Below are positions 1 to 33,337 of a stretch of 33,337 bases of DNA, in pieces. Positions within the stretch are counted from its first letter, which is position 1, and the number at the start of each line of letters is the position of its first letter. Below the pieces are notes generated by a model, which worked only from the letters and a program-made list of their open reading frames with translations, was not told the origin of the DNA and did no database searches. This DNA comes from Minisyncoccota bacterium (GTDB taxonomy: Bacteria > Patescibacteriota > Minisyncoccia > Phycocordibacterales > UBA9973). The stretch spans positions 1-33,337 of the forward strand of contig JAENWX010000004.1 of the NCBI GenBank assembly GCA_016649835.1. Direction: 5' to 3'. The translations under genes were made by a program, and so were the position numbers.

Positions 1-84
1 ATCAAAGTATCCAAAAGGTGTACTGTTCCTGTAAGGAAAACCGGAGTTTTCCCGACCCCTTTCTCACTCCACAATGGAGTAAGC

Positions 85-110
85 AAAAAGACCTCTTTCG
101 AGGTCTTTTT
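85..110. terminator. Rho-independent, potentially bidirectional terminator downstream of rpsI
   Basis: AAAAAGACCTC-TTTC-GAGGTCTTTTT, 11-bp perfect stem with flanking A/T tracts. Confidence 0.85.
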
Positions 111-111
111 G

Positions 112-522
112 TTAACGCTTACTCCATTGTGGAGCTTTACGAGCTTTCTTAAGACCGAATTTTTTACGTTCAACTTGACGAGGATCACGTTTAAGCATTT
201 TCGCTTTCTTTAATACTCCGCGAAGTTCTCCATCATGAAGAACAAGAGCGCGAGCGATTCCGTGACGAACAGCTTCAGCTTGAGCATGTATTCCACCCCC
301 TTTTGTAGTAACAACAACTTCGAATTTTTCAGCTGGTGTTGAAGTCTCAAAAGCAGAAGTAACAATCTTTTTTAATTCGATAGTTTTAAAATATTCAGTT
401 AAATCCTTTCCATTAATAGAATATGTATTTTTTGCTGCCTTGTAAAGACGAACAACAGCAGTAGCAGTCTTTCTGCGACCAATGGCTCTAAAATATTCTT
501 TTGTTGTTGGTTTTTTTTCCAT
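112..522 (-). CDS. rpsI: 30S ribosomal protein S9
   Basis: GRRKTATAVVRLY...GGGIHAQAEAVRHGIARAL...RDPRQVERKKFGLKKARKAPQWSKR. Confidence 0.97.
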   Translation of the reverse strand: MEKKPTTKEYFRAIGRRKTATAVVRLYKAAKNTYSINGKDLTEYFKTIELKKIVTSAFETSTPAEKFEVVVTTKGGGIHAQAEAVRHGIARALVLHDGELRGVLKKAKMLKRDPRQVERKKFGLKKARKAPQWSKR

Positions 523-532
523 GATATATTAA

Positions 533-883
533 TTAATCTTTTATTGTTAAACGCTTCATCATCAGAGGTCTAAGTTTATTTGGAGGAAGCATTCCGTATA
601 CTGCTAACTCGTACAAACCTTGCCATCCTTTTTTATCCAAAATTTTAGCGCTTGTATCTGTTTTAAAACCGCCTGGATGTCCTGAATATCTTTCGTGTAA
701 TGTTTCTTTTAAGCGACGTTCTGTTATTTTTGTTTTACTAGCGTTAGTAATAATAACAAGAACATCAGCTACTTTGTTTGGAACATAGTCAGTGGAATTT
801 TTACCCATAAGAATTTTAGCTGTTGCACTTGCAACAAATCCTAATGTTTTACCTTCTGCATCAATTTTGTGTGTAGTAGTCAT
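533..883 (-). CDS. rplM: 50S ribosomal protein L13
   Basis: IDAEGKTLGFVASATAKILMGK...ERYSGHPGG...AVYGMLPPNKL; adjacent to rpsI. Confidence 0.95.
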   Translation of the reverse strand: MTTTHKIDAEGKTLGFVASATAKILMGKNSTDYVPNKVADVLVIITNASKTKITERRLKETLHERYSGHPGGFKTDTSAKILDKKGWQGLYELAVYGMLPPNKLRPLMMKRLTIKD

Positions 884-887
884 AATA

Positions 888-1241
888 TTATATAAATTCT
901 ATTATTGCCATTTTACTTGCATCTCCCGCTCGACGTGGAAGTTTAGTAATGCGAGTATAACCGCCAGATTGTCCTTTGTATTTTGGAGCAATCTCATCGA
1001 TCAACTTATTTGCCTCAGAAGTTAAGTTGTATAAACGAGAAATAACTAAACGGCGTGAGGCAAGAGTTCCAACATTTGCTTTTGTAATCATTTTTTCAAT
1101 AGCTGGACGAAGTTCCTTTGCCTTAGCATCTGTAGTTTGAATCTTTCCGTGCGCAATAAGTGCCAACATAAGACCTTTTAATAAAGCTTGACGCTGACTT
1201 GCTGTTCTTCCAAATTTTCTTACATTATTTCCGTGTCTCAT
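888..1241 (-). CDS. rplQ: 50S ribosomal protein L17
   Basis: MRHGNNVRKFGRTASQRQALLKGL...; follows rpoA. Confidence 0.96.
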   Translation of the reverse strand: MRHGNNVRKFGRTASQRQALLKGLMLALIAHGKIQTTDAKAKELRPAIEKMITKANVGTLASRRLVISRLYNLTSEANKLIDEIAPKYKGQSGGYTRITKLPRRAGDASKMAIIEFI

Positions 1242-1269
1242 ATATTATTACTTATTACTAAATTACTAA

Positions 1270-2250
1270 TTATTTAAGTGTTATTCCATAAACACCAAGA
1301 ACTTTTTTAATTTCTTGGATACCCTTATCACCTATACCTTCGATTTCTAATAAATCTTCCTTCTTTTTTCTTGCAATTCCTCCTATTGTTCGGATATTTG
1401 CACCAGTCAAAGAATTAAGTGTACGTGTAGATAAATCAAGAGTATCTATTCTTGTTTTTAGAATATCAGTAAATTCATTATTTTCTTCCTTTTCTGCTTC
1501 ATCTTTTGTTTCAGCTACTTCTTCTTTATTGCTTATTTCTTTACTGATTATTCTGTGAGAGATAGTAAAACCTACAATTGCTTGTAATTGTTCTACCATA
1601 GTAGTTATAGCTTTTTCAAGAGCTTCACGTGGTGTAAGAGTACCATCTGTTTCAATAGTCATACGTAGACGGTTGTGGTTTGTTTTGTCTCCAACGCGCA
1701 TATTTTCTACTTCATAAGCTACACGACGAATTGGTGTGAAAATAGCATCTAAAGATATAACACCAACTTCATTTTTAGTCTTTTGGTGCATTTCTTTTGG
1801 TATAAAACCTAATCCTTTTTCAACTGTCATTTCAATAGAAAGAGCATTTTTACCAGTAACTTCAGCTATGTATAAATCACCATTTAAAATTTCTACTTGT
1901 CCAGTAGTTTCAATATCACTAGCTGTGATAAGTTTTGGGCCCTTAACTTGAAGTTTTACAGTTTGAGGCTCATCAGTATTTAAACGAAAACGAACTTGTT
2001 TCAAATGTAAAAGAATAGTTATAACATCTTCTTTAACACCATCAATAACTGAAAATTCATGATCTACTCCATCTATTTTAATAGATGTTATGGCAGCTCC
2101 TGTCAATGATGATAAAATAATACGACGTAGTGAATTACCTAAGGTATGTCCATACCCAGGATAAAGACCATCTATTTCATAAACTCCTTTTGTATCTTCT
2201 TCAGAAACAATTGACAATTTTGATGGAAGTATAATATTTAAATCTGACAT
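1270..2250 (-). CDS. rpoA: DNA-directed RNA polymerase alpha subunit, with C-terminal domain
   Basis: LYPGYGHTLGNSLRRIILSSLTGAAITSIKIDGVDHEFS; alpha-CTD LDLSTRTLNSLTGANIRTIGGIA. Confidence 0.98.
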   Translation of the reverse strand: MSDLNIILPSKLSIVSEEDTKGVYEIDGLYPGYGHTLGNSLRRIILSSLTGAAITSIKIDGVDHEFSVIDGVKEDVITILLHLKQVRFRLNTDEPQTVKLQVKGPKLITASDIETTGQVEILNGDLYIAEVTGKNALSIEMTVEKGLGFIPKEMHQKTKNEVGVISLDAIFTPIRRVAYEVENMRVGDKTNHNRLRMTIETDGTLTPREALEKAITTMVEQLQAIVGFTISHRIISKEISNKEEVAETKDEAEKEENNEFTDILKTRIDTLDLSTRTLNSLTGANIRTIGGIARKKKEDLLEIEGIGDKGIQEIKKVLGVYGITLK

Positions 2251-2318
2251 AGTTATATGATATTGGAAAGCAATAAGCTTTCATAATTATTTATTAAAAA
2301 TTAACAGTTAAGTTAATT

Positions 2319-2927
2319 TTAACGACTATAAAACTCTAATACTGTGTTGAGATCAATATATCCCTCAATGTTCTTAGGCTTACCTTGTATCTTTCCTGAA
2401 AGACTTTCCGCATTAAAAGTTAACCAATTTGGACATGTATAATCCTTCATTTTATTTACCATATCTCCAAACAATACACTCTTTTTACTACCTTCTCTTA
2501 TCGCAATGATATCTCCAATCTGTACTCTTTGTGAGGCTACAGTTGTCTTTTTGCCATTAACAAGGATATGACCATGGGAAACCATTTGGCGAGAAAGGCG
2601 ACGTGAATTTGTTAAACCAATTCTGTATACAACATTATCAAGTCTATTTTCTAGTAACTCAAAAAGATAATCAGTTGCGATTGTACCTTTATGGTTTACA
2701 ACTTCTTTAATGTAGTTTGAAAATTGTTTTTCACTGATTCCATACATAAAACGAACTTTCTGTTTTTCGATGAATTGAGTAGCGTAACCAGAAAGAGGTT
2801 TTGGTCTACGTTTTTTTGAATTTTTAGCGTGACGAGCTTCTGACGCAGCAAATTTGGCTGTTTGACATTTTTCAAACACACCTGGGCCTAATCTTCTACA
2901 TATTTTGTATTGTTGGACTGTTTTCAT
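2319..2927 (-). CDS. rpsD: 30S ribosomal protein S4
   Basis: S4 domain RLDNVVYRIGLTNSRRLSRQMVSHGHILVNGKK. Confidence 0.96.
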   Translation of the reverse strand: MKTVQQYKICRRLGPGVFEKCQTAKFAASEARHAKNSKKRRPKPLSGYATQFIEKQKVRFMYGISEKQFSNYIKEVVNHKGTIATDYLFELLENRLDNVVYRIGLTNSRRLSRQMVSHGHILVNGKKTTVASQRVQIGDIIAIREGSKKSVLFGDMVNKMKDYTCPNWLTFNAESLSGKIQGKPKNIEGYIDLNTVLEFYSR

Positions 2928-2932
2928 AATTT

Positions 2933-3382
2933 TTATACTCTACGAGGCTTCTTAGGTTTAGGACCATTGTGAGGTACTGGTGTTACGTCATTTACTCCTG
3001 TTATTTCTATGTCATAGGCCATAAATGCACGAATGGTAGGCTCACGACCACTACCTACTCCTTTAACTTTAACATTAACTTCTTTAATTCCAAGAGCTTT
3101 AGCTTTTTCTCCAATTATTGAACCTGCTTTTGAAGCAGCAAATGGTGTACCCTTTTTTGCTCCTTTAAAACCAAGAGCTCCTGCGGAAGTCCAGAATAAT
3201 GTATTACCATCTTTATCAGACAAAACAACTTTAGTATTATTAAAAGTGGCCTCTACGTGTAGAGTACCAGCAACAATTTTTTTCTTAGGAGTTTTACCAC
3301 CTGTTTTAGGTGCAGCTATAACAGCCTTGTCTAAAGTTTCTGTTTTATCTTCTTCTTTTTTTATAATTTTAATCTTTCCCAT
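2933..3382 (-). CDS. rpsK: 30S ribosomal protein S11
   Basis: LHVEATFNNTKVVLSDKDGNTLFWTSAGALGFKGAKKGTPFAA...VPHNGPKPKKPRRV. Confidence 0.97.
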   Translation of the reverse strand: MGKIKIIKKEEDKTETLDKAVIAAPKTGGKTPKKKIVAGTLHVEATFNNTKVVLSDKDGNTLFWTSAGALGFKGAKKGTPFAASKAGSIIGEKAKALGIKEVNVKVKGVGSGREPTIRAFMAYDIEITGVNDVTPVPHNGPKPKKPRRV

Positions 3383-3472
3383 ATTTATATTGTATCTCCT
3401 TCACCTTTTGTAATTTTTATTTTTTTCATATCTATATTATTGTAAGCAAATAAATTAGCTAAAATATTAATC

Positions 3473-3853
3473 TTAAGTTTTTTCAGCTTTTCTTCTACCA
3501 CTACCCATGGTCTTACGAACATTTCCACGAACAGTACGAGAGTTAGTTTTTGTTCTTTGTCCATTAACAGGCATTCTGCGCATATGTCTAACGCCTCTGT
3601 AAGCTTTAATATCTTTTAGTCTTTTTATATTTGAAGCAACTTCACGCTTTAAAGTACCTTCAATAGAAAATGATTCTACTATTTTACGAATTGTGTTCTC
3701 TTGGTCAACAGTAAGAGCGTCACCTTTCATAGTTCTATCAATACCAGCTTCTTCTAAAATTTTTCTAGAACGAGATATTCCAATACCGTAAAGGCAAGTT
3801 AGTCCTACGTCTAGATGTTTATTGTTTGGAATAGTTATACCGAGAATTCTCAT
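3473..3853 (-). CDS. rpsM: 30S ribosomal protein S13
   Basis: MRILGITIPNNKHLDVGLTCLYGIG...RGVRHMRRMPVNGQRTKTNSRT. Confidence 0.97.
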   Translation of the reverse strand: MRILGITIPNNKHLDVGLTCLYGIGISRSRKILEEAGIDRTMKGDALTVDQENTIRKIVESFSIEGTLKREVASNIKRLKDIKAYRGVRHMRRMPVNGQRTKTNSRTVRGNVRKTMGSGRRKAEKT

Positions 3854-3859
3854 ATAAAA

Positions 3860-3970
3860 TTATTGTTTTTGTTTATGCTTAGGATTATCACAAATTACAC
3901 GAAGATGACCACTTCGCTTGATTAACTTACATTTCGTACAAATTTTTTTAACTGCAGATTTAATTTTCAT
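3860..3970 (-). CDS. rpmJ: 50S ribosomal protein L36 (36 aa, below the supplied ORF cutoff)
   Basis: Manual translation [36 protein letters not shown]; conserved Cys/His pattern; canonical infA-rpmJ-rpsM order. Confidence 0.95.
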
Positions 3971-4079
3971 ATATTATCTAATATAAATACTAAAGAAAAA
4001 TATAGGGTCTCTACCCTGTATTTTTATTACATAAGCATATATTTTTCCATACTACACTACTTTAATAAAATAAGCAAGG

Positions 4080-4295
4080 CTAATTTCTTTTAATTATTCT
4101 TCCTTTTCCACCATATGGATCAAGAAGAACTTCTACCTTGTCTCCTAATAAAACCTTGATTCTATGTATTCGCATTTTACCAGCTAAGTAGGAAAGTATT
4201 ATTTTACCCCCTCCTATATCAACTCTAAAAAGAGTGTTCGGAAGAGCTTCCGTAACCGTTCCCATAACTGTGTTTTTATCATCTTTTTGATTCAT
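4080..4295 (-). CDS. infA: Translation initiation factor IF-1
   Basis: VTEALPNTLFRVDIGGGKIILSYLAGKMRIHRIKVLLGDKVEVLLDPYGGKGRIIKR. Confidence 0.93.
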   Translation of the reverse strand: MNQKDDKNTVMGTVTEALPNTLFRVDIGGGKIILSYLAGKMRIHRIKVLLGDKVEVLLDPYGGKGRIIKRN

Positions 4296-4445
4296 TAATG
4301 CTTTACTAATATAACAAATATATTATTTTTAGTCAAATATAATAGGCATATTGAGTATATTTATCTTCAAAAAATAAAGTGTTTATCTTTTAATTGCCCT
4401 AAATAATGTTTTTTTACTCTAAAATACAGAAAAAATGCCTAAAAA

Positions 4446-5654
4446 TTATTTTAATATAATATTTATTTTGGATAAATCACTAGGAATATTTTTTTGCCAA
4501 GGAGGGAAAACCTTAACAGAAGCCGAAGAAATTCCAGGGTCCTGTTTAAAAATATTTGGTACTTCTATCTTGCCTACTCCTAGTAATTTAGTTTTCAATA
4601 TTTCTACATCAGGACTCCATTCAACATCCATGTCTCCAGAAAGATAAAAAGAAATAGAACTCATTTCTTTTGAAATTAATTGTTCTTTATTTGTAAAATT
4701 AAATGAAAGATTATTAATGTTATTAATTTTAATTTCTCTTAATTCTTCGCTGGAAATTTTAGGTAATGAAACTTTTATTATATTATCCATTAATGCTTTT
4801 TCTTTTAATAAAACAACAGATAAAACCCCATCAACAATAATTTTTGTTTCTGGTGTTTTTGAATAAATATCATCTTTTATTTTATATGAAAAAGTCATGG
4901 CATTTGGATATAAAATATATCCAGGATAAATAGAAGCCCCAACTTTTTTAATTAAATCATTCTTAAAAGTTGTTCTAGCCATTTTATCGATGTTAGTAAT
5001 ATCAGAGTCCCCTATGGTATATGCAATTCCTGAGACACCTCCAATAAAAGGACTTTTTAATTTGCCGTAAATTTTATTATATTTTGCGGAACCCTTAAAA
5101 GAAGCCACAACAAAGTCTGTAGGTGAACCATTGTAAACCTCACCTGGTAAAAAAGCACTTATGTTGGCTTCTACTTCCCCGGGAATTATTTTATTATCAC
5201 TATCAACCTTATATCCAGGTATATTTATAACTTCTTCTGTTTTATAAGACTTACCTTCGTTGTCAGAAATAAATGTTCCGGCTAAGAGTTTTTGAGGATT
5301 AGTACCAAATTCATTATATAAAGTAATAGTACCCTTGGCTTTTATAGAGACTTCCTTGGGTTCAGTTAATGTAATATTTTTTAATTTCTGATCAGCATAA
5401 ATCATTATCATAATATCATCTGTACTACCATTTGATTCTTTCGATATGTTAAATTGTTTGTTATCATAATTAATTATTTGATGTTTAGCTATAATTATTA
5501 TATCTGCCTTTTGAAAAATAATTGAGATCCAATATACTAAACCAACACATAGTGATAATATTAAAAAAAATAGAATATATCTATTAAATCCAGATTGACT
5601 TTTATTTATTTGTGGGGTTCTTTGTATTTTTTTTTTTATCTCTTGTTTTATTTT
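4446..5654 (-). CDS. Membrane-anchored extracytoplasmic protein, baseplate-J-like; probably the C-terminal part of a gene split at A11
   Basis: Annotated ORF 4446-5411 stays open upstream to 5654, adding the TM segment YILFFLILSLCVGLVYWISIIF; GEVYNGSPTDFVVASFKGSAKYNK...GGVSG resembles baseplate J-like proteins. Confidence 0.55.
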   Translation of the reverse strand, partial: KIKQEIKKKIQRTPQINKSQSGFNRYILFFLILSLCVGLVYWISIIFQKADIIIIAKHQIINYDNKQFNISKESNGSTDDIMIMIYADQKLKNITLTEPKEVSIKAKGTITLYNEFGTNPQKLLAGTFISDNEGKSYKTEEVINIPGYKVDSDNKIIPGEVEANISAFLPGEVYNGSPTDFVVASFKGSAKYNKIYGKLKSPFIGGVSGIAYTIGDSDITNIDKMARTTFKNDLIKKVGASIYPGYILYPNAMTFSYKIKDDIYSKTPETKIIVDGVLSVVLLKEKALMDNIIKVSLPKISSEELREIKINNINNLSFNFTNKEQLISKEMSSISFYLSGDMDVEWSPDVEILKTKLLGVGKIEVPNIFKQDPGISSASVKVFPPWQKNIPSDLSKINIILK

Positions 5655-5802
5655 TTAGAAAAATACTTGGTCTAGTTTCTATATTTTTTTCTTTTATTGA
5701 AATATTTATACTTTCTATTTCTACAAAGCCAACCTCTTCTTTCCTAGGAATAACTCTCGGTTTTTTATTAATTCTTATGTCCTCTAATATAATTCTTTTC
5801 AT
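5602..5802 (-). CDS. Basic cytosolic N-terminal segment, probably the frame-shifted 5' part of the gene continuing at 4446-5654
   Basis: MKRIILEDIRINKKPRVIPRKEE...KNKTRDKKK then an out-of-frame tail and stop just past the homopolymer at 5627-5637. Confidence 0.5.
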   Translation of the reverse strand: MKRIILEDIRINKKPRVIPRKEEVGFVEIESINISIKEKNIETRPSIFLKNKTRDKKKNTKNPTNK

Positions 5803-5803
5803 A

Positions 5804-6988
5804 TTATTTAACTGTCTTCCTCATTATCGAGATGGCTTCAATCATTAAAAATGGGTCACACACCCCATCTTTTACCCCACACATATTTAAAAATTCAGGC
5901 CCGTCTATAGAAATTACTGTGCATTTATGGTTTGTTTTTAGAGGCTGTATATATACTTCATTGCGTAATACATCCGCAAACCAATTTTTAATATCATTAT
6001 CAGCTGTTAAAAATATTGTATTTGGTAACATGAGAGTTTTTGGTAATGAGGCTATACATTGATAAAAAGATTCATTCCAAGATTTTTCTATTGACTTAAA
6101 AACTGGTTCAACTTTTTTCCTATAGTCTATAGATAAACTATTACTACGATATAACTTAAAAAGTTCCTTTGCATCTCGTAATTCTATTTCTAATTTTGAA
6201 CAGATTTGATTATAAAAAGTTCTTTTACCAAATGGGAAAGACAAAACTGCTTTTAAAACTCCATCTGAAACTATTCCCACATCAGTAATTTCTCCACTAA
6301 TATCTAATAGTAAATATGAATCCTGGTTTATATATTTATCACGAACCGCTAAATAAGTTGCCACAGTAAAAGACGAAAAATTAACATCTATATGGTGGTG
6401 TACCCTCGACAAAGTATTTCGTATACTATCCAGACATAATTTAGGTGATAATGATATAAACATGCTTATTTCTAAAGATTTACCCCTTTTCCCTAATGGG
6501 TCTATTATTTTATATCCATTTAAAGAAACATTCATTATATTTTTATCTAATATTTCAGGGGAGCCTTCAGAGTTTCCGTATTTATTTTTATAAATTTCAT
6601 AAAAAGATGTTATCTCTTTATTAATTAAATCATCTGCTAAGCGCTTATTAAAAAGAAAAGGTTTATCCCTAGTCATTTTTATTATTCTAGTTTCTGATAA
6701 ATACCAAGGAGATGACATAACACAAAATATTTCATCGGGAGCACCAGATTTTTTTAAATATAAGGAGTGGGCAGTCAGGTAAAGAGCAGACGTCATATTT
6801 TTTAATAATGAATTAAAATTTAAATCTTTAGAAAATTTAATTTCGTTATTTGGAACAGATTTTATGATTATGGGAATACCTTGATTATTTGCTGGAATTT
6901 TAACAAGAGCTCCACCCACACTTCCAGAACCTATATCAAAGATAGCAACAACTCGTTCTTTTTTTTGTGATGAAAATATAAATCCCAT
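5804..6988 (-). CDS. FtsA/PilM-like actin-fold ATPase
   Basis: VVAIFDIGSGSVGGALVKI (phosphate 1-like motif), SYLLLDISGEITDVGIVSDGVL (phosphate 2-like motif). Confidence 0.65.
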   Translation of the reverse strand: MGFIFSSQKKERVVAIFDIGSGSVGGALVKIPANNQGIPIIIKSVPNNEIKFSKDLNFNSLLKNMTSALYLTAHSLYLKKSGAPDEIFCVMSSPWYLSETRIIKMTRDKPFLFNKRLADDLINKEITSFYEIYKNKYGNSEGSPEILDKNIMNVSLNGYKIIDPLGKRGKSLEISMFISLSPKLCLDSIRNTLSRVHHHIDVNFSSFTVATYLAVRDKYINQDSYLLLDISGEITDVGIVSDGVLKAVLSFPFGKRTFYNQICSKLEIELRDAKELFKLYRSNSLSIDYRKKVEPVFKSIEKSWNESFYQCIASLPKTLMLPNTIFLTADNDIKNWFADVLRNEVYIQPLKTNHKCTVISIDGPEFLNMCGVKDGVCDPFLMIEAISIMRKTVK

Positions 6989-6997
6989 AGTCTATAT

Positions 6998-7025
6998 ATT
7001 ATACCCTGTAGTAATTTTTTTACAA
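6998..7025 (-). promoter_or_regulatory. Candidate sigma70-type promoter for the actin-like ATPase module
   Basis: Minus strand TTGTAA - 16 nt - TATAAT just upstream of the ATG; overlaps inverted repeat 7008-7034. Confidence 0.5.
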
Positions 7026-7115
7026 AATTACTACACAAAAATACCGAGATAAAAATCCATAAATTTACTAGGGGTGTTTTGTGGCAGAATCCAAAAACTT
7101 ATTAAATTTTATAAA

Positions 7116-8936
7116 TTAAACAAGAACTGCTTTTATTCTACGAATACCCGCAGCTACCGCTTCTTCTTTTTGTATTTTAAAATGACCCAAATCTTTTGTA
7201 TTTTCTACATGTGGTCCACCACAAAATTCTTTTGAGACGGCTTGTCCATTTTCATCTTCAACTATATAGATAGACACCATGTCAGGATATTTTGCCCCAA
7301 ACTCCATTTGAGCTCCTATTTTTTCCGCCTCAGCTAATGGCATTTCTCGGCGAACAACATTCAAATTTCTTTTAATTTTATCATTAACCCAATCTTCTAC
7401 ATTTTTCTTTTCTTCTTCTGTAAGTTTGTGGTCACACATAAAGTCCATTCTTAAACGTTCCTCGGTGATGTTACTTCCTCTTTGTTTTATATCCTTACTA
7501 ACTACATCTTGTAACCCAGCTAAAAGCAAATGGTGTGCCGTATGGAGTTTGATAGTCTTATCGTTATGATTTGCAAGTCCACCCTTAAACATTCCGGCAG
7601 ATGAAGTTTGTGAGAGTTTTTGATGCTCTCTTAATTTATTAAAGAAATTTTTTAAATAAGTTTCCTTAAGATCATTATCCATCATCAACAATCCTCTGTT
7701 TATTCTTTCTCTATTTATTTCTTCCAGACTTAACTCCACAGGAAAACCATAAGATTGATATAGGTCAAATAAAATAGTGCCGTCTAAACTAAAAGTATCT
7801 AAATTATCTTCTTTTTTAAATAGGTTATTTATCATTTTTAATCCATTTTCAAGAGTTTCTCTAAATTTATTAAATTCTTTATTGAGCTCAGAAATAATTA
7901 AATTTTTATTATTCTTTATTTCTGGGTAAAAATCACCATATTTTTTATTTATTATTTCAACTAATTCTTCATATTTAAAATTTGTAGTTAAAGACTGTCC
8001 TGATCTAATAGATCTTCTTAATAATCTTCTCAAAATATATCCTCTATCGGTATTAGAAGGTAAAACTCCATCAGCAATCATAAAAATTGCTGTTCTTAAA
8101 TGATCAGCTATTATTCTTTCCATTCTTTCATCTCTTTGAGAAGATAGTTCTATTATTTTATTTATAATAGGAATAAATAAATCTGTGTCAAAAACAGTTT
8201 TAACAGATTGTGAAATCATTGTAATCCTTTCAAGACCCATACCTGTATCTACATTATGTTTTGCAAGCATGCCTACTACTTTTCCATCTTTTTTTTCGTA
8301 CTGCATAAATACATTATTCCAAATTTCGACAATCTGTCCCTCATTGTCAGATTTTACAAACTCATTATGACTCATGTTGCCGATAGCATTTTTATTTGGA
8401 TCATAAAAAATTTCAGTGTCAGGACCGCAGGGGCCATTATCACCTGCACTCCACCAATTATTTTTGGCTGGTAAAAAATAAATTCTTTCTTCAGGTAAAT
8501 AATTTTTCCAAATTTCTACAGCTTCAGTGTCACGAGGAGCATCATCATTTCCCTCAAAAACAGTTACATAAATTCTTTTTATATCAAGACCTAATCCCTC
8601 CTCTTTATTAGTTAAAAATTCAAAACTCCATTTTATGGTATCTTCTTTAAAATAATCTCCTAGAGACCAATTACCAAGCATTTCAAAAAAAGTAAGATGA
8701 CGATTATCGCCCACCTCTTCAATATCTCCAGTTCTAACACATTTTTGAACATCTACCAGCCTGTCTCCCATGGGGTGCTTTTGTCCCAAAAGATAAGGAA
8801 CAATAGGTTGCATTCCTGCCGTATTAAAAAGAACAGAGGGATCATTTTCTGGAATTAGTGATGCTGATGGTATTATTTTGTGTCCCCTTTTTTCAAAGAA
8901 TTTCAAAAACCTTGTTCTTATTTCACTTGAATTCAT
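7116..8936 (-). CDS. alaS: Alanyl-tRNA synthetase, short form ending after the editing domain
   Basis: SSEIRTRFLKFFEKRGHKIIPSASLIPENDPSVLFNTAGMQPIVPYLLG; HTAHHLLLAGL; CGGPHV; ends GIRRIKAVLV. Start set at MNSSEIR (8936). Confidence 0.95.
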   Translation of the reverse strand: MNSSEIRTRFLKFFEKRGHKIIPSASLIPENDPSVLFNTAGMQPIVPYLLGQKHPMGDRLVDVQKCVRTGDIEEVGDNRHLTFFEMLGNWSLGDYFKEDTIKWSFEFLTNKEEGLGLDIKRIYVTVFEGNDDAPRDTEAVEIWKNYLPEERIYFLPAKNNWWSAGDNGPCGPDTEIFYDPNKNAIGNMSHNEFVKSDNEGQIVEIWNNVFMQYEKKDGKVVGMLAKHNVDTGMGLERITMISQSVKTVFDTDLFIPIINKIIELSSQRDERMERIIADHLRTAIFMIADGVLPSNTDRGYILRRLLRRSIRSGQSLTTNFKYEELVEIINKKYGDFYPEIKNNKNLIISELNKEFNKFRETLENGLKMINNLFKKEDNLDTFSLDGTILFDLYQSYGFPVELSLEEINRERINRGLLMMDNDLKETYLKNFFNKLREHQKLSQTSSAGMFKGGLANHNDKTIKLHTAHHLLLAGLQDVVSKDIKQRGSNITEERLRMDFMCDHKLTEEEKKNVEDWVNDKIKRNLNVVRREMPLAEAEKIGAQMEFGAKYPDMVSIYIVEDENGQAVSKEFCGGPHVENTKDLGHFKIQKEEAVAAGIRRIKAVLV

Positions 8937-8966
8937 CCTTATATGATACAACAAAATATTAAATTT

Positions 8967-8997
8967 AAAAAGCCTCAGGCAGTACCTGAGGCTTTTT
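8967..8997. terminator. Intrinsic terminator between mgtC and alaS
   Basis: AAAAAGCCTCAGG-cagta-CCTGAGGCTTTTT. Confidence 0.85.
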
Positions 8998-9480
8998 CTA
9001 GTTTATGTCAGATTTAATATTATCTCTAAAATATTTTGTCTGTTTTATTTGTTCTTCTACTAGCCATAAAACTGTGAAAGTAAACAATGTAAGAGCGGTC
9101 GCAATTATTGCTAGATTAAAAAATTCAAAACCTACAGCCATTCCTATTCCAGCAGAAACCCACAAACCAGTAGCAGTAGTTAATCCAATTAATTTTGATT
9201 CTTTAGAAAAAATTAATCCTGTACCCAAGAAACCTATTCCTACTATTATTTGTGAAGCCATTCTAGTTGGATCTAATCCACCAGTAGTAAAATATTTAAT
9301 AGAAATCATTTCGGAAATAACTATAAATAAAGCAGCCCCCATAGAAACCAAAGCGTAAGTACGCATACCTGCAGTTTTGTGTGCCCATACACGTTCGGTA
9401 CCAATAATAAGGCCCAAAAGTAATGCTACTGAAAGACGAATTAATATACTTATAGTTTGTGCGTCTAAAATATTTTCCAT
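8998..9480 (-). CDS. MgtC/SapB family membrane protein
   Basis: RLSVALLLGLIIGTERVWAHKTAGMRTYALVSMGAALF...GIGFLGTGLIF...GLTTATGLWVSAGIGMAVG. Confidence 0.9.
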   Translation of the reverse strand: MENILDAQTISILIRLSVALLLGLIIGTERVWAHKTAGMRTYALVSMGAALFIVISEMISIKYFTTGGLDPTRMASQIIVGIGFLGTGLIFSKESKLIGLTTATGLWVSAGIGMAVGFEFFNLAIIATALTLFTFTVLWLVEEQIKQTKYFRDNIKSDIN

Positions 9481-9637
9481 TCCTTTAAAAGCAAGTTACG
9501 ATTAGAATTTTATAAAAAATCGATACCTACTAAATTAAATTATTAATCATATGACTAGCAAAACCTCTAACGAAATCCATGTATAATAGTATAACAACAA
9601 GTGCTAAACATAAGCAAATAAAATACGACTTATTACA

Positions 9638-9673
9638 CATAACGTTTTTAAACGACCGTTTAAAAACGTTATG
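9638..9673. repeat. Perfect hairpin beside the Cas2/PaaX-like gene
   Basis: CATAACGTTTTTAAACG-ac-CGTTTAAAAACGTTATG, 17-bp stem. Confidence 0.8.
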
Positions 9674-9684
9674 CGTATCTTTGT

Positions 9685-10170
9685 TTATTTTAAATTCTTA
9701 GAATCCATTACATCAAATATTTTAATAAACTTATCTATCCCCAAAAGAACAGCCCTTTTGTGGAATTCTTTCGGCATAGGCCCTGTTCCTAACCAAACAC
9801 TTTTTTGTATCATAGTAAAACCCCAGAGTTTAATTTGATTTCGAAGCCAATCTCGAAGCTTCCTGTCTTTTTCTGGAATATCAAAAATTAGTATAAACTT
9901 GTTAGTCTTTAAAGGATATTCATAAATTAGTTTATACTTTGAAAACTGTTTTGAATTTATATTTATTAACTGTACATTATTATCTTCAATTTTTATGACA
10001 CCTTTTTTCTTTAAACGATAAATATTTTGCCTAAATACATTTTTATTAATTTCTCTTCTATTTTTCATTCTTTCCCATAATATCTGATGTCTTAATCGCG
10101 TAGATCTTGCAGATAATAAAAAAGCTATTATTTCATCAGTAATTGAAGATTTTTCGTTTAAATTATTCAC
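9685..10170 (-). CDS. PaaX-like winged-helix plus Cas2-like C-terminal domain protein (solo, no CRISPR)
   Basis: N-terminal HTH-like region (DEIIAFLLSARSTRLRHQILWERMKNRREINKNVFRQNIYRLKKKGVI) and Cas2/PaaX-C motif FILIFDIPEKDRKLRDWLRNQIKLWGFTMIQKSVWLG. Confidence 0.7.
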   Translation of the reverse strand: MNNLNEKSSITDEIIAFLLSARSTRLRHQILWERMKNRREINKNVFRQNIYRLKKKGVIKIEDNNVQLININSKQFSKYKLIYEYPLKTNKFILIFDIPEKDRKLRDWLRNQIKLWGFTMIQKSVWLGTGPMPKEFHKRAVLLGIDKFIKIFDVMDSKNLK

Positions 10171-10278
10171 AAAATAATTGTAACACTTTCACACGGTCGT
10201 TACAAACCGTTATGGTGTATATTAATAATAAATATATTTTTAAAAAAATTATTGGAAAGAATTATTAGAAAAATTAGT

Positions 10279-11403
10279 TTAATAAGACACTACCCCACCA
10301 CCAAGACAAACATTTTCATAATAAACTACAATAGACTGTCCGCTCGAAACCAGCATAGGTTTATCAAAATTTATTATGGCAGTATTTTTATCTAATATTT
10401 TAACATCACAATCCACGTATTCTCCATGGTAACGAATTTGTGCTTTATAAATTTTATTATCTTCTGGTGTTACACTTATCCAATTAGTTTTTTCTAGATT
10501 ATATTTTTTAAATTGCTCAGGTGTATTATTTATAAGATTTTCAGAAACGGTAATAGTATTATCTTCTACATTTTTAGCAACAACATATAACGGTTTGTCA
10601 TTTTCAGAATGTTTAGTGAGAGTAAAACCATGTCTTTCTCCTAACGTAAAAAATACTGCTCCGTCATGAGTACCTATAACTTCTCTTTTATTGTCGCCAG
10701 GTTCTTTTGGAGCAAGTAAAACATCTCCCTTTTTTGATTCTATATAATGACCAAGAAAGTCTTTCATGTCTAATGGACCCAAAAAACACACACCCTGACT
10801 ATCTTTTTTAACAGCTGTAGGGAGTTTATATTTCAATGCAATTTTACGAACTTCTGACTTTTCTAAGTGCCCTATAGGGAAAAGTGTATGAGCTAAGTCT
10901 TCTTGTTTTAATGTCCAAAGGAAATAACTTTGATCTTTACTATTATCTATTCCTTTCTTTAATTCGTAATTCTTAATTTTTGTTCGTGATTTAGTAGAAT
11001 CACCTACTGGGTAATTATTTTGGGCATAATGTCCTGTTGCAATTGCATCAGCACCATATTCTTTTGCAAATTTCCAAAATACACCAAACTTTACTTCTCT
11101 ATTACACATAACATCAGGATTTGGAGTGTTTCCTTTTTTGTATTCTTCTATCATATAATCTGCCACGCCTTCCTTGTATTCTTTTTCAGCATCACATTCT
11201 AAAAAAGGAATTCCTAAGTGTGCACAAACACGCATCGCATCACGGCGTTCATCTTCCCAAGTACATTTAATAAAATCTGGTGTCCACGTACGAATAAAAA
11301 CCCCAACGACATTATATCCTTGCTCTATTAGAATAGCGGCAGAGACAGACGAGTCCACTCCACCAGAAACTCCCACGAATACTGTTTTGTTATTTTTAAT
11401 CAT
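10279..11403 (-). CDS. mnmA: tRNA-specific 2-thiouridylase MnmA
   Basis: VFVGVSGGVDSSVSAAILIEQGYNVVGVFIRTW; NPDVMCNREVKFG; DSQGVCFLG. Confidence 0.96.
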   Translation of the reverse strand: MIKNNKTVFVGVSGGVDSSVSAAILIEQGYNVVGVFIRTWTPDFIKCTWEDERRDAMRVCAHLGIPFLECDAEKEYKEGVADYMIEEYKKGNTPNPDVMCNREVKFGVFWKFAKEYGADAIATGHYAQNNYPVGDSTKSRTKIKNYELKKGIDNSKDQSYFLWTLKQEDLAHTLFPIGHLEKSEVRKIALKYKLPTAVKKDSQGVCFLGPLDMKDFLGHYIESKKGDVLLAPKEPGDNKREVIGTHDGAVFFTLGERHGFTLTKHSENDKPLYVVAKNVEDNTITVSENLINNTPEQFKKYNLEKTNWISVTPEDNKIYKAQIRYHGEYVDCDVKILDKNTAIINFDKPMLVSSGQSIVVYYENVCLGGGVVSY

Positions 11404-11713
11404 AATTATTTAGGTTAATAAAAATTGAATAAAATCCTGTGAGCAATGGTCTGGCTCCTCGTTTACCCTCGTCCGAGGACCTTGCAAACACCCAGTAGGT
11501 CATTTTACTAAATGAGGAGTTTTGTTTAATTTTATTTAATTAATATAATTGTTCCATAAAATAAGCTCTTTTCAAAATACGCACATAAAATTCTGCTGAA
11601 TTTTTGCTATGCTACCCATAGGGTCAATCTGGTGATTGAGGCTCGACAGCCTCCCAAGGCATTTTTCAAAGACTTATTTTCTTTCACAATTTCTAATTCT
11701 TAATTCGTAATTA

Positions 11714-12643
11714 TTAATTATTCTTACTCCATCTTGCAAAGATTCCACAAGGAAGAAGTCTATCTCCCTCACTTTCTGCAATAACAAGTTCTCCTTTTTC
11801 AATCTCACCCTTATATTCTTTCATTATATCCTTTAAATTGTTTTCATAGGCAATAGATGAATACCCTGCAGTATAGCCGTTTATAATAACAAACAAAGGG
11901 TCGTCGGATAAAACTTCTTTACATAATTTCATTAACACTAAAAAATGTTCTTCTATTTTCCAGAGTTCATCCTTGGGTCCATGACCAAAAGATGGTGGGT
12001 CCATTATTATGGCATCATATTTTCTTCCTCTTTTTATTTCTCTTTTTAGAAACATTAAAACATCGTCCACTATCCATCTTATAGGAGCATCTTCTAAACC
12101 TGAAAGTTGAGCATTTATTCGTGCCCACTCAACTGCAGTTTTTGAACCATCTACATGGCAAACTTCAGCTCCAGCTTTTGCACAAGCAAGAGTTGCTCCA
12201 CCTGTATAACCAAAAAGATTGAGAACGGATATTTTTTTGAGAACGGAGTCTTTAGATAATTTTTTATGGTCTGGCCCTTCTTTTCCATTCTTAATTCTTA
12301 ATTCATAATTCTTAATTATCTCTTCCGTCCATTCCCAATTTGGAAGTTGCTCAGGAAAAAGACCTGTGTGCTTGAAAGATGTAGGACGAATTGAAAAATT
12401 TAAACCTCCAAATACTATATTCCAATTTCTAGAAGTACCCTCCTTTGCAATCCATTTAGTTTTATTATTATTACGAACAAATTGCAATTCTGCATTGTCC
12501 CAATATAGAGAATCTTTTCTTTTTTCCCATAATGCTTCTGGGTCTGGACGTCTTAATACATATGGACCATACCGTTCAAGTTTTTCTCCATTTCCAGAAT
12601 CTAGCAATTCATAATCTTTTTGTTTTTTTGTTATTAAAATCAT
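11714..12643 (-). CDS. Class I SAM-dependent methyltransferase, RlmI/K-like
   Basis: VLNLFGYTGGATLACAKAGAEVCHVDGSKTAVEWARINAQLSG...DAIIMDPPSFGHGPKDELWKIEE. Confidence 0.85.
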   Translation of the reverse strand: MILITKKQKDYELLDSGNGEKLERYGPYVLRRPDPEALWEKRKDSLYWDNAELQFVRNNNKTKWIAKEGTSRNWNIVFGGLNFSIRPTSFKHTGLFPEQLPNWEWTEEIIKNYELRIKNGKEGPDHKKLSKDSVLKKISVLNLFGYTGGATLACAKAGAEVCHVDGSKTAVEWARINAQLSGLEDAPIRWIVDDVLMFLKREIKRGRKYDAIIMDPPSFGHGPKDELWKIEEHFLVLMKLCKEVLSDDPLFVIINGYTAGYSSIAYENNLKDIMKEYKGEIEKGELVIAESEGDRLLPCGIFARWSKNN

Positions 12644-12713
12644 ATTTATCTCGCAGTAGCTTTATGTATATACTGACTTATTTAAAAATTTCACAAATTA
12701 TTTTATCTATTAA

Positions 12714-13622
12714 TTACTTTAAATACTTACTTATATTCCTCTTATGTTCGTCAAAGTTTCTTGCATAATGTACATTACCATTTTTATCATGAATATAATA
12801 CAGGTAGTCAGACTTAACAGGGTTTATAGCGGCAGAAATAGACATTAAACCTGGGTTATTTAAGGGTTTTTGAGGAAGACCCCTTATATTATAAGTAGAT
12901 TGATCTACATCAACCTGAAGAGCCATTCCAAAGGAAATTCTTTTCCATAAAATACCAGAAATTATAACGATGTCTTCTTTACCACTAGCTTCCCCTTCTA
13001 AAATAGAAGCCATTATAACTATTTCTGATAAAGTTTTACCACTTGAATTTATAGATGTCTCAATTTTTTTTATTCTGTTTTGAAAATTATTTGATAGTTT
13101 TTTTATAATTTCATCAGCATCATCCAGTGGATATAAAAAATATGTATCGGGGAACAGATAACCTTGTTTATCCAGAGTATTTGTTAAAAAAATATCTTTA
13201 TTAAAATTAATTAATTTAACTGATAATAAATTTGCTATTTCTTCGTTTGTTAAACCTTCTCTAATGGTTACTTTTACTGGTTCTATGCCGTGTCTACCCC
13301 TACCTACCTGTAAAGCAATTTTCCAAACGGGAGTATTTTCTTTTATTAAATAATCCCCTGAAATAATGCCTGGTCCAGATTTTAATAATTTAATATAAAG
13401 TTTAAATAAAAAATCATTTTTTACAACATTTATATCGCGTAGTTCTTGTGACAAAGAATCCACAGACTGTCCAACTCCCACATGAATAATAACTTCTTTG
13501 TTACTATTATGAGCTGTTAGAAATGAGTATAAAAAAACAATCAACAAAATAAAAACTAACAGAATATTAATTTTGTTTATTTTTGTCTTTTTTAAAATAA
13601 TTTCATCTATATTATTTTCCAC
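12714..13622 (-). CDS. mltG: Endolytic transglycosylase MltG
   Basis: TIREGLTNEEIANLLS...GYLFPDTYFLYP...MASILEGEA...LQVDVDQSTYNIRGLPQKPLNNPGLMSISAAINP. Confidence 0.92.
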   Translation of the reverse strand: MENNIDEIILKKTKINKINILLVFILLIVFLYSFLTAHNSNKEVIIHVGVGQSVDSLSQELRDINVVKNDFLFKLYIKLLKSGPGIISGDYLIKENTPVWKIALQVGRGRHGIEPVKVTIREGLTNEEIANLLSVKLINFNKDIFLTNTLDKQGYLFPDTYFLYPLDDADEIIKKLSNNFQNRIKKIETSINSSGKTLSEIVIMASILEGEASGKEDIVIISGILWKRISFGMALQVDVDQSTYNIRGLPQKPLNNPGLMSISAAINPVKSDYLYYIHDKNGNVHYARNFDEHKRNISKYLK

Positions 13623-13685
13623 CTTGTAATTAAAAATGGCATGTACATATTAACCATTTTAGTGAATATTTTATTAATGTGATTT

Positions 13686-14987
13686 TTATACAGGTAAATT
13701 TGAAGGCGGTTTCGCAATTTTTGATTCAATACGTTTAAAGCTTGGGGTTTCAGAAACCATACCTGGAAAGTGGAATATAGTTGCTATCTCTTCCGCAGAC
13801 ATTACTATAATTTGAGGATTATTTGAAGGGAAAAATATAGACAAAGCTGCAGGATATTTAATACTATACTGAAGCGGTGGGTGAAAAAATGTTCTTAATC
13901 GATAAAAATCTAGCATGCGTTTCTTTATTTTATCAAGAGCAAGCCCTGTAGGATCTGCCCAAGGAGCATCAAACTGAGTGGAGTTGATACGATTTAATTC
14001 ATTAGAAAAAGGTTGTGAATACTGACGGAAAATAAGGCGAGCATCACGTCTTAGATTGTTGAACTGGTCATTTGTACAGAGTCTTTTGTCAGAAAGTGTA
14101 ATTATACGGATACCAACATCAAAATGAACTTGTCCTAATTGTTCACTTATTATATTAATAACTGGCTCTAGATATTTAGGCACTGCTACCATTTTACCCA
14201 AAGAACTTGTAGCATCATCATTTTTAAGAGTACGTGTATAAGGAGCAAGAAGATCTTTTATGTATTCATTTGCTGCCTCATAAAAATCTACATGCTTACC
14301 TGTGCGATGACTGTGGTAAGTCTTTATATTTTGTCTTATTATTATCTGCATCCACATTTGTTGCCCTTTAGGAAGTGATCCAAGAAATTCTATTGTGGGA
14401 GTAATGGGATCAATTTTAAATTCTTCTTTAATCCCAGTCTTCATATCATCACCAAAATTTTTGTATGTCCTTATGGGCAAAAAATCTGCTTTTGTTTTAT
14501 TAAATTCACAGCCCCAAACATCCCAGTTGCCACCTTTTTTGTATTGGGGGATATCAAACACATAATCGTCCACTTCAATTACTTTTGCTTGAGGATACTG
14601 AGCATAGATTTGTGTTTCTACTAAATCTCGGATTCTGGTTGGAGTTCTAATATAAAAATGAACTCTTCCGTCTATAGATACCATTTCAAGAGAAAACCAC
14701 ATCCATGGCGCACCCATCATAAACTGCTCCCAAAATCCCTTTTTACTTTTATGAAAAAAAGCATTTGTAAAAATAAGCTCCATTGCAGCTGGGCTTTTTA
14801 TAACATCTCGTGGTATATGAATTTCAAGTAAAACCCACTTAATACCCATAATAAAACGTTCGGTTCTATAATGGTGCCATAGATTAAAAGCTATAATAGA
14901 AAGCGGTATAGGCATTAAATAGCCTATAGCTACTATAAGCATTTGTATCCAATTATAATCATGAGTGGCTAAAAAATCTTGAATCAT
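13686..14987 (-). CDS. Membrane-anchored DUF8128-like protein (homologous to N-terminal regions of CPR VirB4/HerA-type secretion ATPases)
   Basis: Single N-terminal TM (MLIVAIGYLMPIPLSIIAF); GAPWMWFSLEMVSIDGRVHFYIRTP; EEIATIFHFPGM. Start at MIQDFL avoids overlap with the upstream small ORF. Confidence 0.5.
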   Translation of the reverse strand: MIQDFLATHDYNWIQMLIVAIGYLMPIPLSIIAFNLWHHYRTERFIMGIKWVLLEIHIPRDVIKSPAAMELIFTNAFFHKSKKGFWEQFMMGAPWMWFSLEMVSIDGRVHFYIRTPTRIRDLVETQIYAQYPQAKVIEVDDYVFDIPQYKKGGNWDVWGCEFNKTKADFLPIRTYKNFGDDMKTGIKEEFKIDPITPTIEFLGSLPKGQQMWMQIIIRQNIKTYHSHRTGKHVDFYEAANEYIKDLLAPYTRTLKNDDATSSLGKMVAVPKYLEPVINIISEQLGQVHFDVGIRIITLSDKRLCTNDQFNNLRRDARLIFRQYSQPFSNELNRINSTQFDAPWADPTGLALDKIKKRMLDFYRLRTFFHPPLQYSIKYPAALSIFFPSNNPQIIVMSAEEIATIFHFPGMVSETPSFKRIESKIAKPPSNLPV

Positions 14988-14991
14988 ATTA

Positions 14992-15078
14992 TTATCTTGT
15001 AAAAAACCCAATAAGTATTGCTATAAAAATCAAACCCAATATGATTAAAATAATATTTTGAATAAAACCTTTCTGCAT
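14992..15078 (-). CDS. Small single-TM protein (28 aa)
   Basis: Manual translation MQKGFIQNIILIILGLIFIAILIGFFTR; ends 5 nt upstream of the preferred start of the next gene. Confidence 0.4.
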   Translation of the reverse strand: MQKGFIQNIILIILGLIFIAILIGFFTR

Positions 15079-15109
15079 ATATTAGTATTGTATCATTATT
15101 ATAAATAAA

Positions 15110-15145
15110 AAAAAACCTCTCCGGTCTAAGCCAGAGAGGTTTTTT
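15110..15145. terminator. Intrinsic terminator after the sigma-r4/HARE gene
   Basis: AAAAAACCTCTC-cggtctaagcca-GAGAGGTTTTTT. Confidence 0.85.
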
Positions 15146-16175
15146 ATGCTATTACGTATTGTCCTCCTTTGTTCTTCTTAAAATATTTAGAATTCTGTAA
15201 ATTAACCAAAATTGTATTTTTCTTTAGATATCTTTCTTTCATAACTTGATCTACTATATCTTCTTTTGTCATAGGACCATTCTTTTTTAGAAGCTCCTTT
15301 ATAACATCTTTTACAACTCCAGTTTTATAACCCCATTCAGATAAAGCATATATGCCTCTACCTACTAATACGAATCTTGAATCTTTTATTAATTCATTAT
15401 GACAAGTGGCAACGTGGCATTTTTTATCAAAAGTACTAGCCACAGCTTTTGCAACTTCTCTAAAGTGCATAGGGCTTCCATGTTTTCTCATCATTAAAAA
15501 AGCGTAATCTTTAACTCCACGAGTTTTTATACTAGATGAAGTAGATTTACCCCATTCACCCAAGGGATTTTTGCTTATTTTTTTAGATATTGAAAGCCAA
15601 CGTTTTGCTATCTCTTCATTTTTATATTGTTCAGCTAGTCCCTTAACTTCATCTAAAAATTTAGCAACTAATTCTCCCTCAGAAATTAATTCATTTTCAG
15701 AAAGATTTTCAAAAAGATTTTTTAATGATTTATGTATTTGCTCTGATACATCAGCATCCACACTCCACCTTGTTTTAAAGTGCTCGTCTTCTTTATGTTT
15801 TGTAAATTCATCACCTAGTGTTAGGTATAAATGAATATGATTTTGAGTTAATTTGTCTTTAGATAAATGATTTAGTAAATCATTTTCAGAAACTACTGCA
15901 CCTAGTGTATGTATTAATTTTTTGAGTTCAGTAAAAACATCTTTTTCATTTTTAAAAGATTCTGACTTGCGAATTAGTGCTAAAGCAGTGTTTTCTATTT
16001 GACGAACACGCTCACGAGTAATGCCATATTTTTGACCTATGGCTTCAAGAGTTTTACGTTGTGTATCTGAGGTCAAACCAAAGCGACTAACAATCACTTC
16101 ATTTGCACGTGGTGTTAAACCAGAGAGCATTCTTTTTGTAACTTGTTTTGTTTTAAATGTAACTGTATTAGCCAT
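15144..16175 (-). CDS. Sigma-70 region 4-like HTH plus HARE-HTH regulator
   Basis: ERVRQIENTALALIRK sigma region 4 signature; C-terminal GSPMHFREVAKAVASTF...GRGIYALSEWGY HARE-HTH-like. Start at MANTVTFK (16175). Confidence 0.75.
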   Translation of the reverse strand: MANTVTFKTKQVTKRMLSGLTPRANEVIVSRFGLTSDTQRKTLEAIGQKYGITRERVRQIENTALALIRKSESFKNEKDVFTELKKLIHTLGAVVSENDLLNHLSKDKLTQNHIHLYLTLGDEFTKHKEDEHFKTRWSVDADVSEQIHKSLKNLFENLSENELISEGELVAKFLDEVKGLAEQYKNEEIAKRWLSISKKISKNPLGEWGKSTSSSIKTRGVKDYAFLMMRKHGSPMHFREVAKAVASTFDKKCHVATCHNELIKDSRFVLVGRGIYALSEWGYKTGVVKDVIKELLKKNGPMTKEDIVDQVMKERYLKKNTILVNLQNSKYFKKNKGGQYVIA

Positions 16176-16255
16176 TTTGATTTTGCAAATTATGTTGAAC
16201 AATTCTTTTTGCACAACACTATTTAAAATTAAATTAATTGATTATTTGTCTCCTC

Positions 16256-16284
16256 ATAATATCACTACTATTGTATAAAGTCAA
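16256..16284 (-). promoter_or_regulatory. Candidate promoter of the sigma-r4/HARE gene
   Basis: Minus strand TTGACT - 17 nt - TATTAT. Confidence 0.55.
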
Positions 16285-16320
16285 ATAATTTTTGACAAAT
16301 TCCCTAAAACCCTTACAATA

Positions 16321-18129
16321 TTACTTTTTTGCAACTACTTTAGTTTTTGATCTGTTCATTTCTGTTAGCTGCTTTTTTCTTAAACGAACACTTTTGGGTG
16401 TAATTTCTAGATATTCATCATCAGCCATTATTTCTAAACCTCTTTCAATAGATAGTTTATAAGGGGGTTTTACATTCACAGCTTCGTCTGTACCAGATGA
16501 ACGCATATTGGAAAGTTGTTTACCTTTTGTAGGATTAACTGCCATTTCTTCACCCTTTGTTACATTACCAATAACCATACCTTCATATACTTCATCTCCG
16601 TGTTCTACATATAATATACCTCTTTCTTGAAGTGTCCAAAGTGAAAATGCTACAACCTTACCTGTAACCATAGATGTCATAGAACCTACATCACGTTTCT
16701 TTATTTCTCCAGCATATTCCTTGAATCCAATAAAACGAGAAGCTAGTATTCCTTCACCTTTTGTGTCTACAACGAATTGTCCACGATATCCAAGAATTCC
16801 TCTTGTTGGTATTTCTAGTAGCATACGAACTATTCCTTCTTTCTCGTGCATATTAGTTATGATACCTTTACGAGCTGTAAGTTTTTCAATAACAGCACCG
16901 GAAAATTCATTACGGACATCAATAGTTACTTCTTCGTATGGTTCCAACTTTTTACCATTTTCTTCTTTTATAATTACATGTGGTTGTGACACTTGAAGCT
17001 CGTATCCTTCACGACGCATATTTTCAAGCAAGATAGCAATGTGAAGTTCACCACGTCCATAGACGAGATATCCCTCTTGAACTTCTTCTTCGTCAGAACC
17101 GTCAAAATTTATTTTTAGTCCAACGTTTATTTCAAGTTCTTTTTCTAAACGCTCTCTTATTTGTCTACTTGTTACATACTTTCCTTCACGTCCACAAAAA
17201 GGAGAATCATTCACTATGAAGTTAAGAGAAATTGTTGGTTCGTCGATAGCAATAGATGCTAGTGCCTCCGTTTCAGCATCTGTACAAAAAGTTTCTCCTA
17301 TAAATACATCCGGAATTCCTGCAACCATAACGATGTCTCCAGTATTTAATGTATCTACTTCTTTTCTATTTATACCTTCAAAAGTAAACATTTTAGTAAT
17401 TTTAGAATTACGAGAATTACCGTTTGAATCCTTCACTATTATAGGAGAACCTGTTTTAATAGACCCAGCATATGCACGAACAATAGCTAGACGTCCTAAA
17501 AAGTTATCATAACCCAGGTTGAAAACTTGAGCTTGAAAAGGTTTTTCTTTATTTACAGAAGCTTCTTTAACTTCAGCAAGAATAAGATCAAACAAAGGAG
17601 TCAAATCTTTTGAATCATCGTCAATATGTACTTTAGCTATACCTTGTCTACCGATTGCATATAAATATTTGAAATCTATCTGTTCTTCTGTTGCGCCAAG
17701 TTCCAAAAAAAGTTCAAGAATTTCATCATGAACTCTATCGGGATTCGCTGCTGGTTTGTCGATTTTGTTTATTATAACTATTGGCTTAAGACCAAGCTCA
17801 AGTGACTTTTTCAATACGAAACGAGTTTGAGGCATAGGGCCTTCTTGCGCATCTACAAGTAGAAGCACAGAGTCAATAGCACGAAGAACACGTTCAACTT
17901 CAGAACCGAAGTCCGCGTGGCCTGGAGTATCAACAATGTTTATTTTAGTGCCTTTATATATTACAGAAGTGTTTTTAGAATAAATAGTAATACCGCGCTC
18001 AAGTTCAAGAGCGTTTGAATCCATAGTTACTCCTTCCTCAACCATTCCGCATTGTTTCATCATTTGATCTGTTAGGGTCGTTTTACCATGGTCCACGTGT
18101 GCGATTATTGCGATATTTCTAATTTCCAT
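16321..18129 (-). CDS. typA: Ribosome-associated GTPase TypA/BipA
   Basis: [20 protein letters not shown]...RGITIYSKN...[14 protein letters not shown]...NKIDKP; full-length EF-G-like. Confidence 0.97.
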
Positions 18130-18189
18130 ATAATATTTTTTTTACTAATAATTAAATAATTTAAATTTTCTCTTTCATAAAGAAAAAAA

Positions 18190-18241
18190 ATATCCGCCTG
18201 AGCGGACCAGTGCTAAACTGGAAATCGCCATAAGCGAATAT
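18190..18241 (-). ncRNA. Candidate four-helix-junction RNA / leader upstream of typA
   Basis: TCCGC-ctga-GCGGA, CCAGT-gctaa-ACTGG, TCGC-cataa-GCGA in tandem, enclosed by ATAT/ATAT and followed on the minus strand by a T8 run. Confidence 0.4.
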
Positions 18242-18293
18242 CACAACATCATATCATATATTTTACAAAATGTAAAATATAGGAATTGGTACA

Positions 18294-18350
18294 TTCAACA
18301 TTGAAGTGCACCACTTTCATTATATCGAAGTGGTGCACTTACTTGTTGAA
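18294..18350. repeat. Long near-palindromic hairpin
   Basis: TTCAACA-ttg-AAGTGCACCACTT-11 nt loop-AAGTGGTGCACTT-act-TGTTGAA. Confidence 0.8.
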
Positions 18351-18409
18351 CTTACAAATAATATAAGAGCTAAGTAGATACTGGTATAAGTCTAAACGAT
18401 TCAAAACAA

Positions 18410-18655
18410 CTATTTAGCCTTCAAAATGTATTTATTTACCTTATCTATAACTTCATTTATAGGGTGTTGAATCTTGGTCATATAGTCAACAACGCCCAAA
18501 CTCAAAGCTCTTTTTATTTTTTCATTTTCGTTTAAATTATATAGCATAATAACAGGAATGTTTTTCAATTTCTCATCATCTTTTAATTGAGCCAAAACCT
18601 CTAAACCATCAATTTTAGGTAAAATTATATCTAAAAGAATTAGGTCTGGTTTAAA
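18410..18655 (-). pseudogene. C-terminal half of a response-regulator receiver domain
   Basis: FKPDLILLDIILPKIDGLEVLAQLKDDEKLKNIPVIMLYNLNENEKIKRALSLGVVDYMTKIQHPINEVI; N-terminal acidic-pocket half missing, in-frame stop immediately upstream. Confidence 0.7.
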
Positions 18656-19482
18656 TTATTTAACCAAACTAATACTCTATATCCCACAAATTTACCAGCG
18701 TCATTTTGCCGAGGAGTAAAACATATTTCATCGTATTTGATTTTATTATTAAAACCATTTTCTGTTTGACCCTTAATACGATAAGACTCTTCTTTTTCTG
18801 AAAAATTACCAAAGGCTTTTTTACTTTCTATTCTTCTTTCTTCGGGTACATAATCAAAATAACTTTTACCTATAAATGAATCTTGACTAACTCCTAATAT
18901 TTTTTCTGCTGATGGAGAAACATATTGTATTATTCCATTTTTATCTATATCAAAACAAAAATCACAAGATGATTCTAATTCTTCACTTGTATTATCTTTT
19001 ATAATTTTACTTTCAATAATATATTTTTTTAATTCTGCCGCAAGTAAAACATACCTCTCTTTATTTGTAGGTTGATATAATCTAATAGTTATAGTAACAG
19101 GAATTTCACGACCACTTTTATTTTTGTGTGTGGTATTAAATTTAAAATAATTATCTTGATTTAAAACAGAATTAGAATTTAAAAACATTTTAGTTATTTC
19201 TGGGGATATAACTGGACTCAGTTTAATGTAATTTAAACCAATTAATTCTTCGTGTGAATAGCCTAAAATAAGAGAAGCTGAATTACTAATGTTACTTATT
19301 ACTCCCTTATTATTAATAATAAGTAAATAATGATTTTCATCATCCGCAAGTTTTATATTTCCGATTTTATTAATATAACCACATTTTTTACATTTTATTT
19401 CTAATTGCCCATCAAAAAATATTCCTTTTAGTAAAAGTTTTCCACAACTGCATCTTTGCTCGTTTAAAAATAGTGTATCCAT
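18640..19482 (-). CDS. Com-like zinc-finger plus tandem PAS domain protein, possibly C-terminally truncated
   Basis: CSCGKLLLKGIFFDGQLEIKCKKCGYINKI; PAS motifs LLIINNKGVISNISNSASLILGYSHEELIGLNY and DFCFDIDKNGIIQYVSPSAEKILGVSQDSFIGKSYFDYV. Confidence 0.75.
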   Translation of the reverse strand: MDTLFLNEQRCSCGKLLLKGIFFDGQLEIKCKKCGYINKIGNIKLADDENHYLLIINNKGVISNISNSASLILGYSHEELIGLNYIKLSPVISPEITKMFLNSNSVLNQDNYFKFNTTHKNKSGREIPVTITIRLYQPTNKERYVLLAAELKKYIIESKIIKDNTSEELESSCDFCFDIDKNGIIQYVSPSAEKILGVSQDSFIGKSYFDYVPEERRIESKKAFGNFSEKEESYRIKGQTENGFNNKIKYDEICFTPRQNDAGKFVGYRVLVWLNNLNQT

Positions 19483-19683
19483 ATATAATATATAAAAAAA
19501 ATTGAGCTTCTCGAGCCTCTAAGCTTAAAAATAAATATTTAAAACTAAATAAAAATAGTATGGAGAGAGGGAAAACTTCTAGGGTTTCATGCTCTTATAT
19601 TGTATCACTCTTTTATGAAAAATAAAGTTATCCACATATTCTATAATTACCTTTAATACATGGCTTTTAAGAGTTAACTCAAT

Positions 19684-19713
19684 TTGATTTTTATGCCTCA
19701 TTTGTTTTATAAT
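19684..19713 (+). promoter_or_regulatory. Candidate promoter for the 55-aa ORF
   Basis: TTGATT - 18 nt - TATAAT. Confidence 0.5.
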
Positions 19714-19774
19714 TATTAATGTAAATAATTAAAACTAGAGCTAGTCTCTCTAATTTAAAACTAAATTTTTTAGT

Positions 19775-19942
19775 ATGAAAAATACAATTAAAAAAGGAGG
19801 CCAATTAAAAGTTAATAAAGGAAGAGTAAAAAATAACGAAATGTTTAGTGCACATAGACTTGACCCAGATGATAAAAATTTTGCAAACAAACCAGCCAAA
19901 AAGAAACTTCAAGTAAATCAAATAGCAAAAAGATATTTGTAG
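19775..19942 (+). CDS. Small basic hypothetical protein (55 aa)
   Basis: MKNTIKKGGQLKVNKGRVKNNEMFSAHRLDPDDKNFANKPAKKKLQVNQIAKRYL; upstream promoter candidate and immediate downstream terminator; below the ORF-track cutoff. Confidence 0.55.
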   Translation: MKNTIKKGGQLKVNKGRVKNNEMFSAHRLDPDDKNFANKPAKKKLQVNQIAKRYL

Positions 19943-19944
19943 CT

Positions 19945-19990
19945 ATAAATCAAAAACCCCACAGGTATACCTGTGGGGTTTTTGATTTAT
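19945..19990. terminator. Perfect 46-nt palindrome, bidirectional terminator
   Basis: ATAAATCAAAAACCCCACAGGTA/TACCTGTGGGGTTTTTGATTTAT, between the convergent small ORF and rseP. Confidence 0.9.
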
Positions 19991-20000
19991 AAAATTTATT

Positions 20001-21107
20001 TTATAGTAGCTTAACTATATCGTGATAAGTTATTACAACCATCAAAACCATTAGTAAACCAAATCCAACTAAATTCAATGTGTTTGCAACCTGTGGTTTT
20101 ATACGTGAGCCTTTTATTTTTTCAATTAAAAGGAATAGAAGTCTTCCTCCGTCTAAAGCTGGAAACGGAATAAGATTTATAACAGCGAGGTTGATAGATA
20201 TAAGAGCAGTAAATGAAAGTAAATATATAAATCCAAACTTTGCTGCGTCACCTACAACTCCCACAATACCAACAGGACCAGTAAGTGTAGACATATCACC
20301 TTGGCCAATAAGTGCGCCGTAAATTAAATTATAGAAACCTACAAGAGTAGAAACCATTATGCTTCCTGTTAATTTCAAACCTTCCCATACGGCTTGGTGT
20401 ATAGGCAGCTGTAAAGTCCCTATTGTATCCATAGAAATTCCTATCATAGCTACATCACTTTTATTATTTATTTTTGGAGTAACAATAACTTCCATAGGTT
20501 CTTGTCCTCTAATAAGTGATACTTTTATCTCTTCATTTCCATGAGATTTTACAAATGACTGTAAACTTTCTGCAGAAATCTCTGGGAATGAAAGTAATGT
20601 TGAGTCTGTAGCTGTTGCTAATGAAGCAATTTTATCCCCTGTTTTAAGGCCACCAATTTCTGCTGGTGAACTTGTTAACACGCTAGTTACCGTAAGAGCT
20701 TGGTTTTCTACAATAGAGCCAGCTGGTGCTGCCCCTAAAGAAGTTGGCAAACCTGACATAAAACCTACCGAGAGAAGTAACCATGCAACTAAAAAGTTCA
20801 TTGCTACTCCAGCAAATAAAACGGCAGCTTGTATGTAGCGAGGCTTATTAACAAAACTTCGTTTACTATCTGGGCCATTAAGAGAATCTTCGTCTGGATT
20901 TTCGCCAAAAATTTTAACATAGCCACCAAGTGGTAACAGATTAAAATTGTATGTTGTTTCTCCTATTTTTTTACCAAAAAGTTTTGGAGGAAAACCAAAT
21001 GAAAATTCGTCTACTCTAATGCCTGATTTTTTGGCAACAATAAAATGCCCAAATTCATGAGACACGACAAGAACCAACAATATTATAATGAAAATTATTA
21101 TACTCAT
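20001..21107 (-). CDS. rseP: Site-2 metalloprotease RseP family, with PDZ
   Basis: VSHEFGHFIVAKKSGIRVDEFSFGFPPKLF; PDZ region; NLIPFPALDGGRLLF. Confidence 0.93.
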   Translation of the reverse strand: MSIIIFIIILLVLVVSHEFGHFIVAKKSGIRVDEFSFGFPPKLFGKKIGETTYNFNLLPLGGYVKIFGENPDEDSLNGPDSKRSFVNKPRYIQAAVLFAGVAMNFLVAWLLLSVGFMSGLPTSLGAAPAGSIVENQALTVTSVLTSSPAEIGGLKTGDKIASLATATDSTLLSFPEISAESLQSFVKSHGNEEIKVSLIRGQEPMEVIVTPKINNKSDVAMIGISMDTIGTLQLPIHQAVWEGLKLTGSIMVSTLVGFYNLIYGALIGQGDMSTLTGPVGIVGVVGDAAKFGFIYLLSFTALISINLAVINLIPFPALDGGRLLFLLIEKIKGSRIKPQVANTLNLVGFGLLMVLMVVITYHDIVKLL

Positions 21108-21110
21108 ATA

Positions 21111-21644
21111 TTAATTCATTATATCTATTTCTTTTTTATTAAAAATCGCCTCAAGTTTTTGATTGGTTTCATCAACACATTTTTGAATATCTTCTTTGCC
21201 TCGTTTTATATCATCTTCTGGTAAATCAGTGAGTTTTTCAATTTCAACTTGTCTTTCCTTTCTAACTGTAATACGAGCATCTTCAAGTTTTTCTTTTAAT
21301 ACTTTTACAAGCTTAGCGCGATTTTCTGTTGTAAGCATAGGAAAGATAACTCTAACACCATCACTATCAGATACTATAGATAGACCAAGGTCGGCCGCGG
21401 AAATAGCGTTTTCTATTTCTTTGATTTGGTTTTTGTCCCATGGTGCCACACGAAGAGTTTTTGGATCCTCTATTGTTATACCAGCTACGTTTTTTAAGGG
21501 CATGTGACTTCCATAACTTTCAATCATAACACTATCAAGCACTATAGGAGTTGCTCTCCCTGTATGCACTTGAGAATATTCTTTACTCAACCATTCCTCT
21601 GTCTTTTTTAATTCATTTTTAAAATTTTGTGTATTATATGACAT
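21111..21644 (-). CDS. frr: Ribosome recycling factor
   Basis: VHTGRATPIVLDSVMIESYGSHMPLKNVAGITIEDPKTLRVAPWDK. Start at MSYNTQNF. Confidence 0.96.
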   Translation of the reverse strand: MSYNTQNFKNELKKTEEWLSKEYSQVHTGRATPIVLDSVMIESYGSHMPLKNVAGITIEDPKTLRVAPWDKNQIKEIENAISAADLGLSIVSDSDGVRVIFPMLTTENRAKLVKVLKEKLEDARITVRKERQVEIEKLTDLPEDDIKRGKEDIQKCVDETNQKLEAIFNKKEIDIMN

Positions 21645-21717
21645 ATATTTATATTCTACTATATAATCAATTTTTTCAAAAGCTCCAAGCTTAAGAGAAA
21701 ATTCAGGATAATACATC

Positions 21718-21751
21718 CATACACATATCAACCATGGCGTATATGTGTATG
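21718..21751. repeat. Hairpin flanking the Cas2-like ORF (left copy)
   Basis: CATACACATAT-caaccatggcgt-ATATGTGTATG; 29 nt identical to the right copy. Confidence 0.85.
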
Positions 21752-21774
21752 AATGAGTATTAAATAATACTGTA

Positions 21775-22149
21775 TTATTTTTGAATGGGGTAAGATTTTT
21801 CTAGTTTGAATGTCTTTAAATTATCTCCTATTTTTATCTCTTTTAAATAATTTAAAAAATCTTTTGGTAAGGGAGATGGTCCAACCCATACACTTTTTTG
21901 GATCATTATATATCCAAATTTTATAAGATGACGACGAAACCAGTCCCTCTCTTTTTTCATATCTGATGGAATGTCATACATAACGAGCAAATTTTTAGGC
22001 TGATTATTTTTAAATGGAGACCCAAAGGAAATATTATAATAACTTCTTTTTCTATTATTCTTAATTCGAGATTTTTTATTATCTCCAAGTAAAAAAGTTG
22101 GAATTCCCAAACTATTTACCTTTACCCCTTTATAATAATGAGTATTCAT
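21775..22149 (-). CDS. Cas2/PaaX-C-like protein (solo, no HTH)
   Basis: NLLVMYDIPSDMKKERDWFRRHLIKFGYIMIQKSVWVGPSPLPKDFL; homologous to the C-terminal part of ORF 9685-10170. Confidence 0.7.
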   Translation of the reverse strand: MNTHYYKGVKVNSLGIPTFLLGDNKKSRIKNNRKRSYYNISFGSPFKNNQPKNLLVMYDIPSDMKKERDWFRRHLIKFGYIMIQKSVWVGPSPLPKDFLNYLKEIKIGDNLKTFKLEKSYPIQK

Positions 22150-22168
22150 ATTTACAAGTATATATCCT

Positions 22169-22208
22169 TACATTACACATATCAACCATGGCGTATATGT
22201 GTAATGTA
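22169..22208. repeat. Hairpin flanking the Cas2-like ORF (right copy)
   Basis: TACATTACACATAT-caaccatggcgt-ATATGTGTAATGTA, 14-bp perfect stem, same loop as left copy. Confidence 0.85.
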
Positions 22209-22317
22209 CGATGAATGGGAATTATCTATTTATATAGATATATAAATCTATATAAAATATGACAAAAAAATTCATTTAACTTGAATTTAGTTTTGGGTTT
22301 AAGTTTTGAGTTTTAAA

Positions 22318-23019
22318 TTAAATAATCAAAGATATGTGTTCTAAGATCATCTTAACCGCAGCTCCTGGTGTACTTAAATAGTCTCGACTTTTTTGCAATT
22401 CATTTAAAATAAATTTTAAATTTTCATCTTTTGTATTTTTCTTAAACTTCTCATAAATATTTTTTTCTATTTCATTTATAAATAGAGTTGCATAAAATCT
22501 CAGCTGCCCTGTATTCTCTTCACTTTTATTATTTTTTATAATTTCTGCAATTTTATTTATTCTACCGCTTGGTGATGATGAAATAAAAGACGCAACTTCT
22601 TTTTTTAATTCTAAATTAACATCTACTGATTCTTTTAGTTTAACTACATGAACCCTAGAAATAATTGTTTTTAGTAACACTGATGAATCTGGGACAATAA
22701 TAAAGAAGTGGGTGTTCGTGGCTGGCTCTTCTATTATTCTTAAAAGAGTTTGTTCGGCTTCTCTGTTGATATATTTGGTAGCGATAATACAAACTTTTTT
22801 ACCTTTAGTAATTCCGAGCTTGCTATGCCAGTCTATTATTTGCTCACTATTATCTTTTGTAAACGATTCATAAACTTGATAAAGAACATCTGGGCTTTTA
22901 CTTTCTATTTCCCCTTTTGCTTCTAAAAAACTAAGCAAAAAATCACCAGTTTTTTCAGTGTCACCTTCTATTATATAACTATGATATAAATCTTTTGGAA
23001 AATATTGTTCTAACTCCAT
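22318..23019 (-). CDS. DNA polymerase III delta'-like protein (HolB-like)
   Basis: REAEQTLLRIIEEPATNTHFFIIVPDSSVLLKTIISRVHVVKL. Start at MELEQYF. Confidence 0.75.
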   Translation of the reverse strand: MELEQYFPKDLYHSYIIEGDTEKTGDFLLSFLEAKGEIESKSPDVLYQVYESFTKDNSEQIIDWHSKLGITKGKKVCIIATKYINREAEQTLLRIIEEPATNTHFFIIVPDSSVLLKTIISRVHVVKLKESVDVNLELKKEVASFISSSPSGRINKIAEIIKNNKSEENTGQLRFYATLFINEIEKNIYEKFKKNTKDENLKFILNELQKSRDYLSTPGAAVKMILEHISLII

Positions 23020-23131
23020 ATATAAAATTCTTAATGTTTCTAGCGAAATTAAAATGTTTTTTAAGAGGTCCAACCTCTAGCTGGCTTCGGAGGTTGTACC
23101 TCTGTGGGCCAAAAGAATATTTTAATGTAGC

Positions 23132-23194
23132 TTCTTAATTTTTAGCCTGCCGGCAAGCAGGTTCTTAATTCTTAATTCTTAATTCTTAATTCTT
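23132..23194. repeat. Heptamer tandem repeat (TTCTTAA)n
   Basis: ttcttaattcttaattcttaattcttaattctt at 23162-23194, preceded by a single unit and a CCTGC-cggcaa-GCAGG hairpin. Confidence 0.85.
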
Positions 23195-23197
23195 CTA

Positions 23198-24274
23198 TCA
23201 TTGTACATTAATTGGATAAATATCAGAAAGCTCTCCTGAATAATAAAATTCATAAGCAATATCACCAAAAGTATAGTCGACATTGTTTATGTTTATAACA
23301 GAACCTCCTGTCTCAGGATTTTCTTTGGGAACTGAATAATAAAAACCAAGATTATACAAAGTCGCCAATATTTCTGGTCTTTCACTTATATCATAGCCTT
23401 GTGTTTGCCATTGAGCTATTATTTCTTTCATAAATAAACCTGTATAAAGATAGGAATAGTAGGGGTCTTTTGCGTTTGTAATTCTAGTCATTCTTTCCGA
23501 TTCAATATCTGCATTTTCAGCGTAATCCACAATATTTTCTAAATCAGGACCTAAATAAAAATGCGAATTTTTGTCTTTTAAATTAGACTCTATTATACCA
23601 ACAGTTTTAGGTTTTAAACCGGCGATTCCAAAAGAAACTTGCGACAATGAAGCTAAAATTTTTAAAGGTTCAAAATAACTTTTAAAAGATTCTCTTCTAT
23701 TGTTAAAAAATCTAAATTGCTCACCAATGATTCCACTCAATATAAGTCGTGGTGAAATATTGGCATCAGCTGCTGCCTTATTTATTACCTCTTGGTCACG
23801 AGTAAAGACTTCTTTCATCAAACTCCATTGGTCAGTGTCGGCCCAATTATATGCAGAGATAGGAATATCTAAATTTTGATATATATGTCCAGAAGTTTTA
23901 CATTTATTTATAGATAAATTATATAGGTAGTCATTTTTAAAACGCCGAGAAGCTGTTTCTACCATTTTACTTAGAAGCTCATCGCTCGCTCCGCTCGTAA
24001 GTGTTTTGTATATATTGACCGAGGTTAAAGGTGCGTATTTACTCAATACATTTATTTGGCAAATAATTTCTAAATTATTATCGGAAGTATTTTTTATAGA
24101 ATTTTTATTTTCAACATTAAAATATGAATTCCTTTCTGAGATAGAACCTTTTACATTTAACCAGCCATATTGCATCGCAACAAAGACAACAAAAAATATT
24201 ATACCTACCAAGGCAAATCCGAACAAGAATATACGAAATGTATTTCGTTTAATTTTCTTAAAATTTATAAACAT
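23198..24274 (-). CDS. Membrane-anchored lytic-transglycosylase-like protein
   Basis: N-terminal TM FRIFLFGFALVGIIFFVVFVAMQYGW; ISPRLILSGIIGEQFRFFNNRR...SFGIAGLKP...PEILATLYNLGF; overlaps the mreB stop by 1 nt. Confidence 0.5.
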   Translation of the reverse strand: MFINFKKIKRNTFRIFLFGFALVGIIFFVVFVAMQYGWLNVKGSISERNSYFNVENKNSIKNTSDNNLEIICQINVLSKYAPLTSVNIYKTLTSGASDELLSKMVETASRRFKNDYLYNLSINKCKTSGHIYQNLDIPISAYNWADTDQWSLMKEVFTRDQEVINKAAADANISPRLILSGIIGEQFRFFNNRRESFKSYFEPLKILASLSQVSFGIAGLKPKTVGIIESNLKDKNSHFYLGPDLENIVDYAENADIESERMTRITNAKDPYYSYLYTGLFMKEIIAQWQTQGYDISERPEILATLYNLGFYYSVPKENPETGGSVININNVDYTFGDIAYEFYYSGELSDIYPINVQ

Positions 24275-25287
24275 TATTTTTTACTTAAAATACTTTTTTT
24301 GTAAGTGTCTAAATGATTTAGTGCTTCTCCTGTTCCCTTTACAACACAGAGTAGAGGTTCGTCTGCAACACGAGCCTTCACTCCTGTTCGACGATAAATT
24401 AAATCCGCTAAATTTCTAATTTGAGAAGAACCACCTGTCATAATAATCCCGCCATCAATAATATCAGCTGCGAGTTCTGGTGGTGTCTGAGATAGTACAT
24501 CTTTAACCGCACCTATCATTGTTCGAAGTTCTTTGTCTATCGCGCGAACAATTTCATTTGTAGAAATTTGCGCAGTTCTTGGAAGTCCTTGTATAAAGTC
24601 GCGTCCTTTTATAGTTATAGTTATTTCTTCTTCCACAGGAACAGCGGAGCCTATTTTTACTTTTATTGCTTCTGCTGTTCTATCACCAATTGCTAAGTTG
24701 AAAGTTTTTTTAATGTAGTCGGTAATAGCCTGGTCGATTCTATCTCCAGCACATTTTACAGAAGTTGATGCTACTATTCCGCCTAGAGCTATCACAGCTA
24801 CATCGGTAGTACCTCCTCCAATATCCATTATCATATATCCGCGTGATTCTTGAATAGGAATACCTGCCCCTATAGCAGCTAGAATTGGCTCTTTCACAAC
24901 ATACGCATTTTTAGCACCTGCTCTTATTGCTGCTTCTACCACAGCTCTTCTTTCTGTGGAAGTAATTCCAGCTGGAACAGACACCATTACATCGGGTTTA
25001 AATAAATTATATTTGCCGAGAGTTTTACCAATAAAATAACGAAGCATGGCTTCTGTTACTCTGTAGTCAGCAATAACACCATCTTTCATTGGTCTATATA
25101 CAATAATACTATCTGGAGTTTTTCCAATCATTTCCTTTGCCTCAATCCCAATAGCCATTATTATGTTGTCTTGTTCGGAAACAGCAACAACGGATGGTTC
25201 ATTTAAAACAACCCCTTTTCCAGGAAGAAATACTAATGTATTAGCAGTTCCAAGATCAATACCAAGTTTTTTTGAAAAAATAGACAT
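24274..25287 (-). CDS. mreB: Rod shape-determining protein MreB
   Basis: KKLGIDLGTANTLVFLPGKGVVLNEPSVVAV...YMIMDIGGGTTDVAVIALGGIV. Confidence 0.97.
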   Translation of the reverse strand: MSIFSKKLGIDLGTANTLVFLPGKGVVLNEPSVVAVSEQDNIIMAIGIEAKEMIGKTPDSIIVYRPMKDGVIADYRVTEAMLRYFIGKTLGKYNLFKPDVMVSVPAGITSTERRAVVEAAIRAGAKNAYVVKEPILAAIGAGIPIQESRGYMIMDIGGGTTDVAVIALGGIVASTSVKCAGDRIDQAITDYIKKTFNLAIGDRTAEAIKVKIGSAVPVEEEITITIKGRDFIQGLPRTAQISTNEIVRAIDKELRTMIGAVKDVLSQTPPELAADIIDGGIIMTGGSSQIRNLADLIYRRTGVKARVADEPLLCVVKGTGEALNHLDTYKKSILSKK

Positions 25288-25401
25288 AATATGTATAAAT
25301 AACAGTGTTAGTATACCAATAAAATAGGCTTATAAGCAAATGTTAATATATTTGACTAGAAGCCTATTTTTAATTTAAAAAAATTTAAAAAATTACAGAA
25401 T

Positions 25402-25451
25402 AATCCCTTATACTCATTTATTACGATCGTAATAAATGAGTATAAGGGATT
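25402..25451. repeat. 50-bp perfect palindrome
   Basis: AATCCCTTATACTCATTTATTACGA/TCGTAATAAATGAGTATAAGGGATT, no spacer. Confidence 0.95.
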
Positions 25452-25489
25452 GCAAAAAAATAAATGGGGATGCTAATAAAAATACCACC

Positions 25490-25529
25490 AAATGACACAA
25501 ACTCAGCACGTGCAGAGTTTGTGTCATTT
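25490..25529. repeat. 40-bp near-perfect palindrome
   Basis: AAATGACACAAACTC-a-GCACGTGC-a-GAGTTTGTGTCATTT. Confidence 0.95.
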
Positions 25530-25739
25530 TATTAAAATATATATTTTTATAATTTATTACAACATACCTTAAAATAAACATAATATTGTAAGTATGATAA
25601 GATTAAATTATATGTATCCCGTAGTAGAAAATGGCATTATGTGGATACAGAACATAAGATAATTAAAAATGTGTCGAAACTTTTTATACTATTAAAATAA
25701 TAATAAAATGGCGAAGCTTATGCCATTTCTCACTACCGG

Positions 25740-27689
25740 ATGTATATAGCTACTGTTATACCAATTACAAAAGGATCACAAAAAGAATATCTCTCATATT
25801 TTTCTGCTACAGATATTCCAGTAGGAAGTATTGTTACTATTCCTATTAGGTCACGTATTGTAGATGCTATAGTTATAAATATTGATGAAGCTCGAAACAA
25901 CAAATCAGATATAAAAAATGCCAACTATCAACTCAAAAAAATTATTAAATTAAAAGGCGACTCCCCTTTTAATAAAAGTTTTTTTATTGCATGCCAAAAA
26001 TTAAAAAACTACACAGTTAGTAATACTGGAACAATTATTAAAAATCTTTTACCGGCTGCATTTATAGATAATATAAATATTCTAAAAAAAGTTCAGGTAG
26101 TTGAAAATAATAAAAAAGAAAATATTGTAAATGAAAAATTAGTATTTCAAGCGACTCCATCTGACCGCATAGCTTTTTATAGAACTTTAATTCGAGAAGC
26201 TTTTGCTAAAAAAGAATCTATTTTTATGTGCGTCCCAAATCATTTTGATATAGACTATTTTAGTAAAGAACTAACAAAAGGAATAGAGCAATATGTGTTT
26301 ACCTTTCATTCCGATATGACCAGAAAAGCCTTGGTAAATATGTATAATTCTGCTATTGGCGAAGTTCATCCAATCCTTATAATAGGAACAGGTATTTATA
26401 TGTCTATCCCGAGGCATGATATTAAGACTATTATTTTAGAACACGAAAGCTCCGATACATACAAGCAAATCAGTAGACCGTATTTAGACATACGAAGTTT
26501 TGCAGAAATCTTATCATCAATTCAAAAAGTTAAATTAATTTTTGGAGATACCTTACTTCGACCTGAAACACTACACCGTCATGAGATGGGAGAATTTGGA
26601 GAAATATCTTCACCTCTTTATCGCCTACCTTTAACAGAAAATCAAATAGTAGTTGATATGAGAGAGGAAGTGAATGAAAAAGGTAAAAAAATATTTACAA
26701 GCATATCAAATGAAACGAAAATGATGATAGAAGATTCTATCTCAAAAAATAAATCTGTTTTTTTATTTTCAGCCCGAAAAGGATTGGCCCCAATAACAGT
26801 CTGCAACGACTGCAGCAACACTCTTCTCTGTCCTTCTTGCTCTACTCCAATTGTTTTATACGGGACCCGACAAGTAGCTGCAAACAAGTCTACAACTCCT
26901 CGTATTTTTATGTGCAACAAATGTGGCCGTAAAGAAAAGACCGAAGTTAGCTGTCCAAAGTGTTCAAGCTGGAATCTAACACCACTTGGAATAGGAACAG
27001 ACAAAGTATACGAGGAAATTAGAAATTTATTTCCAAAAGTAAAAATAATTCAAATAGACAAAGAAGCGACAAGGACAAGTAAAGAAGCCCGTGAAGCAAT
27101 AACAGAGTTCGATAAAAACCCTGGAAGTATTTTAATCGGAACCGAAATGGTATTTTCCTATCTTCAAAATAAAGTTTACAGTAGCGCTATCATATCTCTC
27201 GATGGTCTTTTTTCAATTCCCAGTTTTAATATAACTCAAAAAATAGTTCACATAATAGAAAAGTTACACAACATAACTACAGATAATTTGATTATTCAAA
27301 CAAGAATACCTGAAAATAAAACCTTGCAATATATTTTAAGTGGTAATGTATTACCACTTTGTCGTGAAGATTTAAAAGACAGAAAGGACTTTGGATACCC
27401 ACCTTTTAAAAGACTAATAAAAATTACTTTTGAAGGCAGCGCAGGAGAAACAGAAAAAGCCAGAGATTTTATTGAGCATATTCTTGGAAATTACGAACCA
27501 CAAGTTTTTAGCGCTTTTACTAGTAGGATTAAGGGTAAATACATCACCAATACCGTAATTAAGGTTAATCCTAAAATTTGGCCTTTACTTACAGACGATA
27601 AACAGAAATTAGACGAAGATTTATATAAGAATCTCGAGCAGCTGCCTCCATCCTTTTCAATTAACGTCGATCCTGAAGATTTACTGTAA
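25740..27689 (+). CDS. priA: Primosomal protein N' (PriA) with degenerate helicase motifs and intact-looking zinc-binding cysteines
   Basis: CNDCSNTLLCPSCSTPIVLYG...FMCNKCGRKEKTEVSCPKCSSWNLTPLGIGTDKVYEEI; DLKDRKDFGYPPFKRL. Confidence 0.88.
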   Translation: MYIATVIPITKGSQKEYLSYFSATDIPVGSIVTIPIRSRIVDAIVINIDEARNNKSDIKNANYQLKKIIKLKGDSPFNKSFFIACQKLKNYTVSNTGTIIKNLLPAAFIDNINILKKVQVVENNKKENIVNEKLVFQATPSDRIAFYRTLIREAFAKKESIFMCVPNHFDIDYFSKELTKGIEQYVFTFHSDMTRKALVNMYNSAIGEVHPILIIGTGIYMSIPRHDIKTIILEHESSDTYKQISRPYLDIRSFAEILSSIQKVKLIFGDTLLRPETLHRHEMGEFGEISSPLYRLPLTENQIVVDMREEVNEKGKKIFTSISNETKMMIEDSISKNKSVFLFSARKGLAPITVCNDCSNTLLCPSCSTPIVLYGTRQVAANKSTTPRIFMCNKCGRKEKTEVSCPKCSSWNLTPLGIGTDKVYEEIRNLFPKVKIIQIDKEATRTSKEAREAITEFDKNPGSILIGTEMVFSYLQNKVYSSAIISLDGLFSIPSFNITQKIVHIIEKLHNITTDNLIIQTRIPENKTLQYILSGNVLPLCREDLKDRKDFGYPPFKRLIKITFEGSAGETEKARDFIEHILGNYEPQVFSAFTSRIKGKYITNTVIKVNPKIWPLLTDDKQKLDEDLYKNLEQLPPSFSINVDPEDLL

Positions 27690-27698
27690 AAAGGTATA

Positions 27699-27853
27699 GG
27701 GCTTGCCCCCACACCTACTTTTTTATTATTGTGCTTTAAATCTAGTTTAGGATTTGGGCTTGCCCCCACACCTATATTTTTATTGCAGGCTTTTTAGCCT
27801 GCTTGGAAACTTGGGCTTGCCCCCACACCTACTTTTTTATTATTGTGCTTTTT
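27699..27853. repeat. Three direct copies of GGGCTTGCCCCCACACCTA(C/T)-T-rich repeat (starts 27699, 27756, 27813)
   Basis: Shared gggcttgcccccacaccta; copies 1 and 3 also share cttttttattattgtgcttt. Confidence 0.9.
27785..27802. terminator. Hairpin inside the repeat cluster, possible priA terminator
   Basis: GCAGGCT-tttt-AGCCTGC. Confidence 0.4.
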
Positions 27854-27918
27854 AATTTAAGGTCAATGGATTAATATACCTCAATTATTCTGTTTTAAAA
27901 ATCACTTTGTAATATATG

Positions 27919-27958
27919 GCACAATAAAAGCCATAAAAAAGTAGGTGTGGGGGCTTGC
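27919..27958. repeat. Inverted, diverged copy of the GGGCTTGCCCCCACACCTAC repeat
   Basis: gcacaataaaagccataaaaaagtaggtgtgggggcttgc; reverse complement shares GCCCCCACACCTACTTTTTTAT. Confidence 0.8.
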
Positions 27959-27981
27959 TTCAAATAAAAAGATATGATAAC

Positions 27982-28242
27982 ATGACAAACATGATAACCG
28001 TTATAGAAGTAAAGAAAAACGCAAACGAAAGCAACATGAATCTTGTTCGCAGATTTACTCGTAAAGTTCAAGAATCTGGAATAATTCAAAAAGTTAAAAG
28101 TAAGCGTTATAACAAAAGAGCTGACTCTAAAATTAAAGTTAAAGTGGCTACTCTAAAAAAATTAGGTAGAAAAAAAGCATTTGATAAACTTTATAAACTA
28201 GGTAAAGTTTCTAAATTTACTAAAAAAAGAGGTCACAAATAG
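27982..28242 (+). CDS. rpsU: 30S ribosomal protein S21
   Basis: ITVIEVKKNANESNMNLVRRFTRKVQESGIIQKVKSKRY; start at MTNM or MITV rather than the ORF-track start. Confidence 0.85.
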   Translation: MTNMITVIEVKKNANESNMNLVRRFTRKVQESGIIQKVKSKRYNKRADSKIKVKVATLKKLGRKKAFDKLYKLGKVSKFTKKRGHK

Positions 28243-28249
28243 AAAATTT

Positions 28250-28636
28250 ATGGTAGATATGGGCTTCTGTACTATTACAAATAAAACAAAAGGCAAGCTT
28301 CCACGCTTGCCTTTTGTTTCTATTAAAGAAAAAATTTTAGGAAGTGACTACGAATTGGGTTTAACTTTACTCACATCAGTGAAACAAAAAAAACTAAATT
28401 TAACATATCGAAACAAAAATGAAACAACAAATATTCTTTCATTTCCACTTTCAGAAACTTCTGGAGAAATTACTATTGACCCTATTAAAGTAAAGAAGGA
28501 TGCTCCCCTTTTTGACATGAATTACACTCAATTTTTTAAATACTTATTTATCCACGGATTACTGCATTTGAAAGGTTTCGAACATAGTAGTACAATGGAC
28601 AGACAAGAAAAGAAATATCTTAAAATGTTTTCCTAA
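28250..28636 (+). CDS. ybeY: Endoribonuclease YbeY
   Basis: NILSFPLSETSGEITI and HGLLHLKGFEH metal-binding motif. Confidence 0.88.
   Translation: MVDMGFCTITNKTKGKLPRLPFVSIKEKILGSDYELGLTLLTSVKQKKLNLTYRNKNETTNILSFPLSETSGEITIDPIKVKKDAPLFDMNYTQFFKYLFIHGLLHLKGFEHSSTMDRQEKKYLKMFS
28284..28319 (+). terminator. Intrinsic terminator-like hairpin within the 5' coding region of ybeY
   Basis: AAACAAAAGGCAAGC-ttccac-GCTTGCCTTTTGTTT, 15-bp perfect stem. Confidence 0.75.
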
Positions 28637-28660
28637 TATATTTTCTTTCTTATTAAACTA

Positions 28661-29836
28661 ATGATAAAAACTAATTACACTTGCGGAATAGATATTGGTA
28701 CACAATCTACAAAGGTTGTAGTTGTTGGTTTCGATAAAGAAAAAAAGGAACATATAATTTTAGCTACTGGCATGTCTATCACCAATGGCGTGCGTTTTGG
28801 ATATATAACAAACGTAGACGCTGTTGCCGAAAGTATAAGAAAAGCTGTCAACCAAGCAGAAAATATTTTAAATATTAAAATACGTAAAGCTTATATTTCT
28901 ATGGGAGGAATAAGCCTTACGTCTGTTGTTTCTACTGGCTCAGTTATTATTTCTAAAGCAGACCAAGAAATAACTAATTTAGATGTATTAAAAGTACTCG
29001 CAAATAGTGAAGAAAATCTTGAAATATTAAACAGAAAAATTGTTCATATTATTCCACTTGGTTATAAACTAGATAGCAAAGATATTTATGTTAGGCCAGA
29101 AGGACTAAAAGGAATAAGGCTTGAAGTAAAAACACTTTTTGTTACTTGCCTAAAGCAAAACATGGAAGACCTTATAACCGCTTGTGCCCTAGCTAAAATA
29201 GACATCGAAGAAATAATAGCATCTCCTATAGCTACAGGCAGTATTCTTATTAACAACAAGCAGAAAATAGCTGGATGTATTCTTGTAGACATCGGTGCTG
29301 AAACAGTATCCACTTGTGTGTTTGAAAACAATTTACCTATATCTCTTTCTGTGCTATCTATAGGAAGCATGGACATTACTAAAGACATTGCCCTTGGTCT
29401 TAAAATTTCTCTCGAGGAAGCAGAGAGTATCAAACTTGGTAGTGTTATTGGAGGAGATTATTCTAAGAAAAAAGTTGATGAAATAATAGAAGCAAGACTA
29501 GGAGATATTTTTGAACTTGTCGGCAACCAACTCAAGAGACTAAAACGCAACGAACTTCTTCCCGCTGGTATAATAATAACCGGTAACGGTTCATCTATAA
29601 ATAATATTTGCGAAATTGCACGCACACAATTAAAACTTCCAGCTAAAATTGGAATAATTGATTCAACTTTATATCATAAATTAAAAGTGAGAGATGCATC
29701 ATGGTATACAGCACTTGGACTAGCTCTAACTACAAGTAATGAATTTTCTAACAACCAATCAAACGCTTCAATTGGAGTAAATCTTAAAGAAATCAAAGAT
29801 TTCATTAAATCTATCTTATCTCAACTTCTTCCTTAA
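28661..29836 (+). CDS. ftsA: Cell division protein FtsA
   Basis: CGIDIGTQSTKVVVV...ITNVDAVAESIRKAV...GCILVDIGAETVSTCVFENN; directly upstream of ftsZ. Confidence 0.93.
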   Translation: MIKTNYTCGIDIGTQSTKVVVVGFDKEKKEHIILATGMSITNGVRFGYITNVDAVAESIRKAVNQAENILNIKIRKAYISMGGISLTSVVSTGSVIISKADQEITNLDVLKVLANSEENLEILNRKIVHIIPLGYKLDSKDIYVRPEGLKGIRLEVKTLFVTCLKQNMEDLITACALAKIDIEEIIASPIATGSILINNKQKIAGCILVDIGAETVSTCVFENNLPISLSVLSIGSMDITKDIALGLKISLEEAESIKLGSVIGGDYSKKKVDEIIEARLGDIFELVGNQLKRLKRNELLPAGIIITGNGSSINNICEIARTQLKLPAKIGIIDSTLYHKLKVRDASWYTALGLALTTSNEFSNNQSNASIGVNLKEIKDFIKSILSQLLP

Positions 29837-29948
29837 CAACAAAAGGAAACATAATCCATATTAGTCAACATATTCCATTTTTATTATTATATGGTAATAT
29901 ATACGTACATAAATTTATTATTAACGAAAGACTATCGTCTACAAAAAT

Positions 29949-31136
29949 ATGCCTAAATTAAACCCAGACATTGAATCATTTGCAAGAATTAAAGTTATCG
30001 GAATCGGTGGATCAGGAAAAAACGCCCTTAATCACATGATTAATTCTAAAGTTCGAGGTGTCGAATTCATTGTTATGAATACCGATACTCAGGATTTGCA
30101 CAATTCATTATCTGAAAAAAAGGTTCATTTAGGTAAAAATCTAACAAAAGGACTAGGTGCTGGAATGAACCCCGAAGTTGGTAGGCGCGCAGCCGAAGAA
30201 ACAAAAGCTGAAATACAAGATGTAATAAAAGGCGCAGATATGGTATTTATCGCCTGTGGAATGGGTGGTGGTACAGGTACAGGAGCTGCACCTATAGTTG
30301 CTCAAGCTGCAAAAGAACAAGGAATTCTTACTGTTGCAGTTGTTACTAAGCCTTTTTCTTTTGAAGGAAATCAAAGAATGAAGTTAGCAGATTTAGGATT
30401 GGCTGCTCTTGAAAAAGAAGTTGATGCTATTTTGGTTATTCCAAACGACAGACTTATAATCATTTCTGGAAAAGATGTCGGATTTAGACAAGCTTTTGCT
30501 ATGTGTGATGAAGTTTTGAAACAAGCTGTTGAAGGTATTTCAGAATTAATCACAACTCCAGGTATGATAAACGTTGACTTCGCTGATATTAAGGCTGTTA
30601 TGTCTGATGCAGGGAGTGCACTCATGGGAGTAGGAGTTTCAGCAGGCGAAGGACGTTCTGAAAAAGCTGCCCTCCAAGCTATCAATTCCCCACTTCTAGA
30701 TTTATCTATTTCTGGAGCAAAAGGAGTATTGTTTGCTATATCAGGTGGAGACGATTTAACTATTCACGAGATACAAGATGCTGCTAAAATAATAACTGAA
30801 TCTATTGATAAAGATGCAAAAGTTATTTTTGGAACAATCCGTGATGAAAAACTTAAAAAAGGAGAGATGAAGGTTACAGTTATAGCTACTGGCTTCCCTA
30901 CTGATATGCCTAAACGTTCATTATTTCAAATAGGACAACATCAAAATAAAGAGACTGAACAAACTATTTCCAATTCTACAAAAGAAGAAATAATTCAAGT
31001 CATAAAAAAAGAGCTTCCTAAAAATGATTCTGATGACTATGTAAAGAAAACAGAAAAAATAGAGGATGATTTATTTATTGACGACACAGATGACTGGAGT
31101 ACAGTACCTGCGTTTTTAAGAAGAAATAAGAAGTAG
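29949..31136 (+). CDS. ftsZ: Cell division protein FtsZ
   Basis: IKVIGIGGSGKNALNHMI...FIACGMGGGTGTGAAPIVAQAAKE; C-terminal VPAFLRR peptide. Confidence 0.98.
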   Translation: MPKLNPDIESFARIKVIGIGGSGKNALNHMINSKVRGVEFIVMNTDTQDLHNSLSEKKVHLGKNLTKGLGAGMNPEVGRRAAEETKAEIQDVIKGADMVFIACGMGGGTGTGAAPIVAQAAKEQGILTVAVVTKPFSFEGNQRMKLADLGLAALEKEVDAILVIPNDRLIIISGKDVGFRQAFAMCDEVLKQAVEGISELITTPGMINVDFADIKAVMSDAGSALMGVGVSAGEGRSEKAALQAINSPLLDLSISGAKGVLFAISGGDDLTIHEIQDAAKIITESIDKDAKVIFGTIRDEKLKKGEMKVTVIATGFPTDMPKRSLFQIGQHQNKETEQTISNSTKEEIIQVIKKELPKNDSDDYVKKTEKIEDDLFIDDTDDWSTVPAFLRRNKK

Positions 31137-31139
31137 CAC

Positions 31140-31271
31140 CTAGGAGCTAGGAACTAGCGACTAGATTAAAATACTGTTATAATACAAATCACGAGACTAA
31201 AATCTCGTGATTTGTATTATATTTTTACCAATTAACTCTGCTAGTACCTAGTTCCTAGTAGCTAGCAGCTA
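31140..31271. repeat. CTAGNNN heptad repeats on both sides of an 18-bp hairpin
   Basis: CTAGGAGCTAGGAACTAGCGACTAG (31140-31164); hairpin 31179-31220; CTAGTACCTAGTTCCTAGTAGCTAGCAGCTA (31241-31271). Confidence 0.85.
31179..31220. terminator. Perfect-stem hairpin after ftsZ, probable terminator
   Basis: ATAATACAAATCACGAGA-ctaaaa-TCTCGTGATTTGTATTAT followed by ATTTTT. Confidence 0.75.
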
Positions 31272-31277
31272 ACCCAT

Positions 31278-32204
31278 ATGTACGATTTAATAATATTAGG
31301 AGGTGGTCCCGGAGGCACAGCAGCGGCAGTATATGCAGCTCGTAAACAGCTAAAAGCGGCTATTATTACAAGTGAATTTGGAGGCCAATCTATAGTTTCT
31401 GAAAAAATCTTCAACTGGATAGGAACACCAGAAATTTCTGGCGCAGAACTTGGTGATAGTTTTAAAAAACATATTCTTTATTATAAAGGACCATTTTTAG
31501 ATGTAATTGAAGGTGAAAAAATAATAGAAGTTATAAAACAAAATGAATCTTTTTTAATCAAATCTGAGTCAGGTAAAACATACGAAACAAAATCTCTAAT
31601 TATAACTACTGGAAGCGGAAGACGTAAATTAGAAGCTATTAATGCGGATATTTTTGAACATAAAGGTATTACCTACTGTGCATCTTGCGACGGACCTATG
31701 TTTAGCGACCAAGACGTACTCGTAATTGGGGGTGGTAACGCTGGTTTTGAAACAGCTATTCAATTGCTCTCCTATTGTAAAAGCGTAACTTTAATACACA
31801 GAAGTGCTAAATTTAGAGCAGATAGTATCACTGTAAAAAAAGTTTTAGAAAATCCTAAATTTAAAGCAATTATAAATGCAGAAATATTGCGAGTTGATGG
31901 AGAACAATTTGTTAAATCTTTAACCTATAAAGATAAAATAAGTGGAGAAGAAATAACTCTCCCAGCCTCTGGTATCTTTGTCGAAATAGGCCAAACACCA
32001 AATACTGACTTTATTAAAAATTTAGTTGAAATAGACCAAATAGGTAAAGTTGTTGTTGACCCTATGACCCAAATGAGTACCGTTCCAGGTATTTGGGCAG
32101 CTGGTGATTGTACAAATGGTAAATACCACCAAAACAATATTGCTACTGGCGACGCAGTTAAAGCACTAGAAGACGCATATATTTGGATTCACAAAAACAA
32201 ATAA
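31278..32204 (+). CDS. trxB: Thioredoxin reductase family flavoprotein
   Basis: IILGGGPGGTAAAVYAARKQL...YCASCDGPMFSDQDVLVIGGGNAGFE...GIWAAGDCTN. Confidence 0.93.
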   Translation: MYDLIILGGGPGGTAAAVYAARKQLKAAIITSEFGGQSIVSEKIFNWIGTPEISGAELGDSFKKHILYYKGPFLDVIEGEKIIEVIKQNESFLIKSESGKTYETKSLIITTGSGRRKLEAINADIFEHKGITYCASCDGPMFSDQDVLVIGGGNAGFETAIQLLSYCKSVTLIHRSAKFRADSITVKKVLENPKFKAIINAEILRVDGEQFVKSLTYKDKISGEEITLPASGIFVEIGQTPNTDFIKNLVEIDQIGKVVVDPMTQMSTVPGIWAAGDCTNGKYHQNNIATGDAVKALEDAYIWIHKNK

Positions 32205-32218
32205 ATCGTATTTAAAAA

Positions 32219-32273
32219 AATATAAATTAAAAAACTCTCCGATGTAACATCGGAGAGTTTTTTAATTTATATT
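32219..32273. terminator. Bidirectional terminator between trxB and the convergent nucleotidyltransferase gene
   Basis: 26-bp perfect stem AATATAAATTAAAAAACTCTCCGATG-taa-CATCGGAGAGTTTTTTAATTTATATT. Confidence 0.92.
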
Positions 32274-33028
32274 AAATCTTGATTAGCAAGTAATCCTTCG
32301 AGTATTTCTAATTCTTCTCTAGAGTTTGGCTGAAATCCCTCCAAAACATTTTTAACAGGAACAGCTTCTATTAGCTCTCCTTCACGACTGGCCAACTTAA
32401 CTAAATCTGTTAAATAATATTCGCCTTGAGCATTTTCATTTTTTAATTTATCTATATTATTCCATAACCACACAGAATCAAAAGCATATAAAGCAGGATT
32501 AACTTCTTTAATTTCTTTTTCTTTATTATTAGCATCTCTATATTCTACAATTCCAATAACTTTACCATTTTCATCTCTTAAAATTCTACCAAAGTTTATT
32601 AATCCCGCCCTCCACTCTTTAAAATCAGGAAGGACAACAGTGCCTAAAGTAATAACTGCTTTCTTTTCTTTATGTATAAGTATTATATTTTCTATTGTTT
32701 CTTTAGAAACCAATGGTTGGTCTGCGGACAAAACTACAATTATTTTATGGTCTGGATGTGTAGACTCTTTAGCTGAAAGAACTGCGTGTCCAGTGCCAAG
32801 CTGCTCTTCTTGGTGAGCATAAGTATAGTTTGGTCCTATAACATCAAAAATGCGTTCTTTCTTATGACCAACAACTATTACTGGATCTATAGGTAATTTT
32901 AAATGAGATACAGTCTCCAAAATATGTTTTAAAAATGGTTTACCTTGAAGCATTGCAAGTGCCTTTGGATCATCTGACTCCATTCTCTTTCCTTTGCCTG
33001 CTGCTAAAATAATTATTTGTGTATTCAT
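32267..33028 (-). CDS. GlmU-N-like sugar nucleotidyltransferase without left-handed beta-helix acyltransferase domain
   Basis: [34 protein letters not shown]...[15 protein letters not shown]...[15 protein letters not shown]. Confidence 0.85.
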
Positions 33029-33067
33029 AATATAAAAATTAATAATAATTAAAACAATTTAGTAATT

Positions 33068-33090
33068 TGGTGGGGGAGTAGGATTTGAAT
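33068..33090 (-). other. tRNA 3'-end-like sequence with encoded CCA (incomplete or disrupted T arm)
   Basis: Minus strand ATTCAAATCCTACTCCCCCACCA: T-loop-like TTCAAAT, acceptor-like strand and CCA; no matching T stem 5' side. Confidence 0.4.
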
Positions 33091-33337
33091 ACAACCTATT
33101 CGGGTACTTTTCACTCCGATGTCCATCGGAGAATGAAAAGTCTTTCAAATCCCTCACGCGAGACAAGCAGTTGTCTCGCTACCGCGCACAAAATTGCATT
33201 AGCAATTTTGTGCGCGGTGAGGGATTTGAATACTACCTATTCGGGTACTTTTCACTCCGATGTCCATCGGAGAATGAAAAGTCTTTCAAATCCCTCACGC
33301 GAGACAAGCAGTTGTCTCGCTACCGCGCACAAAATTG
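33081..33337. repeat. 141-bp tandem repeat, 1.8 copies to the window edge, highly palindromic
   Basis: 33081-33196 recurs at 33222-33337 with one observed substitution (tacaacc vs tactacc); contains at least four nested or adjacent inverted repeats. Confidence 0.92.

Follow-up and report, generated by a model that had tools for sequence, protein, structure and literature searches.

The open reading frame (ORF) at positions 21775 to 22149 of the analysed window and its relatives probably belong, together with the palindromes around them, to low-copy units that are mobile or have been dispersed. Such a unit would consist of a palindrome, a promoter -10 box, a Cas2-fold gene and a second palindrome, and from comparison of sequences we give a probability of roughly 55% to a REP/RAYT-like nature, with a Cas2/PaaX-fold protein replacing the Y1 HUH transposase. 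The window, the whole 33,337-nucleotide stretch of DNA, is contig C18 of the genome, whose assembly comprises 56 contigs and 735 kb.

The window loci, their protein and its relatives

The ORF, here called W21 (minus strand, like the other window features below), encodes a 124-aa protein of Cas2/PaaX_M fold, a short form in which most of the winged helix is missing, and is flanked on one side by a gene resembling that of DNA polymerase III delta' and on the other by frr. Its upstream palindrome (22169 to 22208; 14-bp arms, 12-nt loop) ends 19 nt from the start codon, and the A+T-rich spacer between them (22150 to 22168) is where relatives have a -10-like box. The downstream palindrome (21714 to 21755; 15-nt arms with one mismatch, 12-nt loop) is positioned just 3' of the stop codon. 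A 30-nt core, TACACATATCAACCATGGCGTATATGTGTA, is identical at 21720 to 21749 and 22174 to 22203, in direct orientation; the outer arms of the two hairpins have different sequences, yet are complementary except for one pair. The preliminary description had recognised this direct repeat but gave it as 29 nt, and of the stems that it listed as 11 and 14 bp the latter stands, as does the 12-nt loop, while the former is the 15-nt mismatched one.

Dinucleotide shuffles of the window contained no match like the 30-nt repeat, which together with the locus-wise matching of flanks (see below) rules out a chance origin. Folding on the coding strand was better than in shuffles for both palindromes (z -3.5 and -5.3). 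The 10-mer AATGAGTATT, pointed out earlier just inside both ends, is indeed found there but was rejected as a component of the unit, being coding and not conserved: the copy at 22137 to 22146 corresponds to codons 2-4 of W21 plus one base, and it is missing at the corresponding place in L029, the nearest paralogue in the same genome. This copy is treated as due to chance.

The Cas2/PaaX-like assignment of the ORF was upheld by profile searches. The only Pfam matches of W21 at E<=1 were PaaX_M (E 2.4e-13) and CRISPR_Cas2 (E 6.6e-7), both above the Pfam cut-offs, and both profiles match all 48 aligned members of the family. W21 also scored above the NCBIfam cas2 cut-off; the C-terminal PaaX domain gave no match, and the NCBIfam PaaX score was 18.8 bits against a cut-off of 264.55. 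For the AF2 model of W21 (pLDDT 77), the top Foldseek matches were Cas2 chains (best E 9e-3, TM about 0.4), many of them taken from Cas1-Cas2 complexes; PaaX and VapD ranked below Cas2 for this short-form model. The model of a form with a winged helix (wHTH) was weaker (pLDDT 67). A Y1_Tnp domain (PF01797) was not matched in W21 at E<=1 and the H-hydrophobic-H pattern of the HUH motif occurred in just 2 of 86 proteins, in line with the earlier claim that the encoded fold is unlike that of RAYTs.

Strong purifying selection acts on the protein (median dN/dS 0.10, 146 pairs). Asp59 is invariant across 48 relatives, and the DxP/DxS aspartate is present in 86 of 86 proteins, partly since the motif served to collect them. 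The conserved aspartate is uninformative on nuclease activity, as it is found in all members, likely repressors included; the Cas2 fold is found in repressors too, PaaX being one. A family-wide counterpart of the catalytic Tyr of Y1 transposases was not found either: Tyr101 is conserved in the short-form alignment, but is absent from W9 (see below) and from divergent bracketed paralogues.

Eleven PaaX_M/Cas2-like ORFs were found in the genome, a number that may span two organisms since the bin probably mixes two related ones, as judged from two rpsG loci that are about 86% identical (contigs C22 and C27). The 11 ORFs include W21 and a second window member, W9 (9685 to 10170), a 161-aa protein with winged helix and Cas2-like domain (PaaX_M 1.3e-12) encoded between mnmA and mgtC (by Pfam). 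W9 is followed by a palindrome with 20-bp arms (9634 to 9677; TACGCATAACGTTTTTAAACGGTCGTTTAAAAACGTTATGTGTA) and preceded by a degenerate quasi-palindrome (10182 to 10215; CATAACGGTTTGTAACGACCGTGTGAAAGTGTTA), which the automatic detectors did not pick up and whose likeness to the downstream one was judged by eye. The flanks of these ORFs have palindromes, mostly as clearly matched pairs, with a core that varies by subfamily (CTACGCTATAGCGTAG, CTCTGC..GCAGAG, ATATCAACCATGGCGTATAT, TACGATCGTA and ACGCTATCGCGT). Thus the bracketed ORF of the preliminary description is real, but the second window locus, the further ORFs of the genome and the family-wide bracketing had been overlooked.

Relatives of the protein, 113-208 aa in size, come mainly from metagenome-assembled genomes (MAGs) of Candidatus Nomurabacteria and other Paceibacteria. 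Of 155 relatives detected in the collection scan, 80 were retained, and the gene was present at E<=1e-25 in 16 of 197 genomes of the order. No relatives were detected in IMG/VR and PHROG gave no clear match, and a viral origin was set aside on these grounds. A unit 74% identical to W21 (L068, JAMPXW010000001.1) is from a MAG labelled Burkholderiales, a contig that is probably mislabelled or misbinned. Divergent Cas2-like paralogues of about 190 aa (L052, L053, L054, L289 and L298) lie between matched palindromes with cores of their own, and L297 has a palindrome on either side of a divergent Cas2-like ORF of the same approximate size.

Bracketing and palindrome-protein coupling across the family

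Comparison of the loci establishes that the bracketing is family-wide, with matched cores. The upstream flank of a locus matched its downstream flank (score >=14) in 77% of 82 loci, as compared with 10% for flanks from different loci and 0.5% for shuffled ones. When the threshold was set at the 95th percentile for random sequence drawn from these loci, a palindrome was present upstream in 69%, downstream in 67%, on both sides in 49% and on at least one side in 87%, and many of the remaining loci show degenerate palindromes by eye. These counts rest on the flank-alignment and core-based tests; stricter detectors under-counted because of large loops and imperfect arms. The median distance was 19 nt from the end of the upstream palindrome to the start codon and 8.5 nt from the stop to the downstream palindrome. 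Of 54 loci, 93% have a -10-like box in the interval that separates the upstream palindrome from the start codon; in shuffles the figure was 53%.

The arms covary. When palindromes were picked solely by their central 8 bases, pairs 11-18 of wHTH-form loci were complementary in 76-94% of cases versus 34-48% expected, with several pair types represented. Pairing in short-form loci is at background beyond pair 15, and in wHTH forms it continues to about pair 19. Template switching at quasi-palindromes can also maintain perfect arms, so covariation alone is no proof of selection for a hairpin.

The palindromes are also coupled to the protein. Stem length tracks protein form, being 14.5-15 bp with proteins of about 120 aa and 20-21 bp with wHTH proteins (p 3e-12, an optimistic value since the loci are related), and the similarity of the palindromes tracks protein identity (rho 0.51-0.60; 0 of 300 permutations).

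Scattered positions, empty sites and lone palindromes

Genome comparison likewise demonstrates scattered positions, empty sites and lone copies. For 80 loci the 148 neighbouring genes fell into 115 clusters, and both neighbours were common to another locus in only 7 of 68 cases. At least 11 congeners have an empty W21 site with both flanks aligned, although the alignment of the flanks stops about 100-300 bp short of the unit, the relatives being too diverged. In G012, the closest relative examined, the unit is missing from the sites of W21, W9, L025, L027 and L029 and present at that of L028, and the rpsG-fusA interval holds three different subfamilies across genomes and none in seven others. 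The preliminary description had suggested a candidate mobile unit, an idea that the same ORF and hairpins in all relatives, with no copies elsewhere, would have contradicted; what was found instead are empty sites, scatter and copies elsewhere, from which movement is suggested by comparison.

Palindromes without the gene are found as well. Four lie in the portion of G012 covered, at least five in the own genome, and others in more distant genomes; one lone copy in G012 has 36 nt identical to the downstream palindrome of that genome's unit. A palindrome in murB is in frame in several congeners and decayed in others; some members lack it, and their protein is shorter at this place. Lone cores are also seen within ORFs resembling recO, comEC and an aminotransferase gene, and chance may account for the one in the aminotransferase-like ORF. 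One core pattern, TACGCNATNGCGTA, is commoner in gene-positive genomes (8/16 versus 19/181, p 3e-4) and, as cores vary, is missing from half of them; in some gene-negative genomes the palindromes adjoin a divergent member of the same domain family of about 190 aa. Some lone palindromes lie between convergent genes, with A/T-flanked stems in several, and these may serve as terminators.

No two near-identical full copies of a unit were found within one genome, so recent transposition is not seen. A comparison with 24 congeners and with some 0.63 Mb from the closest relative gave no exact junctions, intergenic DNA being too diverged; neither target duplications nor a target-site consensus emerged. 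L126 and L130, in the dus-dnaX interval, were rejected as a clean insertion pair: the unit is common to two related genomes but the small ORFs around it differ, as in a variable island.

Two further observations concern individual loci. In the rpsG-fusA intervals of L171, L172, L174, L179 and L183, a second copy of the rpsG 3' end (like CATTTTGCTTGGTAA) follows about 150-200 bp onward, as if rpsG were an attachment site for small integrated elements. The ends of contigs C22 (L026) and C35 (L033) of the own genome fold back at the downstream palindrome of the unit, over a total of 60 and 142 nt; hairpin-ended molecules are possible, but these lengths suggest k-mer artefacts of the assembly, which they probably are, and the snap-back ends were set aside as evidence for such molecules.

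Operator, terminator, cargo or mobile end

The layout has a counterpart in the same genomes. In 21 of 24 congeners there are Y1_Tnp genes with a RAYT-like length of about 220-250 aa, and five of six inspected RAYT-type genes lie between matched palindromes, in the order palindrome, TA-rich box, gene and palindrome at or after the stop, the same as in the Cas2-like units. RAYTs are reported always to have two flanking REPs (PMC2817692), and E. coli TnpA_REP cleaves single-stranded REP in vitro (PMC8266576). The likeness to RAYT/REP organisation noted earlier is therefore borne out in anatomy, and the scattered positions, empty sites and lone palindromes fit it too. The cores bracketing the RAYT-type genes L301, L302, L303 and L305 (own genome) and L306 (G012) differ from gene to gene.

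A scan for palindromes 250-1400 bp apart with an exact shared core of 13 nt, covering 0.66 Mb (0.63 Mb of G012 and the window), returned one RAYT unit, two repeats of its palindrome family and one Cas2-like unit. As it returned only RAYT-type or Cas2-like material, generic hairpin-rich intergenic DNA is an unlikely source of such pairs. The scan is specific but not exhaustive, since it missed two known Cas2-like units, the second of G012 and W21.

From these comparisons we infer palindrome binding, autorepression and actual movement; the Cas2-like domain may cut or join DNA. The Cas2-fold protein would probably bind its own palindrome; perhaps its Cas2-like domain contacts the conserved centre, and the outer half-sites are contacted by the winged helix in those proteins that have one. 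Since the upstream copy overlaps the promoter, its occupation would repress the gene. With both ends occupied, the unit would be marked for mobilisation, and lone palindromes would represent its minimal, non-autonomous form. Self-repression is likely, as in PaaX (PMC9493321), given the upstream end beside the promoter, and an operator function is supported by a paralogue of about 180 aa found in several congeners (L055-L059). This has one palindrome-like promoter site (TTGACAAGTATTTAGTGACCACTAAATACTTGTATAAT in L055), placed between -35 and -10 in L055-L057, and no matching downstream palindrome, and looks like a resident autorepressor. The hairpins had been suggested as operators in the alternative; for the upstream one this probably holds, as it overlaps the promoter region, and being an operator is compatible with being a mobile end. 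Operator and mobilisation functions can coexist.

The main competitor, which we regard as unlikely, is that repression is all there is, the palindromes being operators of a dimeric winged-helix/Cas2-fold regulator of PaaX type. The upstream palindrome would repress its own promoter and the downstream one would loop or insulate, lone copies would be a regulon or relics, and scatter would reflect horizontal transfer and loss. The PaaX_M domain, the -10-like box adjoining the upstream palindrome and the single promoter palindrome of L055-L057 all favour this, as does E. coli PaaX, an autorepressor with the binding site TGATTC-N27-GAATCA (PMC9493321), and the strong purifying selection and the orthologous site L028 shared with G012 fit a resident regulator equally. 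However, it leaves unexplained the palindrome after the stop, the complementary yet divergent outer arms, the palindromes within coding genes and the identical RAYT layout, and short-form proteins keep their palindromes despite missing most of the winged helix.

It is improbable that the palindromes are bidirectional transcription terminators or insulators, tolerating or shielding a small gene. The downstream copy directly 3' of the stop and the lone copies between convergent genes would suit such a role, but terminators need neither a core common to both ends nor a coupling to protein sequence, the murB copy is in frame, and the upstream copy lies 5' of the promoter. Still less probable is that RAYT/Y1 transposases of the same genome move units and lone palindromes in trans, with the Cas2-like gene as cargo: Y1_Tnp genes are widespread and bracketed likewise, but the palindromes of each RAYT gene have a matching core of their own, different from those of the Cas2-like units, the Cas2-like palindromes track the Cas2-like protein, and G016 has units without a Y1_Tnp match. 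That the protein is a stand-alone Cas2/VapD-type nuclease or toxin of a CRISPR or toxin-antitoxin system is hardly credible, for although Cas2 and VapD structures are among the fold matches and the Cas2 profile matches, a simple exact-repeat test found no CRISPR-like repeats in the window, no Cas1 was noticed adjoining W21, whose immediate neighbours are housekeeping genes without a partner gene, and the palindrome coupling would be left unexplained.

We propose only tentatively, at somewhat short of even odds, that the Cas2-fold protein represents a new class of transposase-like enzyme, able to recognise the hairpins on either side of its gene and to disperse them. No known family tested combines this layout with this fold; if layout is weighed over protein, the unit is close to REP/RAYT and could count as a variant of it. 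In the literature searched, with few subscription journals, we found no published link of a Cas2/PaaX-fold protein to dispersing palindromes. If transposase-like, this family, related to the Cas2 subunit of the CRISPR integrase, would have evolved the REP/RAYT lifestyle convergently. As an active partner, the protein would represent one more family of enzymes acting on hairpin-ended mobile DNA, would be relevant to the origin of the partnership between Cas2 and an integrase, and would offer a simple test system of about 500 bp with one gene and two hairpins. Were it a repressor and nothing else, a family of such scattered genes, each with a matched palindrome pair, would still be unusual.

Among known systems, the REP/RAYT units (REPtrons; TnpA_REP, an IS200/IS605-related Y1 HUH enzyme; PMC2817692, PMC8266576) are alike in having a small gene with two cognate palindromes, covarying stems, lone palindromes elsewhere and a low gene copy number. 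The Cas2-like units differ in encoding a Cas2/PaaX-fold protein instead of a Y1 HUH one, in cores that, as far as seen, are missing the GTAG head, in two ends that may be direct or inverted, and in palindromes far below the more than 100 per genome usual for REPs. PaaX repressors share the winged helix, the Cas2-like domain (PF20803) and a palindrome beside the promoter; in contrast, the present family is without the C-terminal PaaX domain, its short forms are without most of the winged helix, and its loci are scattered with palindromes on both sides. CRISPR Cas2 and VapD share the ferredoxin-like fold and the DxP/DxS aspartate, whereas the present family has its own palindromes and neither CRISPR repeats nor Cas1 were noticed near the gene. 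Finally, the Rickettsia palindromic elements (PMC10969869) are also palindromic units in frame within coding genes, but they measure about 150 bp, as against palindromes of about 30-50 nt with a cognate bracketed gene in the Cas2-like family.

Follow-up and report, generated by a model that had tools for sequence, protein, structure and literature searches.

Palindromic elements that follow tRNA genes in Patescibacteria mirror the end of the adjoining tRNA and may be mobile

Introduction

The right end of a 33,337-nucleotide contig from a Minisyncoccota bacterium (JAENWX010000004.1; this whole stretch is referred to below as the window) is occupied by a palindromic tandem repeat carrying what looks like the 3′ end of a tRNA. 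A preliminary description of the locus suggested a tRNA-targeting palindromic element or an attachment region. What is this array, to which tRNA does it belong, and do comparable sequences lie behind other tRNA genes? Here we place the array next to its tRNA, describe the anatomy of the elements that compose it, follow related elements through the phylum Patescibacteria, and weigh the ways in which they could have arisen.

Results

The repeat follows a tRNA-Val(GAC) gene outside the window

The repeat unit of 141 bp, recognized in the preliminary description and confirmed by TRF (period 141), is present in 1.8 tandem copies that fill the last 277 bases of the window; the contig end cuts the array at 33337, so that 1.8 copies are its visible part only. 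The two copies (33066-33196 and 33207-33337, at 141-bp spacing) are 94% identical over 131 nt and differ in the distal tRNA-like end and in a GTTG/GTAG exchange. On the minus strand each unit consists almost entirely of inverted repeats, every one of those named earlier being present, and the array strand folds at -137.2 kcal/mol as compared with -69.4 ± 4.6 kcal/mol for shuffled sequences (z = -14.7). The tRNA-like 3′ end TTCAAATCCTACTCCCCCACCA was likewise found where it had been reported, at 33068-33089 on the minus strand.

ARAGORN predicted no tRNA gene over the whole window, and the tRNA was located with the help of two other contigs. One contig of the window's own genome (C38; the genome, G000, is 92% complete) carries tRNA-Ser(CGA) followed by a tRNA 5′ half, GCGCGGTTAGCTCAGTTGGTAGAGCGCGTCATTGACGTTGACGATGTC, which begins with GCGCGGTTAGCTCAG and is broken by the contig end. 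A Nomurabacteria MAG (JAPLXS010000012, locus L048) has, behind tRNA-Ser(CGA), a tRNA-Val(GAC) in full length and, directly after it, one copy of the window's element; the 3′ end of this tRNA is TTCAAATCCCTCACCGCGCAC and its acceptor GCGCGGT. Given the end of C38 and the gene order in L048, the array lies between tRNA-Val(GAC) and the downstream host gene at 32267-33028 (minus strand, 253 aa, nucleotidyltransferase-like by its N-terminal motif). What the window shows is thus the last part of a tandem array that follows tRNA-Val(GAC), a gene situated beyond 33337, and the tRNA-like sequence at 33068-33089 is a diverged, partial distal direct copy of the tRNA 3′ end. The array had appeared to begin inside or adjacent to a tRNA T arm, and a tRNA with an acceptor starting GGGGGAG had been predicted beyond it; no such tRNA was found, and the actual one stands on the far side of the array.

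The same locus varies among relatives. In the sister genome G088 the ortholog of the gene at 32267-33028 starts directly behind tRNA-Val(GAC), which represents an empty site, while G224 carries at this position a remnant of another element type (core B, see below). Between the window and the orthologous element in L048, whole stems have been swapped en bloc, with loops and flanks kept.

Two explanations of the array were rejected. A tRNA split by, or fused to, the repeat is ruled out by the complete tRNA-Val with one unit in L048. As for misassembly, the two units differ, relatives have a single-copy element, and tandem units also occur in other genomes (L044, L061 and L297).

Elements share one anatomy

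Read on the tRNA strand, the elements follow one order: the tRNA 3′ end (R), a terminator-like hairpin, r1, often a hairpin with a CTGC loop, r2, a core, and a direct copy of R (R′). The segment r1 mirrors the acceptor strand, and r2, which ends at T54, mirrors the T stem and loop; the inverted copy r that they make up is usually split by the CTGC-loop hairpin. Two cores were distinguished. Core A combines AGACTTTTCRTT-stem-GAAAAGTACC with a further hairpin, whose central loop is GTRR, and in many cases with a mini-hairpin that has the loop TACT; core B has the form GCCGGAGC-stem-GCGAGGCGG, followed by further hairpins. The elements are non-coding and measure about 110-250 bp; longer versions with an internal gene were not found, bracketed genes aside (see below), and remnants reduced to the hairpin and r1 exist. 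R′ was found at 68 of the 307 tRNAs examined. In most of these 68 cases it starts 16-21 nt before the tRNA end, in the T loop, and it usually stops 0-10 nt past that end; sometimes it continues through the terminator or through the whole unit, which produces the look of tandem arrays such as the window's.

Both units of the window, placed by their sequence on the minus strand, fit this scheme. From the contig end inward, unit 2 shows r1 with the terminator-like hairpin, cut by the contig end (33322..33337), a CTGC-loop hairpin (33299..33320), r2 (33285..33298) and core A (33225..33289; covariance model, 77.3 bits, E 2e-13). A direct copy identical to the tRNA-Val(GAC) 3′ end of L048, TTCAAATCCCTCACCGCGCAC (33210..33230), then serves both as R′ of unit 2 and as R of unit 1. 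It runs into a perfect hairpin, CCGCGCACAAAATTGC-TAAT-GCAATTTTGTGCGCGG (33182..33217), which comprises the acceptor 3′ end of R, the terminator-like hairpin and r1. Next come the CTGC-loop hairpin GCGAGACAA-CTGC-TTGTCTCGC between r1 and r2 (33158..33179) and r2 itself, an inverted copy, GTGAGGGATTTGAA, of the T loop and T stem of tRNA-Val as known from L048 (33144..33157). Core A of unit 1 (33084..33148) scored 75.3 bits (E 4e-13), partly by construction, as the core of this distal unit was included in the model's alignment. Sequence, alignment and pair counts together define a core hairpin, CTTTTCA-TT-CTCCGATG..CATCGGAG-TGAAAAG (33107..33140), with a conserved extrahelical TT at 33132-33133, and a CCCGAATAGGTTGTATTC-type hairpin with a conserved central GT (hairpin 3, 33082..33104). 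The unit closes with the diverged R′ (33068..33089), in the same layout as at the 68 tRNAs mentioned above.

Several loci depart from this plan. Smaller hairpins ending in CTAC/CTACTGGG are nested in loops or junctions of elements behind tRNA-Ser(act) (L110), tRNA-Ser(tga) (L108) and tRNA-Leu(tag) (L107) and at L041, as if a second, smaller hairpin inserted there. Tandem direct repeats that comprise a tRNA 3′ end and some 50-70 bp downstream of it, but no inverted copy, follow tRNA-Thr(TGT) in G088 (L174) and tRNA-Phe in the window's genome (L079). At the end of contig C50 of the latter genome (L080), tRNA-Lys(TTT) is followed, up to the contig end, by an inverted tRNA copy around the terminator, which is either an assembly artefact or a true large palindrome. 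Broken tRNA copies in which an element sits inside the T arm or replaces it resemble tRNA-Glu (L269), tRNA-Gln (L279), tRNA-Tyr (L065) and tRNA-Arg (L046), and some broken element-bearing copies adjoin an intact tRNA of like kind.

The arms match the adjacent tRNA in distant lineages

The preliminary description had suggested a search for the 141-bp unit beside other tRNAs. The unit is not a single repeat shared by them: each tRNA has its own version, with other stem sequences and equal anatomy. We counted a match when a reverse complement of at least 10 nt of the tRNA's last 24 nt occurred within the next 250 bp, and took the expectation from other tRNAs. Of the 31 tRNA genes in the window's genome, 22 had such a match to their own 3′ end (1.3 expected). 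The corresponding figures were 45 of 96 for core-A loci from GTDB (2.6 expected) and 17 of 60 for core-B loci from the phylum (1.7 expected); since these two sets were chosen by their cores, the contrast between own and other tRNAs is meaningful and the frequency is not. Matching to the own tRNA was also counted independently with another cut-off. By an r2-based test, the load amounts to 23 of 31 tRNAs in the window's genome, 8 of 37 in G088, 7 of 37 in G224 and 0 of 5 in G043.

A search of 84,980 species for the core A pattern GAAAGACTTTTCRTT..GAAAAGTACC returned 58 loci, with Nomurabacteria, Vogelbacteria, Zambryskibacteria and other Paceibacterota/Patescibacteria as named hosts. The majority have a tRNA on the same strand, with the core 28-180 bp behind it, and many isotypes are represented; two further loci lie behind tmRNA, confirmed by ARAGORN, and some others behind broken tRNA copies. 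The strict core A pattern occurred in 4 of 238 genomes of the class, namely one Vogelbacteria and each of the three species sampled from the window's genus. Strict core B was wider, at 25 of 380 phylum genomes with only a handful of control matches, and reached many copies in distant families (G291, G390, G460 and G341). Of the first 20 loci, 15 had it behind a tRNA, as did most of 20 further regions; two matches inside coding sequence look like chance. The proposal of a tRNA-targeting palindromic element or attachment region is thus supported in part: the position behind tRNAs of many isotypes and tmRNA and the matching arms come close to it, the details of the tRNA having been wrong or incomplete. 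A viral, phage or plasmid origin was considered and rejected: viral contigs contained no exact core A match, and no similar DNA was found in phages or plasmids.

Elements come and go between related species

In a comparison of three species of one genus, the window's genome exceeds one or both of its relatives by 64-359 bp at eight tRNA loci with shared downstream genes: Arg(CCT), Arg(TCG), Arg(TCT), Gly(GCC), Leu(CAA), Leu(GAG), Phe and Gly(CCC). At Arg(CCT) and Phe, where the sequences were read, the extra stretch is the element including its terminator-like hairpin; at the other six the extra length falls at the position of the element in the window's genome. With tRNA-Val at the window included, about nine syntenic loci carry extra sequence or an element absent from a congener species, and elements at Gly(TCC), His and Glu are common to the compared species. 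Nearest-neighbour comparison of the cores paired members of the same genome 21 times (7.3 when shuffled), a count somewhat inflated by a few pairs in which one element was counted behind two neighbouring tRNAs, and members of the same tRNA 13 times (2.6 when shuffled). These patterns are consistent with spread between tRNAs within genomes combined with vertical descent, and the sequence comparisons support mobility, with elements coming and going between related species.

The elements might instead be replication palindromes, in which a polymerase switches template at the tRNA-terminator hairpin, generating r and R′, and the product is kept for strong, insulated termination, with no transposition involved. 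Near-perfect Watson-Crick stems that are replaced en bloc between orthologs, as between the window and L048, speak for such an origin, as do direct repeats of variable length, some of them running through the terminator, and the remnants of hairpin and r1; moreover, elements occur in G014, where integrase-like families are limited to one Xer-like match. Against it stands the core, which is conserved behind many unrelated tRNAs both within one genome and across the phylum and cannot have been copied from a tRNA, so that it must have been brought in. Clean presence and absence at syntenic sites and the bracketed genes also count against this explanation, which we regard as improbable but the most serious of the alternatives to insertion. 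Tandem and partial last units could come from replication slippage, and nothing shown here requires strand exchange by a recombinase.

Pair changes point to DNA hairpins

Are the conserved stems kept as DNA or as RNA? Alignment of core A gave paired bases in 91.9% of cells, compared with 69.4% after shuffling and less than 49% in slid controls, and pair changes were two-sided in 147 cases and one-sided in 9. In structured RNA, wobble pairs show on the sense strand. Accordingly, the tRNA acceptor stems of the element loci, used as a control, gave a G-T:A-C ratio of 93:6. The CTGC-type hairpins gave 14:14 (2:2 in a stricter set) and core A 11:6, the latter ratio differing weakly from the RNA-like one. 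With no clear excess of G-T in the element stems, their structure appears to be kept at the DNA level, so that the counts, though drawn from a modest number of non-Watson-Crick pairs, point to DNA hairpins. Symmetric stems could also arise from a rarely transcribed RNA or from palindrome correction by template switching.

These counts bear on a further explanation, a structured regulatory RNA in the read-through transcript of the tRNA, in which r, by pairing either with R′ or with the 3′ half of the tRNA, would switch maturation on and off. Complementarity to the own tRNA, strong covariation and a terminator-like hairpin directly behind the tRNA would all suit such a function. The stems, however, lack the clear G-U excess of the tRNA control, transcription would end at the hairpin and not reach the remainder of the element, and sister species have the same genes with no element. 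In searches against Rfam 15, only the tRNAs themselves matched in the loci examined, the best chance match scoring 19.7 bits against a gathering threshold of 50. We consider a regulatory RNA unlikely.

No tested enzyme family tracks the elements

We compared the occurrence of enzymes and elements by single protein families, and no recombinase, transposase or reverse-transcriptase family tested tracks the elements. The phage-integrase family (PF00589) had no match in the window's genome and one or two, probably Xer, in its relatives. Y1_Tnp transposases were found in 161 of 238 genomes of the class, with five in the window's genome; G014, which has core-B elements, yielded neither a Y1 nor a serine recombinase match. 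Reverse transcriptase (RVT_1) was absent from three element-bearing genomes (G188, G014 and G390). As none of the dedicated recombinase families tested follows the elements, the least unlikely agents are a host Xer-type recombinase or the host's own machinery of replication and recombination.

The abundance of Y1 transposases invites comparison with REP/REPIN-like sequences mobilized by a RAYT or an IS200/IS605-type Y1 transposase encoded elsewhere. In favour are the hairpins of the elements, whose conserved extrahelical bases adjoin GTAC. Most of the five Y1 genes in the window's genome, however, are accompanied by short palindromes of their own and of another kind, which recur both around and within the genes, and none has a tRNA element; G014, moreover, has elements with no Y1 match. 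To our knowledge, REPs have neither target-specific arms nor a duplication of a tRNA end. We consider this origin unlikely. The Y1 genes in question (L162-L166, on contigs C34, C47, C40, C7 and C56) are RAYT-like, with perfect palindromes such as TTTTAGTAGTTCAACTACTAAAA, TCTCCGCTAGGACTGTCCTAGCGGAGA and AGCCATAAGTCCGACTTATGGCT. A RAYT origin was rejected on the other palindromes at these loci and the lack of any tRNA element or core-A match in L162-L166.

The 3′ ends of tRNAs are classical integrase sites, and the elements could be attL/attR remnants, or satellites, of tRNA-targeting tyrosine integrases or large serine recombinases. The latter are common, and their genes end about 2 nt behind tRNA 3′ ends, as at Trp in the window's genome, Asp and Asn in G224, Tyr in G088 and Ala in G199. 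Yet the window's genome has no phage-integrase match, the element-bearing G014 has no serine recombinase, and the serine-recombinase islands examined show no direct copy of the tRNA end nearby. The attL and attR sites known to us carry no inverted copy of the tRNA end, and we give this origin a low probability. At the five islands (L253 on contig C44 of the window's genome, L254 and L192 in G224, L231 in G088 and L153 in G199), the serine recombinase genes converge on the tRNA, their reading frames being open to about 2 nt behind its 3′ end or into it, and other genes accompany them; these are apparently tRNA-targeting serine-integrase elements of many isotypes. A serine recombinase origin of the palindromic elements was rejected, there being no direct copy near the tRNA at the islands examined and no such enzyme in G014.

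Some elements bracket genes

In four cases open reading frames lie between sites, while most units have none. In G390, two elements with the same tRNA-Ser arms enclose about 5 kb of sequence behind tRNA-Ser(GCT). This segment (L281:1394-5854) encodes a type II restriction enzyme (E 5e-17), its type II methyltransferase (E 3e-233), LexA, which may be an ordinary host gene, and two unassigned proteins. In CALQZW010000002, two Val-type elements behind tRNA-Val enclose 1.9 kb with two ORFs, and in the window's genome two Asn-type elements behind tRNA-Asn enclose an ORF of 221 aa. The remaining case is that of G224, where tRNA-Ser(GGA) and an element flank an ORF that looks aspartate-racemase-like by its sequence. 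No recombinase was seen among the bracketed genes.

Discussion

We propose that the array belongs to a group of non-autonomous elements that integrate at the ends of tRNA and tmRNA genes of Patescibacteria via a folded single-stranded site, with the enzyme supplied in trans, and we put the probability of this reading at about one half. It starts from the observed location, arms, direct copies, presence and absence between relatives, tandem units and bracketed genes, to which it adds a presumed single-stranded DNA form, a recombination step, an enzyme and a route by which the arms come to match.

In such a scheme, the mobile form would be a single strand that folds, and pairing of r with R′ (or R) would restore the tRNA 3′ end in duplex form as a site for recombination. 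This site could derive its polarity from the CTGC hairpin and from the extrahelical TT that is conserved, much as in the folded attC of integrons. Strand exchange in the T-loop/T-stem region would then add the element and leave R′ behind, and the tRNA would keep a proper 3′ end through the terminator-like hairpin that the element brings; this hairpin may also be kept for tRNA termination alone. The enzyme would have to act in trans, and the host agents named above are the candidates. The change of r upon a move to another tRNA is not explained by a simple cycle of excision and reintegration, and r might come to fit its new tRNA either by copying at insertion or by later correction of the palindrome through template switching. 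Either route would be new for a bacterial element, and we know of no described parallel to an element whose flanks match each tRNA.

The bracketed genes allow a more tentative extension, namely that Patescibacteria possess an integron-like mode of gene capture. Here tRNA and tmRNA genes would be the recipient sites, the elements would be portable folded single-strand sites with the stems of the recipient tRNA, and a host recombinase acting in trans would add cassettes, restriction-modification genes among them. We hold this to be rather doubtful.

Most tRNA genes of the window's genome are affected, and related elements are found across Patescibacteria, a very large and hardly cultured group in which gene acquisition is poorly understood. 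The elements may explain some contig breaks at tRNAs in assemblies of these bacteria and offer insertion markers for strain tracking. No description of them was found in the literature searched, which left preprints and many journals out of reach, so that an earlier description is possible; the family is apparently undescribed, its novelty lying in the combination of features.

By the features tested, the elements are not REP/RAYT sequences, MITEs, retroelements or a known RNA family. With REP/REPIN sequences they share short, dispersed palindromes that are likely moved in trans, but they are tRNA-bound, have target-specific arms, duplicate the target end and are present where Y1 transposases were not found. 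Like MITEs of DDE transposons they are small, non-autonomous and inserted; unlike them, they have neither fixed terminal inverted repeats nor a short target duplication of fixed length, and their arms vary with the tRNA. Retrons and group II introns differ in that reverse transcriptase is absent from the hosts G188, G014 and G390.

The tRNA 3′-end integrative elements (phages, genomic islands and tycheposons) resemble them in integrating at the tRNA 3′ end and in the distal direct copy from the T loop to the end. In contrast to these, the elements described here measure only 110-250 bp or so, are non-coding, carry an inverted tRNA copy, have no dedicated integrase and affect most tRNA genes of one genome. 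The attC site of integrons is likewise an imperfect palindrome with side features and extrahelical bases, in which structure outweighs stem sequence, and of these attC-type features covariation and the conserved TT bulge are present in the elements, single-strand DNA folding being suggested by the wobble counts. Integron cassettes further share with them tandem arrays and the lack of a recombinase inside the unit, and genes between successive sites may have a counterpart in the few bracketed cases. Unlike attC, the elements stand at tRNA and tmRNA ends, their stems copy the target tRNA, sequence is conserved in the loops and the core, and most units are geneless; integron R boxes (RYYYAAC/GTTRRRY) were not seen by eye in the conserved core columns, and an IntI integrase was not found (PF00589: none in the window's genome, 1-2 in relatives). 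The elements are nearest in their working to integron attC sites and to tRNA-end integrative elements but lack the associated integrase, a defining feature of both.
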